Shown piece after piece: positions 1-64,000 of a stretch of DNA of 64,000 bases. The stretch covers positions 372,001 through 436,000 of the forward strand of contig NZ_SGXD01000003.1 in NCBI RefSeq assembly GCF_004216915.1, written 5' to 3'. Under the pieces are notes generated by a model that did not search any database, was not told the origin of the DNA, and saw nothing but the letters and a program-made list of their open reading frames with translations. This stretch comes from Motilibacter rhizosphaerae. GTDB taxonomy: Bacteria > Actinomycetota > Actinomycetes > Motilibacterales > Motilibacteraceae. Numbering within the stretch: the stretch's first letter is position 1; every line of letters starts with the position of its first letter. Position numbers and translations under genes: made by a program.

Positions 1-870
1 GCGGCGGTCGGGCGAGAGCGAGCTGCTCTCGCCCTTCACGAGCGTCCCGGGAGCCTGCTTCGGCGTCCCGGCGGTGGGGAGCAGCGGCGCGTAGAACACG
101 CCCTGCTGGCTGGATGCGCTGGCGTTGGCGTAGAACGCCGTCCACACCGAGCCGTTGACGGTGTCCTGCGCCACCGCGCTGTCGTAGCTGCAGCAGCCAT
201 CGCCGCCGGGGATGGTGATCTGCGGGTCCTGCGGCACCTCGATGGCGGACTCGGCGGGGCCGGGCTGCAGGGCGGTCTGGTAGTACTCGCCGAGTCCCAG
301 CCCCGAGCCGGACGTCACGGTGAGGACGGAGCCGGCGTACGGGATCGCGTCGAAGCCGTAGCCCGCGTAGGTCGAGGTCGACGAGGTGAGCGCGCCCGGC
401 TGCGGGGTGAACGTGCGCCCGCCGTCGGAGCTGGTCGCGAGGAAGCCGCGCCCGCTGCTCCACGCCGCATTGGCGCTGCCGTCGACCGGGGGCAGACCCG
501 AGAACGCGAGCGCCGTCTGGCCGCCGAGGGCGAGGACCACGGGCTGCCCGATGAGCCCGCCCCAGCCGGCCAGCGCGTCACCCGCGGGGGACGTGACCTT
601 GCCCGCGGCGCTGAGGCTGGCACTGCGGTAGACCTCCGCGGAGCCGTCCACGTTCTGCCGCCACAGGGCGAGCAGCCCGCTGCCCACCCGCGCGATCACC
701 GGCGGGTCGGAGATCGAGATGTTCGGGTTGGTCGTCGCGCCACTGAGGCCGGACACGTTGGTCCAGGTGCCGGGGGTGCCGGCGGAGGCCGGGGAGGCGG
801 GCCCGGACAGGGCGAGGACGGGCAGGGCGGCGACGAGCGCGGCGCCGAGCCACCGTCGGGACGAGGGCAT
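1..870 (-). CDS. Exported protein with an Asp-box (BNR/sialidase-like) motif, 3' end beyond window
   Basis: The first 290 residues of a secreted protein are visible; the C-terminus lies beyond the left edge. The ATG at 868-870 follows an AGGAGT ribosome site. Residues 1-31 form a signal peptide (two arginines, a hydrophobic stretch rich in Ala, Leu and Val, and an ASA-G cleavage site). A segment reading SSDGGRTF at about residues 146-153 fits the Asp-box pattern S-x-D-x-G-x-T-W/F found on the turns of sialidase-type beta-propellers. The rest is rich in Ser, Gly and Thr, as usual for extracellular propellers. No catalytic residues can be assigned. Role and substrate are unknown; a sugar- or surface-binding propeller is the inference. 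Confidence 0.75.
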   Translation of the reverse strand, partial: MPSSRRWLGAALVAALPVLALSGPASPASAGTPGTWTNVSGLSGATTNPNISISDPPVIARVGSGLLALWRQNVDGSAEVYRSASLSAAGKVTSPAGDALAGWGGLIGQPVVLALGGQTALAFSGLPPVDGSANAAWSSGRGFLATSSDGGRTFTPQPGALTSSTSTYAGYGFDAIPYAGSVLTVTSGSGLGLGEYYQTALQPGPAESAIEVPQDPQITIPGGDGCCSYDSAVAQDTVNGSVWTAFYANASASSQQGVFYAPLLPTAGTPKQAPGTLVKGESSSLSPDRR

Positions 871-996
871 GCGGACTCCTGGGTCGGGTGTGGTGCTGGT
901 CACCCTGCCGTGCCCCCTGACCAGGCACAAGGTCCCGGTCGCACCCGTCTCACCCTCTGCCCCTCGGGGCAGCGCGTCCTCGGCCGGAGCCGGGGC

Positions 997-2292
997 TCAG
1001 CCGCCCTCGACCCGCATGACGCTGCTGACGTCGCGGACGATCTCGAGGGCCCGCAGCTCCTCCACCGTCGCGGCGAGGGCCGCGTCGGGGGCCGTGTGCG
1101 TCACGAGGACGAGCACCGCGTCGTCCGCGTGGCCCTCCTGGCGCACGGTCTGGATGCTCACGCCGTGCCCGGCGAACGACTGCGCGACCGCCGCGAGCAC
1201 GCCCGGACGGTCGTCGACGTCGAGGCTCACGTGGTAGCGGGTGACCGTGTCGCCCATCGGGCGGACGGGCAGCGACGCGTACGTCGACTCCCCCGGCCCG
1301 CTCGACTCCCCGGCGCGGTTGCGCGCTGCGGCGACCAGGTCACCCAGCACCGCGCTCGCGGTCGGGTCGCCGCCGGCACCCCGGCCGTAGAACATGAGCT
1401 CGCCCGCGGCCTCGGCCTGGACGAAGACCGCGTTGAAGGCGTCACCGACCCCCGCGAGCGGGTGCGTGGCCGGGATCATCGCCGGGTGCACGCGCACGCT
1501 GACCCCGCCGTCGACCAGCTCGGCGATGGCGAGCAGCTTGACGACGCGGCCCATCGCCCGGGCGCTCGCGACGTCGGCCGCGGTCACCTCGGTGATGCCC
1601 TCGCGGTGCACGGCGTCGAGCGGCACGCGGGTGTGGAAGGCGAGGCTCGCGAGGATCGCCGCCTTGGCCGCGGCGTCGAAGCCCTCGACGTCGGCGGTGG
1701 GGTCGGCTTCGGCGTAGCCCAGCGCGGTCGCCTCGTCGAGCGCCTCGGCGAAGCCGGCCCCCGACTCGGTCATGCGCGACAGGATGAAGTTGGTGGTGCC
1801 GTTGACGATGCCGAGCACGCGCTGCACGCGGTCGCCGACGAGCGACTCGCGCAGCGGGCGCAGGATCGGGATCGCGCCGGCGACGGCCGCCTCGTAGTAG
1901 AGGTCGACCCCGGCCTCCTCCGCCGCGGCGTACAGCGTGGCGCCGTCCTCGGCGAGCAGGGCCTTGTTGGCCGTGACGACGGACGCGCCGTTCTTGATGG
2001 CGGCGAGGATGAGCGAGCGGGCCGGCTCGATGCCGCCGATGACCTCGACGACGAGGTCGATGCCCGGCCGGGTCACGAGCTCCATCGCGTCGGTCGTGAA
2101 CAGCGCCGGGTCGACGGGCACGTCGGCGCGCGAGCGCTCACGGCGTACGCCGATGCCGGCGATCTCGAGCGGACGCCCGACGCGGGCGGCGAGGTCGTCG
2201 GCGCTCTCCACGAGCAGGCGGGCGACGGAGCTGCCGACCACGCCCGAGCCCAGCAGGGCGACGCGCAGCGGCTCCTTGGCGGGCTCCACCAT
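997..2292 (-). CDS. hom: Homoserine dehydrogenase
   Basis: Reduces aspartate semialdehyde to homoserine with NAD(P)H, the branch towards threonine, methionine and isoleucine, in the cytosol. The protein of 431 residues has the Rossmann glycine loop (LLGSGVVGSS, about residues 13-22), the conserved TANKALLAE segment, the YEAAVAGAIPI active-site region and a C-terminal ACT domain (starting DDRPGVLAAV) that usually carries threonine feedback control. Two adjacent ATGs (2295 and 2292) are possible; the second has the better 7-base spacing from GGGAG. The start overlaps the lysA stop, so the two are translationally coupled. The argS-lysA-hom order is a common actinobacterial arrangement. Confidence 0.96.
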   Translation of the reverse strand: MVEPAKEPLRVALLGSGVVGSSVARLLVESADDLAARVGRPLEIAGIGVRRERSRADVPVDPALFTTDAMELVTRPGIDLVVEVIGGIEPARSLILAAIKNGASVVTANKALLAEDGATLYAAAEEAGVDLYYEAAVAGAIPILRPLRESLVGDRVQRVLGIVNGTTNFILSRMTESGAGFAEALDEATALGYAEADPTADVEGFDAAAKAAILASLAFHTRVPLDAVHREGITEVTAADVASARAMGRVVKLLAIAELVDGGVSVRVHPAMIPATHPLAGVGDAFNAVFVQAEAAGELMFYGRGAGGDPTASAVLGDLVAAARNRAGESSGPGESTYASLPVRPMGDTVTRYHVSLDVDDRPGVLAAVAQSFAGHGVSIQTVRQEGHADDAVLVLVTHTAPDAALAATVEELRALEIVRDVSSVMRVEGG

Positions 2293-3710
2293 CATGCAGC
2301 TCCCTGCGGTCCGGCCCCCGGGTCGAGGCGCAAGAGGTCGTCGTCGGTCTCGCGGCGCAGCAGCACCTGCACCTGCCCGTCGCGCACGGCCAGGACCGGC
2401 GGGCGGGGCACCGCGTTGTAGTTGCTCGCCATGGACCGGCAGTACGCGCCGGTGCCCGGCACGGCCAGCAGGTCCCCCGCTTGGACGTCGGCGGGCAGGA
2501 ACTCGTCCTTGACCACGACGTCGCCGCTCTCGCAGTGCTTGCCGACGATGCGGCTGAGCGCCGGCGGGGCGCTGGAGCTGCGCGAGGCGAGCGTCGCGGA
2601 GTAGCTCGCGTCGTAGAGCGCGGTGCGGATGTTGTCGCTCATGCCGCCGTCGACCGCGACGTACTGGCGCCGGGCGCCGGCGTCGAGCGCGACCTGCTTG
2701 ACCGTGCCCACCTCGTAGAGCGTGAACGTCGTGGGCCCGACGATCGCGCGGCCCGGCTCGACGGCGAGGTGCGGGACCGCGATGTCGAGCTGCTCGCACT
2801 CGCGCTCGACGATCTCGCGCAGCCCCTTCGCCAGCTCCTGCGGGGTCGACGGGTCGTCGGCTGTCGTGTAGGCGATGCCGAACCCTCCGCCGAGGTCGGC
2901 CTCGGGGAGCACGATCCCGTTGTCGCGCTGGATCTTCGCGTGCAGGGAGAGCAGGCGCCGTGCGGCGATCTCGAAGCCGGAGGTGTCGAAGATCTGCGAG
3001 CCGATGTGGCTGTGCAGGCCGCGCAGCTCGAGCGCCGGTGCGGCCAGGACGCGGCGCACCGCCTCCTCGGCGTCCCCCGCGGAGACGGAGAAGCCGAACT
3101 TCTGGTCCTCGTGCGCCGTGGCGATGAACTCGTGGGTGTGCGCCTCGACCCCTAGGGTCACCCGCACGAGGACTGCCTGCTGCACACCGGCTTCGCGCGC
3201 GACCTCGGCGAGCCGGTCGATCTCCTCGAACGAGTCGACGACGATGCGCCCGACACCGGCGGCCACGGCCCTGCGCAGCTCGGCGACCGACTTGTTGTTG
3301 CCGTGCAGCAGGAGCTTCTCACCGGGGACACCGGCGGCCAGCGCGACCGCGAGCTCGCCGCCCGTGCTGACGTCGATGCCGAGGCCCTCCTCGACGAGCC
3401 AGCGGGCGACGGTCGTGCAGAGGAAGGACTTGCCCGCGTAGAAGACGTCGGCGGGCGCGAAAGCGGCGGCGAACGCCCTGGCACGGCTGCGGAAGTCCGT
3501 CTCGTCCATGACGTACGCGGGGGTGCCGTGCGCCTCCGCGATCTCGCGGACGTCGGCGCCGGCGACGCGCAGGGCACCATCGTCACCGCGCTCGACGCCC
3601 TGGGCCCAGAGCGCGGGCACGAGGCCGTTGACGTCGCGGGGCTCCTGGAGCCACGCGGGGGCGAGCGGGCCGGCCTGGCCGTGCAGGGCCCCGGCGGGGT
3701 GGGCGCGCAC
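2292..3710 (-). CDS. lysA: Diaminopimelate decarboxylase
   Basis: Last step of lysine synthesis: decarboxylates meso-diaminopimelate to L-lysine using pyridoxal phosphate. The 472-residue protein has the PLP lysine in FYAGKSFLC (about residue 94), the HSHIGSQ motif, the EPGRAIVG phosphate-binding segment and the CESGD motif that supplies an active-site cysteine across the dimer. I chose the GTG at 3710 because the N-terminus (AHPAG...LQEPRDVNGLVPALW) matches actinobacterial LysA. The start lies two bases after the argS stop. Reading further upstream would only translate argS sequence in the wrong frame. It is coupled to hom by a 4-base-type overlap. Confidence 0.96.
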   Translation of the reverse strand: MRAHPAGALHGQAGPLAPAWLQEPRDVNGLVPALWAQGVERGDDGALRVAGADVREIAEAHGTPAYVMDETDFRSRARAFAAAFAPADVFYAGKSFLCTTVARWLVEEGLGIDVSTGGELAVALAAGVPGEKLLLHGNNKSVAELRRAVAAGVGRIVVDSFEEIDRLAEVAREAGVQQAVLVRVTLGVEAHTHEFIATAHEDQKFGFSVSAGDAEEAVRRVLAAPALELRGLHSHIGSQIFDTSGFEIAARRLLSLHAKIQRDNGIVLPEADLGGGFGIAYTTADDPSTPQELAKGLREIVERECEQLDIAVPHLAVEPGRAIVGPTTFTLYEVGTVKQVALDAGARRQYVAVDGGMSDNIRTALYDASYSATLASRSSSAPPALSRIVGKHCESGDVVVKDEFLPADVQAGDLLAVPGTGAYCRSMASNYNAVPRPPVLAVRDGQVQVLLRRETDDDLLRLDPGAGPQGAA

Positions 3711-3712
3711 GG

Positions 3713-5368
3713 CTACATCCGCTCCGGCGCCGAGACGCCCAGCAGCGCCAGGCCGTTCGCGAGCACCTGCCGCGTCGCCTCGCACAGCCACAGCCGGGCG
3801 CGGTTGAGCTCGCCCGGCTCCTCGTCGCCCATCGGCAGGACGCGGCAGGCGTCGTAGAAGCGGTGGTAGGTCCCGGCGAGCGCCTCGAGGTAGCGCGCCA
3901 CGCGGTGCACCTCGCGCAGCTCGGCGGCGGTCGCGACGACCCGCGGGAACTCGGCGAGCGCGCGCAGGAGGTCGTTCTCCCGCTCGTGGTCGAGCAGGCC
4001 CGCGTCGTAGGACTCCCCGCGCTGCAGGCCGTGCTCGGCGGCGTTGCGCAGGACGGAGGCGATCCGCGCGTGGGCGTACTGGACGTAGAAGACGGGGTTG
4101 TCGTTGGCCTGCTTGGTGAGCAGGTCGATGTCGAGCACGAGCGTGGAGTCGGTGGACGAGCGCGCCAGGCTGTAGCGGATCGCGTCGACGCCCGCGAGCT
4201 CGACGACGTCCTCGAGCGTCACGACGTTGCCGGCGCGCTTGGACAGCCGCAGCTCACCCCCGCCCTGCACCACCTTGACGAACTGGCCGATGAGGATCTC
4301 GATCGCCCGCTCGGGGTCGTCTCCTGCGCAGGCCGCGATGGCCTTGAGCCGCGCGACGTAGCCGTGGTGGTCGGCGCCGAGCATGTAGATGCTGGTGTCG
4401 TAGCCCCGCGCGCGCTTGTCGAGGTAGTACGCCGCGTCGGCCGCGAAGTACGTCGGGACCCCGTCCGCGCGGATGAGCACGCGGTCCTTGTCGTCGCCGA
4501 AGTCGGTGGTGCGCAGCCACACCGCGCCGTCGCGGTCCTCGATGTGGCCCTGCGCGCGCAGCGTCTCGACCGCGCGCTCGACGCCGCCACCAGCGTGCAG
4601 CGTCCGCTCGGAGAACCACACGTCGAAGTGCGTGCGGAAGCTGTCCAGGGTCGCCTGCTGCTCGGCGAGCTGGGCGCGGTAGCCCTCCTCCCGGAAGGCC
4701 GCGAGCTGCTCGCCCTCGGGCAGGTCGAGGATGTCCGGGCGGGCGGTGAGCACGGCCTTGGCCAGGTCGGCGACGTAGGCGCCCTGGTAGCCGTCCTCGG
4801 GGGGCTCCTGCCCGAGCGCCCGGGCGCGGATGGACGCGGCGAACTTGTCCATCTGCGCGCCCTGGTCGTTGATGTAGAACTCGCGCGTCACCGTGGCGCC
4901 ACTGGCGGACAGCAGTCGGCCCAGGCAGTCCCCGACCGCCGCCCAGCGCACGTGGCCGAGGTGCAGCGGACCGGTCGGGTTGGCGCTGACGAACTCCAGG
5001 TCGATGCGCTGGCCCGCGAGCGAGTCGTTGCGGCCGTACGCCTCCCCCGCCTCGACGACCCGGCCGGCCACGGCACCGGCGGCGGCCGCGGCGAGGGTGA
5101 TGTTGAGGAAGCCGGGGCCGGCGATCTCGACGCCGGCGACGGCCGGGGCCTCCCGCAGCCGGGTCGCGACGACCTCGGCGACGGCGCGCGGGGGTTTGCC
5201 CGCCTGCTTCGCCAGCTGCAGCGCGACGTTGGTGGCGTAGTCGCCGTGGGCCTTCTGCCGGGGTCGCTCGACCGTCACGCTCGCGGGGGGCTCGACGTCG
5301 ATCTCGCCCGCCGCCGCGGCAGCGGCGACGGCCGAGCGGATGGCCTCGGCAAGCTCAGCGGGAGTCAC
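3713..5368 (-). CDS. argS: Arginyl-tRNA synthetase
   Basis: Charges tRNA-Arg with arginine. This class I synthetase of 551 residues has an N-terminal Add1-type domain, the HIGH-type motif in [12 protein letters not shown] (about residue 117), the RLSKRAGN segment in place of a classic KMSKS loop as in many ArgRS, and a C-terminal anticodon-binding helical domain ending in SAPERM. The GTG start at 5368 lies exactly six bases after a TAGGCT hexamer (5375-5380), with no ribosome site, so the mRNA is probably leaderless. It leads the argS-lysA-hom run. Confidence 0.97.
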
Positions 5369-5380
5369 CGCACGAGCCTA
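5369..5380 (-). promoter_or_regulatory. -10 element TAGGCT for a leaderless argS mRNA
   Basis: TAGGCT on the minus strand (5380 to 5375) fits the TAnnnT -10 pattern and is followed after six bases by the argS GTG. No Shine-Dalgarno sequence precedes the start. Confidence 0.5.
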
Positions 5381-5400
5381 CCGGGGCGGGCACCCCCCGC

Positions 5401-5790
5401 TCAGCCGCGTTCTGCGCCGCCATCGGTGAGCCCGAGCACGATGCGGACGAGGTCCTCGGGGTCGAAGGGCTTGGTGACGTACGCGTCGACGCCGATCTCC
5501 TCGGCCCGCTTGAAGTCGCTCTCCTGCGCGCACGCGCTGACGATGACGATCGGCAGCTCGCGGGTGCGCTCGTCCTGGCGCAGCCGCTCCGCCGTGCCGA
5601 AGCCGTCCATGTCCGGCATCGTGACGTCGAGCGTGACGATGTCGGGGGCGAGGTCGTGCACGCGGTCCAGGGCCTCGCGCCCGTTGCAGGCCGTGACGAC
5701 CTCGAAGCCCTCGAGCGAGAGGTTGAGCGAGATGAGGTCCCGGACGCTGGCGCTGTCGTCGACGACGAGGACCCGGGCGGGTCGCGGCAT
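5401..5790 (-). CDS. Single-domain CheY-like response regulator
   Basis: A stand-alone receiver domain of 129 residues with no output domain. The acidic pair is D11/D12, the phosphoacceptor D55 (in TLDVTMPDMDG), the switch residue S85 and the conserved lysine K107 (VTKPF). Such proteins relay phosphate or bind partner proteins in the cytosol; no histidine kinase or chemotaxis gene lies nearby, so the partner is unknown. The ATG at 5790 sits six bases after TAGCCT (5797-5802) and has no ribosome site, consistent with a leaderless mRNA. It is separated from argS by 20 bases and could also read through into it. Confidence 0.92.
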   Translation of the reverse strand: MPRPARVLVVDDSASVRDLISLNLSLEGFEVVTACNGREALDRVHDLAPDIVTLDVTMPDMDGFGTAERLRQDERTRELPIVIVSACAQESDFKRAEEIGVDAYVTKPFDPEDLVRIVLGLTDGGAERG

Positions 5791-5802
5791 GGGACAAGGC
5801 TA
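5791..5802 (-). promoter_or_regulatory. -10 element TAGCCT for the response-regulator gene
   Basis: TAGCCT on the minus strand (5802 to 5797) is six bases from the ATG at 5790; no Shine-Dalgarno sequence is present, so transcription and translation probably start together. Confidence 0.45.
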
Positions 5803-5863
5803 GAACAGGGCATGACGGGGAAGCAGGCGTTCGGACAGTCGTTGCGAGTGGAAGGACCAGCAC

Positions 5864-6727
5864 ATGCAGAAGCGCCGTATCGGGGACGTCGAGGTCGGGG
5901 CCATCGGCCTCGGCGGCATGCCGATGTCCATCGAGGGCCGGCCCGACGAGGAGCGCTCGATCCGTACCATCCACGCCGCGCTCGATGCGGGCGTGACGCT
6001 CATCGACACGGCCGACGCGTACCACATCGGGGCTGACGAGGTCGGGCACAACGAGTCGCTCATCGCGAAGGCCCTGGCGAGCTGGAGCGGGGACTCGTCC
6101 TCGGTCCTCGTGGCGACGAAGGGCGGCCACCTTCGCCCGGGCGACGGCTCGTGGACGGTCAACGGGCACGCCGACTACATCAAGTCCGCGTGCGAGGCCT
6201 CGCTCAAGCGGCTCGGGGTGGACGCGATCGGGCTGTACCAGTACCACCGGCCCGACCCCGAGGTCGACTACGCCGAGCCGATCGAGGCCCTGCGCGACCT
6301 GCTCGACGCGGGCAAGATCCGCATGGCGGGCATCTCCAACGCCAACCTGGACCAGATCCGGCAGGCGAACGAGATCCTCGGCGGCCGGCTCGTGTCCGTG
6401 CAGAACCAGTTCTCCCCGTCGTTCCGCTCCTCGGAGCCGGAGCTGGAGCTCTGCGACGAGCTCGGCATCGCGTTCCTGCCGTGGAGCCCGCTCGGCGGCA
6501 TCACCTCGGCGGCCGACCTCGGCTCGAAGTTCGCCGCGTTCAAGGAGGTCGCCGACGCGCACGGCGTCTCGCCGCAGCAGGTCTGCCTGGCCTGGGAGCT
6601 GGCCAAGTCCCCCGTCGTCATCCCGATCCCCGGCTCGAGCCGGCCGGAGACGATCCAGGACTCTTTGAAGGCCGTCGACCTGGCGCTGAGCCCGGACGAG
6701 GTGCTGAAGCTCGACGACGCGGGCTGA
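5864..6727 (+). CDS. Aldo/keto reductase
   Basis: NAD(P)H-dependent oxidoreductase of the AKR superfamily, 287 residues, cytosolic (alpha/beta)8 barrel. The catalytic tetrad is visible: D48 (LIDTADAY), Y53, K86 (VATKGG) and H128 (YQYHRPD). The C-terminal NADP-binding segment VIPIPGSSRPETI is also present. The physiological aldehyde or ketone cannot be read from the sequence. The ATG follows a good ribosome site (GGAAGGA, about seven bases upstream). It stands alone, divergent from the response regulator, and its stop codon lies in the loop of a short GC hairpin (6719-6733) that may act as a terminator. Confidence 0.93.
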   Translation: MQKRRIGDVEVGAIGLGGMPMSIEGRPDEERSIRTIHAALDAGVTLIDTADAYHIGADEVGHNESLIAKALASWSGDSSSVLVATKGGHLRPGDGSWTVNGHADYIKSACEASLKRLGVDAIGLYQYHRPDPEVDYAEPIEALRDLLDAGKIRMAGISNANLDQIRQANEILGGRLVSVQNQFSPSFRSSEPELELCDELGIAFLPWSPLGGITSAADLGSKFAAFKEVADAHGVSPQQVCLAWELAKSPVVIPIPGSSRPETIQDSLKAVDLALSPDEVLKLDDAG

Positions 6728-6759
6728 GCCCGCGGGCGGTCGCCGCTCAGCGGCCGCAC

Positions 6760-6792
6760 CCCCAGTTGATCGGGGCCCCCGATCGAACGGGG
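6760..6792. repeat. Palindromic repeat of the GATCGGGG family, upstream copy
   Basis: An imperfect inverted repeat: the left arm CCCCAGTTGATCGGGG pairs with a right arm that reads CCCCGTTCGATCGGGG on the other strand. Its core resembles the perfect palindromes at 7961-7981 and 39486-39552. It lies between the aldo/keto reductase and the AbiEi-type gene. Confidence 0.75.
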
Positions 6793-6802
6793 CTCCGGGA
6801 AG

Positions 6803-6854
6803 AGCAGATGGGGCTCGTGTCCAGCACATGCGCTGGGAACGGGCCCCATCTGCT
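6803..6854. repeat. Hairpin repeat with TCCAGCACATG core, upstream copy
   Basis: Outer arms AGCAGATGGGGC (6803-6814) and GCCCCATCTGCT (6843-6854) are a perfect 12-base inverted repeat. The loop holds a second small hairpin, CCAGC-acatgc-GCTGG. The segment from GAGCA through GGGCCCC is closely repeated in the same orientation at 7912-7960, on the far side of the AbiEi-type gene. Confidence 0.75.
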
Positions 6855-6978
6855 CGACATGAGCAGACCGTCGGGCACGAGGCCGCGACCTCGTCCACAG
6901 CCACGCCGGACAGGCGAGTCGTCCACAAGCAGGTGGCGGACGCGGTACGCGGGGGCGCGCCCCGCCGACACTGCGGCG

Positions 6979-7908
6979 GTGCCCGACGCCCTGCAGCTCC
7001 TCGACACGACGCGCCCGTTCACCCGTGCGGCCGCCCTGCGAGCCGGCTACAGCCAGGACGAGGTGCGCCACCGGCTGCGCCGCGGGCTCTGGGTGCGGCT
7101 GCGGCACGGCGTGTACATGGACGCGGAGGCGCACCGCAGCCTGCGCACTCCAGCCGAGCGGCACCGCGCCCTGGTGCTCGCCCACCTGCTCAAGCTGGGA
7201 CCCGGCGGCGTCGCCAGCCACCGCTCGGCCGCGCTGCTCCACGGCCTGCCCCTGCTGGAGCTGCCCGGACCGGTCGAGATCACCCTGCCGGAGGGGACGC
7301 AGCGCTCGGGCCCGGCGCTGCGCGTCTACCAGTCGCCCCTTCCCGAGGGGTCCCTCCTCGTCGCTGACCCGCCGCTGACCAGCGTGGCGCGCACTGTGCT
7401 CGACCTCGGACGTGCGCTGCCCTTCCGCGACGCCCTGGTCGCGGCGGACGCCGCCCTCAACACGGGCGCGGTCGGCAAGGAGGAGCTCCGCGCGTACCTC
7501 GAGGTCGTCCGCACCTGGCCCGGGTCGCCTGGTGCTGCGCGGGTGGTCCGCTTCGCCGACGGCCGCGCGGAGTCGCCCGGGGAGACGCTCTCGCGCATCG
7601 ACCTGAGCAGCATCGGCATCCCCGACCTGGAGCTCCAGGCCGTGGTCGAAGGGGCCTCCGGACGCGCCTGGCGCGTCGACTTCCTCAGCCGCGCGCTGCG
7701 GACGGTGTTCGAGTTCGAAGGCAAGGTCAAGTACCTCGACGGCACCCTGGAGGAGGGGCGCCGCGCCCTGCTCCGCGAGAAGGAGCGCGAGGACGACCTG
7801 CGGCTTGCCGGCTACGGCTTCGTCCGCATCAGCTGGGCGGAGCTCGGCCGGCCGGCGCTGCTCCGGCGCAAGCTCGAGGTGGCCGTCAGTGGGCTGCGGG
7901 CGAGCTGA
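6979..7908 (+). CDS. AbiEi-type / DUF559-like protein with nuclease-fold C-terminus
   Basis: The 309-residue protein (GTG start) belongs to the family usually annotated as type IV toxin-antitoxin AbiEi antitoxin-domain proteins. Residues about 5-50 form a winged-helix segment (FTRAAALRAGYSQDEVRHRL) and about 75-135 hold the AbiEi-like GGVASHRSAALLHGL region. The C-terminal third looks like a Vsr/DUF559 PD-(D/E)xK fold: E198 and E202 in AESPGET, D234 in WRVDF, and E247-x-K249 in FEFEGK. No cognate AbiEii-type toxin lies beside it. The gene stands alone, boxed by related palindromic repeats on both sides, close to the 3' end of tRNA-Arg. DNA binding or cleavage is inferred. Confidence 0.8.
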   Translation: MPDALQLLDTTRPFTRAAALRAGYSQDEVRHRLRRGLWVRLRHGVYMDAEAHRSLRTPAERHRALVLAHLLKLGPGGVASHRSAALLHGLPLLELPGPVEITLPEGTQRSGPALRVYQSPLPEGSLLVADPPLTSVARTVLDLGRALPFRDALVAADAALNTGAVGKEELRAYLEVVRTWPGSPGAARVVRFADGRAESPGETLSRIDLSSIGIPDLELQAVVEGASGRAWRVDFLSRALRTVFEFEGKVKYLDGTLEEGRRALLREKEREDDLRLAGYGFVRISWAELGRPALLRRKLEVAVSGLRAS

Positions 7909-7911
7909 TCC

Positions 7912-7960
7912 CGAGCAAGTGGGGCTCAGGTCCAGCACATGCCCTCGGGCTGGGCCCCGA
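7912..7960. repeat. Hairpin repeat with TCCAGCACATG core, downstream copy
   Basis: Shares GAGCA..TGGGGCTC..GTCCAGCACATG..GGGCCCC with 6802-6847 in the same orientation. The two copies are about 1.1 kb apart and enclose the AbiEi-type gene. Confidence 0.75.
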
Positions 7961-7981
7961 TTGATCGGGGACCCCGATCAA
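7961..7981. repeat. Perfect 21-base palindrome, GATCGGGG family
   Basis: Ten-base arms (TTGATCGGGG and its exact reverse complement) around one central A. It joins directly to the hairpin repeat at 7912-7960 and ends 22 bases before tRNA-Arg. It could help terminate transcription of the gene before it, but the same core occurs elsewhere as a family. Confidence 0.8.
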
Positions 7982-8003
7982 GTGGGGGTGCTGGCAGCAG
8001 AGG

Positions 8004-8075
8004 TGCCCCCGGCAGGATTCGAACCTGCGCACACGGCTCCGGAGGCCGATGCTCTATCCCCTGAGCTACGGGGGC
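8004..8075 (-). tRNA. tRNA-Arg (anticodon CCG)
   Basis: A 72-base cloverleaf on the minus strand: acceptor stem GCCCCCG/CGGGGGC with discriminator A, D arm with GCTC/GAGC, anticodon loop CTCCGGA giving anticodon CCG (reads CGG arginine codons), and T arm GCAGG-TTCGAAT-CCTGC. The variable loop has four bases. CCA is not encoded. Its 3' end faces the repeat-flanked AbiEi-type gene. Confidence 0.95.
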
Positions 8076-8124
8076 TCGGGCGACGCAGACGATACCAGCC
8101 GCCGCGCCCCCACCGCGTACGCCG

Positions 8125-8155
8125 CGGGCGGCCGACCGCGTGGACCGGCCGCCCG
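8125..8155 (-). terminator. Hairpin terminator after the MFS exporter
   Basis: Perfect arms CGGGCGGCC and GGCCGCCCG around a 13-base loop, 8 bases past the exporter's stop codon. No U-run follows, as is usual in high-GC actinobacteria. Confidence 0.6.
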
Positions 8156-8162
8156 ACGCGCG

Positions 8163-9803
8163 TCAGGTCGCGGGGACGGCCTCCTCCGCACGGGCCTGCG
8201 CCGCGGAGCGGCTGCGCAGCGGCAGGTCGGGCAGGAAGAGGATGACGACGAGCCCGGCGAGCATGACGAACCCGGCCAGCACGAAGATGAGGTCCATCGA
8301 GGACGCGAAGCCCGCGCGGAACGGGTGCGCCAGCGCCGGGTCGAGGTGCTTGAGGAACGACGTGTCCTCCAGCGAGGAGCCCGACCCGCTGCCCTGCAGG
8401 GACTTCGCCTGGTCCGGGTGGGCCTGCGCGGCGGCCTGGAACTGCGGCGTGCGCTGCGCCTTCGTGAACTGGTCGCCGATCCGGCCGCCGATCGTGCTGA
8501 AGAGCACGGAGAGGAAGATGGCCGCGCCCGCCGTGCCGCCCATCTGCCGGAAGAACGTCACCGCGGCGGTCGAGACGCCGATCTCGCGCGGCGACGACGC
8601 GTTCTGCACGGCCGTCACGACCGGCTGCATGTTGCCGCCGAGGCCGAGGCCCATGATGAGCATGACGATCATGACGAGCACCAGCGAGGTGTCGGCGCCG
8701 ACGCGGCTGAAGAGGAACAGCGCGACGACCATGAGCGTGCTGCCGATGATGGGGAAGATGCGGTAGCGGCCGGTCCGGGCGATGAGCTGGCCGCTGATGA
8801 CCGAGCCGATCATGATGCCGAGGACGAGCGGCAGCGTCTGCAGGCCGCCCTTGGTCGGCGAGGAGCCCTTGACCACCTGCAGGTAGAGCGGCAGGACGAG
8901 CAGCCCGCCGAACATCGCCATGCCGACGATCGTGCTGCTGAGGCTGGCGATCGCGAACGTCCGCCCCTTGAACAGCCGCAGCGGCAGCAGCGCCTCGTCG
9001 CCGTACGCCCGCTCCGCCAGGAGGAACGCGACCAGGCCGATGGCGCCGATGACGTAGCAGGCGAGCGAGCGGCCGGAGCCCCAGCCCCACGTGCGGCCCT
9101 GCTCGGCGACGGTCAGCAGCGGGACGAGCGCGACGACGAGCGAGAGCGACCCGGGCCAGTCGATCCGGTGCTCGTTGCGGTGCGGGGTCAGGTGCAGCAC
9201 CCGCGCGACCACGACCATCGCGATGAGGCCGATCGGCACGTTGACCCAGAAGACCCAGCGCCATCCGGTGATCCCGATGATGCTGTCGGTGCCGGCGAAG
9301 AAGCCGCCGAGCACGGGGCCGAGGACGCTCGACGTGCCGAACACCGCGAGGAAGTAGCCCTGGTAGCGGGCCCTCTCCCGCGGGGGCACGATGTCGCCGA
9401 TGATGGCCAGCGCCAGCGAGAAGAGCCCGCCCGCGCCGAGGCCCTGCAGGGCGCGGAAGCCCGCCAGCTCGTACATGTTCTGCGAGAGCCCGCAGAGCGC
9501 CGAACCGACGATGAAGATGCCGATCGCGAGCATGAAGAACTGCTTGCGGCCGTACATGTCCGAGAGCTTGCCGTAGAGCGGCGTCGTGATGGTCGACGTG
9601 ATGAGGTACGCCGTGGTCGCCCACGCCTGGATGTCGAAGCCCTTGAGGTCGTCGGCGATCGTGCGGATCGCGACCGAGACGATGGTCTGGTCCAGCGCCG
9701 CGAGGAACATGCCGAGCATGAGCCCGCTGATGATGGCGAGGATCTGGCGGTGCTCGTAAGAGACGGGCTCGCTCTCGACCGGAGCGGCGGCGGCGGTGGA
9801 CAC
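8163..9803 (-). CDS. MFS multidrug exporter, DHA2 (EmrB/QacA) family
   Basis: Inner-membrane proton-driven exporter of 546 residues with about 14 membrane helices. It carries the DHA motif LDQTIVSVAIRTIADDL in helix 1 and motif A as GKLSDMYGRKQFF between helices 2 and 3. The C-terminal part includes a hydrophilic stretch (QAHPDQAKSLQGSGSGSSLED) between the last helices. The GTG at 9803 has an AAGGAGA ribosome site; in-frame sequence further upstream is not protein-like. Substrates cannot be told. It stands alone between tRNA-Arg and a DUF2795 gene, all read leftward, with a terminator hairpin behind it. Confidence 0.93.
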   Translation of the reverse strand: MSTAAAAPVESEPVSYEHRQILAIISGLMLGMFLAALDQTIVSVAIRTIADDLKGFDIQAWATTAYLITSTITTPLYGKLSDMYGRKQFFMLAIGIFIVGSALCGLSQNMYELAGFRALQGLGAGGLFSLALAIIGDIVPPRERARYQGYFLAVFGTSSVLGPVLGGFFAGTDSIIGITGWRWVFWVNVPIGLIAMVVVARVLHLTPHRNEHRIDWPGSLSLVVALVPLLTVAEQGRTWGWGSGRSLACYVIGAIGLVAFLLAERAYGDEALLPLRLFKGRTFAIASLSSTIVGMAMFGGLLVLPLYLQVVKGSSPTKGGLQTLPLVLGIMIGSVISGQLIARTGRYRIFPIIGSTLMVVALFLFSRVGADTSLVLVMIVMLIMGLGLGGNMQPVVTAVQNASSPREIGVSTAAVTFFRQMGGTAGAAIFLSVLFSTIGGRIGDQFTKAQRTPQFQAAAQAHPDQAKSLQGSGSGSSLEDTSFLKHLDPALAHPFRAGFASSMDLIFVLAGFVMLAGLVVILFLPDLPLRSRSAAQARAEEAVPAT

Positions 9804-9901
9804 GGCTCTCCTTGCTGCAGCGTCGGGTGTCCGTCCCAGTCTGTACCCCCGGGCAACCACCGCGCTCGCCAGTATCCCGGGCGAGCGCGGCCGCGGCGCG
9901 G

Positions 9902-10315
9902 TCAGAAGCGCTGCTCGCGGCCCCCGCCGAGCGCCTCCCAGACCTCCTGCACGTTCGCGTACTCGCGGTCCTGCGGCAGGCGCGCGATCTCCTGCAGGAC
10001 GCGGTCGGTCGCCTGGCGCTCGACGGCCACCTCGCGCAGGGCGTCGGCCGTCGCGGGCCACACCTCCTTGCCGAGGTACGACGCGAGCTCGCTGCGCCCC
10101 TCGACGTCGCCCGCGTCCACGCCGGCAGGGGTGCCGCCGGTCAGCGTCCCCTCCGCGGAGAGGTCGGCCGTCGGCTGGTCCTCGCCCGAGGGCTCCGGGT
10201 CCTTCCACTCCTCCGCGTGGGTCGAGTGCCCGCTGCGGACGAGCCCCTCGACCTCGCCGGCCAGCCCGTCGTCGGTGCGGGGCCCGTGCTTGTCACTGCC
10301 GCGTTCGATGGTCAT
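9902..10315 (-). CDS. DUF2795 domain protein
   Basis: A small acidic cytosolic protein of 137 residues. The N-terminus (MTIERGSDKHGPR) is typical of actinobacterial DUF2795 proteins, followed by a charged low-complexity stretch rich in Glu, Gly and Pro, then the DUF2795 domain (about residues 70-130: ELASYLGKEVWPATADALREVAVE..LPQDREYANVQEVWEALG). Function is unknown. The ATG at 10315 is preferred to a GTG at 10336 because family members begin there; the ribosome site is weak. It is divergent from the nucleotidyltransferase gene, with 109 bases between them. Confidence 0.8.
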   Translation of the reverse strand: MTIERGSDKHGPRTDDGLAGEVEGLVRSGHSTHAEEWKDPEPSGEDQPTADLSAEGTLTGGTPAGVDAGDVEGRSELASYLGKEVWPATADALREVAVERQATDRVLQEIARLPQDREYANVQEVWEALGGGREQRF

Positions 10316-10424
10316 GCCGGAGCCGGTACCCCGCACCGGCGTACCGGATGCGCGGCCGGACCGCCCGTTTCGTCCCGGTCACGACGCATGTGTCCCCCCA
10401 GGGGGCCCGGGTACAGGTCAGCGC

Positions 10425-11051
10425 ATGAGCGCACTCGAGCCCGACCTCATCGAGACGACGAAGCTCGTCGCGGTGACGCTCAAGAAGGCGCAGGTCCCCT
10501 TCGCCCTCGCCGGCGGCTACGCCGTCTACGCCCGCGGCGGGCCGCCGAGCGTCCACGACACGGACTTCTTCCTGCGCGAGCGCGACGTGCCCAAGGCGCT
10601 GGACGCGCTCGGCGACGCCGGGCTGCGGCACGAGCGCTGCGCGGAGGACTGGCTGGTCAAGGTCTTCCACGGCGACCTGCTCGTCGACCTCATCCACCAG
10701 ATGAACGGCCGGCCCGTGGACGACGCGATGCTCGGGCGCTGCGACGAGGTCGAGGTCGGCAGCGTGCGCATGCCCGTGCTCGACGCGGCGGACATCCTCA
10801 TCGGCAAGCTGCTCGCCCTCTCCGCCCACCACTGCGACCTGGCGCCGCTGCTCGCGGTCTCGCGCGCGCTGCGCGAGCAGGTCGACTGGGACCGCGTGCG
10901 CGCGCAGACGCACCACAGCCCGTACGCGCGCGCCTTCCTCACCCTCACCGACGGTCTCGGCATCACGGCGGACGCCCCGGCCGACACCGTCGAGCACGTC
11001 CCGGACACCATCCCGGCCGACGACATCCCCGCAACGGAGGACCTCGCATGA
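10425..11051 (+). CDS. Nucleotidyltransferase-fold protein
   Basis: A 208-residue protein with the minimal nucleotidyltransferase signature: the ALAGGYAVYARGG glycine motif (about residue 25) followed by SVHDTDFFL, whose two aspartates would bind metal. A helical second half follows. Similar stand-alone proteins act as nucleotide transferases or as toxin-antitoxin components, but no short partner protein lies here. It starts a three-gene run: its stop overlaps the ATG of the Vms1/eRF1-like gene (ATGA), so translation is coupled. Substrate is unknown. Confidence 0.72.
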   Translation: MSALEPDLIETTKLVAVTLKKAQVPFALAGGYAVYARGGPPSVHDTDFFLRERDVPKALDALGDAGLRHERCAEDWLVKVFHGDLLVDLIHQMNGRPVDDAMLGRCDEVEVGSVRMPVLDAADILIGKLLALSAHHCDLAPLLAVSRALREQVDWDRVRAQTHHSPYARAFLTLTDGLGITADAPADTVEHVPDTIPADDIPATEDLA

Positions 11052-12172
11052 CCCGCCTGTCGCACCTGCGCGCGCTCTACGACGAGCGCGGCCCGCTGGC
11101 CACCGTGTACCTCGACTCCACCCGCACCACCGAGACCGGGGACCACGAGGTGGAGCTGCGCTGGGCTGCCCAGCGCGCCGCCCTCGAGGAGGCCGGTGCG
11201 CCGCGCGACGTCATCGAGGCGTTGGAGCCGAGCGCACTGCGCCCGACCGGCGTGCCGGGCGGGACCACCACGGTGCTCGTCGGCGGCGCCGACGGCCTGC
11301 TGTTCGAGTCCGTGCTGCCGCTGCGGATGCCCGAGCGCGCCTCCTGGGCCCTGCTGCCCGACCTCGCCCCGCTGGTCGTGGCGCTCGGCCGCACCGCGCC
11401 GTACGTCCTGGTGCACCTCGACCGCACGGGCGCCGACATCGACGTCGTCGGGCCGCTCGGCGAGACGCAGGCGCACGAGACCGTCCAGGGCGGCACGCAC
11501 CACGGCCGCAAGGTGAACGCCGGCGGCTGGTCGCAGAAGCGCTACCAGCAGCGGGCCGAGAACCTCTGGGAGGAGAACGCCGACCAGGTCGCCGCCGAGC
11601 TCGACCGGATCCTCGCCGAGACCGGGATCGAGATCCTCGCGGTCACGGGCGACACGCAGGTCCGCGAGAAGCTCGCCGACGCCCTCGGCCAGCGCGGGCG
11701 CGCGGCGTACGTGCCGCTCGAGTCCGGCGGCCGCGGCGCCGGCAGCAGCGAGGAGGCGGTGCGCGAGGAGCTCGGCCGCGTGCTCGCCGCGCACGTCACC
11801 CGGCAGTCCGAGGACCCGGTGTCGCGCTTCCGCGAGCAGACCGGCGCCGGGCACGGCGCCGCGCTCAGCGGCCGCGCCGCGGTCGTCGAGGCGCTGCAGA
11901 AGGGGCAGGTCGACGCGCTGCTCGTCACCCCCGACCTCGACGACGACTCGACGCTGTACGTCGGCGCCTCCCCCGAGCAGCTCGCCACGAGCGAGGCCGA
12001 CCTCGCCGCGATGGGCGTGGAGGGCGGTCAGGCCGTCCGCGCGGACGCCGCGCTCGTCGCGGCCGCCGTCGCGACCGACGCCGGGGTGGTGGTCGTCCCC
12101 AAGGGGCGCATCGACCTCACCGACGGGGTGGGCGCCCTGCTCCGGTACGCCGACGCCACCTCGAGCTCGTGA
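11048..12172 (+). CDS. Vms1/eRF1-like protein (bacterial release factor family 2, Rv2629-like)
   Basis: A 374-residue protein resembling mycobacterial Rv2629 and the bacterial archaeo-eukaryotic release-factor family 2. After an N-terminal region it has an eRF1/Vms1-like core with the loop THHGRKVNAGGWSQKRYQQR (about residues 151-170); the G-G-W-S-Q element corresponds to the catalytic GxxQ loop of Vms1-type peptidyl-tRNA hydrolases. The C-terminal half resembles an L7Ae/Pelota-like domain (ALLVTPDLDDDSTLYVG). Cleavage of peptidyl-tRNA on stalled large subunits is inferred from family members, not shown. It overlaps both neighbours by four bases. A second, distinct Vms1-like gene lies at 57570-58211. 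Confidence 0.82.
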   Translation: MTRLSHLRALYDERGPLATVYLDSTRTTETGDHEVELRWAAQRAALEEAGAPRDVIEALEPSALRPTGVPGGTTTVLVGGADGLLFESVLPLRMPERASWALLPDLAPLVVALGRTAPYVLVHLDRTGADIDVVGPLGETQAHETVQGGTHHGRKVNAGGWSQKRYQQRAENLWEENADQVAAELDRILAETGIEILAVTGDTQVREKLADALGQRGRAAYVPLESGGRGAGSSEEAVREELGRVLAAHVTRQSEDPVSRFREQTGAGHGAALSGRAAVVEALQKGQVDALLVTPDLDDDSTLYVGASPEQLATSEADLAAMGVEGGQAVRADAALVAAAVATDAGVVVVPKGRIDLTDGVGALLRYADATSSS

Positions 12173-12693
12173 CCGGGCTCCACGAGGCCGCCGCCCCGCG
12201 GCCCGGGACGCTCCAGGTGTGGAGCGACCCGAGCTGCCCGGCCGCCACCCGCGGGCTCGCGGCGATGCGGCGCACTCGCGAGGAGCTCGGGCTCGAGACC
12301 GTCGTCGCGGTGGAGCTGAGGGCGTTCCCGCTCGTGTGGGCGCACGGCGCAAGCACCGACGACGTCCCCGTCGAGCACGCGGCCGTCCGCGCGGCCCAGC
12401 TGCCCGGCATCGGCTCGCTCGCGGCCTCCGAGGAGCTGGACCGCCGGCTGCGCGACGCGGGCGGCGGCGACCCGCTCGCCCTGGCCGAGGACGTGGACGG
12501 CCTCGACGCCGCGGCCCTGCGCGAGCGGCTCGGCGAGGGCGAGCAGCTCGTGCGCGAGGACTGGGCGCTCGTGCCCGAGCTGGGCGTCGAGGGGAGCCCG
12601 TACGTCCGGCTCGCCGACGGCACCACGGCGTACGACCCGGCGGACGGCGACTGGGACCGGTTGCTGCGCGCGGCCCTCGCCCCCGAGGGCTGA
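12169..12693 (+). CDS. DsbA/FrnE-like thioredoxin-fold protein with one cysteine
   Basis: A 174-residue cytosolic protein with the DsbA-like layout: N-terminal strand and active-site position WSDPSCPAATRG (residues 18-29), a helical insertion, and the cis-proline loop VEGSPYVRL near residue 143. It holds only one cysteine in the whole chain; the usual C-x-x-C is reduced to C-P-A-A, so classic disulfide exchange is unlikely. A monothiol or glutathione/mycothiol-transferase-like role is possible. The GTG overlaps the previous stop (GTGA), placing it last in the three-gene run. Confidence 0.72.
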   Translation: MTGLHEAAAPRPGTLQVWSDPSCPAATRGLAAMRRTREELGLETVVAVELRAFPLVWAHGASTDDVPVEHAAVRAAQLPGIGSLAASEELDRRLRDAGGGDPLALAEDVDGLDAAALRERLGEGEQLVREDWALVPELGVEGSPYVRLADGTTAYDPADGDWDRLLRAALAPEG

Positions 12694-12732
12694 GCGCGCA
12701 AGCGTGCGTACTACCCTTGACCAGGCTGTCCT

Positions 12733-12748
12733 GGCCGGTCGACCGGCC
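12733..12748. promoter_or_regulatory. Perfect 16-base palindrome ahead of kgd
   Basis: GGCCGGTCGACCGGCC is self-complementary with no loop and lies 36 bases before the kgd start and 40 bases after the preceding stop. It could be an operator for kgd or part of a terminator for the upstream run; no U-run follows. Confidence 0.35.
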
Positions 12749-12784
12749 CCTTGTCGATTGTTGCGGAAGTAGGCGAACGCCGCC

Positions 12785-15700
12785 GTGTCCCAGCCCACGT
12801 CCTCGCAGAGTCCATCGGCGACGGGCTTCGGCCCCAACGAGTGGCTGGTCGACGAGCTGTACCAGCAGTACCTCGCGGACCCCGACTCGGTCGACAGGGC
12901 GTGGTGGGACGTCTTCGCCCAGCGGCAGAGCGGGACCGACGGGGGGACCGCGGCCGCCCCGGCTCCGGCAGCACCACCCGCGCCCCCGGCACGGCCCGCA
13001 GCAGCAGCGCCCGCCGCCCCGCCCGCGCCCTCCCCCCAGCCCGCCGCCTCCGGCCAGCCCGCACCGCTCGCACCGTCCCAGCCCGCCCGCGCCGCCGTCG
13101 CCCCGGTCCCCGCGGCCGCCGCCGCTCCCGCCCCCGCCGCCGTCGCCCGCCCGGCCGAGAACCGCGCCGCGAACCCCGCGCCGCCGCCCGCGCCGAAGCC
13201 CGCCCCGGCCCCCGCGACCGAGCCGCAGACCGTGCCGCTGCGCGGCCCGAGTGCCCGCGTCGTCACCAACATGGAGGCCTCGCTCGAGGTCCCCACCGCG
13301 ACGAGCGTGCGCGCGGTGCCGGCGAAGCTGCTCATCGACAACCGCATCGTCATCAACAACCACCTGCGCCGCGGCCGCGGCGGCAAGGTGAGCTTCACGC
13401 ACCTCATCGGCTACGCCGTGGTCCGCGCGGTCGCCGGCATGCCGGACATGAACGCCGCCTACACCGAGGTCGACGGCAAGCCCGCGGTGCTGCGCCCCGC
13501 GCAGATCGGGCTCGGTCTGGCGATCGACCTCGCCAAGCCCGACGGCACCCGCCAGCTGCTCGTCCCCGCCATCAAGGGCGCGGGCGCGATGGACTTCGCG
13601 CAGTTCTGGACGGCCTACGAGGACGTCGTGCGCCGCGCCCGCGGCGGCAAGCTCACCGCCGACGACTTCGCCGGCACCACGATCAGCCTCACCAACCCGG
13701 GGACCATCGGCACGGTCCACAGCGTCCCGCGCCTGATGAAGGGCCAGGGCGCGATCGTCGGCGTCGGCGCGATGGAGTACCCCGCGGAGTACCAGGGCGC
13801 CTCGCCCGAGACCCTCGCGCGGCTCGCCATCAGCAAGGTGCTCACGCTGACGAGCACCTACGACCACCGCATCATCCAGGGCGCCCAGTCGGGCGAGTTC
13901 CTCCGCCGGGTGCACGCGCTGCTCCTCGGCGAGGAGGGGTTCTACGACGAGATCTTCCGCGCCCTGCGGATCCCGTACGAGCCGGTGCGCTGGGCGGCGG
14001 ACGTCGCGGCGAGCCACGAGAACGACATCGCGAAGTCCGCGCGCGTGCAGGAGCTCATCCACGCGTACCGCGTCCGCGGGCACCTCATGGCCGACACGGA
14101 CCCGCTGGAGTTCCGCCAGCGCAGCCACCCCGACCTCGACGTCGTGAACCACGGCCTCACGCTGTGGGACCTCGACCGGGAGTTCGCGACGGGGGGCTTC
14201 GGCGGCAAGCCGATGGCGCTGCTGCGCGACATCCTCGGGACGCTGCGCGACGCGTACTGCCGCCGGGTCGGCCTGGAGTACATGCACATCCAGGACCCCG
14301 AGCAGCGCCGCTGGATCCAGGACCACGTCGAGCACGTCCAGGACAAGCCCGACCGCGAGGAGCAGCTGCGCATCCTGCGCCGGCTCAACGCGGCCGAGGC
14401 CTTCGAGACCTTCCTGCAGACGAAGTTCGTGGGGCAGAAGCGGTTCTCGCTCGAGGGCGGCGAGTCGCTCATCCCGCTGATGGACGCGCTCATCTCCGCG
14501 GCGGCCGACAGCGGGCTCGACGAGGCCGCGATCGGCATGGCCCACCGCGGTCGGCTCAACGTCCTCGCCAACATCGCGGGCAAGAGCTACGGGCAGATCT
14601 TCCGCGAGTTCGAGGGCAACCAGGACCCGCGCTCGGTGCAGGGCTCCGGCGACGTGAAGTACCACCTCGGCACCCAGGGGCGGCTCACCTCGCCCAGTGG
14701 CAAGGAGTGCAAGGTCTACCTCGCCGCGAACCCCTCGCACCTCGAGGCGGTCGACCCGGTGCTCGAGGGCATCGTGCGCGCGAAGCAGGACCGGCTGAAC
14801 AAGGGCGGCGGCGACGAGGGCTACTCGGTGCTGCCGATCCTCGTGCACGGCGACGCGGCCTTCGCGGGCCAGGGCGTCGTGGCCGAGACCCTCAACCTCT
14901 CGCAGCTGCGCGGCTACCGCACCGGCGGCAGCGTGCACGTCATCGTCAACAACCAGGTCGGCTTCACGACCTCGCCGGCCTCCTCGCGCTCGTCGTTCTA
15001 CTCGACCGACGTGGCGCGGATGATCCAGGCGCCGATCTTCCACGTGAACGGCGACGACCCCGAGGCGTGCGTCCGGGTGGCGCGACTGGCGTTCGAGTTC
15101 CGCCAGCAGTTCCGCAAGGACGTCGTCATCGACATGGTCTGCTACCGCCGCCGGGGCCACAACGAGGGCGACGACCCCTCGATGACGCAGCCGCTCATGT
15201 ACGCCCTCATCGAGGGCAAGCGCTCGGTGCGCAAGCTCTACACCGAGGCGCTCATCGGCCGCGGCGACATCAGCGTCGAGGACGCGGAGCAGTCGCTGCG
15301 CGACTACCAGGAGCAGCTCGAGCGGGTCTTCCTGGAGACGCGCGAGGTCGGTACGGGCCGGGCCCCCGCGGCGCTCGACGCGCCGGAGGAGCAGCAGCAG
15401 CGCCCCCACGCCGAGCCGCGGCCGACGGCCGTGCCGGTGGAGGTCGTCAAGCGGATCTCCGACGCGCACGTCAACATCCCCGACGGCTTCACCGTCCACC
15501 CCAAGCTCAAGTCCCTGCTCGAGCGCCGGGCCGCCATGGCGAGCGAGGGCGGGATCGACTGGGGCATGGGCGAGCTGTTCGCCTTCGGCTCGCTGCTCCT
15601 CGAGGGCGTGCCGGTCCGGCTGGCCGGACAGGACAGCCGCCGCGGCACCTTCGTCCAGCGCCACGCGGTCCTCATCGACCGCAGCACCGGCGCCGAGTGG

Positions 15701-16576
15701 ACGCCGCTCGCCAACCTGGGCGAGGGACAGGGCCGGTTCTACGTCTACGACTCGCTGCTCTCGGAGTTCGCGGCGCTGGGCTTCGAGTACGGCTACTCCG
15801 TCGCGCGTCCCGAGGCGCTCGTGCTGTGGGAGGCGCAGTTCGGCGACTTCGTCAACGGCGCGCAGACGATCATCGACGAGTTCATCTCGTCCTCGGAGCA
15901 GAAGTGGGGCCAGCGCTCCTCGGTCGTGCTGCTGCTCCCCCACGGCTACGAGGGCCAGGGGCCGGACCACTCCTCCGCGCGCATCGAGCGCTTCCTCCAG
16001 ATGTGCGCCGAGGACAACATGACGGTCGCGCAGCCCTCGACGCCGGCGAGCCACTTCCACCTGCTGCGCCAGCAGGCCTACCGCGAGCCGCGCCGCCCCC
16101 TCGTCGTCGCGACGCCGAAGTCCATGCTCCGGCTCAAGGCCGCCGTCTCCAGCGCGGAGGACCTGGTCTCGGGCACCTTCCAGCCGGTCATCCCGGACAC
16201 GGCGGCCCTCGACCCGCGCCGGGTCGACCGCGTCGTGCTCTGCTCCGGCAAGGTCTACTGGGACCTCGTGGCGGAGCGGACCAAGCGCGCCGACGAGCGG
16301 ACGGCGGTCGTCCGGCTCGAGCAGCTCGCCCCGCTGCCGGTCGAGGAGCTGCTGCAGGCGGTGGCGCCGTACTCCGGGGCAGAGCTCGTCTGGGTGCAGG
16401 ACGAGCCGCAGAACCAGGGCGCCTGGTCCTTCGTCCTGCTCAACCTCACCGAGCGGCTCGACGGGCGGCGGCTGCGGGTCGTGTCCCGCCCGGCGTCGGC
16501 CTCGCCGGCGGTCGGGTCGCACCGGGCGCACGAGGCCGAGCAGAAGGCGCTCGTCGCCGCGGCCTTCGACCGCTGA
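12785..16576 (+). CDS. kgd: Multifunctional 2-oxoglutarate decarboxylase/dehydrogenase (E2o-E1o fusion)
   Basis: TCA-cycle enzyme that decarboxylates 2-oxoglutarate with thiamine diphosphate and, with partner E2/E3 proteins, feeds succinyl-CoA formation. At 1263 residues it has the family's usual length. Order: N-terminal docking segment ([13 protein letters not shown], residues 18-30), a Pro/Ala linker (about 55-140), an acyltransferase-like E2 domain with TYDHRIIQG (near 358-366), then the E1 domain with the thiamine-binding [14 protein letters not shown] to [11 protein letters not shown] (about 688-732) and a C-terminal transketolase-like part. The GTG start gives the typical SQPTSSQS N-terminus. 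DUF6104 follows, as in many actinobacteria. Confidence 0.97.
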
Positions 16577-16586
16577 GGACGGCGGG

Positions 16587-16760
16587 GTGTACGCGAGCGA
16601 CCGCGGGCTCGAGGAGCTGGAGACCCGGCGGGGTGACGAGGAGGTCACCCTCGCCTGGCTCGCCGAGCGGCTGCGGGTGTTCGTCGACCTGTTCCCGGAG
16701 TTCGAGGTGCCGGTCGAGCGGCTCGCCACCTGGCTGGCCCGGGCGGACGACGAGGACTAG
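16587..16760 (+). CDS. DUF6104 small protein downstream of kgd
   Basis: A 57-residue acidic protein, missed by length cut-offs. It reads VYASDRGLEELETRRGDEE and ends LATWLARADDED, matching the small DUF6104 family that follows kgd in many actinobacteria. It begins with GTG 11 bases after the kgd stop, so co-transcription is very likely. It has no cysteines and no membrane segment; the helical, acidic character would suit a protein-binding partner. Function is unknown; a link with 2-oxoglutarate metabolism is inference from position only. Confidence 0.8.
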   Translation: MYASDRGLEELETRRGDEEVTLAWLAERLRVFVDLFPEFEVPVERLATWLARADDED

Positions 16761-16781
16761 CGCGTCCGCGGTCCCGCGACC

Positions 16782-16802
16782 TACACTCGAACACATGATC
16801 GA
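16782..16802 (+). promoter_or_regulatory. Leaderless promoter and LexA-like box on the alkB-like gene
   Basis: TACACT (16782-16787) is a -10 element seven bases before the ATG. Overlapping it, 16787-16802 reads TCGAACACATGATCGA, matching the actinobacterial SOS box TCGAAC-N4-GTTCGA at 11 of 12 fixed positions. LexA bound there would cover both the transcription start and the start codon. Confidence 0.55.
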
Positions 16803-17475
16803 AGCGGTCGGCCTGCAGGGCTCGCTGTTCGACGAGGGCGCGGTGCGGCCCGACCGTGCCTTCACCGGGCTGCGGAGGATCGCGCTCGACGAGCGCAGCT
16901 GGGTGGACTCGTGCCCCAGCTGGCTCGGTGGCGCCGACGCGCTGTTCGAGGAGCTCCTGGGCACGGGCCGCTTCACCCGGCGCACGGTGCGGGTGTGGGA
17001 CAACGAGGTGCTGGAGCCCCGCATGACCGCGGGCTTCGACGTGGAGGTCGACTCGCGCGGGGCGGGCGCGGCACCCGCCGCGCTGCGCGACGTCGCAGCG
17101 GCGGTGTCCGAGCGCTACGGCGTCACCTTCGACCGGATCTGGGTCAACCTCTACCGCGACGGGCGCGACAGCGTCGCCTGGCACGGCGACCGGAACCGCC
17201 ACTCCCACCGCGACCCGCTGGTCGTCACCGTGTCGCTCGGCGCGACCCGGCGCTTCCTCCTGCGTCCGCGCGGCGGGCGGACCGCGCTCGAGCTGCACCC
17301 CACCGGCGGTGACCTGCTCGTCATGGGCGGGGCCTGCCAGCACGAGTGGGAGCACACGGTGCCGAAGGAGGCCGCCGTGACCGCGCCGCGGATGAGCGTC
17401 ACGCTGCGGCACACCGCGCACCTCGACCGGCCCGGCGAGCGCGCCGAGCTCGCGGGCCGGGGCCGCACCTGGTGA
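16795..17475 (+). CDS. alkB: AlkB-like 2-oxoglutarate/Fe(II) dioxygenase
   Basis: Direct-reversal DNA repair enzyme family: hydroxylates methyl groups on 1-methyladenine and 3-methylcytosine so that they leave as formaldehyde. The 226-residue protein has the iron triad H130 and D132 (WHGDRN) and H187 (EWEHTVPK), and a C-terminal arginine (SVTLR, R205) for binding 2-oxoglutarate. WVNLYRDGRDSVAWHGD is typical of AlkB homologues. The ATG lies directly after a -10 element, without a ribosome site, and sits within a LexA-like box, suggesting SOS control. The ATPase gene follows seven bases later. Confidence 0.9.
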   Translation: MIEAVGLQGSLFDEGAVRPDRAFTGLRRIALDERSWVDSCPSWLGGADALFEELLGTGRFTRRTVRVWDNEVLEPRMTAGFDVEVDSRGAGAAPAALRDVAAAVSERYGVTFDRIWVNLYRDGRDSVAWHGDRNRHSHRDPLVVTVSLGATRRFLLRPRGGRTALELHPTGGDLLVMGGACQHEWEHTVPKEAAVTAPRMSVTLRHTAHLDRPGERAELAGRGRTW

Positions 17476-17482
17476 GGAGCGG

Positions 17483-18223
17483 ATGACCGGCCTCGACCGC
17501 CGGCCCGTGCGCCGCGTCCAGCGTCGTGCGGGCGAGGAGCTGCCCACGGGCTGGCCCTACGACCTCCCGCCGGTGCGTCAGCTGCTCCGGGACGGGCTGG
17601 ACCTGCCCGAAGGGGTCACCTTCCTCGTCGGCGAGAACGGCAGCGGCAAGTCGACCCTCGTCGAGGCGCTCGCCATGGCGTACGGCCTGAACGCCGAGGG
17701 CGGCAGCCGCGGCGCGCAGCTCAGCACCCGGCGCAGCGAGTCCGACCTCTCCGACCACCTCCAGCTCGTCCGCGGGATCGACGCGCCCCGCTGGTCGTTC
17801 TTCCTGCGCGCGGAGACGATGCACGGGCTCTACACGTACCTCGAGGCCAACCCGGGCAAGCGGGACCCGGCCTTCCACGAGATGAGCCACGGCGAGGGCT
17901 TCTTCGAGGTCCTGCTCACCCGCTTCGACTCCGCGGGCTTCTACGTGCTCGACGAGCCGGAGTCGGCGCTGTCGTTCTCCTCCTCGCTCGCGCTCGTCGG
18001 CGTCCTCGCCGAGCTCGTCGAGAAGGGCTCGCAGGTCGTCTGCGCGACGCACTCGCCGCTGCTGTGCGCCCTGCCCGGCGCCACCATCCTCGAGCTCGAC
18101 GACCAGGGCTACCACGAGGCGGCCTGGGAGGAGCTCGAGATCGTCGACCACTGGCGGCGCTACCTCGGGGACCCGGGCGCCTACCTGCGTCACATCCTCC
18201 CGAACGAGCGCAGCGGCCGGTAG
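17483..18223 (+). CDS. AAA/ABC-type ATPase of unknown role
   Basis: A 246-residue soluble ATPase of the RecF/SMC-like predicted-ATPase type. Walker A is FLVGENGSGKSTL (about residues 47-59), and Walker B is FYVLDEPESALS (about 153-164), followed by a switch histidine in CATHSPLL. There is no membrane domain or transport partner. A GAGGAG ribosome site overlaps the alkB stop, so it is probably made with the AlkB-like enzyme and may share SOS control; a DNA-repair-linked function is inference. Its end overlaps the convergent sodX gene by 34 bases. Confidence 0.82.
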   Translation: MTGLDRRPVRRVQRRAGEELPTGWPYDLPPVRQLLRDGLDLPEGVTFLVGENGSGKSTLVEALAMAYGLNAEGGSRGAQLSTRRSESDLSDHLQLVRGIDAPRWSFFLRAETMHGLYTYLEANPGKRDPAFHEMSHGEGFFEVLLTRFDSAGFYVLDEPESALSFSSSLALVGVLAELVEKGSQVVCATHSPLLCALPGATILELDDQGYHEAAWEELEIVDHWRRYLGDPGAYLRHILPNERSGR

Positions 18224-18495
18224 CGCAGCACCACGACGCCGAGCACGTCCCCGGGCGGCACCGGGCGGCCGATCGTCCAGGAGTCCGTGCCCTCAGCCGG
18301 GTTCTCGCTCTCGACCCACCACCCGTCCGCGTCGCGAACCCCCGCGCGCTTCACCGCGAGCGGCCGGTCGGGGAGCCGGACGACGACGGCCCGGCCCGGG
18401 CGCGGCTCGCGGCCGGTGCGGACCAGCAGCCGGTCGCCCGGCCGCAGCCGCGGCAGCATCGAGCGACCCTCCACGACCGCGCGCAGCCAGCCCAT
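18190..18495 (-). CDS. sodX: Nickel superoxide dismutase maturation protease
   Basis: Signal-peptidase-like S24/S26 protease that removes the short leader of SodN so that its new N-terminal histidine can bind nickel. The 101-residue protein has the serine motif VEGRSMLPRLRPGD (about residues 8-21) and the lysine segment RPLAVKRAG (about 52-60), the Ser/Lys dyad of this family. The start at 18495 follows a GGGAGGGG ribosome site. It is divergent from sodN, with 86 bases between the two start codons, an arrangement common for this pair. The 3' end overlaps the ATPase gene. Confidence 0.9.
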   Translation of the reverse strand: MGWLRAVVEGRSMLPRLRPGDRLLVRTGREPRPGRAVVVRLPDRPLAVKRAGVRDADGWWVESENPAEGTDSWTIGRPVPPGDVLGVVVLRYRPLRSFGRM

Positions 18496-18581
18496 GCAGC
18501 CTCGCCCCTCCCGTTGCCCCGGCGCCGTCCGGGGGTAGTGTCCCTGGAGGTAGATCCTCACCCAGTTGAAAGGTGGGCTCC

Positions 18582-18983
18582 GTGCTCGCACGACTGTTCC
18601 CCCGCGTGCGCGTCTCCGCGCACTGCGACCTCCCCTGCGGCGTCTACGACCCGGCGCAGGCGCGCATCGAGGCCGAGTCGGTCAAGGCGATCTGCGAGAA
18701 GTACCAGGGCAACGAGGACCCGGTCTTCCGCACCCGCGCCCTCATCATCAAGGAGCAGCGCTCCGAGCTGGTCAAGCACCACCTCTGGGTGCTGTGGACG
18801 GACTACTTCAAGCCGCCGCACTTCGAGAAGTACCCGCACCTGCACCAGCTGTTCAACGAGGCGACCAAGCTCGCCGGCGCCGCTGGCGGCAAGGGCACCG
18901 TCGACCCGGCCGAGGCGCAGAAGCTCCTCGACAAGATCGCCGAGATCGACACGATCTTCTGGGAGACCAAGAAGGCCGCCTGA
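18582..18983 (+). CDS. sodN: Nickel superoxide dismutase precursor
   Basis: Converts superoxide to oxygen and hydrogen peroxide in the cytosol. The nickel hook HCDLPCGVY begins at residue 14, so SodX would cut after a 13-residue leader ending VSA. The rest is the four-helix core (KHHLWVLWTDYFKPPHFEKYP, IFWETKKAA). I chose the GTG at 18582 over one at 18573 because it gives the family's usual leader (LARLFPRVRVSA) and better spacing from AAAGGTGG. A strong hairpin at 19004-19034 ends the unit. Expression is probably nickel-dependent as in other actinobacteria, though no operator is recognisable. Confidence 0.95.
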   Translation: MLARLFPRVRVSAHCDLPCGVYDPAQARIEAESVKAICEKYQGNEDPVFRTRALIIKEQRSELVKHHLWVLWTDYFKPPHFEKYPHLHQLFNEATKLAGAAGGKGTVDPAEAQKLLDKIAEIDTIFWETKKAA

Positions 18984-19003
18984 GCCTCTGCGCTCCCGTC
19001 CGC

Positions 19004-19034
19004 GGGCCCGCCTCCGTCCGTCGGAGGCGGGCCC
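19004..19034 (+). terminator. Terminator hairpin after sodN
   Basis: Perfect 13-base arms GGGCCCGCCTCCG and CGGAGGCGGGCCC around the loop TCCGT, 21 bases past the sodN stop. Confidence 0.8.
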
Positions 19035-19046
19035 GTGGCGTCCCCG

Positions 19047-19126
19047 GGGGCCGCCGCCCCCCCCCGGCCCCCTGCTCTCCCGCCCCTCCCTGACCGCCCC
19101 TCCCCCTAACCGCCCCTCCCCCTGAC
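19047..19126. repeat. C-rich tract with a 14/16-base tandem repeat; G-quadruplex candidate
   Basis: After a nine-C run, units CGCCCCTCCCTGAC, CGCCCCTCCCCCTAAC and CGCCCCTCCCCCTGAC follow head to tail (19081-19126). On the minus strand this gives many runs of three to nine G with short spacers. It is part of the 346-base gap (18984-19329) between sodN and the F420 enzyme, which holds no gene. Confidence 0.65.
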
Positions 19127-19253
19127 CGAACAAGGGCACCCAGTGGCGCTCCCACGGCCACTGGGGCACCCCGTTCGGATCGGCGGCGCGGGCCGCGCGT
19201 CCGAACGGGGGCACCCAGTGGCGCTCCCACGGCCACTGGGGCACCCCGTTCGG
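19126..19253. repeat. Two direct copies of a 53-base hairpin repeat
   Basis: Copies at 19126-19178 and 19201-19253 are almost identical. Each begins CCGAAC and ends GTTCGG, and its inner parts CACCCAGTGGC and GCCACTGGGGC pair, leaving a loop around CTCCCAC. The copies are spaced 75 bases apart, separated by 22 bases of other sequence. The strong dyad and exact repetition suggest a REP-like family or a protein-binding array. Confidence 0.8.
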
Positions 19254-19329
19254 ACCGGAGGCGGGCGGACCCGTCCGGTCTGTCCCGGTACGTCTGAGTG
19301 CGGACCGGTGCGCTGGGAACAACCCCGGC

Positions 19330-20463
19330 ATGCCCCCCACTCCGGCAGCCGCGCCGAGCCCAGCGGCCCCCTCCCCCACCGTCTCCCGGCGCGCGCTGCT
19401 CGCCGGCCTCGCCGCGGTCAGCGCCGTGGCCGCCGCGCCCGCCACCGCGTACGCCGCCCCGCCGAAGGCCCCGGCCGGGAAGAAGCCGGTCGGCTTCGTG
19501 CTCTCCCACGAGCAGTTCCGCACCCAGTCGCTCGTCGCCTGGTCCACGCAGGCCGAGGCGGCGGGCTTCGGCTACCTGTGGACCTCGGACCACATCCAGC
19601 CCTGGGAGGACGTCCAGGGCCACGCCATGCACCCGTGGATCACGCAGGCCCTGCTCAGCCAGTCGACGCGCACGGCGACGTTCGGCACGGGCGTCACCTG
19701 CCCGATCTACCGCCACCACCCCAGCGAGGTCGCCCAGGCCTGGGCGAGCCTCGGCATCCTCGCCCCCGGGAGGGTCTTCCTCGGGGTGGGTGCGGGCGAA
19801 GCGCTCAACGAGCGGGCGGCGACGGGGCAGTTCGGCCCGTACGCCGAGCGGGCGGCGCGCCTCGTCGAGGCCGTGCAGCTCATCCGCGAGCTGTGGAAGG
19901 GCCAGCGGACGACGTTCACCGGCCAGTACTACTCGGTCGACCAGTTCCAGCTCTACGACGTGCCGACGAAGCCCGTGCCGATCCTCATGGCGGCGAGCGG
20001 GCCGAACAGCGCGTACAACGCCGGACGCTACGGCGACGGGTGGATCGGCTCGGCCAAGGACCAGATGGACCCGGCGCTGCAGGCGGCGTTCCAGAAGGGC
20101 GCGCAGGACTCGGGCCGCGACCCGGCGACCCTGCTGCGCTACGCGGAGCTCTTCGTCAGCACCACGACGCTGCCGACCCCGCTGCACTACGCCGCCGAGC
20201 GCTGGCGCTTCACCTACGACTCCTGGAACCCCACGCTGCTCTACGACCCGAACCCGCTGAGCATCCAGCACAAGGCGGAGCGGATGTTCTCGATGGCGCA
20301 GGTCACGTCGACCTGGCCCAAGGGCGCGAGCGCGCAGGTGCACGTCGACGCCGTGCAGGGTCTCCTCGACATGGGCGTGCTGCCGTTCGTCCACTCCGGC
20401 GAGCGCGACCAGCCGGCGGTCATCGACTTCTACGGCGAGCACGTGCTGCCGAAGATCAGCTGA
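19330..20463 (+). CDS. Tat-exported F420-dependent LLM-family oxidoreductase (Fgd2-like)
   Basis: A luciferase-like (alpha/beta)8 enzyme of 377 residues, expected to use coenzyme F420 and to act outside the membrane. Residues 1-43 form a twin-arginine signal (VSRRALLAGLAAVSAVAA ending AYA-A). Conserved segments of the G6PDH-like F420 group follow: LWTSDHIQPW, FGTGVTCPIYRHHP and GRVFLGVGAGEALNE. In mycobacteria the Tat-exported member (Fgd2) oxidises hydroxymycolic acids; this organism need not make those, so the substrate is open. Its 3' end overlaps the convergent YihY gene by eight bases. Confidence 0.88.
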   Translation: MPPTPAAAPSPAAPSPTVSRRALLAGLAAVSAVAAAPATAYAAPPKAPAGKKPVGFVLSHEQFRTQSLVAWSTQAEAAGFGYLWTSDHIQPWEDVQGHAMHPWITQALLSQSTRTATFGTGVTCPIYRHHPSEVAQAWASLGILAPGRVFLGVGAGEALNERAATGQFGPYAERAARLVEAVQLIRELWKGQRTTFTGQYYSVDQFQLYDVPTKPVPILMAASGPNSAYNAGRYGDGWIGSAKDQMDPALQAAFQKGAQDSGRDPATLLRYAELFVSTTTLPTPLHYAAERWRFTYDSWNPTLLYDPNPLSIQHKAERMFSMAQVTSTWPKGASAQVHVDAVQGLLDMGVLPFVHSGERDQPAVIDFYGEHVLPKIS

Positions 20464-21325
20464 CACCCGTCCCGGGCTGGTGGGCGGTGCGCTTCCCGCG
20501 CACCTCCCGCCAGTCCTCCGCACGGAACTCCAGGGCCATCGCGTAGCCCACCAGCACGACGAGGTGCAGCACCCAGAGCCACAGCCCGACCGCGACGATC
20601 GCGCCCACGACAGGCAGCCCGCCGAAGGGCGCCTCGAGGTCGATCGGCAGCGCGAGGAAGAGCACGAACCCCTGGAGGAACCCGCTCACGAACGACGCCG
20701 CGACGAGCCCTGCCGCGAGCGCCGCCACCCAGGAGCCGACACCCCGCCCCACGACCCGGTAGGCCCAAGTCACCGGCACCGACAGCACGAGCCAGTCGAC
20801 GACGAGCGCGACGAAGACCCCCAGCGCGGTCGGGGCGGCCGCGTTGCCGCGCAGCAGGCGGGCGAGCAGCGGGGTGATGCCGAGCACGGCCAGCAGCAGC
20901 GGCGGGGCCACGGCGATGAGCGGCAGGACGCGGACCCGGCCGCGCCAGCCCACGAGCCGCTCGGTCCCCGCGTCCTCCAGGCTGAGGAACGAGCGGCGCA
21001 GGCCCTCGCCGTACAGCGAGGCGGGGAACGCCGCGACCAGCGCCTGCACCCAGTGCAGGTGGGCGCCCGTGTCGACGAGCCGGCGGGCGACGCCGGGCGC
21101 GCCGAGGCTGTCCGGGAGGGCGCGCCCCAGCGACCCGGCGAACGACACCATGCGCGGCTCGCCGACGAGCAGCCCGGCCGCCCACGACGCCACGAGCAGG
21201 CCGGGGACGACCGCGATCCCCGCGTAGAACGTGAGCCCCGCCCCGACGAGCGCGAGGTCGCGCCCGGTCAGCCGACGGCGTACGCGGCGCAGCCAGGCGG
21301 TCACGGCCGCGACGAGGGGTCCCAC
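20456..21325 (-). CDS. YihY/BrkB family membrane protein
   Basis: An integral membrane protein of 289 residues with about six helices and the YihY-like opening RLTGRDLALVGAGLTFYAGIAVVPGLLV. A C-terminal helix pair ends in a basic tail. Despite old names (RNase BN, serum resistance) the family's biochemical function is not established; a transport or envelope role is likely. GTG start; divergent from nothing immediate, lying tail-to-tail with the F420 enzyme and 44 bases from the end of pilT, all on the minus strand with pilT. Confidence 0.85.
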   Translation of the reverse strand: MGPLVAAVTAWLRRVRRRLTGRDLALVGAGLTFYAGIAVVPGLLVASWAAGLLVGEPRMVSFAGSLGRALPDSLGAPGVARRLVDTGAHLHWVQALVAAFPASLYGEGLRRSFLSLEDAGTERLVGWRGRVRVLPLIAVAPPLLLAVLGITPLLARLLRGNAAAPTALGVFVALVVDWLVLSVPVTWAYRVVGRGVGSWVAALAAGLVAASFVSGFLQGFVLFLALPIDLEAPFGGLPVVGAIVAVGLWLWVLHLVVLVGYAMALEFRAEDWREVRGKRTAHQPGTGVS

Positions 21326-21368
21326 CTGCGCAGCCTGCCCGCTGGCGGGGCCCCTACCCCGCGCCGGC

Positions 21369-22454
21369 TCAGGCGACGAGGCCGAGGCGGCGCAGCTCGA
21401 CCTGCAGGTCGTGCGGGCTGCTCGATGCCTCGAGCGCGTCCTCGAGGCGGACGACGCCGTCGCGGACGAACGAGACGAGGTGCTGGTCGAAGGTCTGCAT
21501 GCCGTAGAAGCCGCCCTCGGCGATGATCTGCGTGATCCCGGAGGTCTTCTCCTGGTCGGCGATCGCCTCCAGCACGCGGCCGGTGCCGATGCACACCTCC
21601 ATGCCGACGCTGCGGCCCTTGCCGTCGGCGCGCGGGACGAGCCGCTGGCAGATGACCGCGCGCAGCGCGCCGGCGAGCGAGTGCCGCACCTGCTGGCGCT
21701 CGTGCGGCGCGAACACGTCGATGACCCGGTTGACCGTCTCCTGCGCGTCGATCGTGTGCAGGGTCGACAGGACGAGGTGGCCCGTCTCGGCCGCGGAGAT
21801 GGCCGCCCGCACGGTCTCGGCGTCGCGCATCTCGCCGATGAGGATGACGTCGGGGTCCTGGCGCATCGCCCCGCGCAGCGCGGTCGAGAAGGACTCGGTG
21901 TCGATGTGGACCTCGCGCTGGTTGACCATCCCCACCTTGTCGGCGTGGAGGATCTCGATCGGGTCCTCGACCGTGACGATGTGCGCCTCGCGCGTGGAGT
22001 TGATGTGGTCGATCATCCCGGCGAGCGTCGTGGACTTGCCGGACCCGGTGGGGCCGGTGACGAGGACGAGGCCGCGCGCCTCGTTGGCGATGGTCGAGAC
22101 GATCGGCGGCAGGCCGAGCTCCGGGAGCGGGATCGCGCCCTCCGGCACACGGCGGAAGACGAGGCCGACGGACCCGCGGGCGCGGTACGCGTTGACGCGG
22201 AAGCGCCCGAGACCGGGCACCGAGTGAGCGAAGTCCGCCTCGGAGGAGCGGGCGAAGGCGCCGACGAGGTCGGGGCGGATCACCTCGGCGAGCATCGCCT
22301 CGGTGTCCGCCGGGGTGAGCACGTCGGCCTGGAGCCGGCGCAGCCGGCCGTCGATCCGGATCCGCGGGGGGCTGCCCACCTTGCAGTGCAGGTCGCTCCC
22401 GCGCAGCTCGCTCAGCGCCTGCAGGAAGGGCAGGACGGACGGCGGCGGGGTCAC
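21369..22454 (-). CDS. pilT: PilT-type twitching ATPase
   Basis: Hexameric ATPase of the type IV pilus retraction class, 361 residues, cytosolic face of the membrane. The N-terminal PAS-like domain (ELRGSDLHCKVGSPPRIRIDG) is followed by Walker A GPTGSGKST (residues 134-142), Asp box TVEDPIEI, Walker B-type VILIGEMRDAETV and the His box STLHTIDAQETVNRVID. The PilT signature region near AIRAVICQRLVPR is present. No pilB, pilC or pilin gene lies in the window, so it is either part of a scattered system or an orphan. GTG start, with no strong ribosome site. Confidence 0.93.
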   Translation of the reverse strand: MTPPPSVLPFLQALSELRGSDLHCKVGSPPRIRIDGRLRRLQADVLTPADTEAMLAEVIRPDLVGAFARSSEADFAHSVPGLGRFRVNAYRARGSVGLVFRRVPEGAIPLPELGLPPIVSTIANEARGLVLVTGPTGSGKSTTLAGMIDHINSTREAHIVTVEDPIEILHADKVGMVNQREVHIDTESFSTALRGAMRQDPDVILIGEMRDAETVRAAISAAETGHLVLSTLHTIDAQETVNRVIDVFAPHERQQVRHSLAGALRAVICQRLVPRADGKGRSVGMEVCIGTGRVLEAIADQEKTSGITQIIAEGGFYGMQTFDQHLVSFVRDGVVRLEDALEASSSPHDLQVELRRLGLVA

Positions 22455-22511
22455 ACCCGCAGGTTCGGCGGGTGGAGGCCGGTCCTGAGCCGAACCTGGC
22501 CGGCCGGCGGG

Positions 22512-22523
22512 CAGGATAGCGGC
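22512..22523 (+). promoter_or_regulatory. CAGGAT hexamer for a leaderless DUF5317 mRNA
   Basis: CAGGAT (22512-22517) lies six bases before the ATG at 22524 and no ribosome site is present. Similar GGCAGGAT sequences precede several other starts in the window at the same spacing. Confidence 0.35.
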
Positions 22524-23141
22524 ATGGGACTCGTGCTCGCCGTCGCGCTGCTCGCGCTGGCGCTGTCCCTGGGGACCGGCGGGCGGGTGCGGCTCCTCGC
22601 GGAGCAGCGGCTGCGCGGCGCCGCGGTGCTGGTGCTCGCCGTGCTGCTGGAGGTGGCGGCGGCGGCCCTCGGCGCGAGCGGGACGGCGTGGACCGTCGTC
22701 TCCAGCGCCGGCACCCTGCTCGCAGCCGGGGCCGTCCTGGCCAACCGGCGGACGGCTGGCTCGCTCCTGCTGGGCGCCGGGCTGCTGCTCAACGCCGCGG
22801 TCGTCGTCGCGAACGGGGCGATGCCGGTGAGCACGGCAGCGGCTGCGCGCGCCGGCGTCCCGGCAGCCGAGCTCCGCCTGGCGGAGGACCCGGCCCACGA
22901 GGCGCTGGACGGGCGTACGCGGCTGCCCTGGCTCGCCGACCGCCTCCCGGTGGCCGCCCCGTGGCGCAGGGAGGTGGCGAGCCCCGGCGACGTGCTCGCC
23001 GCCGCCGGGGTGGCCGCGTGGGCCTGGTCGGCTACTCGACCGGGCCGAGCTCCACGGAGACCTGCCGGATCCGGAGGAGCACCTTGGCCCGCAGCTCGGT
23101 CGGAGCGGGGTCGGCGCAGGAGCGCCGCACCAGCGCCTTGA
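22524..23141 (+). CDS. DUF5317 membrane protein with an antisense-overlapping tail
   Basis: A 205-residue protein with about five membrane helices (from VLAVALLALALSLGTGG to [11 protein letters not shown]). The RLPWLADRLPV..EVASPGDVLAAAGVAAW segment is the conserved end of DUF5317 proteins. Here the frame stays open for about 37 more residues, a basic Pro/Arg/Ala tail ([14 protein letters not shown]) that lies opposite the end of rsrA, a 110-base convergent overlap. The tail looks like read-through of antisense sequence rather than a domain. Function is unknown. Confidence 0.75.
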   Translation: MGLVLAVALLALALSLGTGGRVRLLAEQRLRGAAVLVLAVLLEVAAAALGASGTAWTVVSSAGTLLAAGAVLANRRTAGSLLLGAGLLLNAAVVVANGAMPVSTAAAARAGVPAAELRLAEDPAHEALDGRTRLPWLADRLPVAAPWRREVASPGDVLAAAGVAAWAWSATRPGRAPRRPAGSGGAPWPAARSERGRRRSAAPAP

Positions 23142-23301
23142 CCTCCTCCTCGATGCCGAACTCGCGCAGGCAGGGCGAGCACTCGTCGAGGTGGTGCTTC
23201 ACGGTGGCGCAGTCGGAGCCGCCGAGCTCGCCGTCGATGTAGGAGTAGACCTGCGCGAGGACCTCGACGCAGGGGGTCTCGTGGTGGTTGCCGCAGCTCA
23301 T
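23032..23301 (-). CDS. rsrA: Zinc-binding anti-sigma-R factor
   Basis: Redox switch that holds SigR inactive until thiol oxidation forms a disulfide and releases zinc. The 89-residue protein has the ZAS motif HLDECSPC (H-x3-C-x2-C, residues 37-44) plus the upstream cysteines near residues 3 and 11 ([11 protein letters not shown]) and C31. The N-terminus closely follows known RsrA proteins. Its ATG overlaps the sigR stop (ATGA), so sigma and anti-sigma are made in a fixed ratio. Presence of this pair suggests mycothiol as the main thiol. Confidence 0.95.
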
Positions 23302-23999
23302 CGCGACCCCTCCTGACCGCCGTTGGCCGGCACGAGCCCGCGCTCGCGCGCGTAGTCCTCGAGCAGGGTCCGCAGCTGGCGGCGACCCCGGTGCAGGCGC
23401 GACATCACGGTGCCGATGGGCGTCCCCATGATGTCCGCGATCTCCTTGTAGGAGAAGCCCTCGACGTCGGCGAGGTAGACCGCGATGCGGAAGTCCTCGG
23501 GGATCGACTGGAGCGCGTCCTTGACGTCGCTGTCCGGCAGGTGGTCGAGCGCCTCCGCCTCGGCGGACTTCAGCCCGCCGGAGGTGTGGCCGCCCGCCGC
23601 GGCGATCTGCCAGTCCTCGATCTCCGAGGAGTCCGACTGCTGCGGCTCGCGCTGCTTCTTGCGGTAGGTGTTGATGAAGGTGTTGGTGAGGATCCGGTAG
23701 AGCCACGCCTTGAGGTTGGTGCCCTCGGTGAACTGGTGGAACGAGGAGTACGCCTTGGCGAAGGTCTCCTGCACCAGGTCCTCGGCGTCCGAGGGGTTGC
23801 GCGTCATGCGCAGCGCCGCGGAGTAGAGCTGGTCCACGAACGGCAGCGCGTCGCGCTCGAAGCGCGCGGTCCGCTCGGCGTCGGTCTCGGTGCTCATCGG
23901 GGACGAGCCTATCGGTGCCGACCCCCCGGCACCTGCCGGCCACTGCCGCCAGGAGAGGTGCGCGACCTCCCCCCGGTGCAGCGTGCTCGCGGCGAGCAT
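23298..23999 (-). CDS. sigR: Thiol-stress ECF sigma factor SigR, with two possible starts
   Basis: ECF sigma factor for the disulfide-stress regulon. Region 2 ([28 protein letters not shown]) and region 4 ([44 protein letters not shown]) are clear. The long form (233 residues) begins at ATG 23999, preceded by a very strong GGAGGAGGA ribosome site. A shorter form (199 residues, [13 protein letters not shown]) begins at 23897, with no ribosome site but a TAGGCT hexamer eight bases upstream. Streptomyces makes a constitutive short form and an induced, longer, unstable sigma-R-prime; the same scheme is inferred here. A sigma-R-type promoter lies at 24129-24155. Confidence 0.95.
23898..23911 (-). 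promoter_or_regulatory. TAGGCT -10 element for the short SigR form
   Basis: TAGGCT on the minus strand (23911 to 23906) is eight bases from the internal ATG at 23897. That ATG has no ribosome site, so a leaderless constitutive transcript is the likely source of the short sigma factor. Confidence 0.4.
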
Positions 24000-24056
24000 G
24001 GGCTCCTCCTCCGTCCGGGCGCGCCGTGCGCGCCGCCGGGTGTGGTCCGACCTGCG

Positions 24057-24782
24057 TCAGGGCCGAGCGGGCTCGTCGCCCGCGGTCCCGACGGCCGGAC
24101 CCCCTGCGGCCCGGCTCCCGTCTGCTCCAACACCTCGACGGGCACGGGCGATTCCCCACCTCGCGACCTCAGCGAGCGCCGCGGCCGGCACGCCCCCGGC
24201 GAGCGCGTGGTCACCGGGGACGCCGAGGACCCGCCGCCCGCGACCCGCGGGCAGCTCCTCCGGCCGCCCGAAGGCGTCGCGCTCGCCCTGGACCACGAGG
24301 ACGGGGACCCCCGCCCCCGTCAGCTCCTCCGCCCGCGAGCGCTCGGGCCGACCAGGAGGGTGGAGCGGGAACGCGAGGGCGAGCACGCCCGCCGCCCCCA
24401 GCTGCCGCGCCGTGCGGCAGGCGACGCGCGCCCCCGCGGAGCGGCCGCCGAGGAGGAGGGCGCCGGCGAGCGGCAGCGCGGGCACGGCCGCGAGCCACGC
24501 GGCGTCGAGCCGCGGGGGCGCCGGGGCCACGCGCCCGCCGGCGACCACCCAGGGCTGGTCGACGCGGACCACGCGGATGCCGCGCGGCGGCAGCGCGCGG
24601 GCGAGGTCGAGCAGGTCCGGGGTGTCGCTGCCGCGTCCTGCACCGTGCCCGAGGACGAGGGTGGCGCGGGGCGGGCCCGCCGCGTCGTGCACGTGCGCCC
24701 GGGCGGGTCCCAGCGGCGTCGGCACGTCCAGGACCGCGTCCGGCTCGGGAGCGCCGGCGCCGGCAGGGCGGGAGGGCGGCAC
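24057..24782 (-). CDS. Alpha/beta hydrolase of the Tex30/KANL3 type
   Basis: A 241-residue cytosolic hydrolase. Nucleophile S in LLLGGRSAGARVA (G-x-S-x-G), acid D in VVQGERDAFG and histidine in VPGDHALAGG form the triad; an oxyanion-side LGHGAGRGSDTPDL motif is typical of the dienelactone-hydrolase-like Tex30 group. Substrate is unknown. The GTG start lies three bases after the HMCES stop, so both are in one unit. The sigma-R-type promoter for sigR is inside its 3' part. Confidence 0.8.
   Translation of the reverse strand: MPPSRPAGAGAPEPDAVLDVPTPLGPARAHVHDAAGPPRATLVLGHGAGRGSDTPDLLDLARALPPRGIRVVRVDQPWVVAGGRVAPAPPRLDAAWLAAVPALPLAGALLLGGRSAGARVACRTARQLGAAGVLALAFPLHPPGRPERSRAEELTGAGVPVLVVQGERDAFGRPEELPAGRGRRVLGVPGDHALAGGVPAAALAEVARWGIARARRGVGADGSRAAGGPAVGTAGDEPARP
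24129..24155 (-). promoter_or_regulatory. Sigma-R-type promoter GGAAT-N19-GTT upstream of sigR
   Basis: GGAAT at 24155-24151 and GTT at 24131-24129 are 19 bases apart, matching the sigma-R consensus. A transcript from here would have a leader of about 120 bases up to ATG 23999 and its strong ribosome site, allowing SigR to induce its own long form. Confidence 0.65.
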
Positions 24783-24785
24783 GGC

Positions 24786-25508
24786 TCAGAACAGCGTCGG
24801 CTCGTCCGCCGGGGCGAGCGGCTCGACGAGCTCGGGGCCGTCGTTGCGGACGCTGTTGACCAGCGTCGAGACCGGGCGGGCCTCCAGCGTGCCGGGGGGC
24901 GCGGCCAGGAGCAGCCCGTGCAGCTCGGCAGGGTCGGAGACGTGCGGGTCGAGCCACCGGGCCCAGCCGTCGGGCTCGACCTGCATCGGCATGCGGTCGT
25001 GGATGTGGCCGAGCTCGTCCTCGGCGGTCGTCGTGATGACCGTGGCCGTCCACAGCAGCGGCGCCTCGGGCCCGCCGGCGGGGTCGCGCCACACCTCGTA
25101 GAGCCCGGCCATGGCGAGGCTGCGCCCGTCGCGCCGGGTGATGAAGAACGGCTGCTTGCCGCCGGCCTCCTGCGCGTACCACTCGTAGTAGCCGTCGGCG
25201 GGGAGCAGGCAGCGCCGGGCGGCGAAGGCCCGGCGGAACGCGGGCTTCTCGGCCACGGACTCGACGCGGGCGTTGATGAGCCGGCTGCCGATCTTCACGT
25301 CCTTCGCCCAGGAGGGGACGAGACCCCAGCGGGCGAGGCGCAGCTGGCGCTCCTGGACCTCGTCGTGGGCGCGCTCGACCACCATGCGCACCGGGTCCGT
25401 CGGCGCGATGTTCCAGCTGGGCGGCAGGTCCGGGTCGACCAGCCGCGCGATGTCGAACTCCTCGACGAGGTCGTCGGGGTTCCGGCTGGCTGCGTAGCGA
25501 CCGCACAC
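24786..25508 (-). CDS. SOS response-associated peptidase (HMCES/YedK)
   Basis: Forms a stable thiazolidine crosslink to abasic sites in single-stranded DNA through its N-terminal cysteine. I chose the GTG at 25508 because the catalytic Cys must be residue 2 (CGRYA); an ATG four codons upstream would bury it. The 240-residue protein has the WNIAPTDPV motif, NARVESVAEKPAF, the DGYYEW active-site region and the late histidine in LGHIHDRMP. No LexA box is visible at the start. It heads the HMCES-hydrolase-sigR-rsrA run. Confidence 0.93.
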   Translation of the reverse strand: MCGRYAASRNPDDLVEEFDIARLVDPDLPPSWNIAPTDPVRMVVERAHDEVQERQLRLARWGLVPSWAKDVKIGSRLINARVESVAEKPAFRRAFAARRCLLPADGYYEWYAQEAGGKQPFFITRRDGRSLAMAGLYEVWRDPAGGPEAPLLWTATVITTTAEDELGHIHDRMPMQVEPDGWARWLDPHVSDPAELHGLLLAAPPGTLEARPVSTLVNSVRNDGPELVEPLAPADEPTLF

Positions 25509-25524
25509 GGGGCCCAGCATGCCA

Positions 25525-25557
25525 CCGCCCGCGGCACCGGGGAGGTGCCGCGGGCGG
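25525..25557 (-). terminator. Terminator hairpin after the MFS transporter
   Basis: Perfect 14-base arms CCGCCCGCGGCACC and GGTGCCGCGGGCGG around GGGGA, 45 bases past the transporter stop and before HMCES. Confidence 0.8.
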
Positions 25558-25602
25558 GAGCGGGACGTGCGCGGACGGGGTCCGCCGTGCAGGGCCGGCG
25601 CG

Positions 25603-27144
25603 TCAGGCGACGGCCATCGCCCCGTCGGTGGGGACGTCCTCCTTGTGCGCGGTGACGAGCAGCGCCGCCGCCACGAGGGCGACGAAGAGCAGCACGCCGC
25701 CCCAGAAGAAGGCCGTGCGGTAGCCGTGCATCGTCGACTCGAGGGCGAGCGCGGCCTGCGCGGGCTTGGTGGTCGCCGCCGCCACGTGGGTGGTGATGTA
25801 GCTCGTCACCGCCGAGGCGAACAGCGTGTTGAGCAGCGCGGTGCCGAGCGAGCCACCGATCTGCTGCGAGGTGTTGAGCACTGCCGAGGCGATGCCGGCG
25901 TCGTGCCCGCCCGCCCCGACCAGCGCCGTGCTCGACGCCGGGATGAAGACGAGCGCCATGCCGACGCTGATGATGACCTCGGAGGGCAGGACGTGCGCCC
26001 AGTACGAGCTCGTCTGCTCCAGCCGGGTCAGCCAGAGCATGCCGAGCACGCCCATGACGAGGCCGGTGAGGAGCAGCGGGCGCGGGCCGACGCGGGGCAG
26101 CAGCTGGGCCGCGACGCCGGCGGTGACGATGATGCCGAGGCTGAAGGGCAGGAACGCGAACCCGGCCTTGAGCGGCGAGTAGCCCAGGTTGAGCTGGAAG
26201 TAGTAGGTGAGGAACAGGAACATCGCGAACAGCCCGGCGCCCACCAGGAGGAAAACGAGGTAGGAGCCGCCCCGGTTCTTGTCGAGGATGATGCGCAGCG
26301 GCAGCATCGGGTTGGCCGCGCGGGACTCCCAGACGAAGAACGCGACGAGCAGGACGACGGCGGCCACGAGGAACGCGATCGTGCTCGCGCCGGTCCAGCC
26401 GACGATGTCGGGCTGGTGCGTCTTGGGGTTGATCGTCGACTTCTGCTTCGCCGCTTCGGTGAAGCCGTAGACGAGGCTGACCAGGCCGAGCGTGGCGAGC
26501 AGCGCGCCCGGGATGTCGTAGCGGGTGTCGCCGTGCGCCTTGCTCTCGTGGACGACGGCCGCAGCGGCGAACGCCGTCGCGACGGCGATCGGGAAGTTCA
26601 CGCCGAGGCACCAGCGCCAGGAGGCGTACTCGGTGAGCACGCCGCCGAGGATGAGGCCGAGCGCCGCGCCGCCGCCGGAGATCGCGCCGAAGACGCCGAA
26701 GGCCTTGGCGCGCTCCTTCGGCTCGGTGAAGGTCACGGTGACCAGCGAGAGCGCCGCCGGCGCCATGATCGCGGCGAACGCGCCCTGGAGCGCGCGGGCC
26801 GCGAACAGCATGGCCTCGCTCTGCGCCACGCCGCCGATGGCGCTGGCCACGGCGAAGCCGATGAGGCCGATGATGAAGGTGCGCTTGCGCCCGTTGTAGT
26901 CGGCGATGCGGCCGCCGAGCAGGAGCAGGCCCCCGAAGGCGAGGGTGTAGGCGGTGACCATCCACTGCCGGTCGGCGGTGGAGATCCCGAGGTCCGCGCT
27001 CGCCTTCGGCAGCGCGATGTTCACGATGGTGGCGTCGAGGACGATCATGAGCTGCGCCACGGCGATGACGCCGAGGGCCAGCCAGCGGCGGGGGTCGGGC
27101 GCCTCCGTCACCTGCCCGCCCTGCTCCAGGCTCGTCGAGGTCAT
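25603..27144 (-). CDS. MFS transporter, DHA2 family
   Basis: Proton-coupled exporter of 513 residues with about 14 membrane helices. It has the LDATIVNIALPKASADL motif in helix 1, motif A as GGRIADYNGRKRTF, and motif C-type GGGAALGLILGGVL in helix 5. A hydrophilic loop (KQKSTINPKTHQPDI) lies mid-protein. The ATG overlaps the stop of the tetR gene (ATGA), so exporter and repressor are co-expressed and the repressor probably senses an exported compound. Substrate is unknown. Confidence 0.93.
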   Translation of the reverse strand: MTSTSLEQGGQVTEAPDPRRWLALGVIAVAQLMIVLDATIVNIALPKASADLGISTADRQWMVTAYTLAFGGLLLLGGRIADYNGRKRTFIIGLIGFAVASAIGGVAQSEAMLFAARALQGAFAAIMAPAALSLVTVTFTEPKERAKAFGVFGAISGGGAALGLILGGVLTEYASWRWCLGVNFPIAVATAFAAAAVVHESKAHGDTRYDIPGALLATLGLVSLVYGFTEAAKQKSTINPKTHQPDIVGWTGASTIAFLVAAVVLLVAFFVWESRAANPMLPLRIILDKNRGGSYLVFLLVGAGLFAMFLFLTYYFQLNLGYSPLKAGFAFLPFSLGIIVTAGVAAQLLPRVGPRPLLLTGLVMGVLGMLWLTRLEQTSSYWAHVLPSEVIISVGMALVFIPASSTALVGAGGHDAGIASAVLNTSQQIGGSLGTALLNTLFASAVTSYITTHVAAATTKPAQAALALESTMHGYRTAFFWGGVLLFVALVAAALLVTAHKEDVPTDGAMAVA

Positions 27145-27746
27145 GCGGACTCCTTCTGCTCGGCCCGGGCTGGCACCGGGCGCTGGCGGGTCAACAGGGG
27201 GATGAGGACGTCGTCGGTGACGTAGGTGAGGAACTCCTCGTCCACGGGCTGGCCGAGGACGGTGACGCGGAAGAACACGAGCGCCGGCGCCACGACGTGG
27301 AACACGTCGGGGTCGGCGTCCGGGGGGACCTCGCCGCGTGCCACCGCGCGCGAGACGAGCGTGCGGGAGAGGTCGCGCTTGGCCTCGAGGATCTGCTCGC
27401 GCACGGCGTCCGCGATCTCGGGCACCCCGGCCAGCGCGCGGAGGACGCCGCTGACGAGCAGCATGTCCTCGCGCATGGTGCCGGTGTCGACCATCCCGAG
27501 CGTGGCGAGGATGTCGCCGCGCAGCGTGCCGGTGTCCGGGACGACCACGCAGGACGGGCCGCGCAGGTGCAGCGCGTCGAGGACGAGGTCGCGCTTGCCC
27601 GCCCAGTGCCGGTAGATCGTCGCCTTGCTCGCGCGCGCCCGGGCCGCGACCGCGTCCATGCTCATGCGGTCGTAGCCGTCCTCCGCGACCACCTCGAGGG
27701 CGGCGCGGCAGATCGCCTCGTGGCGCGGCGAACCGGTCGGCGGCAC
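27141..27746 (-). CDS. TetR-family transcriptional repressor
   Basis: A 201-residue DNA-binding regulator. The N-terminal helix-turn-helix is IRAALEVV-like here as [44 protein letters not shown] (about residues 12-55), with a TetR C-terminal ligand domain. The GTG at 27746 has a strong GAGGAGG ribosome site. It is coupled to the MFS exporter it probably controls. The divergent region upstream holds two inverted repeats (27900-27925) overlapping -10-like sequences on both strands, the likely operator. Confidence 0.92.
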
Positions 27747-27899
27747 GGGTCCCCTCCTCGCAGGTCGGTACGGGCTGGCGGTGCGGGCCCGGCGGGCTCG
27801 TCCGCGGTCGGGCGGCTGGGCCGCTCGCGCTCGGGACGGACGGCCGGGAGGCCCTCCGCCCAGCGGTCTGCGCGGCTCGGTCGCCACCGCGAAACGAAA

Positions 27900-27925
27900 C
27901 TGTATCGTACAGCCAGCAGTCTGGC
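27900..27925. promoter_or_regulatory. Putative TetR operator with overlapping divergent -10 elements
   Basis: CTGTATCGTACAG (27900-27912) is a 5-3-5 dyad and GCCAGCAGTCTGGC (27912-27925) a 5-4-5 dyad beside it. TATCGT on the plus strand and TACGAT on the minus strand, both TAnnnT, lie inside the first dyad, so one bound repressor could block both tetR and the DoxX gene. Confidence 0.5.
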
Positions 27926-27983
27926 AGGCGCAGCGTCCGGAGTCCACTGGATATTCCGGCCGCACCCGGGGAAGGGGCACCGC

Positions 27984-28475
27984 ATGCCGCTCGTACGCCG
28001 CCTCGCGCGCCCCATGCTCGCCGCCACCTTCGTCTCCGGCGGTATCGCCCAGCTCAAGGACCCGGAGAGCAAGGCGGAGGCCGCCGAGCCCGTCGCCACC
28101 CCCGTGGCGCGCAAGGTCTCCTGGCTGCCCGAGGACGCGACGCAGCTCGTCCGCATCAACGGCGCCGTGCAGGTCGGCGCGGGGGCGCTGCTGGCCCTCG
28201 GCCGGCTCCCCCGCGTCTCGGCGCTGCTGCTCGCCGGCTCGATCGTGCCGACGACCCTGGCCGGCCACCGCTTCTGGGAGCAGACCGACGCCGCGTCCGC
28301 CGCCCAGCAGCGCACGCAGTTCCTCAAGAACCTCGGCCTGCTCGGGGGCCTGCTCCTCGCGGCGGTCGACACCGGCGGCAACCCCTCGATCGCCTGGCGG
28401 ACCCGCCACGCGGCCACGAGCGCCAAGCGCGTCGCCGCCGCCGCCCCGACCCGCGCGCTCAAGGCCGTCGCCTGA
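27984..28475 (+). CDS. DoxX family membrane protein
   Basis: A 163-residue membrane protein with about four helices. The opening [27 protein letters not shown], the [43 protein letters not shown] core and [17 protein letters not shown] are typical of actinobacterial DoxX-like proteins. In mycobacteria a DoxX protein works with superoxide dismutase and a thiosulfate sulfurtransferase in thiol stress; whether that holds here is unknown. It is divergent from tetR and could be under the same operator. Ribosome site GGGGAAGGGG. Confidence 0.85.
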
Positions 28476-28492
28476 GCCGCGCGGACGGGGCC

Positions 28493-28506
28493 TAGGCTCC
28501 GTGCAC
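28493..28506 (+). promoter_or_regulatory. -10 element TAGGCT for a leaderless aroA mRNA
   Basis: TAGGCT (28493-28498) is eight bases before the GTG at 28507; a second in-frame GTG at 28501 lies too close to be the start of this transcript. Confidence 0.45.
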
Positions 28507-29820
28507 GTGACGACCGCCCAGCTCCCCCTCTGGCCCGCGCCGCTGGCGAGCGGCCCGGTCGACGCGGTCGTCCCCGTCCCCGGGTCGAAGTCGGTGACGA
28601 ACCGCGCCCTCGTGCTCGCCGCCCTCGCCGACGGCCCCTCGCTCCTGCGCCGCCCGCTGCGGGCGCGCGACACCCGGCTCATGGCCGCGGCGCTCGGCGC
28701 CCTCGGGGCGGGCGTCGAGGAGCTCGGGGAGGACTGGAGGGTCACGCCCGGGACCCTGCCACCCTCCACCGACAGTGCCGCTCCCGGAGCGGCCAGGCCG
28801 GCGCTCGACGTCGACTGCGGCCTGGCCGGCACCGTCATGCGCTTCGTCCCGCCGCTCGCGGGGCTGCTCGACGCCGACGTCCGCTTCGACGGCGACCCCC
28901 ACGCGCGCGTCCGGCCGATGGCGACCGTGGTCGGTGCGCTGCGCGGCCTCGGGGTCGCGGTCGACGACGACGGCCGCGGCACCCTGCCGTTCACGGTCCA
29001 CGGCACCGGAGCGGTGCGCGGCGGCGACCTCGTCATCGACGCGAGCGCCTCGAGCCAGTTCGTCAGCGGCCTGCTCCTGGCCGGCGCCCGCTTCGGCGAG
29101 GGCCTCGCGCTGCGGCACGAGGGACCTCCGGTCCCCTCGCAGCCGCACATCGACATGAGCGTCGAGATGCTGCGCGCTGCGGGGGTCGTCGTCGACGACT
29201 CGGCTCCTGGCGCCTGGCGCGTCGAGCCCGGTCGCCTGCGCGCGCGGGACCTCGACGTCGAGCCCGACCTGTCCAACGCGGCCCCCTTCCTCGCCGCCGC
29301 CCTCGTCACCGGGGGCCGGGTGCGCGTCCCGGGCTGGCCGCGCCGCACGACGCAGCCCGGCGACGCCCTGCGCTGGCTGCTCGGCGCGATGGGCGCGGCG
29401 GTCACGCTCGACGACGAGGGCCTCGAGCTGCGGGGCACCGGCGAGCTGCGCGGCATCGACGCCGACCTCCACGACGTCGGCGAGCTCACGCCCGTGCTCG
29501 TCGCCGTGGCCGCGCTCGCCTCCACCCCCTCCACCTTCCGCGGCATCGCCCACCTGCGCGGGCACGAGACCGACCGCCTGGCCGCCCTGGCCCGCGAGCT
29601 CGACGGACTGGGCGGCGACGTCACCGAGACCCCGGACGGGCTCGAGGTCCGCCCGCGCCCGCTCCACGGCGGGGTCTTCCGCAGCTACGCCGACCACCGC
29701 ATGGCGACCGCGGGCGCCGTGCTCGGCCTCGTCGTGCCGGGCGTCGAGGTCGAGGACATCGAGACCACGAGCAAGACGCTCCCGGGCTTCGCGGGCATGT
29801 GGGCCCGCGCCCTGGGCTAG
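28507..29820 (+). CDS. aroA: 3-phosphoshikimate 1-carboxyvinyltransferase (EPSP synthase)
   Basis: Sixth step of the shikimate pathway: joins phosphoenolpyruvate to shikimate 3-phosphate. The 437-residue protein has the [19 protein letters not shown] substrate-binding segment (about residues 23-41), [16 protein letters not shown] in place of the usual GNAGTAMRPL motif, [13 protein letters not shown], and the C-terminal ETDRLAALA and [16 protein letters not shown] motifs. The variant glycine motif (GLAGTVMRF) is the form common in actinobacterial AroA. rsgA follows after 10 bases, and hisN lies beyond. Confidence 0.96.
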
Positions 29821-29830
29821 AGCGGGCGAC

Positions 29831-30817
29831 GTGGCCGGGAGGGGGCGCGAGCTCGACGAGGACGACGTCCGCGTACGCCCGGGCCGCGGCAAGTCGCGCC
29901 CGCGCACGAAGGACCGGCCGGCGCACGAGGCGGCGGCCGCCGGGTTCGTGACCGCCGTCGACCGCGGCCGCTACACCTGCCGGCTGCCCGACGCCTCGGT
30001 CGTCACCGCCATGCGCGCCCGCGAGCTCGGGCGCAAGGGCGTGGCCGTCGGGGACGACGTCGCGCTCGTGGGCGACCTCGCCGGCGGGCCGGACGCGCTC
30101 GCGCGGATCGTCCGCGTCGAGCCGCGGCGCACCGTCCTGCGCCGCACGGCCGACGACACCGACCCGGTGGAGCGCGTCCTCGTCGCCAACGCCGACCAGC
30201 TCGTCGTCGTCACGTCGACCACCTCCCCCGAGCCCCGCCCGCGGCTGCTCGACCGGTGCCTGGTCGCGGCGTACGACGCGGGGCTCGTCCCGCTGCTCTG
30301 CATCACCAAGGTCGACCTCGAGCCGCCGGACGCCCTGCTGGCGGCGTACGGCGCGCTCGAGGTGCCGTGGGTGGCCGTGCGCCGCAGCGAGGGCGTCGAG
30401 GAGCTCCGCGCGCGCCTCCAGGGGCGAGCGAGCGTCCTCGTCGGGCACTCGGGCGTCGGCAAGTCCACGCTCGTCAACGCGCTGACCGGCGCCGTGCGCA
30501 CGACGGGGTCGGTCAACGACGTGACGGGCCGCGGGCGGCACACCTCCACCTCCGCGGTCGCGCTGGAGCTGCCCGGCGGCGAGGGGTGGGTCATCGACAC
30601 TCCCGGCGTCCGCAGCTTCGGGCTCGCGCACGTCGACCCGACGCGGGTGGTGGCGGCCTTCCCGGACCTCGCGGGCGGGCTGGAGGAGTGCCCGCGCGGC
30701 TGCACCCACGACGAGCCCGAGTGCGCGCTCGACGCCTGGGTCGCGACGGGCGCGAGCTCCCCCGCCCGGCTCGAGTCGCTGCGCCGCCTGCTCCGCAGCC
30801 GCACCGAGGCGGTCTAG
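29831..30817 (+). CDS. rsgA: Ribosome small-subunit biogenesis GTPase
   Basis: Circularly permuted GTPase that checks maturation of the 30S decoding centre. The 328-residue protein has an N-terminal OB fold (AAGFVTAVDRGRYTCRL), then the permuted G motifs: G4 as ITKVDL, G1 as VGHSGVGKSTLVNAL (about residues 207-221), G3 as DTPGVRSFGL, and a C-terminal zinc knuckle CPRGCTHDEPEC. An extended basic N-terminus precedes the OB fold. It follows aroA closely and overlaps the convergent phosphatase by four bases. Confidence 0.95.
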   Translation: MAGRGRELDEDDVRVRPGRGKSRPRTKDRPAHEAAAAGFVTAVDRGRYTCRLPDASVVTAMRARELGRKGVAVGDDVALVGDLAGGPDALARIVRVEPRRTVLRRTADDTDPVERVLVANADQLVVVTSTTSPEPRPRLLDRCLVAAYDAGLVPLLCITKVDLEPPDALLAAYGALEVPWVAVRRSEGVEELRARLQGRASVLVGHSGVGKSTLVNALTGAVRTTGSVNDVTGRGRHTSTSAVALELPGGEGWVIDTPGVRSFGLAHVDPTRVVAAFPDLAGGLEECPRGCTHDEPECALDAWVATGASSPARLESLRRLLRSRTEAV

Positions 30818-32304
30818 CCAGCCGCGAGGTCGACCTCGAACCAGATCCGCTTGCCGAGCGGCAGCGGGTCGACGCCCCAGCGCGAGGCGAGCAGCTCGAC
30901 GAGGCGCAGCCCGCGCCCGCCCTCGGCCATCGGCTCCTGGTGGCGCGGAGCGGGGAGCCGGGGGCTCTCGTCCGTGACGGAGACCCGCAGCACGTCGCGC
31001 CGGCCCTGCAGCTGCAGGCGCAGCGCGGACTGCGCGTGCAGCACCGCGTTGGTGACGAGCTCGTCGGTCAGCAGCACCACGGCGTCCACGGCCTCGAACG
31101 CCCCCGGGCCGCCGGCGTCGTCCGAGCCGCCGTGCCCCCAGTCGGCGAGGGCCGCGAGCACCCGGGCGCGGGCCACGCGCGCGGCGTGGACGCTCGGCGG
31201 CAGCTCGACGTCGAGCGAGCGGGTGCCGTCCTCCGACGTGGGCGACTGCGACCGGGCCCGCATGGCGACGAGGGCGACGTCGTCCGCGGCTCCGGGAGCC
31301 GCCACAGCCGCCACCGCGGTGGCGACGGCCTCCGCCCCGCCCCCCGCGGCTCCCGCGGCGGCCGCGCGCACGCGGGCGAGCCCGTCGTCGACCCCCGCCC
31401 CCAGCACGCCGTCGGTGAGCAGCACGACGGTCGCGTCGACGGCGAGCCCGGAGACGTGGTCGACGGAGAACCCCTGGCGCATCGTGCCCGCGCCCAGCGG
31501 GACGCCCGGGTCCAGGTCGAGGTACGCGCCGGTGCCGTCCGCCTCCAGCACCAGCGGCGGCACGTGGCCGGCGGTCGCGGCGCTCAGCCGCCGGGACTCC
31601 GGGTCGTAGCGGACGTACGCGCAGGTCGTGAAGGCCGCCTCGTCGAAGGTGCGGACGAAGGCGTCGAGCAGCCGGAGCACCTCGGCGGGCGGGTGCCCCT
31701 CCAGCGCGTACGCCCGCAGCGCCGCGCGCACCTGCCCCATCCGCGCGGCCGCGCCCACCCCACGGCCCATCGTGTCGCCGACGGCGAGCCCGAGCCGGCC
31801 GTCGGGGAGCTCGAACGCGTCGTACCAGTCCCCGCCACCGCCCGCGCTGCCCGCGGCGTAGTGCGCGGCGAGCTCGATGGAGGGCAGCCGCGGCAGGGCC
31901 TCGGGCAGCAGGGCGCGCTGCACGAGCGCGCTCGCGGAGGCCACGGCGAGCGCCGGCTCGAGCAGGGCCGCGAGCGCCGTCAGCAGCTCGGGCTCGTCCG
32001 GGCCACCGGCCAGGGCGAGCGCGCCCCCGCCCGGCAGCCCGGCGACGCGCCACCGGCGACCGTCGGCGTCGCTCCAGTCCTCGACCTCGCCGAAGGGGAC
32101 GCGCGCCGCGGGCCGCTCGGGCGCGGCCCCCTCCCAGGACACGGCGTCGACGGTGCCCGCGGACCCGGGCCACACGACGGCCGCGTCCGCACCGGCGGCG
32201 CGCGCGACGACCTCCAGCGCGGCGGCGGCGGACGCCGTGCGCTGCAGCCCCGTGGCCGCGGCGGCGAGGGCCGCGAGCCGGGTCTCGCTGGTCACGCCGG
32301 ACAT
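30814..32304 (-). CDS. SpoIIE-type PP2C phosphatase fused to an RsbW-like kinase domain
   Basis: A cytosolic partner-switching protein of 496 residues: an N-terminal GAF-like sensor (about 10-120), a SpoIIE/RsbU-type PP2C phosphatase (about 135-340, with GGGGDWYDAFELPDGRLGLAVGDTMGRG and VLLTDGVL), then a HATPase_c anti-sigma kinase domain (VVLLTDELVTNAVLHA, GGRGLRLVELLASRWG). Fused phosphatase and kinase activities would act oppositely on an anti-anti-sigma factor; none is encoded nearby. The start may be the ATG at 32304 or a GTG at 32295, which lies seven bases after a CAGGAT hexamer. Confidence 0.88.
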   Translation of the reverse strand: MSGVTSETRLAALAAAATGLQRTASAAAALEVVARAAGADAAVVWPGSAGTVDAVSWEGAAPERPAARVPFGEVEDWSDADGRRWRVAGLPGGGALALAGGPDEPELLTALAALLEPALAVASASALVQRALLPEALPRLPSIELAAHYAAGSAGGGGDWYDAFELPDGRLGLAVGDTMGRGVGAAARMGQVRAALRAYALEGHPPAEVLRLLDAFVRTFDEAAFTTCAYVRYDPESRRLSAATAGHVPPLVLEADGTGAYLDLDPGVPLGAGTMRQGFSVDHVSGLAVDATVVLLTDGVLGAGVDDGLARVRAAAAGAAGGGAEAVATAVAAVAAPGAADDVALVAMRARSQSPTSEDGTRSLDVELPPSVHAARVARARVLAALADWGHGGSDDAGGPGAFEAVDAVVLLTDELVTNAVLHAQSALRLQLQGRRDVLRVSVTDESPRLPAPRHQEPMAEGGRGLRLVELLASRWGVDPLPLGKRIWFEVDLAAG

Positions 32305-32308
32305 CCTG
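32296..32308 (-). promoter_or_regulatory. CAGGAT hexamer near the phosphatase start
   Basis: CAGGAT on the minus strand (32308 to 32303) overlaps the ATG at 32304 and is seven bases from the GTG at 32295, favouring the latter as a leaderless start. Confidence 0.3.
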
Positions 32309-32342
32309 CCCCCTGCACGGCCCTCGGCGTCCAGCGGGGCGC

Positions 32343-32354
32343 TAGCGTCAGCCG
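32343..32354 (+). promoter_or_regulatory. -10 element TAGCGT for a leaderless hisN mRNA
   Basis: TAGCGT (32343-32348) is six bases before the hisN GTG at 32355, with no ribosome site. Confidence 0.45.
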
Positions 32355-33161
32355 GTGCCCTCCCCCCACCTCGACGACAGCGACGACCGCGACGACCGCG
32401 TGGACGACCTCGCCCTGGCCCACGCCGTCGCGGACGCCTGCGACGCCATCACGCTGGCGCGCTTCCGGGCGCTCGACCTCCAGGTGAGCGCGAAGCCCGA
32501 CGCGACCCCCGTCTCGGACGCGGACACCGCCGCGGAGCGCGCCGCGCGCGAGCTGCTCGCCCGGGAGCGGCCCGGCGACGCGGTCCACGGCGAGGAGTAC
32601 GCCGACACCGGCAGCGGGCCGCGCCGCTGGGTGCTCGACCCCATCGACGGGACCAAGAACTACGTGCGGGGCGTGCCGGTCTGGGCGACGCTCGTCGCGC
32701 TCGCCCTCGACGGCGAGGTCGTCGTGTCGGTGGTCTCGGCGCCCGCGCTCGGCCGCCGCTGGTGGGCGGCGCGAGGCACCGGCGCGTACGCCGGCACGGG
32801 TCCTGCGGACGGCACGCGCCTCGCGGTCTCGCAGGTGGCGCGGCTCGCGGACGCGTCGGTGTCGTACTCCGACCTCGTCGGCTGGGGCGAGCGGCGCGGG
32901 GCGTGGCTCGGCGTGCTGGACGGGGCGTGGCGCACCCGGGCCTACGGCGACTTCTGGTCCTACGCCCTGCTCGCCGAGGGCGTCGTCGACGCTGCGGCCG
33001 AGCCCGACGTCGCGCTCCACGACCTGGCGGCGCTCGACCTGCTCGTGCGGGAGGCCGGCGGCCGCTTCACCGACCTCACCGGACGTCCCGGCCCCGGCCA
33101 CGGCAGCGCGCTCGCGAGCAACGGGCTGCTCCACGACGCGCTGCTCGCCCGGCTGGCCTGA
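32355..33161 (+). CDS. hisN: Histidinol-phosphatase, inositol-monophosphatase family
   Basis: Removes phosphate from histidinol phosphate (histidine synthesis) or a related sugar phosphate. The 268-residue protein has the metal-binding motifs of the IMPase family: EEYADTG (about 79), VLDPIDGTKNYVRG (about 96-109) and a late AEPDVALHDLAALDLLVREAGG. Actinobacterial members next to aroA-rsgA are usually HisN; inositol or fructose phosphatase activity cannot be excluded. It is cut off from rsgA by the convergent phosphatase gene and has its own leaderless start. Confidence 0.86.
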   Translation: MPSPHLDDSDDRDDRVDDLALAHAVADACDAITLARFRALDLQVSAKPDATPVSDADTAAERAARELLARERPGDAVHGEEYADTGSGPRRWVLDPIDGTKNYVRGVPVWATLVALALDGEVVVSVVSAPALGRRWWAARGTGAYAGTGPADGTRLAVSQVARLADASVSYSDLVGWGERRGAWLGVLDGAWRTRAYGDFWSYALLAEGVVDAAAEPDVALHDLAALDLLVREAGGRFTDLTGRPGPGHGSALASNGLLHDALLARLA

Positions 33162-33162
33162 G

Positions 33163-33786
33163 CTAGAGCAGGCCCGCGCGCGACGGCGGCCAGAAGCGCA
33201 GCACCGCGCGGCCGACGACGTTGCCCTCGGGCACAGGGCCGACCGAGCGCGAGTCGCGCGAGTCGCTGCGGTGGTCGCCCATCACCCACATCTGCCCGGC
33301 GGGCACGACGACGGGGCCGAACCGGCGGTGGTCGTCCTCGTAGACGTACGGCTCGGCCAGGCCGCGCCCGTCGACCGTCACCCGGCCCTGCACGTCGCAG
33401 CAGGCGACGGTGTCGCCCGGCAGCCCGACGACCCGCTTCACGACGTCGCGCTCGCCCAGCGCGGCGTACGCGGTGCCGGTCGTCCGGAAGACGACCACCT
33501 CGCCGCGGCGCACGCCCGAGACCCGCCGGGTGACCTTCTCGACGAGCACCCGGTCGTTGCCGGAGCAGCCGGCGCAGCCGTGCAGCGTGCGCTCCATCGA
33601 CTCGGACGGGATGGAGAACGCCTGCACGAGCCACGTGCGGGAGCCGGCGGCGGCCGCCACGCCGAGCACGGCGACGACGGCGCCGCGGAGGAGGAGCGAG
33701 CGGTCCGGGGAGGCGGCGGGCATCCGACGGTGCCGCCCCGCGTAGTCGGCGCGCGGGGTGCGGCGGTGACGGCCGCCTCCGCTCAC
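33163..33786 (-). CDS. lepB: Signal peptidase I
   Basis: Membrane-anchored serine protease that cuts Sec signal peptides. The 207-residue protein has a basic N-terminus, one membrane helix ([17 protein letters not shown], about 31-47), the nucleophile S63 in [11 protein letters not shown] and the general-base K117 in [13 protein letters not shown], followed by [13 protein letters not shown] box E. The GTG at 33786 overlaps the ppgK stop (GTGA). A shorter start at the ATG 33723 would also keep the membrane helix. The coupling with a sugar kinase is unusual for lepB. Confidence 0.92.
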
Positions 33787-34610
33787 GCCCCGCCGGGCTC
33801 GAGCGCGCTCGGCGCGCCCCCCGCCTCCGGCGCCCCGCCGGGCAGCTGGGCGGCGAGCAGCGCCGCGCCGACGATCCCGGCGTCGTTGCGCAGCGCCGCC
33901 GGCACGATCTCCGTCTCGAGCTCGAGCAGGGGGAGGAACTTGTCGGCCTTCTTGCTCACGCCGCCGCCGACGACGAACAGCGACGGCGAGAAGAGCATCT
34001 CCAGGTGGGAGAAGTAGCGCTGCAGGCGGTGCCCCCACTCCTTCCACGAGAGGTCCTCGCGCTCGCGGGCCGAGTCGGCCGCCTTGCGCTCGGCGTCGTG
34101 GCCGTCGAGCTCGAGGTGCCCGAGCTCGGTGTTGGGGAGCAGCCGCCCGTCCGAGATGACCGCCGTGCCGATGCCGGTCCCGAGGGTGACGACGATGACG
34201 ACGCCGTCGCGGCCCTTCGCCGCGCCGTACGCCACCTCGGCGAAGCCGGCGGCGTCCGCGTCGTTGACCGCGAGCACCGGTCCGGCACCGGTCGCGCCGG
34301 AGACCAGCGTGACCACGTCGGTGCCGATCCAGCTGGGGTCGATGTTGGCGGCGCTGCGGGCGACCCCGCCGCGCACGACGGCGGGGACGGTGCAGCCGAG
34401 CGGTCCCGTCCAGTCGAACGAGCGGGTGACCTCGCCGACCGTCGCGGCGACGGCCTCGGGCGTCGCGGGCTGCGGCGTGGGGATGCGGACGCGCTCGGCG
34501 AGGAAGGCGCCGGTGGCCAGGTCGACCGGCGCGCCCTTGATCCCGCTGCCGCCGATGTCGACGCCCAGCGCGGTGCCGGTCAGGGGACGTGCCTGCTGCT
34601 CCTGGGCCAT
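33783..34610 (-). CDS. ppgK: Polyphosphate glucokinase
   Basis: Phosphorylates glucose to glucose 6-phosphate using polyphosphate (and often ATP), in the cytosol. This 275-residue ROK-fold kinase has [18 protein letters not shown] (about 14-31), the [10 protein letters not shown] substrate segment, the [16 protein letters not shown] phosphate-binding region and [17 protein letters not shown], which lacks the zinc-cysteine cluster of ROK repressors. The following [39 protein letters not shown] is characteristic of PpgK. It sits between the amylase-family enzyme and lepB. Confidence 0.95.
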
Positions 34611-34676
34611 GGGGACATGCTTACCGCATCGCCCCGACGCCGTGGGCCGCGACCGGCGGCGGGCTCCCCGCCCGGG

Positions 34677-36323
34677 TCAGCCGAGCAGCCCGGACAGGCG
34701 CAGCCAGCGGTAGCCGTAGCCCCCGAGCGCGACCTCGGCGAGCTCGACGGTGCTCCCCTGCCCGGCCCCGTCGGCGCCGAGCACCTCGACCGCCGTCTCC
34801 CCGAGCGCGGAGAGGTCGACCGCGGCGGGCTCGTCGGCGAGGTTGTGGAGGAAGACGATGTCGCCGGAGGCGCCGCGCGCGCGGTGGGCGAGCACGCTGC
34901 GCGGCGCCCCGTCGCCGAGCTCGACGACCTCGTGGCGCCCGGTCCCGATCTCGGCGCACTCGCGCAGCGTGTGGAGCATCCGCTCGAACCACTGCAGCAG
35001 GGAGGCGGGGTCGCGCCGCTGGTCCGCGACGTTGACGCGGTCGGGGGCAAACTCCTCGTCGCTCACCAGCGGCTTGACGAGGTGCTCCGAGCGGGAGAAC
35101 CCGGCGCCGGGGCCGCCGCTCCACTGCATGGGCGTACGGATCGCCTCCCGCTGGGGCAGCGCGAGGTCCTCGCCCATCCCGATCTCGTCGCCGTAGCGCA
35201 GGACCGGCGTCCCCGGCAGCGCGAACTGCAGGCTGTAGGCCATCTCCAGCCGGCGCCGGTCGCCGCCGAGCATCGGCGCGAGCCGGCGCCGGATGCCGCG
35301 GCCGTAGACCTGCATGTCGGGGTCGGGACCGAAGGCGGCGAAGACGTCGCGCCGGGCGTCCTCGGGCAGCGTGGAGAGGTCGACCTCGTCGTGGTTGCGC
35401 AGGAACGTCGCCCACTGCCCGTGGCGCGGCAGCTGCGGCACCGCGCGCAGCGCGTCCTCGACAGCGGTCGCGTCCTGCCGTGCGAGCGACACCATCGCGG
35501 CGGCGTCGAGGTCGAAGGAGAACAGCATCTGGATCCGGTCGGCCTCGCTGCCGCCCGAGGAGAAGTAGCGCAGCTGCTCCTCCTCCGGCACGTTGGCCTC
35601 GGCGAGCAGGAGCACGTCCCCGCGGCGCCACGACAGGTGCTGGCGCAGCTCGGTGTAGAAGTCGTGGTCGTGCTCGCCGTCGGCGCGGTCGGGCCGGGTC
35701 AGCTCGACCACGAAGGGTGCCGCATCGATCCGGAAGCCCGCGACGCCGAGCCGCACCCAGAACGCCGCGATCTTGAGGATCTCCCGGCGGACGACGGGGT
35801 TCTCGATGTTGAGGTCGGGCTCGAAGTCGTAGAACCGGTGGTGGTACCACCGCCCCACGCCCTCCGCGTAGGTCCAGGTCTCCGTCTGCACGCCGGGGAA
35901 GACCATGCCCTCGTGGCGGGCGGGCGGCTCGGTGTCGGACCAGACGTAGAAGTCGCGGTACGGCGAGTCGGGGTCGGTCGACGCCGACCGGAACCACGGG
36001 TGCTCGCTGCTCGTGTGGTTGACGACGAGGTCGAGCACGACGCGCATCCCGCGCGAGTCGGCCTGGTTGAGCAGCTCGGCGAAGTCGCCGAGCGTCCCGA
36101 TCGCCGGGTCCACCTCGTAGTGGTCGGTGATGTCGTAGCCGCCGTCCCGCCCGGGCGAGGGGTGGACGGGGTTGAGCCACAGCGCGGTCGCGCCGAGCCG
36201 GGCGAGGTAGTCCAGCCGCTCGGTCAGCCCCACCAGGTCCCCGACGCCGTCGTCGTCGCTGTCCTGGAAGGTGTGCACGTCGAGGCTGTACACGACGGCG
36301 TTGCGGTACCAGCGGTCGGCCAT
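34677..36323 (-). CDS. Alpha-amylase family enzyme (GH13, trehalose-synthase-like)
   Basis: A 548-residue GH13 (beta/alpha)8 enzyme acting on alpha-glucosidic bonds, cytosolic as no signal peptide is present. The nucleophile Asp lies in [13 protein letters not shown], the acid/base Glu in [13 protein letters not shown], and the third Asp in [12 protein letters not shown]. The opening [27 protein letters not shown] resembles trehalose synthases and sucrose isomerase-like members, but the rest is shorter. ATG 36323 has a GGGGAGGG ribosome site. With ppgK downstream and a divergent ROK repressor, glucose released here could be phosphorylated directly. Confidence 0.85.
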
Positions 36324-36393
36324 GACCAGCACCCTCCCCGCGGCCGTCGCGATCATGCTCGGGAAGATCACCGCTATTTCTGCCAAGAGGGCG

Positions 36394-36405
36394 TACGATT
36401 TGCGG
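36394..36405 (+). promoter_or_regulatory. -10 element TACGAT for a leaderless ROK repressor mRNA
   Basis: TACGAT (36394-36399) is six bases before the GTG at 36406. It lies in the 82-base divergent gap shared with the amylase-family gene, where the repressor's operator would be expected. Confidence 0.45.
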
Positions 36406-37608
36406 GTGAGCACGACGCCCGCGGTCAGCGCAGACCCCCTGCGCGAGCTCAACCGCCAGCGCGTGCTCGAGCAGCTCAGCCGGAGCGGGGCCCTGACCCA
36501 GTCGGAGCTGGGGCGCACGACCGGGCTGTCGCGCACGACGATCTCGAGCATCCTCACCGAGCTGCGCGACGGCGGCCTCGTCGAGGACGTCCGCGCCGAG
36601 GACCCCGGCCGCCGCGGGCGCGGACGCCCGGCGACGCTGGTGACGCTCGCTCCCCCGCCGGGGTACGCCGCTGCCGTCGACTTCGGCCAGCGCCACGTGC
36701 GCGTCGCCGTCGCCGCGCTCGCACCGCGCGTGCTCGCCGAGCGGGTCGAGCCCTTCGACACCCCGCGGTCCGGCCGCGACGCCCTGGACGAGGCGGCTGC
36801 GCTGCTCGCGCGGGTCATCCCCGAGGCCGGTCTCGAGCGCGAGCAGCTCTCGCGGGTCGTGCTCGGCGTCCCCGGCCCGCTCGACCCCGCGACCGGCAAC
36901 CTGCTCTCCGGCGTCATCCTGCCGGGCTGGACGCGCATCGACCCCGCGGTCGAGCTGCAGCGGCGGATCGGCATCCCGGTCACGGCGGAGAACGACGCCA
37001 ACCTCGGCGCGCTCGGCGAGGCGGCGTTCGGCGCCGCCAAGGGACTGGGCGACGTCGTCTACGTCAAGGTGGCGACCGGCATCGGCGCGGGGCTCGTCCT
37101 CGGCGGTCGGCTGCACCGCGGCACGAGCGGCATCGCGGGCGAGATCGGGCACGTCCAGGTCCGTACGGACGGCCTGCCCTGCCGGTGCGGCAGCACGGGC
37201 TGCCTCGAGGCGGTGGTCCGCGTCCCGCAGCTGCTCGCCGACCTCACCCCGCCCGGCGGGCCGGCGCTCACCCTCCCCCGGCTGCTCGAGCGCGTCCGCG
37301 CCGGCGAGCCCACCGCCGTCGCCGCCATGCGCAGCGCCGGGAGGGAGATCGGGCGGGTCGTCGCCCCCCTGTGCAACGCGCTCAACCCGGCGGCCGTCGT
37401 CATGGGCGGCCTGCTCGGTCCGGTGGGCCAGCCGCTGCTCGACGGCGTGCGGGAGAGCATCGACGAGCACGCCCAGCAGGGCGCCGCGGAGGCCGTGACG
37501 GTGCTGGCCGGGACGCTGGGCGACCGCGCCGAGGTGCTCGGGGCGCTGGCGCTCGCCGCCCAGGAGGCGGGCCACCGCATCGGGCCGAGCGCGCTCGCCG
37601 CGCCCTAG
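36406..37608 (+). CDS. ROK-family transcriptional repressor
   Basis: A 400-residue regulator: an N-terminal winged helix (VLEQLSRSGALTQSELGRTTGLSRTTISSILTELRDGGLV, about residues 19-58), then a sugar-kinase-like ROK fold with VGVPGPLD-type phosphate loop (LGVPGPLDPATG), TAENDANLGALGEAAFGAAKG and the structural zinc motif CRCGSTGCLE. It probably senses a sugar or sugar phosphate and controls the divergent amylase/ppgK genes and itself. The GTG start is leaderless-like, six bases after a -10 element. Confidence 0.92.
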   Translation: MSTTPAVSADPLRELNRQRVLEQLSRSGALTQSELGRTTGLSRTTISSILTELRDGGLVEDVRAEDPGRRGRGRPATLVTLAPPPGYAAAVDFGQRHVRVAVAALAPRVLAERVEPFDTPRSGRDALDEAAALLARVIPEAGLEREQLSRVVLGVPGPLDPATGNLLSGVILPGWTRIDPAVELQRRIGIPVTAENDANLGALGEAAFGAAKGLGDVVYVKVATGIGAGLVLGGRLHRGTSGIAGEIGHVQVRTDGLPCRCGSTGCLEAVVRVPQLLADLTPPGGPALTLPRLLERVRAGEPTAVAAMRSAGREIGRVVAPLCNALNPAAVVMGGLLGPVGQPLLDGVRESIDEHAQQGAAEAVTVLAGTLGDRAEVLGALALAAQEAGHRIGPSALAAP

Positions 37609-37626
37609 CCCGTCACGCGGTGGGGG

Positions 37627-37959
37627 CTAGCTCTGCCGGCGGCTGGCGTGCGCCGGCGGCACGGCGTCCGTGCGCTTGCGGTCGCGCAGGTCGAGGCCCT
37701 GCGCGCCGTCCTTGGTCGAGCGGTCCACGACGTCCTGCAGCTGCAGCATGCGCGGGCCGTCGAACCACGAGCGGGTGTCGCAGTCGCTGCAGCTCATCAG
37801 CGTGACCGGCGTGCCGTCCGTGAGGGTGATCGCCATGCGCGTGACGCGGCTGCCGTGGCAGTGCGGGCAGGCCGTCGGCACGTCGGCGGCCGGCTGCGTG
37901 GTGAGGGGGCCGCTGCCGCGCCGCGCGGCCGGCCTGCGGGCCCTGCTCGACTCCGCCAT
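37627..37959 (-). CDS. Small zinc-ribbon protein
   Basis: A 110-residue protein with a basic, disordered N-terminus ([14 protein letters not shown]) and a four-cysteine zinc ribbon formed by CPHCHGSRV and CSDCDTRSWF (about residues 33-63), followed by an acidic-basic helical tail. Similar actinobacterial proteins are of unknown function; nucleic-acid binding is the usual guess. The ATG at 37959 has a GAGGAGG ribosome site eight bases upstream. It lies tail-to-tail with the ROK repressor gene, 18 bases apart. Confidence 0.75.
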   Translation of the reverse strand: MAESSRARRPAARRGSGPLTTQPAADVPTACPHCHGSRVTRMAITLTDGTPVTLMSCSDCDTRSWFDGPRMLQLQDVVDRSTKDGAQGLDLRDRKRTDAVPPAHASRRQS

Positions 37960-38070
37960 GGGAACGCCTCCTCGTGGTCCGGACGGGCGGTCGTCGAGTG
38001 CCGGTACCAGCACACTCAGCGACCGCCCGAGCACTGTCGGTCCTGCCCGTGCCCTGCGTCAAGCCCCCGA

Positions 38071-39264
38071 TCAGGGCTGGAGCACGACCTTGACGCAGGC
38101 GTCCTCCTTCTTCTGGAACATCTCGTAGCCGTGCGGGGCGTCGGCCAGCGGCAGCAGGTGCGTCGCGAAGTCCTCGGTGCCCAGCGGGTCGGCGTCGTCG
38201 AGCACGAGCGGGAGGATGTCGTCGGTCCAGCGGCGCACGTGCGCCTGGCCCATCCGCAGCTGCAGCCCGCGGTCGAAGATCTCCATCATCGGCAGCGGCT
38301 CGAGCTCCCCGCCGTACACGCCGGAGATGGAGACGGTCCCGCCGCGCCGGCAGCCCTTCAGCGCCGTCACCAGGGCGTCCACCCGGTCGAGCGCCGCCTT
38401 GTCGATCAGCGGCTTGGCGAGCGCGTCGGGGAGCAGGCCCACGGCGGTCTGCCCGGCCTTGCCGACGATGCCCCCGGCGCCGCCGTGCGCCTCCATGCCG
38501 ACCGCCTCGATCACGGAGTCCGGGCCGCGCCCGTCGACGAGGTCGATGAGGGTGTCGGCGACGTCGTCGACCTCGGTCATGTCGAGGACCTCGGCGCCGT
38601 ACCGCTTGGCGAAGGCGAGGCGCTCGGGCACGGAGTCCACGCCGATGACCCGCTCGACGCCGAGGTGCTTCGCGACGCGCACGGCCATCTGCCCGATCGG
38701 GCCGAGCCCGATGACGGCGAGGGTGCCGCCCCGGGGGACGTCGGCGTACTGCACGGCCTGCCAGGAGGTCGGGAGCACGTCGGAGAGGTAGAGGAAGCGC
38801 TGGTCGCTGGGGCCGTCGGGCACCTTGATCGGGCCGAACTGCGCCTGCGGGACGCGGAGGTACTCCGCCTGACCGCCCGGCACCTGGCCGTAGAGCTCGG
38901 TGTAGCCGAACAGCGACGCGCCCTTGCCGAACTGGCGGACCTGCGTGGTCTCGCACTGCGCGAACAGCCCGCGCGAGCACATCCAGCAGTGCCCGCACGA
39001 GATGTTGAACGGCACCACCACGCGGTCGCCGGGCTTGAGGTTCGTCACCTCGGAGCCCACCTCGACGACCACGCCCATCGGCTCGTGGCCGAGGATGTCG
39101 CCGCTGTGGAGGTACGGGCCCAGCACCTCGTAGAGGTGGAGGTCCGAGCCGCAGATCGCCGTCGACGTGACCTTGATGATCGCGTCCGTCGGCTCCTGGA
39201 TCCGCGGGTCGGGGACCTCCTCGACGCGGACGTCGCGCTTGCCGTGCCAGGTGAGTGCCTTCAT
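38071..39264 (-). CDS. Zinc-dependent alcohol dehydrogenase, formaldehyde-dehydrogenase-like
   Basis: A medium-chain NAD(P)-dependent dehydrogenase of 397 residues. Catalytic zinc ligands are in TAICGSDLHLYE and GHEPMGVVVEVG; a structural zinc site is present as SCGHCWMCSRGLFAQC. The Rossmann motif is LAVIGLGPIGQMAVRVAKHLG (about residues 187-207). The long insert with GVDSVPERLAFAKRYGAEVLD and the GRGPDSVIEAVGMEAHG segment resemble glutathione-independent formaldehyde dehydrogenases. The true substrate is open. No partner genes adjoin. Confidence 0.9.
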   Translation of the reverse strand: MKALTWHGKRDVRVEEVPDPRIQEPTDAIIKVTSTAICGSDLHLYEVLGPYLHSGDILGHEPMGVVVEVGSEVTNLKPGDRVVVPFNISCGHCWMCSRGLFAQCETTQVRQFGKGASLFGYTELYGQVPGGQAEYLRVPQAQFGPIKVPDGPSDQRFLYLSDVLPTSWQAVQYADVPRGGTLAVIGLGPIGQMAVRVAKHLGVERVIGVDSVPERLAFAKRYGAEVLDMTEVDDVADTLIDLVDGRGPDSVIEAVGMEAHGGAGGIVGKAGQTAVGLLPDALAKPLIDKAALDRVDALVTALKGCRRGGTVSISGVYGGELEPLPMMEIFDRGLQLRMGQAHVRRWTDDILPLVLDDADPLGTEDFATHLLPLADAPHGYEMFQKKEDACVKVVLQP

Positions 39265-39485
39265 GGGGGTCGACCTACCCCTGGCGCGGCTCCGCGACTC
39301 CCGCGGTGGGGGACCGGGGCACGGGGAGCCGTGGGCAGGGCGGCGGTGGAGTCGTCCAGCGCGAGCTGGCCGCCGGACGAGCAGGGCAACCGACGAGCAG
39401 GACGAGCAGTGCGCCCGACGAAGTGGTGCCCGGCAGCACGAAATCCCATCCGTACGGCGACCACCCCGTGCGGCCGGCCGCGCAC

Positions 39486-39552
39486 TTGATCGGGCTGCCC
39501 GATCAAACTGGGCGGCAGGCCGTCGCAGTCGATCGGGCTGCCCGATCGACTG
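39486..39552. repeat. Two perfect GATCGGGC palindromes in tandem
   Basis: 39486-39506 has arms TTGATCGGGC around a central T; 39526-39552 has 13-base arms CAGTCGATCGGGC around a central T. Both share the GATCGGG core with the palindromes flanking the AbiEi-type gene. They lie in the 296-base gap 39265-39560 between the dehydrogenase and DUF7455 genes; the rest of that gap shows no gene. They could also end the DUF7455-side transcript. Confidence 0.8.
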
Positions 39553-39560
39553 CCCCAGCG

Positions 39561-39809
39561 CTAGTCGGCGTTCGCGGACTGCGAGGGCTTGACGTTGATG
39601 AGGTGGGTGTCGTCCCGCACGACGGCGCCCGCGGCGGCGAGCGCCGGCGCGTACGTGCGGGCGTGGTGGCCGCAGAACAGCAGCTCCCCGCCCGCGAGCC
39701 GGGCGCGGACGAAGGCCTGGGCGCCGCACTTGTCGCAGCGGTCGCGGACGAGGAGGGCGGGCAGCGGGGCGGAGCCGAGGACCGCTGCGGGGCGCGTCGT
39801 GGTGCTCAT
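39561..39809 (-). CDS. DUF7455 small metal-binding-type protein
   Basis: An 82-residue protein with the DUF7455 core [34 protein letters not shown], in which C-x2-C and C-x-H-H could bind zinc. The end reads DTHLINVKPSQSANAD, similar to the paralogue at 48343-48594. Function is unknown. The ATG at 39809 is the only sensible start. Confidence 0.8.
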   Translation of the reverse strand: MSTTTRPAAVLGSAPLPALLVRDRCDKCGAQAFVRARLAGGELLFCGHHARTYAPALAAAGAVVRDDTHLINVKPSQSANAD

Positions 39810-39840
39810 GCAGGCATGTCGGCAGCAGCGGGCCGCGGGC

Positions 39841-40662
39841 TTAGCGCTCCCGCAGGGTCGCGAACGGGTCGTCCAGCAGGGGCCGCCCCGGCGCGCGCCC
39901 GACCTCGACGAACCACTCGCGCCGGAAGGCCAGGCGGAACAGCGGCGCGGGGAGCCGGAGGAACACCCCGAGCGTCCGCGCCCCCTCGTCGGCGGTGGCC
40001 TGGGAGGCGTGCGCCGACATCGACCCGCGTTTCCTCCTCCAGTAGGGCGCGACGTCGACCTGGTGCGTGAGATCCTTGCTCTCCACATAGGCCGTGGCCA
40101 GGCGCCGCGGGGAGAACTCAGCGGGCACCCGAGGGAGCCGATGGACCAGCCGAGCAGCGCGGAGCAGCCGCCCGCGGTCCACCGTCGCCTCGAGCAGGAC
40201 CGGCGTGCCCGCGAGCTCGGCGGCGCGGCGCGCCACGCGGTGCACCTGCACGTGGTCGGGGTGGCCGTACCCGCCCGAGGCGTCGTAGCCCGTCAGCACG
40301 TCGGCCTCCTCCTCCAGGAGGAGGGCGGCGAGCCGTGCCGCGGCCTCGTCGACGTCCGCGGCGGCGAAGGCGTCGGGACCCGCGCCCGCGCGCTGGTCCG
40401 GCGTGAGCCCCGAGTCGGCGTAGCCCAGGTGCTCGACGCGCGCGCAGCCGAGCTCGGCGGCGGAGCGGCGCAGCTCCGCCATGCGCTGCTCGGCCAGGTC
40501 CCCCTTCGCGCGCACCTCGCTGGAGGCGAGCCCCGCGCCGCCCGTCGTCGCCACGACCAGCACGACGCGGTGGCCCTCGGCCGCCGCTCGGGCGAGCGTG
40601 CCCGCCGTGAGCAGGGCCTCGTCGTCGGGGTGGGCGTGGAAGGACACGAGGGTGTACCGCAC
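39841..40662 (-). CDS. PIG-L family deacetylase
   Basis: Zinc-dependent de-N-acetylase family of LmbE/MshB/PIG-L, 273 residues, cytosolic. Metal ligands are in SFHAHPDDEALLTAGTLARA (residues 7-26: H-P-D-D) and the late HPDHVQVHRVARRAA (about 137-151). Family members remove acetyl groups from N-acetylglucosaminyl lipids, or from the mycothiol precursor and its conjugates. The GTG at 40662 is six bases after TACGCT with no ribosome site. It is divergent from the glycosyltransferase, separated by 35 bases, and may act on its product. Confidence 0.9.
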   Translation of the reverse strand: MRYTLVSFHAHPDDEALLTAGTLARAAAEGHRVVLVVATTGGAGLASSEVRAKGDLAEQRMAELRRSAAELGCARVEHLGYADSGLTPDQRAGAGPDAFAAADVDEAAARLAALLLEEEADVLTGYDASGGYGHPDHVQVHRVARRAAELAGTPVLLEATVDRGRLLRAARLVHRLPRVPAEFSPRRLATAYVESKDLTHQVDVAPYWRRKRGSMSAHASQATADEGARTLGVFLRLPAPLFRLAFRREWFVEVGRAPGRPLLDDPFATLRER

Positions 40663-40674
40663 CGCCGCAGCGTA
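40663..40674 (-). promoter_or_regulatory. -10 element TACGCT for a leaderless PIG-L mRNA
   Basis: TACGCT on the minus strand (40674 to 40669) is six bases from the GTG at 40662. Confidence 0.45.
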
Positions 40675-40697
40675 GGCGGCGGCTGCAGGGGGCGCGC

Positions 40698-41810
40698 GTG
40701 AGGATCGCCCACGTCACCGACATGTACCTCCCCCGCCTCGGGGGCATCGAGATGCACGTCAGCGACCTGGCCCGGCGACAGCTGGAGCAGGGCCACGACG
40801 TCGAGGTGCTGACGTCCACGCCCGTGGGCGACCAGCCCGAGGGGCCGGTGCCCGTGCGCCGACTCGTCGAGGGCCTGCGTCCGAGCAGCGCGTTCAACCC
40901 GCTGGCCGTGCCGCGGGTCTACCGCACGCTCGCCGAGGGCGGCTACGACGTCGTGCACGCGCACGCCGGGGTCTGGTCGCCGTTCGCCTTCGCCGGCATC
41001 CACGGCGCCGTGCGCGCCGGCCTGCCGGCGGTCGTCACCGAGCACTCGCTCGCGGCGTACGCAGAGCCGGCCTTCCGCGCCTTCGACCGGGTGACCCGCT
41101 GGAGCCGCTTCCCGGTCCAGTGGACGGCGGTGAGCGACGTCGCCGCGGAGCCGCTGCGCCGGCTCGTGGGGCCGGGCTCGGTCAGCGTGCTGCCCAACGC
41201 CGTCGACCCCGCCGACTGGATCGTCCACCCGCGCCCCCGTCCGGCCGACGAGGTCGTCGTCGTCGCCGTCGGCCGGCTCGCCGCGCGCAAGCGGCCGCGC
41301 CCCCTGCTGCACCTGCTGCGCGACGCGCGCACGCAGCTCCCCGGGTCGATCCAGCTGCGGGCCGTCATCGTCGGCGACGGCCCCGAGCGGGCCGGGCTCG
41401 AGCGCTACGCCCGCCGCCACGGCATGGACTGGGTGGAGTTCGCCGGCCGGCTGCCCCGCGACGAGATCCGCGCGCTGTTCGCGCGGGCCGACCTGTTCGT
41501 CGCCCCCGCCGTGCTCGAGTCGTTCGGCATCGCCGCGCTGGAGGCGCGCAGTGCCGGGCTGCCCGTCATCGCGCGCGCCGAGAGCGGCGTCGGCAGCTTC
41601 GTCACCTCGGGCACCGAGGGCCTGCTCGTCTCCAGCGACGCCGAGATGGCCGCGGCCGTCGTGACCCTCGCCACAGACGCAGCGCGACGGGCGGCGATGG
41701 CCCGGCACAACCGCCGTACCCTGCCTGGCATGACGTGGGACGCCCTGCTCACCCGCACCGAGGAGCTCTACGCCCGCGCCGGGGCCGACGAGTCGGTGCA
41801 CGCGGCGTGA
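40698..41810 (+). CDS. GT4-family glycosyltransferase
   Basis: A retaining GT-B glycosyltransferase of 370 residues, probably membrane-associated. The N-terminal half begins IAHVTDMYLPRLGGIEMHVSDLARRQLEQGHDV with the glycine-rich acceptor loop; the donor half has VVVAVGRLAARKRPRPLL and the E-x7-E region FVAPAVLESFGIAALEARSAGLPVIARAESG (about 268-298). Donor and acceptor are unknown; phosphatidylinositol or isoprenoid lipids are plausible. GTG start with a GGGGG ribosome site. It overlaps the following PAP2 gene (GTGA). Confidence 0.92.
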   Translation: MRIAHVTDMYLPRLGGIEMHVSDLARRQLEQGHDVEVLTSTPVGDQPEGPVPVRRLVEGLRPSSAFNPLAVPRVYRTLAEGGYDVVHAHAGVWSPFAFAGIHGAVRAGLPAVVTEHSLAAYAEPAFRAFDRVTRWSRFPVQWTAVSDVAAEPLRRLVGPGSVSVLPNAVDPADWIVHPRPRPADEVVVVAVGRLAARKRPRPLLHLLRDARTQLPGSIQLRAVIVGDGPERAGLERYARRHGMDWVEFAGRLPRDEIRALFARADLFVAPAVLESFGIAALEARSAGLPVIARAESGVGSFVTSGTEGLLVSSDAEMAAAVVTLATDAARRAAMARHNRRTLPGMTWDALLTRTEELYARAGADESVHAA

Positions 41811-42610
41811 GGGTGCTGCGGGGCTGGCGCCGGTTCCAGGAGGGCCGGACGCCGGTCCTCGGCGAGCTCGTCGTCGTGCTGGCGCTGCTCTGGGCCTACG
41901 ACTGGGTGCGCTCGAAGTCCCACCCCCGGGTCGGGCTCGCGCAGCGCAACGGCGAGGACGTGCTGCGCCTCGAGACCCGCCTCCACATCGACGCCGAGCA
42001 CGCGGCCAACGCCTGGGTGGGCCGGCACGACGTCCTCGAGTGGGTCGCGTCGCTGTGGTACCAGAGCGCCCACATCTGCATCACGATGGGCGTGCTGGGC
42101 TGGCTCTGGTGGCGCCACCCCGACCGCTACCGGGTGGCGCGCAACGCCCTCGTGCTCATCAACGTCGCGGGCCTCGTCATCTTCGCGCTCTACCCCTGCA
42201 TGCCGCCGCGGCTGCTGCCCGGCCGGCACTTCGTCGACGCGATCGAGGCCTCCGGGCTCGGCTCCTCCCCGGCGGGACCCGTCCCCGCCGACCAGTACGC
42301 CGCGATGCCCTCGCTGCACCTCGCCTGGGCGACCTGGGTGGCGGTGACGGCGAGCCTCGCGGTGGGCAGCGTGGTGCTGCGCCGGCTCTGGCGCTGCTAC
42401 CCGCTGGTGACCGCCTCGGTCGTCGTGGTGACCGCCAACCACTACGTCCTCGACATCGTCGCGGGGGTGGCGGTGGCCGCGGTGGCGCTCCCGCTCGCCG
42501 CGCGGCTGACGCCGCAGCGGGCCGCCCGGGAGGGCGGGGTCAGAGGATCCGGCGACGGACCAGCAGGCCGAGCGCCAGCGCGCCAGGGAGCAGCGGCGCC
42601 CACACCGTGA
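41807..42610 (+). CDS. PAP2-superfamily membrane phosphatase / inositol phosphotransferase
   Basis: A 267-residue membrane protein with about five to six helices. The PAP2 motifs are present as YPCMPPRLLPG, AAMPSLHLAWATW (with the catalytic region PSLHxAW) and VVVTANHYVLDIVAGVAVA. This PAP2_3 subgroup includes inositol-phosphate lipid synthases and lipid phosphatases. The start codon overlaps the glycosyltransferase stop, so the two act together, probably on one lipid. The last 24 residues (SGDGPAGRAPARQGAAAP) overlap the convergent flippase gene and look like a disordered tail. Confidence 0.87.
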   Translation: MRVLRGWRRFQEGRTPVLGELVVVLALLWAYDWVRSKSHPRVGLAQRNGEDVLRLETRLHIDAEHAANAWVGRHDVLEWVASLWYQSAHICITMGVLGWLWWRHPDRYRVARNALVLINVAGLVIFALYPCMPPRLLPGRHFVDAIEASGLGSSPAGPVPADQYAAMPSLHLAWATWVAVTASLAVGSVVLRRLWRCYPLVTASVVVVTANHYVLDIVAGVAVAAVALPLAARLTPQRAAREGGVRGSGDGPAGRAPARQGAAAPTP

Positions 42611-43655
42611 CGAGCCGGTAGGCGAGCACCGCGGACAGCGCCGTCGTCGTGTCCGCGCCCGCGGCGACGAGCGCGCCGGAGAGCGTGACGTCGAGGGCGC
42701 CGACGCCGCCGGGCGAGGGCACGAACGCGCTGACGGCGGACGCGGCGAGGTAGGTCAGCACCGTCGCGGACACCGGCAGCGGTGCGCCGAGCGCGTGGAG
42801 CACGGCGACGAGCACGAGCGCGTGGAGCAGGGGCGCGCTGACCGCGCCGCCCCAGAGCTGGAGGCCGCGCCGCGGGTCGCGCAGCACGGCGAGCAGGACG
42901 CGCAGCTCGGTGCGCAGGGCCGGGAGCGCCTTCACGGCGGCCCCGCTCGCGAGCAGCGTCACCGCCACGGCGAGCGCGACCACGCCGGCGTGCGAGTGGC
43001 CGAAGGCGTGCAGCGCCGGGCCGATGCCGGGGATGGCCTGCGGGACGAGCACGTGCGGCGCGAGCAGCAGGGCGACGCCGAGCATGGCGACGTGGCTGAC
43101 GGCGCCGACCGTCGTGTTGAGGGCCTGCGCCGCGATCGCGGACTCCCGGGTGAGCCCGAAGCGGCGCAGGAAGCGGACGTTGACGGCGAGGCCGCCGGTG
43201 CCCGCGGGCAGCAGGGAGTTGGCGAACGACGCCGCGACCTGCACCGCGAGCAGGCGGCCCACCGGCGGGCGGACGGACAGGGCGCCGAGCTGGCTCACCG
43301 TCCCGGCGACCCAGAGCAGGGCGGCGAGCCCGGCGGCGAACAGCAGCCAGGAGACGTCGGCGTAGGGCAGGGCGGCCAGGCCCTCGCGCAGCGTCGAGCG
43401 GTCGCGCATGGCCATGGCCAGCACGCCGCCGACGACGAGGGCCGGCAGGCCGACGCGCACGAGCACGCGGGTCCAGCGCCGCTGGGAGGAGACCCCGAGC
43501 CGGTCGGTCGCCCCGGGCGGGGTGCGGAGGGACACGTGCTCGACGGTCGGTCGCGCACGGTCCGGGCAGGCGTCCGCGCCCGGGGCACCCACCGCCTGTG
43601 ACGGGGCCTGCTCCGGGGCCTCGTCGCCTCCGCACCGGAGCACCGACAGTCCCAC
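42540..43655 (-). CDS. AglD/MprF-like flippase-domain membrane protein
   Basis: A lysylphosphatidylglycerol-synthase transmembrane-region (UPF0104) protein of 371 residues with about eight membrane helices. After a 60-residue hydrophilic N-terminus come VGLPALVVGGVLAMAM, the conserved LLPAGTGGLAVNVRFLRRFG segment and the C-terminal AFVPSPGGVGALDVTLSGALVAAG motif. Family members move lipids or polyprenyl-linked sugars across the membrane. Its position next to PIG-L, GT4 and PAP2 genes suggests export of a glycolipid. The GTG at 43655 sits six bases after CAGGAT; an AGGAGG directly abuts the start and would be too close to serve it. Confidence 0.85.
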   Translation of the reverse strand: MGLSVLRCGGDEAPEQAPSQAVGAPGADACPDRARPTVEHVSLRTPPGATDRLGVSSQRRWTRVLVRVGLPALVVGGVLAMAMRDRSTLREGLAALPYADVSWLLFAAGLAALLWVAGTVSQLGALSVRPPVGRLLAVQVAASFANSLLPAGTGGLAVNVRFLRRFGLTRESAIAAQALNTTVGAVSHVAMLGVALLLAPHVLVPQAIPGIGPALHAFGHSHAGVVALAVAVTLLASGAAVKALPALRTELRVLLAVLRDPRRGLQLWGGAVSAPLLHALVLVAVLHALGAPLPVSATVLTYLAASAVSAFVPSPGGVGALDVTLSGALVAAGADTTTALSAVLAYRLVTVWAPLLPGALALGLLVRRRIL

Positions 43656-43667
43656 CCTCCTATCCTG
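43656..43667 (-). promoter_or_regulatory. CAGGAT hexamer ahead of the flippase-like gene
   Basis: CAGGAT on the minus strand (43667 to 43662) is six bases from the GTG at 43655, the same spacing as at other starts in the window. Confidence 0.3.
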
Positions 43668-43788
43668 CCCCCTCCTCCCGTTGATTGCGAGGAGGTAACG
43701 GTCGCCCCGCGCTCTCGGGCACAGCGGACGCTCAGGAAGGACCCGTACGGCCCAGCCGGGACGCGACAGCGTCCGTCTGGCGCGGCGG

Positions 43789-45600
43789 CTACTCCCGGCG
43801 GGGCCCGCGGTCGCGGCGCACGTTGACCGGGCGGCCCTTCACGGTCGAGCCGCGCAGCGCGTCGACCACGCGGTCCGCCGCGCTCTCCGGCACCTCGACG
43901 AGCGAGAACTTGTCGGCGATCTCGATCGCGCCGATCTGCCGGCCGGGCAGCCCCGCCTCACCGGCGATGGCGCCGACGAGGTCCTGCGGGCGGACGCCCG
44001 CCATGCGGCCGAGCGAGATCCACAGCCGCGTGGTCGGCCCGCCGGTGCGGCCGGCGAAGCGGTCACGGCTCGCGCCGCTCCGACCGCCCGGACCGGCACC
44101 GCCGGTGCGGTCGTCGCGCACGGGGCGCAGCGTCGCGTCGGGGATCTCCTCCTCGTCGCTCGTCGGGCCGCCCGCCTCGTGGGCGAGCTTGACGGCGGCG
44201 AGCGCGATCTCCATCAGGCCGTACTCGGCGGCGAGGGTCTCCACGACCACGCGGAAGCCGTCGAGGTCGTCCTCGACCAGCGCCTCCTCGACCGCGGCCC
44301 GGGTCATCTCGAGCCGGCGGGCGCGCATGTCGGCGACCGTCGGGACCTTCTCCACCGGGATCGTCGCGCGGGTGACGCGCTCGATCGTCTTCAGCATGCG
44401 GTGCTCGCGCGGCTCGGCGAGGGTGATCGCCACGCCGGCGCGGCCGGCGCGGCCCACGCGGCCGATGCGGTGGACGTACGCCTCGGGCGCGGACGGCACG
44501 TCGTAGTTGACGACGTGGGTCAGCGTGTCGATGTCGAGCCCGCGCGCGGCGACGTCGGTGGCGATGAGCAGCTCCGCGGTGCCGGCGCGCAGCCGCCCGA
44601 CGACGCGGTCGCGCTGCTCCTGCGAGAGCCCGCCGTGCAGCGCCTCCGCGCGGTAGCCGCGCCCGTTGAGCGACTCGGTCAGCGTGTCGACCTCGTCGCG
44701 GGTGCGGCAGAACACGATCGCCGCCTGGGGTGCCTCGACGTCGAGCAGCCGGCCGAGGGCGGCGGGCTTCGCGGCGCGGGGGACGACGTACGCGACCTGG
44801 CGGACCAGCGGCGACTCCCCGCCCGTCGGCCGCTCGCGCTCGATCTGGATGCGCCGCGGGGAGCGCTGGTGCTTGCGGGCGATCGCCTCGACGCGCACCG
44901 GCATCGTCGCGGAGAACAGCACCGTCTGCCGGCCCTCGGGCGCGGCCTCGAGCAGCGCCTCGATGTCCTCGGCGAAGCCCATGTCGAGCATCTCGTCGGC
45001 CTCGTCGAGGACGACGACGTGCACCTCGGAGAGGTCGAGCGTGCCGCGGGAGAGGTGGTCGAGCGCACGGCCCGGGGTGGCGACGACGACGTCGACGCCG
45101 CGGTCGAGCGCGCGCAGCTGGTGGCCGATCGGCTGGCCGCCGTAGATCGGCAGCACCCGCATGCCGAGGTCCTTGCCGTACTTGTGCGTGGCCTCGGAGA
45201 CCTGGACGGCGAGCTCGCGCGTCGGGACGAGGACGAGCGCGCCCGGGCGACGGCCGTCGCGCGGGCCCGCGGCGAGCAGGTGCAGGACGGGCAGGGCGAA
45301 CGCCGCGGTCTTGCCCGTGCCGGTCGCGGCCTGGCCGAGCAGGTCGGCGCCCTCGAGCAGCGGCGGGATCGCCTCGCGCTGGATCGGGGTGGGCTCCTCG
45401 TAGCCGAGCGCCGAGAGCGCGGTGAGCAGCTCGGGACGCAGGCCGAGGTCGGAGAAGCCGCCGTGCTCGTCGTCCGGCTGCTCCTGCACCGGCTGCTCGG
45501 CCGGCGCGGTCGTCTCGTGCGTCTCGACCGGTGCGCCGGTCGTCATGTCGGTCGTGTCGGTCGTCGTGTCGGTCGTCGTCGTCTCGGTCGGCTCGCTCAT
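43789..45600 (-). CDS. deaD: DEAD-box RNA helicase with DbpA-type RNA-binding tail
   Basis: An ATP-dependent RNA helicase of 603 residues for rRNA maturation and cold or stress RNA remodelling. A Thr/Glu-rich N-terminus (residues 1-48) precedes the helicase core: Q motif GYEEPTPIQREAIP, Walker A AATGTGKTAAF, PTRELAVQ, VLDEADEML, SAT and HRIGRVGRAGRAG. After a Gly/Arg linker the C-terminal DbpA/CsdA RNA-binding fold reads PQDLVGAIAGEAGLPGRQIG..FSLVEVPE. The ATG has a GAGGAA ribosome site and is divergent from the glycosidase gene. Confidence 0.95.
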   Translation of the reverse strand: MSEPTETTTTDTTTDTTDMTTGAPVETHETTAPAEQPVQEQPDDEHGGFSDLGLRPELLTALSALGYEEPTPIQREAIPPLLEGADLLGQAATGTGKTAAFALPVLHLLAAGPRDGRRPGALVLVPTRELAVQVSEATHKYGKDLGMRVLPIYGGQPIGHQLRALDRGVDVVVATPGRALDHLSRGTLDLSEVHVVVLDEADEMLDMGFAEDIEALLEAAPEGRQTVLFSATMPVRVEAIARKHQRSPRRIQIERERPTGGESPLVRQVAYVVPRAAKPAALGRLLDVEAPQAAIVFCRTRDEVDTLTESLNGRGYRAEALHGGLSQEQRDRVVGRLRAGTAELLIATDVAARGLDIDTLTHVVNYDVPSAPEAYVHRIGRVGRAGRAGVAITLAEPREHRMLKTIERVTRATIPVEKVPTVADMRARRLEMTRAAVEEALVEDDLDGFRVVVETLAAEYGLMEIALAAVKLAHEAGGPTSDEEEIPDATLRPVRDDRTGGAGPGGRSGASRDRFAGRTGGPTTRLWISLGRMAGVRPQDLVGAIAGEAGLPGRQIGAIEIADKFSLVEVPESAADRVVDALRGSTVKGRPVNVRRDRGPRRE

Positions 45601-45710
45601 CGCGGTTCCTCATCCAGCACCTTCGGGCGCCAAGCGGGGCGCCGCCTGACCCCCCATCCTCTCAGGTCCGGGGCCCTGGGCCCCAACGCCGGTGGTCGCG
45701 GGCCGGTTGG

Positions 45711-45723
45711 CAGGATCGGCGGC
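45711..45723 (+). promoter_or_regulatory. CAGGAT hexamer for a leaderless glycosidase mRNA
   Basis: CAGGAT (45711-45716) is seven bases before the ATG at 45724; the context TTGGCAGGAT resembles that of other starts here. Confidence 0.35.
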
Positions 45724-47049
45724 ATGACCGTGACGGCCGGGCTGGAGGAGGAGCTGCCGCCCGACCCCCGCACCCGCACCCGCACCCGCCGGGGCGCCGT
45801 CCTGGCTGTCCTGGCGGTGCTGCTCGTGCTGCTCCTGCTCACCGCCCTCGCGGCGTACGCGGCGGTGCGCGCCCGCCGTGACCCGGCGCCGCTCGCCCTG
45901 GTCGACGGCCCGCGGGTCGGCGCTGAGCAGCTCGGGCTCAACGCGGTCGACCCCGCGCGCTGGCCGGAGGCGCCCTTCGGCTCGCTGCGGCTGTGGGACA
46001 GCGGGACGACCTGGGCCGACCTCGAGCCCGCGCCGGGCGAGTGGCACTGGGAGCGGCTCGACGCGCTGGTCGCAGCCGCGCAGCAGCACGGGGTGCGCGT
46101 CCTGCTCACGCTCGGCCTCACGCCGGCGTGGGCGGCGGCGCGACCCGGCGACGCCTCGCCGTACGGCGGGGCGACGAGCGCGTCCGAGCCCGCCGACCCG
46201 GCGACGTGGACGGCGTACGTCACGGCGGTCGCCCAGCGCTACCGCGGGCGCATCGAGGCCTACGAGCTCGGCAACGAGCCGAACCTGCGCATGTTCTCGA
46301 CCTCCTCGCCGGAGACGACGGCGCGGCTGAGCACGGCGGGGGCCGCTGCCGTGCACGCGGCCGACCCGGCGGCCACGGTGGTCGCGCCGGCGCTCGCGGC
46401 CACCTCGCCGGGTGCGGAGGAGTGGATGCGGCGCTTCGTCGCGGCGGGCGGGCTGGCCGGGAGCCAGGTCGTCGCCTTCCACGCGTACCCGGAGCAGGGC
46501 AGCACCCCGGAGTCGCTCGTCACGACGGTCGCCGCCGTGCGCGCGCTCGTCCCGGCGGGGCTTCCCCTCTGGGCGACCGAGGTGGGGTGGGGGCTGGCGC
46601 AGCCGACCGCGACGCGCCCGGCGTGGCTGCTGACCGGGGGGCAGGCCAGGGCGTACGTCGCCCGCTCGCTGGTCGCCCTGCTCCGCGCCGGGGTGGTGCG
46701 GACCTCCTGGTACGGCTGGACCAACCAGTACGTCGGCCTCCGGCTCACCCGCTCCGACGGGAGCACGGACGACGGCGGCCGCGCGTACGCCGCAGTGGCG
46801 TCCTGGCTGACGGGCGCGGGCTGGGGCGGGTGCACCGACGACGCGGCGCGCGGGCTCGTCTCCTGCACCTTGACCCGCGCAGCGCAGGGCGAGCGGGACA
46901 CGCTGGTCTGGGCGACCGGTGCACCCGTCCGCGTGACGGTGCCCGGCCGGACGAGGGAGCTGCGGGCGCTGGACGGTTCGCGCCGGGCCCTGCGGGGGCA
47001 CGAGGGGCTCGAGGTCGGCAGCGAGCCGGTCCTGCTGGTGCAGCGCTGA
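45724..47049 (+). CDS. Membrane-anchored clan-A glycoside hydrolase
   Basis: A 441-residue protein with a short cytosolic N-terminus, one membrane helix (about residues 25-47) and an extracytoplasmic (beta/alpha)8 hydrolase. The acid/base glutamate is in YELGNEPNLRMF and the nucleophile in LWATEVGWGLAQ, the layout of GH39/GH5-like clan A enzymes. The segment RLWDSGTTWADLEPAPGEWHWERLDALVAAA is typical of xylosidase-like members. The C-terminal beta region (after about residue 350) may be an accessory domain. Substrate is unknown. The GCS2 gene follows after 35 bases. Confidence 0.85.
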   Translation: MTVTAGLEEELPPDPRTRTRTRRGAVLAVLAVLLVLLLLTALAAYAAVRARRDPAPLALVDGPRVGAEQLGLNAVDPARWPEAPFGSLRLWDSGTTWADLEPAPGEWHWERLDALVAAAQQHGVRVLLTLGLTPAWAAARPGDASPYGGATSASEPADPATWTAYVTAVAQRYRGRIEAYELGNEPNLRMFSTSSPETTARLSTAGAAAVHAADPAATVVAPALAATSPGAEEWMRRFVAAGGLAGSQVVAFHAYPEQGSTPESLVTTVAAVRALVPAGLPLWATEVGWGLAQPTATRPAWLLTGGQARAYVARSLVALLRAGVVRTSWYGWTNQYVGLRLTRSDGSTDDGGRAYAAVASWLTGAGWGGCTDDAARGLVSCTLTRAAQGERDTLVWATGAPVRVTVPGRTRELRALDGSRRALRGHEGLEVGSEPVLLVQR

Positions 47050-47084
47050 GCCCCTCCGGGGCGTCGCGGACGAGGAGGTGGGCA

Positions 47085-48221
47085 GTGCCGGTGCAGCAGG
47101 ACGAGCGGGAGCCCGTCTCCAGCGCGGTCGGCGCGACGTTCGGCGTCGAGGAGGAGTTCCACGTCGTCGACGCCACCTCGCTCGCGCCGCTCGACTCCCC
47201 CGGGCTGGCCGAGGACCTGCAGCAGGGGCGCTGGGGCAGCACCGTGCACCCGGAGATCTCGACCGCGCAGATCGAGGTGACGACCGGCGTCTGCACCTCG
47301 CTCGAGCAGGTGCGCCGCGAGGTGCTGGCCGGACGGGCGGCGGCCCGGGCGGCCTGCGCCGAGCACGGTGCCGCGCCGCTCCCCGCCTCCACGCACCCGG
47401 AGCTGCACTGGGAGGACCAGCGGCTCACGGGGCAGGCGCGCTACCTCGACCTCTTCGACCGCTGGGGGCCGATGGCCCTGCAGCAGACGATCTGCGGCTG
47501 CCACGTGCACGTCGGGGTGCCCGACCTCGACACCGCCGTCGCCGTGATGGACCGGGTGCGCCCCTGGCTGCCCGTGCTGGTCGCCCTGACGGGCAGCTCG
47601 CCGTTCCACGAGGGCGCCGACACCGGGCACGAGAGCTGGCGCACCACGTGGTGGTCGCGCTGGCCGATCAGCGGGCCGCCCGAGCTGCTGGGCGACGCCG
47701 AGGGCTACCGGCGGGCGGTCGAGGAGCTCGTCGGCGCCGGCGTGGTGGACGACGCGCACGGGCTCTACTGGGACGTCCGGCCCTCCGCGCGCTACCCGAC
47801 GCTGGAGTTCCGCGTCGGCGACGTGTGCACGCGCGTGGACGACGTCGTCCTGCACGCCGCGCTGTGCGGGTCGCTGACCCGGGTGCTGGCCGCGCACGCC
47901 CGCGAGGGACGACCGGTCCCGCAGCTGCGCCCCGAGCTCGCCCGCGCGGCGCGCTGGACGGCGGCGCGCCACGGCCTGCGCGGGCCGCTGCTGGACCCGC
48001 TCGCCGGCGTGCCCGTCGCGCCCGACACCGCCGTGGGGGCCCTGCTCGCCCTGCTCCGCGACGACCTCGAGGACCACGGGACGTGGCCCGAGGTCGAGGC
48101 CACGACCACCGCCCTGCTCGCGCGCGGCACCTCCGCGGCGGCCCAGCGGGAGCGGGTGCGGCGGACCGGCTCGCTGCGCGAGGCGGTCGCCTGGGCCCTG
48201 CGGACGGGGTCCGAGGGGTGA
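47085..48221 (+). CDS. Glutamate-cysteine-ligase-like carboxylate-amine ligase (GCS2, YbdK type)
   Basis: ATP-dependent ligase of the GCS2 family, 378 residues, cytosolic. It has FGVEEEFHVVD (about residues 19-29), STAQIEVTTGVC, ICGCHVHVGVPD and RYPTLEFRVGD, the nucleotide- and metal-binding motifs of YbdK-like enzymes. YbdK has weak glutamate-cysteine ligase activity; actinobacterial members are mostly of unknown substrate, though some act in ergothioneine synthesis (EgtA). No ergothioneine genes are nearby. The GTG at 47085 has a GAGGAGG ribosome site seven bases upstream. Confidence 0.86.
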   Translation: MPVQQDEREPVSSAVGATFGVEEEFHVVDATSLAPLDSPGLAEDLQQGRWGSTVHPEISTAQIEVTTGVCTSLEQVRREVLAGRAAARAACAEHGAAPLPASTHPELHWEDQRLTGQARYLDLFDRWGPMALQQTICGCHVHVGVPDLDTAVAVMDRVRPWLPVLVALTGSSPFHEGADTGHESWRTTWWSRWPISGPPELLGDAEGYRRAVEELVGAGVVDDAHGLYWDVRPSARYPTLEFRVGDVCTRVDDVVLHAALCGSLTRVLAAHAREGRPVPQLRPELARAARWTAARHGLRGPLLDPLAGVPVAPDTAVGALLALLRDDLEDHGTWPEVEATTTALLARGTSAAAQRERVRRTGSLREAVAWALRTGSEG

Positions 48222-48342
48222 ACACCGGTGGGTCCGGGGAACGAAGCGGCCCACTTCCTGGTTGCATAGGCAGACGCAACGGCGCGGAGCAGTTCGGAAG
48301 CCGGAACGGTGCCGGGAGACCGGCGAGACAGGAGCAGAGCAG

Positions 48343-48594
48343 ATGACGAACACTCTCAGCGCCCGGCCCGACGTCGAGAGCATGGGCGAGGACCTCGCCC
48401 CCCTGGCTGTCGCGGACCGCTGCGACCAGTGCGGTGCGCAGGCCTTCGTGCGCGCCCGGCTCGAGAGCGGCGAGCTGCTCTTCTGCGGCCACCACGGCCG
48501 TGAGGCGATGGCGCGCCTGATGGAGCTCGGCGCGGCCGTCCGCGACGACACGGCGACGATCAACGCCAAGCCCTCGGTCTCCGCGACGATCTGA
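48343..48594 (+). CDS. DUF7455 small metal-binding-type protein, second copy
   Basis: An 83-residue paralogue of the protein at 39561-39809. The core [32 protein letters not shown] carries the same C-x2-C and C-x-H-H pattern, and the ends ([18 protein letters not shown]) align. An acidic N-terminus of about 25 residues precedes it. The ATG has a GGAG ribosome site. Function unknown; a terminator hairpin follows at 48610-48650, so it is a single-gene unit. Confidence 0.82.
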
Positions 48595-48609
48595 CGGCGC
48601 GCAGCCGCC

Positions 48610-48650
48610 ACGACGGCGGTCGTCCTCCTCCGGGAGGCGGCCGCCGTCGT
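48610..48650 (+). terminator. Hairpin terminator after the DUF7455 gene
   Basis: Arms ACGACGGCGG and CCGCCGTCGT pair perfectly; the loop contains a second, smaller hairpin (CCTCC/GGAGG). It begins 16 bases past the stop codon. Confidence 0.65.
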
Positions 48651-48785
48651 CGTCCCTGCCCCGTCGTGGCGCTGGTACGGCGCGCGGGTTGGCCCTCCGC
48701 GCCGCCCGTGCGTCATCCTGGGATGCCCGCGAGACGGTCGGCGGGGCCCGGCGACGTGCGCCGGGGAGGCGGAGGGAAGCGGACG

Positions 48786-49799
48786 ATGCTCGGCACGGTG
48801 CAGTGGTTCAAGGCGGACAAGGGCTTCGGCTTCCTCACCCCGGAGGACGGCGGCGACGACGTGTTCGTCCACGTCTCGGCGTTCCACGAGGGGCTGGGGA
48901 CGCTGCTCGAGGGCCAGCGCGTGGAGTTCGACCTCGTCGAGGGCGAGCGCGGCCCCCAGGCGGCCGACGTGCGCGCGGTCGAGCCGGAGCCGGCCGGCCC
49001 GTACGAGCCGCGGGAGGGGGCGGTCACTGGCACCGTCACCTGGTACGACCCGGACAAGGGCTTCGGCTTCCTCTCGCCCGACGACGAGGGCGCCGACGTG
49101 TTCGTGCACTCCTCGGCCCTCGCCCCGGGCGCGCTGCCCGAGGGCGGCGACCGGGTGGAGTACTTCCTCGGCGAGGGCCCCCGCGGCCCGCAGGCCGAGC
49201 AGGTGCAGGTGCTCCCCGAGGAGCCCGGATCACGCCTCGTCATCAGCGGCACCGTCCACTGGTTCGACGAGGAGAAGGGCTTCGGGTTCATCACGCCCGA
49301 CGACGTCTTCGTCCACTTCACCCAGATCAGCGGTGCCACCGGCTACCGCACGCTGCGCGAGGGGCAGAAGGTCGAGTTCTCGATCGCGCCCGGCGAGCGC
49401 GGGCTGCAGGCGGAGAAGGTGCGCGTGACCGGCGCGGCACCCGCTCCGCCCCGTGACGACCGGCACCGTGACGACCGGCGGGGTGGCGGCGACCGCCCGC
49501 GCGGCCGGGACGGCGACCGGCGAGGCGGGCGCGACAGCGGCCCGCGCGAGCACGCCCCGCGCAGCGGCGGCCGCAGCGGCGGGGCCGGCTCCGGTGGCAA
49601 CGGGACCGTCCAGTGGTTCAAGGCGGACAAGGGCTTCGGCTTCATCACCCCGGACGGTGGGGGCGACGACGTCTTCGTGCACTTCTCGGAGATCGCCGAG
49701 GAGGGGAAGTTCCGCAGCCTGCACGACGGGCAGCGGGTCGCCTTCGAGGTCGTCCAGACGGACAAGGGCCCGCACGCGCGCTCGGTCCGTCCCGTCTGA
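48786..49799 (+). CDS. Protein with four cold-shock domains and an Arg/Gly-rich linker
   Basis: A 337-residue protein holding four cold-shock domains, where most bacterial Csp proteins have one of about 67 residues. CSD1 spans residues 1-65 (KGFGFL 12-17, DVFVH 25-29), CSD2 81-143 (KGFGFL 91-96, DVFVH 104-108) and CSD3 153-215 (KGFGFI 164-169, DVFVHF 173-178). CSD3 has only three residues (PDD) between its RNP motifs, a shortened loop. A linker at 216-271 is rich in Arg, Asp and Gly ([21 protein letters not shown]). CSD4 spans 272-337 (KGFGFI 282-287, DVFVHF 295-300). Binding to single-stranded RNA or DNA with high avidity is inferred. No frameshift or join is seen. The ATG lies seven bases after GGGAAG. 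Confidence 0.92.
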
Positions 49800-49888
49800 C
49801 CGCGTCCCCGGCCGGCGTGGGGTCCGCGCGACCACCTGCGGACTGAACCGGTCCAGCACCCCGCGGCGCACGGGCACTCCCCTGCTGG

Positions 49889-49901
49889 CAGGATGACGAT
49901 C
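49889..49901 (+). promoter_or_regulatory. CAGGAT hexamer for a leaderless lactonase mRNA
   Basis: CAGGAT (49889-49894) is seven bases before the ATG at 49902. An in-frame ATG at 49893 overlaps the hexamer and is therefore less likely to be the start. Confidence 0.35.
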
Positions 49902-50885
49902 ATGACGCGGAGCCTGCTGCTCGTCGGGTCGTACGACACCCCCGGCGAGCCGGGCGCCGTGCGGGCGTACGCGCTGGACCCCGAGGACGGCGTCGGCGAC
50001 CTGCTCGCGACCCTGCCGCTGAGTGACGCGTCCTTCCTGGCGACGCACCCGGTGCTGCCGGTCGCGTACGTCCTCGGGGAGGGCGACGAGGGCACGCTCA
50101 GCACGGTGGCCCTCGGCCCCGACGGCTCGCTGGAGCTCCTCGAGACGGTGCCGAGCGGCGGCGCGGCCCCGTGCCACGTCGCGGTCGCCGCGGACGGCAC
50201 CCACGTCGTCACCTCGCACTACGGCGACGGCGCGGTCACCGTCTCCCGGCTCGACGGCGCCGGGCGCTTCGTGCGCCACGACGTGCTCCGCCTCGAGCGG
50301 CGGGACGGCCGCGTGCCCCGCGCGCACTCGGCGCTGCTCGGCGGGGGACGGGCCTGGGTCGCCGACCTGGGGCGCGACCTGGTCGTCGACCTCGAGGTCT
50401 CCGCCGACGGCGCACGCGTCGTGCAGGAGGCGGCCGCTCCCGCGGGCAGCGGCCCGCGCAGCAGTGCGGAGCACCCCGACGGGACGCGCTGGGTCACCGG
50501 GGAGCTGGACGGCACCGTGCTGCACTACGGCCGCGCCGACGGCGGCTGGACCCTGCTCGCAGCAGCACCGTCGTGCGCCGCCGGGCGCGAGCACGACGCG
50601 CGCGTCTCCGCGCTGCGGACCAGCCCGGACGGGCGCTGGCTCTGGGTCGCCAACCGCCACCACAGCTGCCTGAGCCGCTTCGACCTCGCCGCCGGCGGCG
50701 CACCCGCCGCCCACGTCGTGGTCGAGGGCGACGAGCTGCGCGACTTCTGCCTGTGGGCAGGGCGGGTGCTCGTGGCCGTGCAGCGGGCCGGACGGCTCGT
50801 CGTGCTCCCCGAGGACGGCGGCGAGCCGGAGCAGGTGCTCGAGGTCCCCGGCGTCGCCTGCGTGGTGCCCTGGGCGCAGCCCTAG
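49902..50885 (+). CDS. Lactonase / 6-phosphogluconolactonase-like beta-propeller
   Basis: A seven-bladed propeller of the YbhE/Pgl-like lactonase family, about 327 residues, no signal peptide. Family-like segments are LLVGSYDTPGEPGAVRAYALD, ASFLATHPVLPVAYVLGEG, PCHVAVAADGTHVVTSHYGDGAVTV and VSALRTSPDGRWLWVANRHHSCLSRF. It may open 6-phosphogluconolactone in the pentose phosphate pathway, but propeller lactonases are diverse. The ATG at 49902 is preferred for the spacing of the upstream CAGGAT. The 3' end overlaps the convergent gltD by four bases. Confidence 0.85.
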   Translation: MTRSLLLVGSYDTPGEPGAVRAYALDPEDGVGDLLATLPLSDASFLATHPVLPVAYVLGEGDEGTLSTVALGPDGSLELLETVPSGGAAPCHVAVAADGTHVVTSHYGDGAVTVSRLDGAGRFVRHDVLRLERRDGRVPRAHSALLGGGRAWVADLGRDLVVDLEVSADGARVVQEAAAPAGSGPRSSAEHPDGTRWVTGELDGTVLHYGRADGGWTLLAAAPSCAAGREHDARVSALRTSPDGRWLWVANRHHSCLSRFDLAAGGAPAAHVVVEGDELRDFCLWAGRVLVAVQRAGRLVVLPEDGGEPEQVLEVPGVACVVPWAQP

Positions 50886-52336
50886 ACCGCGAGCGGCCGC
50901 GCGCTCGGCGGGATCGGGAACGGCAGCTCCGTGGCCCCGGTGAGGTACGCGTCGATGCCCGCCGCCGCCGCGCGGCCCTCGGCGATCGCCCACACCACGA
51001 GGGACTGGCCACGGCCCGCGTCACCGGCGACGAAGACGCCCGGCACCCGCGTCATGTAGTCCTCGTCGCGGACGAGCCCGCCGCGCGCGTCGAGCTCGAC
51101 CCCGAGGCCGGCCAGCAGCGGGCTGCGCTCGGGCCCGGTGAAGCCCAGCGCGAGGATGACGAGCTGGGCCGGCAAGTGCCGCTCGGTCCCGGCGGTGGGG
51201 GTGAAGACCCGCTCGACGCGGGTGCCCTCCACGACGACGATCTCGGCGATGCTGCCCGCCCCGTCGCCGACGAGCTCGACGGTGTTGAGCGCGTACGCCC
51301 GCTCGCCGCCCTCCTCGTGCGCGCTGGAGAGCCGGAGCACCCGGGCGTGCACCGGCCACGGGTCGTGCTCGGGCCGGTCGGTGGGCGCCTGGGGGTTGAT
51401 GTCGATCTGCGTGATGGAGCGCGCGCCCTGCCGGATGGCGGTGCCGTAGCAGTCGGCGCCGGTGTCGCCGCCGCCGATGATGACGACGTCCTTGCCCTCG
51501 GCAGTGATCGCCGGGACGTACGTCGCGTCACGCGCCGTGCGGTTGCCGTGCGGCAGGTAGTCCATCGCCTGCACGACGCCGGCCAGCTCGCGCCCGGGGA
51601 CGTCGAGCTCGCGGCGGGCGGTCGCGCCGACCGCGAGGAGCACGGCGTCGTAGCGCTCGCGCAGCTCCTCGGCGGTGATGTCGGCGCCGACCTCGACGCC
51701 GCAGCGGAAGCGCGTGCCCTCGGCCCGCATCTGCGCGATGCGGCGCTCGAGGTAGCGCGTCTCCATCTTGAACTCCGGGATCCCGTAGCGCATGAGCCCG
51801 CCGGGGGCGTCGTCGCGCTCGTAGACCGCCACGGTGTGGCCGGCCCGGGTCAGCTGCTGGGCGGCCGCGAGGCCCGCGGGCCCCGAGCCGACGACCGCGA
51901 CGGTCTTGCCGGTGAGCCGGGTCGGCGGCTTCGGCTGGACCAGGCCCTCGTCCCACGCGCGGTCGGCGATCGCCGCCTCGACCATCTTGATCGTCACCGG
52001 GTCGTCGCCGATGCCGAGCACGCAGGCGGACTCGCAGGGCGCGGGGCAGACCTTGCCGGTGAACTCCGGGAAGTTGTTGGTCGCGTGCAGGCGCTCGATC
52101 GCGTCGGCCCAGTCGTCGCGCCAGGCGAGGTCGTTCCACTCCGGGATGAGGTTCCCGAGCGGGCAGCCGTTGTGGCAGAACGGGATGCCGCAGTCCATGC
52201 AGCGACCGGCCTGCGTGCGCAGCGACTCGGTGCTCATCTCCTCGTAGACCTCGCGCCAGTCGCGGATCCGCACCTCGACCGGACGACGGGGCGCACTCTC
52301 GCGCGGGGCCTTGAGGAAGCCGCGGGGGTCGGTCAT
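50882..52336 (-). CDS. gltD: Glutamate synthase small subunit (NADPH-dependent oxidoreductase)
   Basis: Supplies electrons from NADPH to glutamate synthase. The 484-residue protein has N-terminal iron-sulfur cysteines ([35 protein letters not shown]), the FAD motif [17 protein letters not shown] (about 148-164), and the NADPH motif [21 protein letters not shown] (about 290-310). The ATG has an AGAGGA ribosome site. The large subunit gltB, usually adjacent, is not here: the neighbours are a lactonase and an anti-sigma kinase. It could serve a distant GltB or act alone. Confidence 0.94.
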
Positions 52337-52566
52337 GGCGGTCCTCTCGAGGATCCGGGGAGGGAGGATCTCGACCGCAGCGGCGGGGTCGTGGTCCGGC
52401 GGAGGATCGGGCGCTCGAGGAGCGGCCCGACGGGTCGACGCCGGTGTCTGCGCACATGGTACGGCCGCGCAGGCGCTCCGCGCGCGCGAGATCCGCCGTC
52501 AGCCGACCGGTCGCGCCAGCCAGCCGGTCCTGTCAGCGAGCCCGTCCCGCCACCCAGCGGGTCCGG

Positions 52567-52974
52567 TCAGCCGGCCGGCAGGGCGGCGGGCTCCCCCAGC
52601 TCGAACCAGATCTCCTTGCCGTCCGGCCGGTGGCGGCACCCCCAGTGCTGGACCAGGGCCTGCACGATCTCCAGCCCCCGCCCCGACTCCGCCAGCGGGT
52701 CGGCGTGGGCGCCGGCACGACGGGCCTGCGGGCAGTGGGGGTCGGCGTCTGAGACGTGCACCTGGACCTGGTCGTCGTCCAGCGAGACGCCGACCCGGAA
52801 GGGCGGTCTGCCGTGGCGCAGGGCGTTGCTCGCGAGCTCGGTCACGGCGAGCAGCGCGGCGTCGAGGAGGTCGCGCTGCGTCGAGCGCGCGAGGGAGGAG
52901 GTCACGAACTGCCGCGCGACGCCGCAGGCGCGCTCGTCACCGGGGAGCTCGTGCGAGACCGACCACTGCCGCAC
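52567..52974 (-). CDS. RsbW-like anti-sigma kinase (HATPase_c)
   Basis: A single-domain GHKL ATPase of 135 residues, the type that binds sigma-B-like factors or phosphorylates an anti-anti-sigma factor. The N box is VTELASNALRHGRPPFRV and the G1 and G2 boxes are DADPHCPQ.. and ESGRGLEIVQALVQHWG. I chose the GTG at 52974 because GGAGGA lies five bases before it; a GTG at 52995 is the alternative. No partner sigma or STAS gene adjoins; the SpoIIE-type protein at 30814-32304 has a related kinase domain. Confidence 0.85.
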   Translation of the reverse strand: MRQWSVSHELPGDERACGVARQFVTSSLARSTQRDLLDAALLAVTELASNALRHGRPPFRVGVSLDDDQVQVHVSDADPHCPQARRAGAHADPLAESGRGLEIVQALVQHWGCRHRPDGKEIWFELGEPAALPAG

Positions 52975-53139
52975 CGGTGTCCTCCGCAGCGTCACGGCCC
53001 GCCGCTGCTCGACGGGCCTCCACCGCCAGTCGTGCCCACGCCGGCAGGCGCACAACCGGCTCCGGGCGTACGCTCCGCGGCCGCGTGCCGGGTCGGCCCA
53101 CCTCGGCCCTCCGTCCGGCAGCCCAGGGCGGCGCCGTCT

Positions 53140-53325
53140 TTGACAGGGGCTGGATGACCTCGTACTGTCGTCAGTGGTTGGTTTTTGCTTCACGCTCGTT
53201 TCTCGAACGCCGCGGAGTGAGACAGCAGGCGATCGAGGCATCTCCCGAGTGGTGACGCCCCCGGTGCCGGTCAGACCCGGGTGCGGCGTCCGCAGCACCT
53301 GAACCCCTCCCCCACAGGAGATCCC
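53140..53325 (+). promoter_or_regulatory. cspA promoter and long 5' leader
   Basis: TTGACA (53140-53145) and TACTGT (53163-53168) are 17 bases apart, a near-consensus housekeeping promoter. Transcription from about 53175 would give a leader of about 150 bases. Its first part is unusually T-rich for this genome (GGTTTTTGC and GTTTCTCG), as in cold-shock mRNA leaders that refold at low temperature. Confidence 0.7.
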
Positions 53326-53529
53326 ATGCCTCAGGGCACCGTGAAGTGGTTCAACGACGAGAAGGGCTTCGGCTTCATCGCGCAGGACGGTGGCGGCCAG
53401 GACCTGTTCGTCCACCACACCAGCATCGAGGCGACCGGCTTCCGCAGCCTCGCCGAGGACCAGCGCGTGGAGTTCGAGATCACGCAGGGCCAGCGCGGCC
53501 CGCAGGCCTCGCAGGTCCGCGTCATCTGA
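53326..53529 (+). CDS. cspA: Cold-shock protein, single domain
   Basis: A classic 67-residue cold-shock protein that binds single-stranded RNA and DNA. RNP1 is KGFGFIAQD (about 13-21) and RNP2 LFVHHTSIE (about 27-35). It starts [14 protein letters not shown] like other actinobacterial Csp proteins. CAGGAG lies five bases before the ATG. A strong promoter and long leader precede it, and hairpins follow, so it is a single-gene unit. CSD4 of the protein at 48786-49799 resembles it closely. Confidence 0.97.
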
Positions 53530-53545
53530 CGTCGTCCTGACGACT

Positions 53546-53635
53546 CCCGGCCTCGCCGGGACCTGCACATCCCCCGGCTGAGCCGGGACTGCACATCGCA
53601 CGAAGGGCCAGCGGCAGCAGCCGCTGGCCCTTCGT
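53546..53635 (+). terminator. Two small repeat hairpins and a strong terminator after cspA
   Basis: Two similar hairpins (CCCGGC-ctc-GCCGGG at 53546-53560 and CCCGGCt-gAGCCGGG at 53573-53587), each followed by TGCACATC, precede a perfect 16-base stem, ACGAAGGGCCAGCGGC and its complement around AGCA (53600-53635). The last is the terminator; the first two may protect the mRNA end. Confidence 0.8.
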
Positions 53636-53755
53636 CGTGCGTGGCGCACCCTCGACCTGTCGCGCTGCAGCGTGGGCGGTCCACGTGCGCGTCCGGGTCC
53701 GGCGCGGAGCGTTAGCACGGCACGGACGACGCGCCAGGGAACGGGCCGGGAGACG

Positions 53756-53791
53756 CCTCAGGCCCCCCACTCGGAAGTGAGGGGCCTGAGG
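53756..53791 (-). terminator. Terminator of the initiator tRNA gene
   Basis: CCTCAGGCCCCCCACT and AGTGAGGGGCCTGAGG pair with one mismatch around a four-base loop, nine bases past the tRNA 3' end. Confidence 0.7.
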
Positions 53792-53799
53792 ACCCTGTG

Positions 53800-53873
53800 T
53801 AGCGGGGGCAGGATTTGAACCTGCGACCTCTGGGTTATGAGCCCAGCGAGCTACCGAGCTGCTCCACCCCGCG
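53800..53873 (-). tRNA. Initiator tRNA-fMet (anticodon CAT)
   Basis: A 74-base cloverleaf. Initiator features are clear: no Watson-Crick pair at 1:72 (C1 facing T72) and three G-C pairs beside the anticodon loop (GGG-CTCATAA-CCC). The T arm is GCAGG-TTCAAAT-CCTGC. The D arm has GAGC/GCTC. CCA is not encoded. Confidence 0.95.
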
Positions 53874-53924
53874 TCGGCTCTGCCAGCATACGCGACCGAC
53901 GGGGACGGACCAAATCGCGGGCGG

Positions 53925-56924
53925 TCAGCCCGACGGCGAGGGGCTGGGCACCGCGCTCGGCGTCGCGCTGGCCGACGAGCTCGGGCCGACGCTCGGCAGC
54001 GTCGCGGACCCCGTCAGCTGCTGGAGCTGCTGCAGGACCGCCTGCAGCCGGGTCTGGGCCGAGAGGTAGCCCACCGTGTCCTTGGCCTGCAGGTCCCGCT
54101 GGCCCTCCTGGTAGATCCGCAGCGCCTCGTCCACGAGCGCCGTCACCTGTGCAGGTACGGCGGTGGCCCCACCGGTCGTGGTCCCACCGCTGCTCGCGGA
54201 CGGGCTGGGGGTCGGGCTCGTGGAGCTGCCCGTGCCCCCGGAGCCGCCGGTCGCCCCCGTCGTCGGGGAGCCGCCCTGCGCGAGGTTCTGCAGGGCCGCC
54301 TCGAGCGTGCTGCCGTAGGCCGCGTTCGTGCCGTCGGACACGAGGACCAGCTGCAGCGTCGGGAAGCGCGCCGTCCCCGACGCGGGCTTGACGTAGACGG
54401 GCTCGACGTAGACGAACCCCCCGCCCGCGGGCAGCGTCAGCAGGTTGCCGTAGTCCACCTCGGAGGCGCCACCGCGGGAGAGCAGGCTGATCTGCTGCGC
54501 GATCCCCACGTTGCTCTTGAAGGAGCTCTGCGCCAGCTGCGGGCCGAAGGTCTGCGAGCCCGAGCCCGACGTCGGCACGAGCAGCACCCGCAGCGTGCCG
54601 TACGCGGTGGAGTCGGTGGGGTCGCTGTCCACGGACATGAAGGCCGTGAGGTTCTCGCGGTTGCCGATCGGCACGAAGGGCGTCGTGAGCGAGAAGGAGG
54701 GCTTCGCCGTCCCCGGCATCTGCACGGTGAGGTAGTAGGGCGGGACGTCCTGCGTCTCGTCGCTCCTCGTCGGGTCGCTGGGGATGCGCCAGAAGTCGTT
54801 GTTGCTGTAGAAGACCTTCGCGTCGGTGACGTGGTAGCGCGAGTAGAGCTCGCGCTGCACCTTGAACAGGTCCTCGGGGTAGCGCACGTGCGACAGCAGC
54901 TGCGTGTCCTTCTCCAGGAAGCTGCGGTCCAGCACGGTGCCCGGGAAGGCGTTGCGCCAGGCCTTGAGCACGGGGTCCGTCTCGTCCCAGGCGTAGAGCG
55001 TGACCTTGCCCGAGTACGCGTCGACCGTCGCCTTGACCGAGTTGCGGATGTAGTTGACCCGCCGGTCGTCCTGCGCGGCGACCACGCTCGAGGTCTTCGT
55101 CACGATGTCCGTCGTGGCGGCTCCCAGCTCCTGGCGCGTGGAGTAGGGGTAGGAGTTCGAGGTCGTGTAGCCGTCGACGATCCACACGATGCGGCCGTTC
55201 ACCACCGCGGGGTACGGGTCGCCGTCGACGGTGAGCCACGGGGCGACCTTCTCCACGCGCTCGCGCGGCTGCCGGTCATAGAGGATCTGGGACGCGGAGT
55301 TCACCCGGCTGGAGAGCAGCAGGTTGGTGTCGCGGTACTTCGCGGCGTAGACGAGGCGGTCGAACAGCCCGCCGATGGGGACGCCACCCTTCCCCTGGTA
55401 GGTCGAGGTGGTGCCGGCGTTCGGGTCGTCCGCCTCCACCGGCTGGCTCCTCGGAGGGGCGCCGACGATGGAGTACTCGGGCGACTCCTCCCCGAAGTAG
55501 ATCTGCTGCTGGTACTCGCCGAACGCGTCCGCGGCGAAGAACTTCGGCTCGCCCTCGGTGTCGGGCTGCGCCGCGGGGGCGGCGACGAAGCCGTAGCCGT
55601 GGGTGTAGACGGTCCGCTCGTTGGTCCAGTTGCGCTGCGACTGGTTGAGCTTGCTCGCGTCGACCTCGCGCACCGCGACGACGGTCTCCACCTGCTTGCC
55701 GCCGATGGTGTAGCGGTCGATGTCGAGCGGGTCGGGGAACTCGTACCACGTCTGGCTCTGCTGGGACGCGGTGAACGTCGGCGAGACGACGTACGGGTCG
55801 ATGAGCCGCGCGGCCGCCAGCGTCGGGCTGCTCGCGGCCGCGGCGACGTCGGTGTCGCGCGCGGTGGTGTAGGACTTCGCGACGACGCGGTCCAGGCCGT
55901 ACGCCGTCCGCGTGGCCGCGATGTTGCGCGTGATCTGGCCCGACTCCTTGTCTGCCTCGCTGGGCTTGACCCGCAGCTGGTGGAAGAGCGCCGGGTAGAG
56001 CCCGCCGATGAGCACCGCGGCCACGAGCAGGGAGCCGAGTCCGAGCCCCGGCAGCAGCCAGGTGCGGCGCCACACGTTGGCGAAGAAGAGCACGGCGCAG
56101 ATCAGCGCGACCCACGCGAGGATCGTCTTCGCGGGCAGCACGGCGTTGATGTCGGTGTAGGTCAGCCCGGTGAAGTCGCTGCGCCCCACGGTGCTGTCGG
56201 AGACCTCGAGGGAGTAGCGGTCGAGGACGTAGGCCACGGCCTTCAGCAGGACGAACAGCCCCAGCAGCACGCTGAGGTGCACGCGTGCGGCGTCGCTCGT
56301 CCGGTCACCGCCGCTCTGCACGCGGATGCCGCCGTAGAGGTAGTGCACGACGGTCGCCGCCACGATCGTCAGCAGCAGCAGCGAGAACCCGTAGTCGAGC
56401 AGGAAGCGGTACCACGGCAGCTTGAACACGAAGAACGACGTGTCGAGCCCGAACTGCGGGTCCTTGCTGCCGAACGGCGTGCTGTGCCGCCAGAGCAGGT
56501 AGGTCTTCCACTGCGTCGCCGCGGACAGCCCGGCGATGACGCCGAGCAGCACCGACGCAGCGATGAGCAGGAGCCGGCGGACCGGCTCGAGCGCCATGCG
56601 GTAGCGGTCGAGGCTCTGCTGCTCCTGCGAGCTCGGGATGTAGACCGGCCGGAGCCGGAAGGCGAGGTAGGCGTTGCCGCCGACGACCCCGCCGAGCACG
56701 GCCCCGAAGACGAGGAAGAGCCCGACGTGCACGCCGATGCGGCGGACGAAGACACCGGACTCGTCGACCGAGCGGTACCACAGCAGCTCGCTGTAGTACG
56801 CGGCGAAGGCGAAGAAGCCGATGACCAGCAGGACCAGGATGATCACGGTGGGCACGAGCACGCGCCCCCTGCGGCGGACGAACGCGCGCGGCCGTCCTGG
56901 GTCCCTCGGCATGGAGAAGCTCAC
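53925..56924 (-). CDS. UPF0182 family membrane protein
   Basis: A large membrane protein of 999 residues, the usual length for actinobacterial UPF0182 proteins. Seven membrane helices lie in the first 330 residues (starting LVPTVIILVLLVIGFFAF); the rest is a large extracytoplasmic region with DRYTIGGKQVETVVAVREVD, YTHGYGFVAAPAA and VVNGRIVWIVDGYTTSNSYPYS. The last 100 residues are low-complexity (Gly, Ser, Thr, Pro) with one helical segment. Function is unknown although the family is nearly universal in actinobacteria. GTG at 56924 or the ATG four codons later could be the start. Confidence 0.9.
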   Translation of the reverse strand: MSFSMPRDPGRPRAFVRRRGRVLVPTVIILVLLVIGFFAFAAYYSELLWYRSVDESGVFVRRIGVHVGLFLVFGAVLGGVVGGNAYLAFRLRPVYIPSSQEQQSLDRYRMALEPVRRLLLIAASVLLGVIAGLSAATQWKTYLLWRHSTPFGSKDPQFGLDTSFFVFKLPWYRFLLDYGFSLLLLTIVAATVVHYLYGGIRVQSGGDRTSDAARVHLSVLLGLFVLLKAVAYVLDRYSLEVSDSTVGRSDFTGLTYTDINAVLPAKTILAWVALICAVLFFANVWRRTWLLPGLGLGSLLVAAVLIGGLYPALFHQLRVKPSEADKESGQITRNIAATRTAYGLDRVVAKSYTTARDTDVAAAASSPTLAAARLIDPYVVSPTFTASQQSQTWYEFPDPLDIDRYTIGGKQVETVVAVREVDASKLNQSQRNWTNERTVYTHGYGFVAAPAAQPDTEGEPKFFAADAFGEYQQQIYFGEESPEYSIVGAPPRSQPVEADDPNAGTTSTYQGKGGVPIGGLFDRLVYAAKYRDTNLLLSSRVNSASQILYDRQPRERVEKVAPWLTVDGDPYPAVVNGRIVWIVDGYTTSNSYPYSTRQELGAATTDIVTKTSSVVAAQDDRRVNYIRNSVKATVDAYSGKVTLYAWDETDPVLKAWRNAFPGTVLDRSFLEKDTQLLSHVRYPEDLFKVQRELYSRYHVTDAKVFYSNNDFWRIPSDPTRSDETQDVPPYYLTVQMPGTAKPSFSLTTPFVPIGNRENLTAFMSVDSDPTDSTAYGTLRVLLVPTSGSGSQTFGPQLAQSSFKSNVGIAQQISLLSRGGASEVDYGNLLTLPAGGGFVYVEPVYVKPASGTARFPTLQLVLVSDGTNAAYGSTLEAALQNLAQGGSPTTGATGGSGGTGSSTSPTPSPSASSGGTTTGGATAVPAQVTALVDEALRIYQEGQRDLQAKDTVGYLSAQTRLQAVLQQLQQLTGSATLPSVGPSSSASATPSAVPSPSPSG

Positions 56925-57025
56925 GCGGACAGCACCTACCGGTTCGGCTCGCCGGGCCCGGACGGGACCGGTCGTCGGCTCAACTTACCCACCCGTGCTG
57001 TGGGTTCCCCGCTGAGCGCGTCTGC

Positions 57026-57038
57026 CAGACTCCCGGCC
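57026..57038 (+). promoter_or_regulatory. CAGACT hexamer before the PPA1309 gene
   Basis: CAGACT (57026-57031) is seven bases before the ATG at 57039, with no ribosome site. Confidence 0.3.
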
Positions 57039-57551
57039 ATGACCAGCACGCCCCCCAGCCCGCTCGAGGAGGTCGTCGTCGAGGTCGAGCGGCACGTGGC
57101 CCGCGGGGGCTGGGACGCTCCCCCGCGGCTGTTCGCGCTCGTCCCCACGAGCGACCTGCTGGCCGCCGAGCCCGGCCTCGCCGCCTCCCTGGCGGACGCC
57201 GGCGCGTACACCCCCGTGGAGCAGGAGGACCTGCCCAGCGCCGACTCGCTCGAGGACCTCCTGGGCGGCATCGCCTGGCCGGACGCGGTGGTCGGAGCGG
57301 CGCTCGTGGTCGAGCGGCTCGTGCTGCCCGCGGACGCCGAGGGCGCGATACCCGACGACGAGCAGGACGCCCTGCGCTGGGTCGCGGAGCACCCCCGGCG
57401 CCAGGAGGTGCGCCTCGCGGTCGGCGTGCTGCGCGACGGGGAGCGCGCCAGCGTCGTGCGGCTGCGCGACCACGACGACGACCTCGAGGTGCTCGTCGGG
57501 CAGGACCTCGTGCCCGGCCTGCGCGAGGCGCTCGCCGCCACCTTCGGCTGA
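57039..57551 (+). CDS. PPA1309 family protein
   Basis: A soluble acidic protein of 170 residues belonging to the actinobacterial PPA1309 family, often next to UPF0182 and PDZ-protease genes as here. Conserved blocks are WDAPPRLFALVPTSDLLAAEP, PVEQEDLP, GIAWPDAVVGAALVVERLVLP and HPRRQEVRLAVGVLRDGERASVVRLR. There is no signal peptide and no known active site. It is divergent from the UPF0182 gene, with the gap of 114 bases between them likely holding both promoters. Confidence 0.85.
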   Translation: MTSTPPSPLEEVVVEVERHVARGGWDAPPRLFALVPTSDLLAAEPGLAASLADAGAYTPVEQEDLPSADSLEDLLGGIAWPDAVVGAALVVERLVLPADAEGAIPDDEQDALRWVAEHPRRQEVRLAVGVLRDGERASVVRLRDHDDDLEVLVGQDLVPGLREALAATFG

Positions 57552-57569
57552 CCGGGGTCGCCCGGGACG

Positions 57570-58211
57570 CTAGGGCTCGCGGACGAGGACCCGGACCGCG
57601 ACGAGCCGCGGCCCGCACTCCTCCAGCACCGCGCGGCGCGGCTCCGGCACGTCGAGGCGGCGCTCGGAGACGAGGGGGCGCAGCACCGCGAGCCGCGGGT
57701 CCTCGAGCACGAGCTCGCAGGAGCGGCGGTCGCCGCCCGTGACGAGCGCAGCGAGCGTGGCGGCCTCCGGCACGAGGACGGCGGCGGCGAGGTCGGCGGC
57801 CGCGGCGTACGCGACCCTCGCCTGGCCCTCGCGCCGCCGTGCGAACCGCTGCTGCGACCAGCCCCCGGCGGCGGTACGGCCCTGGACGTGCCGCGACCCG
57901 GCGCGGCCCCCCTCGAGGGTGGCGCCGGTGAAGACGCCGGCGGCGTGCCCGCCGCGGCGGACGAGCAGGACGCCCGTACGCCGTGTCAGCGCCGCGTGCG
58001 CCGCCAGGACCTCAGCGGCGGCCGCAGGGTCGGTGGGCAGCTCAGGCACGGGCGGGTACGGCGCCGCGAGCTCCGCGCTGGCCCCGTCTGGCGCGGCCAG
58101 GACCAGGCGAGCGCCCTGGACGTCGGCCGCCGGCGCGCCGTGCCGGGCCGCGAAGCCCTCGACCCAGCGCACGAGCCGCTCTGGAGCGACCTCGACCTGG
58201 CGCGACTGCAC
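57570..58211 (-). CDS. acVLRF1-type peptidyl-tRNA hydrolase (Vms1-like release factor)
   Basis: Actinobacterial member of the Vms1/eRF1-like family, 213 residues, expected to free nascent chains from peptidyl-tRNA on split 50S subunits. The catalytic loop QGRTAAGGWSQQRFARRREGQA (with GGWSQQ in the GxxQ position) lies at about residues 111-132 and carries a strong basic run. The N-terminus VEVAPERLVRWVEGFAARHG matches the family. The GTG starts five bases after the stop of the PDZ protease gene, so the two are probably co-transcribed. Confidence 0.85.
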   Translation of the reverse strand: MQSRQVEVAPERLVRWVEGFAARHGAPAADVQGARLVLAAPDGASAELAAPYPPVPELPTDPAAAAEVLAAHAALTRRTGVLLVRRGGHAAGVFTGATLEGGRAGSRHVQGRTAAGGWSQQRFARRREGQARVAYAAAADLAAAVLVPEAATLAALVTGGDRRSCELVLEDPRLAVLRPLVSERRLDVPEPRRAVLEECGPRLVAVRVLVREP

Positions 58212-58216
58212 CGGGC

Positions 58217-59311
58217 TCAGCTGCAGCTGGGCAGGCTCGCGGTGCGGTGCTCGCGGATGGCCTGCAGCGCGTTGAGGGAGTCCTGCAGCTTCGCGACCTT
58301 GATGACCTGCAGGCCGGAGGGCACCGCGCCCTTGGTCTCCCCGCAGTTCGCGGCGGGCGCGAGGAAGAAGGTCGCGCCGGCACGCCGCGCGGCGACGAGC
58401 TTCTGCTGGATGCCGCCGATCGCCCCCACGTCGCCCGCGTCGTCGATCGTCCCGGTGCCTGCGACGAAAGCGCCGCCGGTGAGGTCGCCGGGCGTGAGCT
58501 TGTCGATGATCCCGAGCGTGAACATCATCCCGGCGCTGGGACCGCCGACGTCCTGCAGCCGGATGGAGACCCTGAAGGGGTAGACCGCGTCCAGCGCGGG
58601 CGTGATCCCCACCTGCGCCTTGCCGCTCGCGTCGCGCGTCGGCACGGTGAGGTCGAGCGTCTTGCCGGCGCGCAGCACCTGCACCGCGACGGTCTGGCCG
58701 GGGGCGTGGGCCTGGATGCCGGCGCGCACCTGGTCCGGGGTCGACACGGCCTTGCCGTCGACCTGGACGATCTGGTCGCCGGGCTCCAGGACGCCCTTCG
58801 CCGGCGCGTCCCCCGCGACGGCCTGGATGACGAGCCGCCGCCCGATCGGGATGCGCAGCTGGTTGAGCGCGGCGGTGACCGCCGTGCTCTGCGACAGCTG
58901 CATCTCCTGGTCGTCCTCCTGCTTCACCTGCTTCTCGCTCTTGTCCGCGAACAGCGAGCGCTCGGGCAGCACCGCGTCGGCCCGGTCGAACCACGCGCGC
59001 AGGGCCTGGAGGAGGTCGACGCTGCGGCCGGGACCGCCGTACAGGCTGACGGTGAGCAGCTGGAGGTGACCGCTCGCGGGGTAGCTCGCGTGCCCCGAGA
59101 TCGAGATGACGTCGCCGTTCCTGCCGTCGACGCCGAGCGTGTTGGCGGTGGGCCCCGGCGTGAGGATGACGTACGGGACGGGCAGCAGCGCCGCGAGCGC
59201 GGTCAGCGCGATCACGAGCGCGGCGGCGACCGCGAGGCTCAGCGTCCGCGGCTGGAGCGGCGCGAGGCGCACCCGGCGACCGCTCGCCGGCGCGGTGTCG
59301 ACGGTGGTCAC
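58217..59311 (-). CDS. PDZ-containing Lon-like serine protease (YlbL family)
   Basis: A membrane-anchored protease of 364 residues: one N-terminal membrane helix (LAVAAALVIALTALAALLP), a PDZ domain (about 165-245, VLEPGDQIVQVDGKAV) and a Lon-type proteolytic domain. The Ser/Lys dyad is the serine in DVGGPSAGMMF and the lysine in IGGIQQKLVAAR. Substrates are unknown in most bacteria. GTG start overlaps the stop of the upstream small membrane protein (GTGA), and the acVLRF1 gene follows. Confidence 0.92.
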   Translation of the reverse strand: MTTVDTAPASGRRVRLAPLQPRTLSLAVAAALVIALTALAALLPVPYVILTPGPTANTLGVDGRNGDVISISGHASYPASGHLQLLTVSLYGGPGRSVDLLQALRAWFDRADAVLPERSLFADKSEKQVKQEDDQEMQLSQSTAVTAALNQLRIPIGRRLVIQAVAGDAPAKGVLEPGDQIVQVDGKAVSTPDQVRAGIQAHAPGQTVAVQVLRAGKTLDLTVPTRDASGKAQVGITPALDAVYPFRVSIRLQDVGGPSAGMMFTLGIIDKLTPGDLTGGAFVAGTGTIDDAGDVGAIGGIQQKLVAARRAGATFFLAPAANCGETKGAVPSGLQVIKVAKLQDSLNALQAIREHRTASLPSCS

Positions 59312-59496
59312 GCGCCGGCCGCCGGGGGGCCGGGCCGCTCGCCGCTCGCCGTGCGGAGGGCCTCGCGGAACCGCGCGTGGCGCCGCACGGTCTCCTCCGT
59401 GCCCTCCGGTCGGCGGGTCCGCCGCGAGAGCGCCACCAGCACGATCGCGAGCGCGACGGCGACGACCGGGATCGCGTCCCAGAGCAGGGGGGTCAC
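59308..59496 (-). CDS. Small single-helix membrane protein
   Basis: A 62-residue protein with one membrane helix (AIPVVAVALAIVLVAL, residues 8-23) followed by a basic cytosolic tail (SRRTRRPEGTEETVRRHARFREAL). GTG at 59496, with GGAG about nine bases upstream. Its stop overlaps the GTG of the YlbL-like protease (GTGA), so it may be a partner or regulator of it. Function unknown. Confidence 0.7.
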   Translation of the reverse strand: MTPLLWDAIPVVAVALAIVLVALSRRTRRPEGTEETVRRHARFREALRTASGERPGPPAAGA

Positions 59497-59654
59497 GTGG
59501 GTCTCGCTCCGTCGGTCTGGTCCGGTCAGGCGTTCTGGTCTAGGGCAGGGCGGTCGTGGTGCTGGCGGTCGGACAACGCCGCAGGTGCGGAGGAGTGTTC
59601 CCGCGGGGTTCCCAGTCTGGTGGTGCCCGGAGGGCACGCGCTGCAACCGGGCGG

Positions 59655-60083
59655 CTACGGCGAGCCCACCCACTCCTCCGTGCCGTCGGTGAAGCGCTGG
59701 TGCTTCCAGATCGGGACGCGGCGCTTGAGCTCGTCGACCAGGCGCTCGCAGGCGGCGAAGGCCTCGCCACGGTGGACGGCGGAGACGGCGGCGACCAGCG
59801 CGAGGTCGCCCAGCCCGAGCTCGCCGGTGCGGTGCACGACGGCCACCGCCACGACCTCGCCCGTCGCGACCTCCTCGGCCACCTCGCGCAGGGCGTCGAC
59901 GGCGGAGGGGTGGGCGGTGTAGGCCAGGCCGCGCACGCCCTTCCCGCCGTCCGCGTCGCGGACCGCACCGACGAAGACCACGACACCGCCGGCCTGCTCG
60001 TCCGCGACGGCGCCCCGCACCTCCTCGACGTCGAGCGCGCTCTCGCGCACGTCGACCAGGCGCACGGCTCCGGCCGCGCTCAC
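59655..60083 (-). CDS. moaE: Molybdopterin synthase catalytic subunit
   Basis: Inserts sulfur from MoaD thiocarboxylate into precursor Z to make molybdopterin. The 142-residue protein has the conserved GVVVFVGAVRD (about 33-43), the AVVHRTGELGLGD segment and the C-terminal RVPIWKHQRFTDGTEEWV, whose lysine and histidine are catalytic. No moaD is adjacent. The GTG overlaps the stop of the SDR gene (GTGA), so it is second in that unit. Confidence 0.95.
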   Translation of the reverse strand: MSAAGAVRLVDVRESALDVEEVRGAVADEQAGGVVVFVGAVRDADGGKGVRGLAYTAHPSAVDALREVAEEVATGEVVAVAVVHRTGELGLGDLALVAAVSAVHRGEAFAACERLVDELKRRVPIWKHQRFTDGTEEWVGSP

Positions 60084-61219
60084 CGCCCCGACCTCCGCCG
60101 GCGGGCGGCGCGCACGAGCGCGGCCGTCCCGACCACGGCGACCGCGGCACCGGCGGACGCGAGCGTCGCGTCGCGCCCGAGGCCGCGCCGCCCGTCGGCG
60201 TCGAGCGCGTCGAGCAGGGCGCGGAACGCCGCGACGTTGTCGTGCGCCGGCACCCAGCCCGCCGCCTCCAGCCGTGCCGGCGACACGACCCAGGGGTGCA
60301 CGACGTAGGCCAGGTCCGTCGCCGGACCAGGGACGACGCCGACCCGGTGCAGCCGCTCGGCCGTGCTGAAGGCGAGGGCCGGGGGCAGCTCGATGCGGCG
60401 CAGCCCGGAGAGCACCTCGACCTGCTCCTGCTCGAGCCACCCGGGGCTCGCGACGGGGAGCGGTCCGGCGAGGCCCGACGTGACCACGAGCGCAGCGGCC
60501 GTGGCCAGGTCGTCGAGGTGGCAGAACTGCCAGCGGGGCACGCTGCCCCGGACGACGAGCAGGCGCGGGGCCGCGAAGTGCCCGGCCAGCGCCGGCGTGA
60601 GCCCTGGTCCGACGAGCGTCGCGGGCCGGAGCACGGCGACCTCGAGACCGGGGTGCGCGAGCGGCGCGCGGGCCGCCATCGCCTCGACCTCGAGCAGGTC
60701 GCGCAGGTGCCCTTCGCCGGGCGCCGCCCGCAGCGGGGCGTCCTCGTCGAGGGGGACCGGGTTGTCCGGCAGCGCGCCGTAGACCTCCGCGCTCGTCACG
60801 AGGACGACGCGGGGCACGCGGGCCGCCGCCGCGGCGGTGAGCGCCGTCGCCGCCGCGAGCACGGGCTGCACCGCGCGGCTCGGGGCGACGAGGGCGTCGA
60901 CGCCGTCGAGCACGGCCGCGAGGCCCGGGCCGTGCAGGTCGACGGGGAGCACCCGCGCGCCGGGGCCCTCGGACCCCGAGCCGGCAGGGGCGGCACCGTC
61001 GAGCCCGGCCCCGTCGGGTGCGGCAGCGTCGGGGCCCGTACCGCCGGGCTCGGAGGCGTCCTCGGGGACGAGGGCCAGGACCTCGGCGACGCCCGGGTCC
61101 TGCGCCAGGGCGGCGACCACCGCAGCGCCGACCGGGCCGTCCGCCCCCGCGACCGCGACCCGCAGCCCGGGCGTGCGCTGTCCGCGAACGCCACGCTCAG
61201 CGGACGGGGGCAGCGTCAC
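60080..61219 (-). CDS. NAD-dependent epimerase/dehydratase-like (SDR) protein
   Basis: An extended-SDR protein of 379 residues. The Rossmann start is LRVAVAGADGPVGAAVVAAL, a variant of the GxxGxxG motif (GADGPVG). TSAEVYG has serine and tyrosine in active-site positions, but the usual YxxxK is not clear: the segment after it reads LRDLLEVEAMA, so a substrate-binding rather than catalytic role is possible. A Gly/Ala/Pro-rich insertion (about residues 60-90) looks disordered. One C-terminal membrane helix (AGAAVAVVGTAALVRAA). GTG at 61219 with a GGGGG ribosome site. Confidence 0.78.
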   Translation of the reverse strand: MTLPPSAERGVRGQRTPGLRVAVAGADGPVGAAVVAALAQDPGVAEVLALVPEDASEPGGTGPDAAAPDGAGLDGAAPAGSGSEGPGARVLPVDLHGPGLAAVLDGVDALVAPSRAVQPVLAAATALTAAAAARVPRVVLVTSAEVYGALPDNPVPLDEDAPLRAAPGEGHLRDLLEVEAMAARAPLAHPGLEVAVLRPATLVGPGLTPALAGHFAAPRLLVVRGSVPRWQFCHLDDLATAAALVVTSGLAGPLPVASPGWLEQEQVEVLSGLRRIELPPALAFSTAERLHRVGVVPGPATDLAYVVHPWVVSPARLEAAGWVPAHDNVAAFRALLDALDADGRRGLGRDATLASAGAAVAVVGTAALVRAARRRRSGR

Positions 61220-61260
61220 CGCGACCCCCCGCGGGCCGCCGGGGAGCCGGCGCGCGCGGA

Positions 61261-61273
61261 TACGGTGAAGCGC
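61261..61273 (+). promoter_or_regulatory. -10 element TACGGT before the 48-residue ORF
   Basis: TACGGT (61261-61266) is seven bases before the ATG at 61274; no ribosome site is present. The gap of 54 bases also serves the divergent SDR gene. Confidence 0.4.
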
Positions 61274-61420
61274 ATGAGGGCGCGCGCCGCGGTGCTCGAG
61301 GGGTCCATGAGGATCCCCATCCTGCCCTGCGCGGCCCTCCCCCACACGGTCCGGGTGCGGCGCACGACGGCGCCCCGCCCCGCCGCGACCGCGGGGACGA
61401 CGGCGAGGAGCGCGGCATGA
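61274..61420 (+). CDS. Possible 48-residue leader peptide ahead of the metalloprotease
   Basis: An open frame of 48 codons (MRARAAVLEGSMRIPILPCAALPHTVRV...) with a basic, Thr/Ala-rich tail. It starts at a -10-spaced, leaderless-like ATG, and its TGA overlaps the ATG of the metalloprotease gene (ATGA), so it would be translationally coupled. It has one cysteine and no clear membrane segment. It may be a real small protein, a regulatory leader, or a non-functional frame; composition alone cannot decide. Confidence 0.4.
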   Translation: MRARAAVLEGSMRIPILPCAALPHTVRVRRTTAPRPAATAGTTARSAA

Positions 61421-62760
61421 GCACCCCCTTCGGCTTCGGCCCGGGCACCGGCGGCGGGGAGGGCTCCGGCGGATCGGGCGACCCGTTCGGGCTCGGGGCC
61501 TTCGGCGACCCCTCCCAGATGGCGGAGGCGTTCGCGCAGATCGGGCGCCTGCTGTCGTGGCAGGGCGGCCCGGTCAACTGGGACCTCGCGCGCGACACGG
61601 CCCGCCAGGCCGTGGCCGGCGGTGACCCCTCCCCCTCCTTCGGCGACCGCAGCCTGGTCGAGCAGGCCCTGCGCCTCGCCGAGCTCTGGCTCGACGACGC
61701 CACCACGCTGCCGGCCGCCGGCGGCCGGGTCGAGGCCTGGAGCCGCGCTGAGTGGGTGGAGCGGACGCTGCCGGTCTGGCACGAGCTGGCGGAGCCGGTC
61801 GCCGAGCGGGTCCAGGAGGCAATGACCGCCGCGCTGCGCGACCAGCTCTCCGGTGCCGGCGCCGAGGGGCTCCCGCCCGGCATGGAGGGCCTGCTCGGGG
61901 CGGGCGTCTCCCCGGAGACCTTCGCCCAGCAGCTGCAGAGCCAGCTCGGCCCGATGCTCAAGGCGATGAGCGCCTCGATGTTCGGCGCGCAGGTCGGCCA
62001 GGCGCTCGGGGCGCTGGCCGGCGAGGTCGTCGGGTCCACCGACGTCGGGCTGCCGCTCGCCGGCACGGGACGCAGCGCGCTGCTCCCCTCCGGCGTCGCC
62101 GCCTTCGGCGCCGGGCTGGAGGTCCCCGAGGAGGAGGTGCGCGTCTTCCTCGCGCTGCGCGAGGCCGCCCACCAGCGCCTGTACGCCGCCGCGGGCTGGC
62201 TGCGCCCGCGCCTGCTCGGCGACGTCACGGCGTACGCCCGCGGGATCGCGATCGACGCCGCGGCCATCGAGAGCGCGGTCTCCCAGCTCGACCCGAGCGA
62301 CCCGGCGGCGGTGCAGGAGGCGCTCGGCTCCGGGCTGTTCGCCCCGGACCCGACCCCGGAGCAGCAGCTGGCGCTCACCCGCCTGGAGACGCTGCTCGCG
62401 CTCGTCGAGGGCTGGGTCGACACGGTCACGGCCGCCGCCGCCGAGCCGCACCTCAAGCACGCTGCCGCCCTGCGCGAGGCGGTGCGCCGGCGCCGCGCGA
62501 CCGGTGGCCCGGCGGAGCAGACGTTCGCCAACCTCGTCGGCCTCGAGCTGCGCCCGCGGCGGCTGCGCGACGCCGCCCGGCTCTGGGAGCTCGTCGCCCG
62601 GGCGAGGGGCACCGACGGGCGCGACGCGCTCTGGACGGCGCCCGACCTCATGCCGGGAACCTCGGACCTCGACGAGCCGGAGCTGTTCGCGAGCACCTCC
62701 AGCGTCGAGGTCGACCTCGACGAGCTGCTCGGACCGGACGGCGACGGGCCGCAGGCGTGA
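61417..62760 (+). CDS. Zinc-dependent metalloprotease (DUF2342 family)
   Basis: An actinobacterial hydrolase-like protein of 447 residues in the DUF2342 / coenzyme F420 biosynthesis-associated zinc metalloprotease family. A glycine-rich N-terminus (FGFGPGTGGGEGSGG) precedes a helical domain; the zinc site is in FLALREAAHQRLYAAAGWL (E-A-x-H-x-R-L, about residues 247-254), a metzincin-like variant of HExxH. Substrate and role are unknown. A GAGGAG ribosome site precedes the ATG. Its stop overlaps the start of the NUDIX gene (GTGA). Confidence 0.82.
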   Translation: MSTPFGFGPGTGGGEGSGGSGDPFGLGAFGDPSQMAEAFAQIGRLLSWQGGPVNWDLARDTARQAVAGGDPSPSFGDRSLVEQALRLAELWLDDATTLPAAGGRVEAWSRAEWVERTLPVWHELAEPVAERVQEAMTAALRDQLSGAGAEGLPPGMEGLLGAGVSPETFAQQLQSQLGPMLKAMSASMFGAQVGQALGALAGEVVGSTDVGLPLAGTGRSALLPSGVAAFGAGLEVPEEEVRVFLALREAAHQRLYAAAGWLRPRLLGDVTAYARGIAIDAAAIESAVSQLDPSDPAAVQEALGSGLFAPDPTPEQQLALTRLETLLALVEGWVDTVTAAAAEPHLKHAAALREAVRRRRATGGPAEQTFANLVGLELRPRRLRDAARLWELVARARGTDGRDALWTAPDLMPGTSDLDEPELFASTSSVEVDLDELLGPDGDGPQA

Positions 62761-63308
62761 CGCTGCACGACGACGCGGTGCGGGTGCTGCGCACCTGGGA
62801 GCCGCCGGACGCCGGGCAGGAGGAGCTGCGCACCGCGTACCTCGAGCACCTGGCGGCCCACCCCGACGCGATGACCCGCTCGTGCCTCCCCGGCCACCTG
62901 ACGGCCAGCGCGCTGGTCGTCGACCCCGACGGCCGCGTCCTGCTGACCCTGCACCGCCGGCTCGGCCGCTGGCTGCAGACGGGCGGGCACTGCGAGCCGG
63001 GTGACGCCACGCTGGCGGCCGCCGCGCTGCGCGAGGCGAGCGAGGAGTCCGGCATCGACGGGCTCCCGGAGCCCGCGCAGCCCCTCCGCCTGGACCGCCA
63101 CCACGTGCCGTGCGCGGGACCGGGGAGCAGCGTCGCCCACCTCGACGTCCAGTACGCCGTGCTCGCCCCCCGCGGCGCGACGACCCGCATCAGCGAGGAG
63201 TCGAGCGACCTGCGCTGGTTCGCCCCGGACGCCCTGCCGGAGGGGACCGACGACAGCGTGCGCCGGCTGGTCGCCGCGGCGCTGCTGCTGCCGCAGCCGA
63301 GGGGCTAG
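62757..63308 (+). CDS. NUDIX hydrolase
   Basis: A 183-residue pyrophosphohydrolase. The NUDIX box reads GHCEPGDATLAAAALREASEESGI (about residues 79-102), with the E-x2-E-E metal-binding core intact. The flanking sequence (LTASALVVDPDGRVLLTLHRRLGRWLQTGGHCEPGD) is typical of actinobacterial NUDIX proteins next to DUF2342. Nucleotide or nucleotide-sugar substrates are not predictable. The last four bases overlap the convergent YgjP-like gene. Confidence 0.9.
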   Translation: MTLHDDAVRVLRTWEPPDAGQEELRTAYLEHLAAHPDAMTRSCLPGHLTASALVVDPDGRVLLTLHRRLGRWLQTGGHCEPGDATLAAAALREASEESGIDGLPEPAQPLRLDRHHVPCAGPGSSVAHLDVQYAVLAPRGATTRISEESSDLRWFAPDALPEGTDDSVRRLVAAALLLPQPRG

Positions 63309-63982
63309 GCGCCCGGCCCCGTGCCGGCGGCCGAGTCGACGCCCTCGAGGAAGCCGCGGGCGCGCTCGGTGCGCGGGTACGCCTCCAGCAGCGCCCAGAA
63401 CCCCGGCCCGTGCCCCGGCTCGAGCAGGTGGGCGAGCTCGTGGAGCAGGACGTAGTCCAGCACCCACGTGGGCAGGCCCTGCACCCGGCGCGAGATGCGG
63501 ATGGTCCCGTCGGACGGCGTGCACGAGCCCCAGCGGTTGGCCTGGTTGTCGACCCAGCGCACGCTGCTCGGGACGGCGCGTCCGCCGAGGTAGCGCCGGG
63601 AGAGGTCGGCGGCGCGCGCGGCCAGCTCGCCGTCGCCCGGCCGGCGCCGCTGCTCCTGGGCGTCGAGGCGGGAGAGCATCGTGCGGACCCACCGCTGCTC
63701 CTGCGCGGGCGGCAGGCCGGCGGGGAGCAGCACGACCACGGCGTCGCCGTCGCGGTACGCCGACACCGTCCGCCGCCGGCGGGAGCTGCGGCGGACCTCG
63801 ACCCGGACGGCGGGGGGCGGCCCGCCGGCACCCGGCGGCTCGGTGGGCTCCGGCGGCTCGGCGGGCTCGGGCGGCTGGGCCACCGCGACGGGCGCCGGAG
63901 CGTCGTCGGGGGCGCTCTGCAGCGCGAGGGCGTGCTGCAGCTCCAGCTCGGCGCGGGCCGCGCCCCGCTGCGCCGTCCTCAT
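63305..63982 (-). CDS. YgjP/SprT-like M48-type metallopeptidase
   Basis: A 225-residue protein. The first 60 residues are Pro/Glu/Ala-rich and disordered; the catalytic domain follows with YVLLHELAHLLEPGHGPGFWALLEAYP (about residues 172-198), giving H-E-x2-H plus a downstream histidine in the YgjP layout, and RWVDNQANRWGSCTPSDGTIRIS before it. Role unknown. The ATG at 63982 is six bases after TAGCGT with no ribosome site. It lies convergent with the NUDIX gene. Confidence 0.88.
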   Translation of the reverse strand: MRTAQRGAARAELELQHALALQSAPDDAPAPVAVAQPPEPAEPPEPTEPPGAGGPPPAVRVEVRRSSRRRRTVSAYRDGDAVVVLLPAGLPPAQEQRWVRTMLSRLDAQEQRRRPGDGELAARAADLSRRYLGGRAVPSSVRWVDNQANRWGSCTPSDGTIRISRRVQGLPTWVLDYVLLHELAHLLEPGHGPGFWALLEAYPRTERARGFLEGVDSAAGTGPGA

Positions 63983-63994
63983 GGAGGGACGCTA
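63983..63994 (-). promoter_or_regulatory. -10 element TAGCGT for the YgjP-like gene
   Basis: TAGCGT on the minus strand (63994 to 63989) is six bases from the ATG at 63982, again without a ribosome site. Confidence 0.45.
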
Positions 63995-64000
63995 CCGTGC

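Follow-up and report, generated by a model that had tools for sequence, protein, structure and literature searches.

Bacterial cold-shock proteins (Csps) are usually single domains. A 64,000-nucleotide stretch of the Motilibacter rhizosphaerae genome, hereafter the window, contains a gene that raises the question of whether a bacterial protein with four cold-shock domains (CSDs) is genuine, how widely such proteins occur and what they might do. The gene (48786..49799, + strand, ATG start, TGA stop) encodes 337 residues. An earlier note on this DNA had claimed four complete CSDs in one frame and proposed a Pfam domain search, which bore the claim out: PF00313 matched the protein at 303.5 bits in four stretches (curated cut-off 27), and the RNP1 and RNP2 motifs (KGFGF and DVFVH) were present in all four domains, placing the protein in this family. 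Scored singly at the genome level, D4 reached 92.6, D1 88, D3 78 and D2 62.1 bits against the same cut-off. Within the limits set by our own domain model, the + strand encodes CSD 1 (residues 1–67; 48786..48986), a 12-residue linker (48987..49022), CSD 2 (residues 80–143; 49023..49214), a 9-residue linker (49215..49241), CSD 3 (residues 153–215; 49242..49430), a 55-residue linker of Arg, Asp and Gly that is predicted to be disordered (residues 216–270; 49431..49595) and CSD 4 (residues 271–337; 49596..49796), which ends the protein. The protein is acidic overall, with a net charge of −18. The window genome has four further single-CSD genes, one of them at window 53326-53529, 3.5 kb downstream. 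Three other models also exceeded their cut-offs, namely PF08206 (67.3 bits; cut-off 24), PF22707 (43; 27) and the NCBIfam model retron_eff_Se72 (153.4; 82); their best stretches shown fall on the CSDs, and links to RNase II/R, TOTE or retrons were rejected, the matches being judged cross-hits within the fold.

An alternative in-frame GTG at 48666 would lengthen the protein by 40 residues. We prefer 48786 because a start codon, picked by eye in the homologues, is kept at this position or one residue earlier in all seven of them (ATG in four, GTG in three), and because the sequences ahead of the start have no visible likeness among the four homologues shown with theirs. An assembly duplication, which would have undone the finding, was checked at the DNA level and in a second genome of the genus (G001), and was ruled out. 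Over 101 nt, DNA copies 2–4 share 74%, 61% and 85% identity with copy 1, so the four repeat copies are not recent duplicates. G001 encodes a four-CSD protein that is 63% identical to the window protein over its full length, and its gene lies in partly matching surroundings, beside the same DEAD-box helicase (PF00270), glycosyl-hydrolase-like gene (PF11790) and DUF7455 gene (PF24254), whose order is kept. A mobile origin was likewise rejected: only 8 of 50,697 phage records matched at 1e-12, each across one domain (18–20% of the query), and the two matches at 1e-20 among 72,556 plasmid records were both two-CSD proteins.

The window protein proved to be one member of a family, which we term type A. 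The type was defined from these same proteins as having at least three CSDs, the next-to-last of which carries a shortened loop, and all six members, the window protein included, share this signature. Every one of the five genomes of the order that we examined encodes a type A protein; four of them reached 1e-24 in the order search, and the fifth, G003, was recovered with our own domain model. The number of CSDs is four in G000 and G001, both of the window's genus, and three in G002, G003 and G004. CSD 2 of the window protein has no aligned counterpart in these three orthologues, and in G002 and G004 the linkers from the first domain to the short-loop domain are 65 and 69 residues long. The sixth member, again with four CSDs, belongs to G026, a genome from a different family of the class, and lies on an 11,527-base contig.

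A second family of four-CSD proteins, type B, has no shortened loop and was found in 6 of 393 genomes of the class (G004, G025, G177, G247, G248 and G312). In G004 (Motilibacter deserti) it is the second multi-CSD gene (L048 5172-6104; the further type B loci are L050 and L071–L074). The other five proteins are 68–77% identical to the G004 query, have four CSDs each and are spread across families of the class. To our knowledge, type B has no published name. The same survey matched four type A genomes (G000, G001, G003 and G026), which brings the total to 10 of 393, and 6 of 118 genomes in another survey of the class had multi-CSD matches; these prevalences are lower bounds, since the candidates scored per genome were few and long linkers break matches, G002 going unmatched in both surveys. 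Across 396 genomes of the phylum, a D1–D3 query matched at 1e-25 in the window's own genome only, and a 60-genome search gave matches in six genomes but missed G025; judged by length, its matches in G027 and G033 and one of those in G026 were single CSDs. The protein surveys thus covered the phylum, class and order of the window genome, with at most 19, 5 and 7 candidates scored per genome in the 118-, 393- and 396-genome surveys. The layout that the earlier note had singled out is therefore real and is not a one-off, with two actinobacterial families of three- to four-CSD proteins found; it is uncommon rather than unique, a form that has been little described of a kind of protein that is itself very common.

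Type B resembles the window protein in its four CSDs, in its occurrence in the same class, in its length (310–322 residues) and in the absence of Lys7 (CspB numbering) from all 24 of its domains. It differs from type A in that none of these 24 domains has the short loop, its linkers are less charged, and each domain position forms its own starred clade in the domain tree, with ultrafast bootstrap values of 97–100 for the four clades. The tree was built from 59 of 77 domains over 67 columns, with 18 of the 28 single-CSD proteins left out, and 25 of its 56 inner branches are open. The type A positions form no clean clades, and the window domains fall outside the four starred type B clades (B_d1 to B_d4), so that the window protein does not belong to type B. 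Its D2 sits on a long branch and associates loosely with B_d3 and B_d4 inside a larger starred cluster of 14 rows, and D1 of G026 was placed beside D1 of type B (84/88). In D4 of type B, Trp8 is replaced by Arg in all six proteins. A shared origin of types A and B is possible on these sequences.

The shortened loop is the signature of type A. In the window protein, the loop between RNP1 and RNP2 of CSD 3 (49296..49304, + strand) reads Pro-Asp-Asp and leads directly into VFVH; in 67 of the 77 CSDs compared, the loop is four residues longer. Four more CSDs lack one residue, and the six that lack four are all from type A and always occupy the next-to-last position (6/6); the short loop is absent from the other 71, which comprise 15 other type A, 24 type B, 28 single and 4 Azospirillum domains. 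A scan of 84,980 species genomes for the Pro-Asp-Asp loop pattern, which was not exhaustive, listed two records, both type A members and one of them from Motilibacter deserti; the pattern is blind to G003, which has Val-Asp-Asp, and G001 and G002 were not among the records listed. When the loop columns were removed from the alignment, the short-loop domains of G000, G001, G002 and G004 still formed one starred clade (97/80), that of G026 had no clear placement, and that of G003, on a long branch, stood beside D4 of type B (86/88). The short loop is thus retained throughout the order. Loop residues set the target specificity of CspD of Escherichia coli, as described in PMC11648934, and LIN28 is described as having a seven-residue insertion in its strand 2–3 loop (PMC7825780), the same loop that is shortened in type A D3. 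The trimmed loop had been taken as a sign that the domains have diverged in role: the loop is real and the domains do differ, but it is a conserved feature that marks a single domain, and that domain retains all seven of its contact aromatics in the window protein.

These aromatics were scored at seven base-stacking, ligand-contact positions known from CspB, whose numbering is used here. In the window protein, D3 and D4 have all seven, and D1 and D2 have five each: CspB F30 and F38 are replaced by Val and Leu in D1, and D2 has Ser at F30 and a gap at F38, a column within a gap-rich region of the alignment. D2 alone is reduced in G001 (5/7), every domain of G002 and G004 has all seven, and in G003 and G026 the lowest count (4/7, with Trp8 replaced by Arg) is in the short-loop domain itself. 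The predicted split of roles between domains is thus not constant across type A. All seven aromatics were present in 27 of the 28 single-CSD proteins, a non-random set made up of the best matches to the window protein in other genomes (24) and the window genome's own (4). Lys7 was found in all 28 single-CSD proteins and in all four Azospirillum domains, and in none of the 45 domains of types A and B, 10 of which have Arg there. With Lys7 missing from all 45, a single domain of either family may bind more weakly or differently. All 45 domains shown retain a [KR]G[FY]GF motif and a second motif of the type D/E-[VIL]-[FY]-[VAM]-H.

The genomic neighbourhood was compared across the two families. 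A DEAD-box helicase carrying a DbpA-type RNA-binding domain and a DeaD dimerisation domain (43789-45600, − strand) lies within 4 kb of the four-CSD gene and also near it in G001, and the downstream single-CSD gene (+ strand) lies within 4 kb on the other side. Just upstream is the gene for the small DUF7455 protein (PF24254, 78.4 bits; 48343-48594, + strand), its stop followed by an imperfect inverted repeat (48601-48659); the corresponding region of G001 contains two stretches that resemble DUF7455 (L043 8271-8008 and 11657-11854). A GCS2-family gene (PF04107) is found within about 4 kb of the type A gene in G002 and G004, as in the window, and a glyoxalase-like gene is common to L047 (by clustering also L044) and L074. 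Aldo/keto reductase genes (PF00248; L048 3807-5093, +, and L049 2891-3859, −; 60.7% identical over 295 positions) lie upstream of type B on the same strand in G004 and downstream of type A on the opposite strand in G026; the family is common and the places differ, and their presence is probably coincidence. No operon partner was implied by the compared neighbourhoods of the type A and B genes, and the six type B loci, two of them short (4.7 and 7.0 kb), had only the CSD gene and overlapping frames in common. The search for promoter and terminator consensus sites returned none (shuffles averaged 0.0 and 0.3), and the upstream DNA has no visible conservation in four genomes. Neither neighbours conserved beyond the family nor a promoter consensus gave a clue to the timing of action.

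Taken together, we think it fairly probable that the window protein acts as a chaperone that binds single-stranded RNA multivalently, in the manner of Unr or ribosomal protein S1 but as a member of neither family. CSDs are described as binding single strands with little sequence preference, the bases stacking on aromatic residues (PMC7825780). As a stand-alone Csp-type RNA chaperone, the protein would bind single-stranded nucleic acid through its four OB-fold CSDs. D1, D2 and D3 would sit close together on their 12- and 9-residue linkers, and D4 would be tethered by the 55-residue disordered Arg/Asp-rich spacer. With all of their base-stacking aromatics retained, D3 and D4 would be the main RNA grips, with D1 and D2 making weaker contacts. 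One long unstructured RNA, or two RNAs, could in this way be held with avidity and kept melted, by analogy with S1 and its S1 domains and with Unr and its CSDs. The sequence itself establishes the four domains, the family, the conservation of the short loop and the composition of the linker. High-avidity RNA binding, which the earlier note had suggested, can fairly be inferred, and the chaperone role is likewise a prediction.

An overgrown Csp, in which duplicated domains have been kept without any gain from the chain while D1 and D2 decay and copy number drifts, is unlikely in our estimation. The variation in copy number (three CSDs in three orthologues, four in the window genus pair and in G026), the loss of two contact aromatics from each of D1 and D2, the lack of clean clades among type A positions and the fact that no neighbour or regulator indicates a special role would all be expected from such drift. 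However, at least three domains are kept in all five genomes of the order, the short-loop domain holds the next-to-last place in every member, both motifs are retained in 45 domains, and type B keeps four positions that each form one starred clade.

The predicted structure bears on a second alternative. An AlphaFold2 model from six sequences gave four five-stranded barrels with no fixed arrangement, like beads on a string, which suits the preferred reading (mean pLDDT 77.4, pTM 0.33), and pLDDT fell below 50 at residues 219–237 and 239–268 of the linker, residue 238 excepted, and at 184–187 in D3. The three best PDB matches in Foldseek were multi-CSD fragments of Unr (7zhh, 7zhr and 6y6e; query TM 0.24–0.26), followed by single Csps, many at target TM 0.85–0.95. 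On the predicted model, these matches show a chain-of-CSDs plan in common with Unr rather than common descent of the layout. Unr is described as having five RNA-binding and four non-binding CSDs (PMC7383231), and D1 and D2 could similarly be spacing scaffolds, with a preference for RNA shape arising from a rigid D1-D2-D3 block. The short linkers of just 12 and 9 residues, the fewer contact aromatics in D1 and D2, the Foldseek matches and the reported behaviour of the pseudo-CSDs of Unr (PMC7383231) speak for such a block. We nevertheless consider it quite improbable: both RNP motifs are retained in D1 and D2, the long linkers of G002 and G004 indicate that a rigid block is not conserved, and the pTM is low. 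Unr alternates binding and non-binding CSDs, and the presence of both motifs in all four window domains would set the protein apart from that arrangement.

The sequences between the domains evolve differently from the domains. Between the window gene and its G001 counterpart, the fraction of sites that differ at codon positions 1, 2 and 3 is 0.18, 0.21 and 0.38 within the domains (273 codons) and 0.43, 0.46 and 0.43 outside them (61 codons), where residues differ at 0.61 of the 61 compared positions. By this measure, the domains are constrained at the protein level and the linkers are without constraint on sequence. The 55-residue linker contains 14 Arg and 15 Gly together with 8 Asp and a single Glu but lacks Lys, which gives a charged fraction of 0.42, and its counterpart in G001 has the same length, Arg count and charge fraction. 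Among the other five type A proteins, four have a strongly charged linker here (0.42–0.55), G003 being the exception (34 residues, 0.21), and the type B linkers before D4 range from 0.12 to 0.34. A charge fraction of 0.42 was reached in 1 of 2361 real 55-residue windows from four other window genes, in 14 of 20,000 draws from the residues of those genes and in 16 of 20,000 translations of random sequence with the window's GC content of 75%. The linker had been compared with an RG-rich tail; it is indeed charged and predicted to be disordered, but it is internal and Arg-Asp-rich, and its composition makes it a polyampholyte spacer, not an RG tail. The speculation that, under stress, the protein phase-separates with RNA through this linker and its multiple CSDs draws on the rarity of such charge among real windows and on its retention in G001 despite residue divergence, yet is very unlikely given the few aromatics in the linker, the short and weakly charged linker of G003, the lower range in type B and the occasional yield of such charge from GC-rich DNA alone.

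A multivalent single-stranded-RNA chaperone thus remains our preferred reading of the window protein. It is a tentative and somewhat doubtful extension of it that Actinobacteria evolved, independently of animal Unr, two or more families of three- to four-CSD proteins with separate domain roles, which would give bacteria a multivalent regulator of mRNA that resembles Unr and differs from the single-domain Csps. The marks cited for separate roles are the loss of Lys7 everywhere, the short-loop domain fixed before the last and a disordered tether that keeps its charge.

Comparison with known systems places the protein among these relatives. Each window domain is a Csp-type CSD like that of the single-domain CspA, CspB and CspE (PF00313), from which the window protein differs in having four domains per chain, a disordered linker, a short D3 loop and no Lys7 in any domain. 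The NCBIfam CspE model NF049933 gave 310 bits (cut-off 120), but this is the sum of four stretches, and the single Csp at 53326-53529 reached only 109.9. Among the best matches in the open-access literature, a body in which subscription journals are mostly missing, titles and the beginnings of abstracts mentioned no bacterial protein with at least three CSDs. The published multi-CSD bacterial Csps that we found are two-domain proteins of Alphaproteobacteria, including CspC and CspD of Caulobacter as described in PMC4830024 and PMC4551563. Those Csps also carry duplicated CSDs on a bacterial chain, but they have two domains where the window protein has four, and it is not one of them. Two large Azospirillum plasmids (L068 and L069) encode two-CSD proteins, one with a Gly-rich interdomain linker; unlike the window protein, the Azospirillum proteins have Lys7 in all four domains and the short loop in none.

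Beyond the Csps, ribosomal protein S1 is a string of OB-fold domains that holds single-stranded RNA. It is built from S1 domains, whereas the window protein is built from CSDs, and membership of the S1 family was rejected: PF00575 scored 22.6 bits (cut-off 22), with no stretch passing alone and the best on CSD 4. The earlier note had also likened the protein to UNR/CSDE1 and to Y-box proteins. Y-box proteins have a single CSD and, after it, a long charged tail, whereas the window protein has four CSDs and an internal charged stretch. With Unr/CSDE1 it shares several CSDs per chain, and the likeness of layout holds in the Foldseek matches, but no membership of either group was found: the CSDE1 model PF23456 gave 21.8 bits (cut-off 27) with no passing stretch, and among seven relatives scanned only G026 exceeded the cut-off, at 27.4, again with no passing stretch. 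How the number and spacing of CSDs relate to RNA affinity and specificity is a question studied in animal Unr, and the three- to four-CSD families, with their fixed short-loop domain and charge-keeping linker, would allow it to be put in a bacterium.
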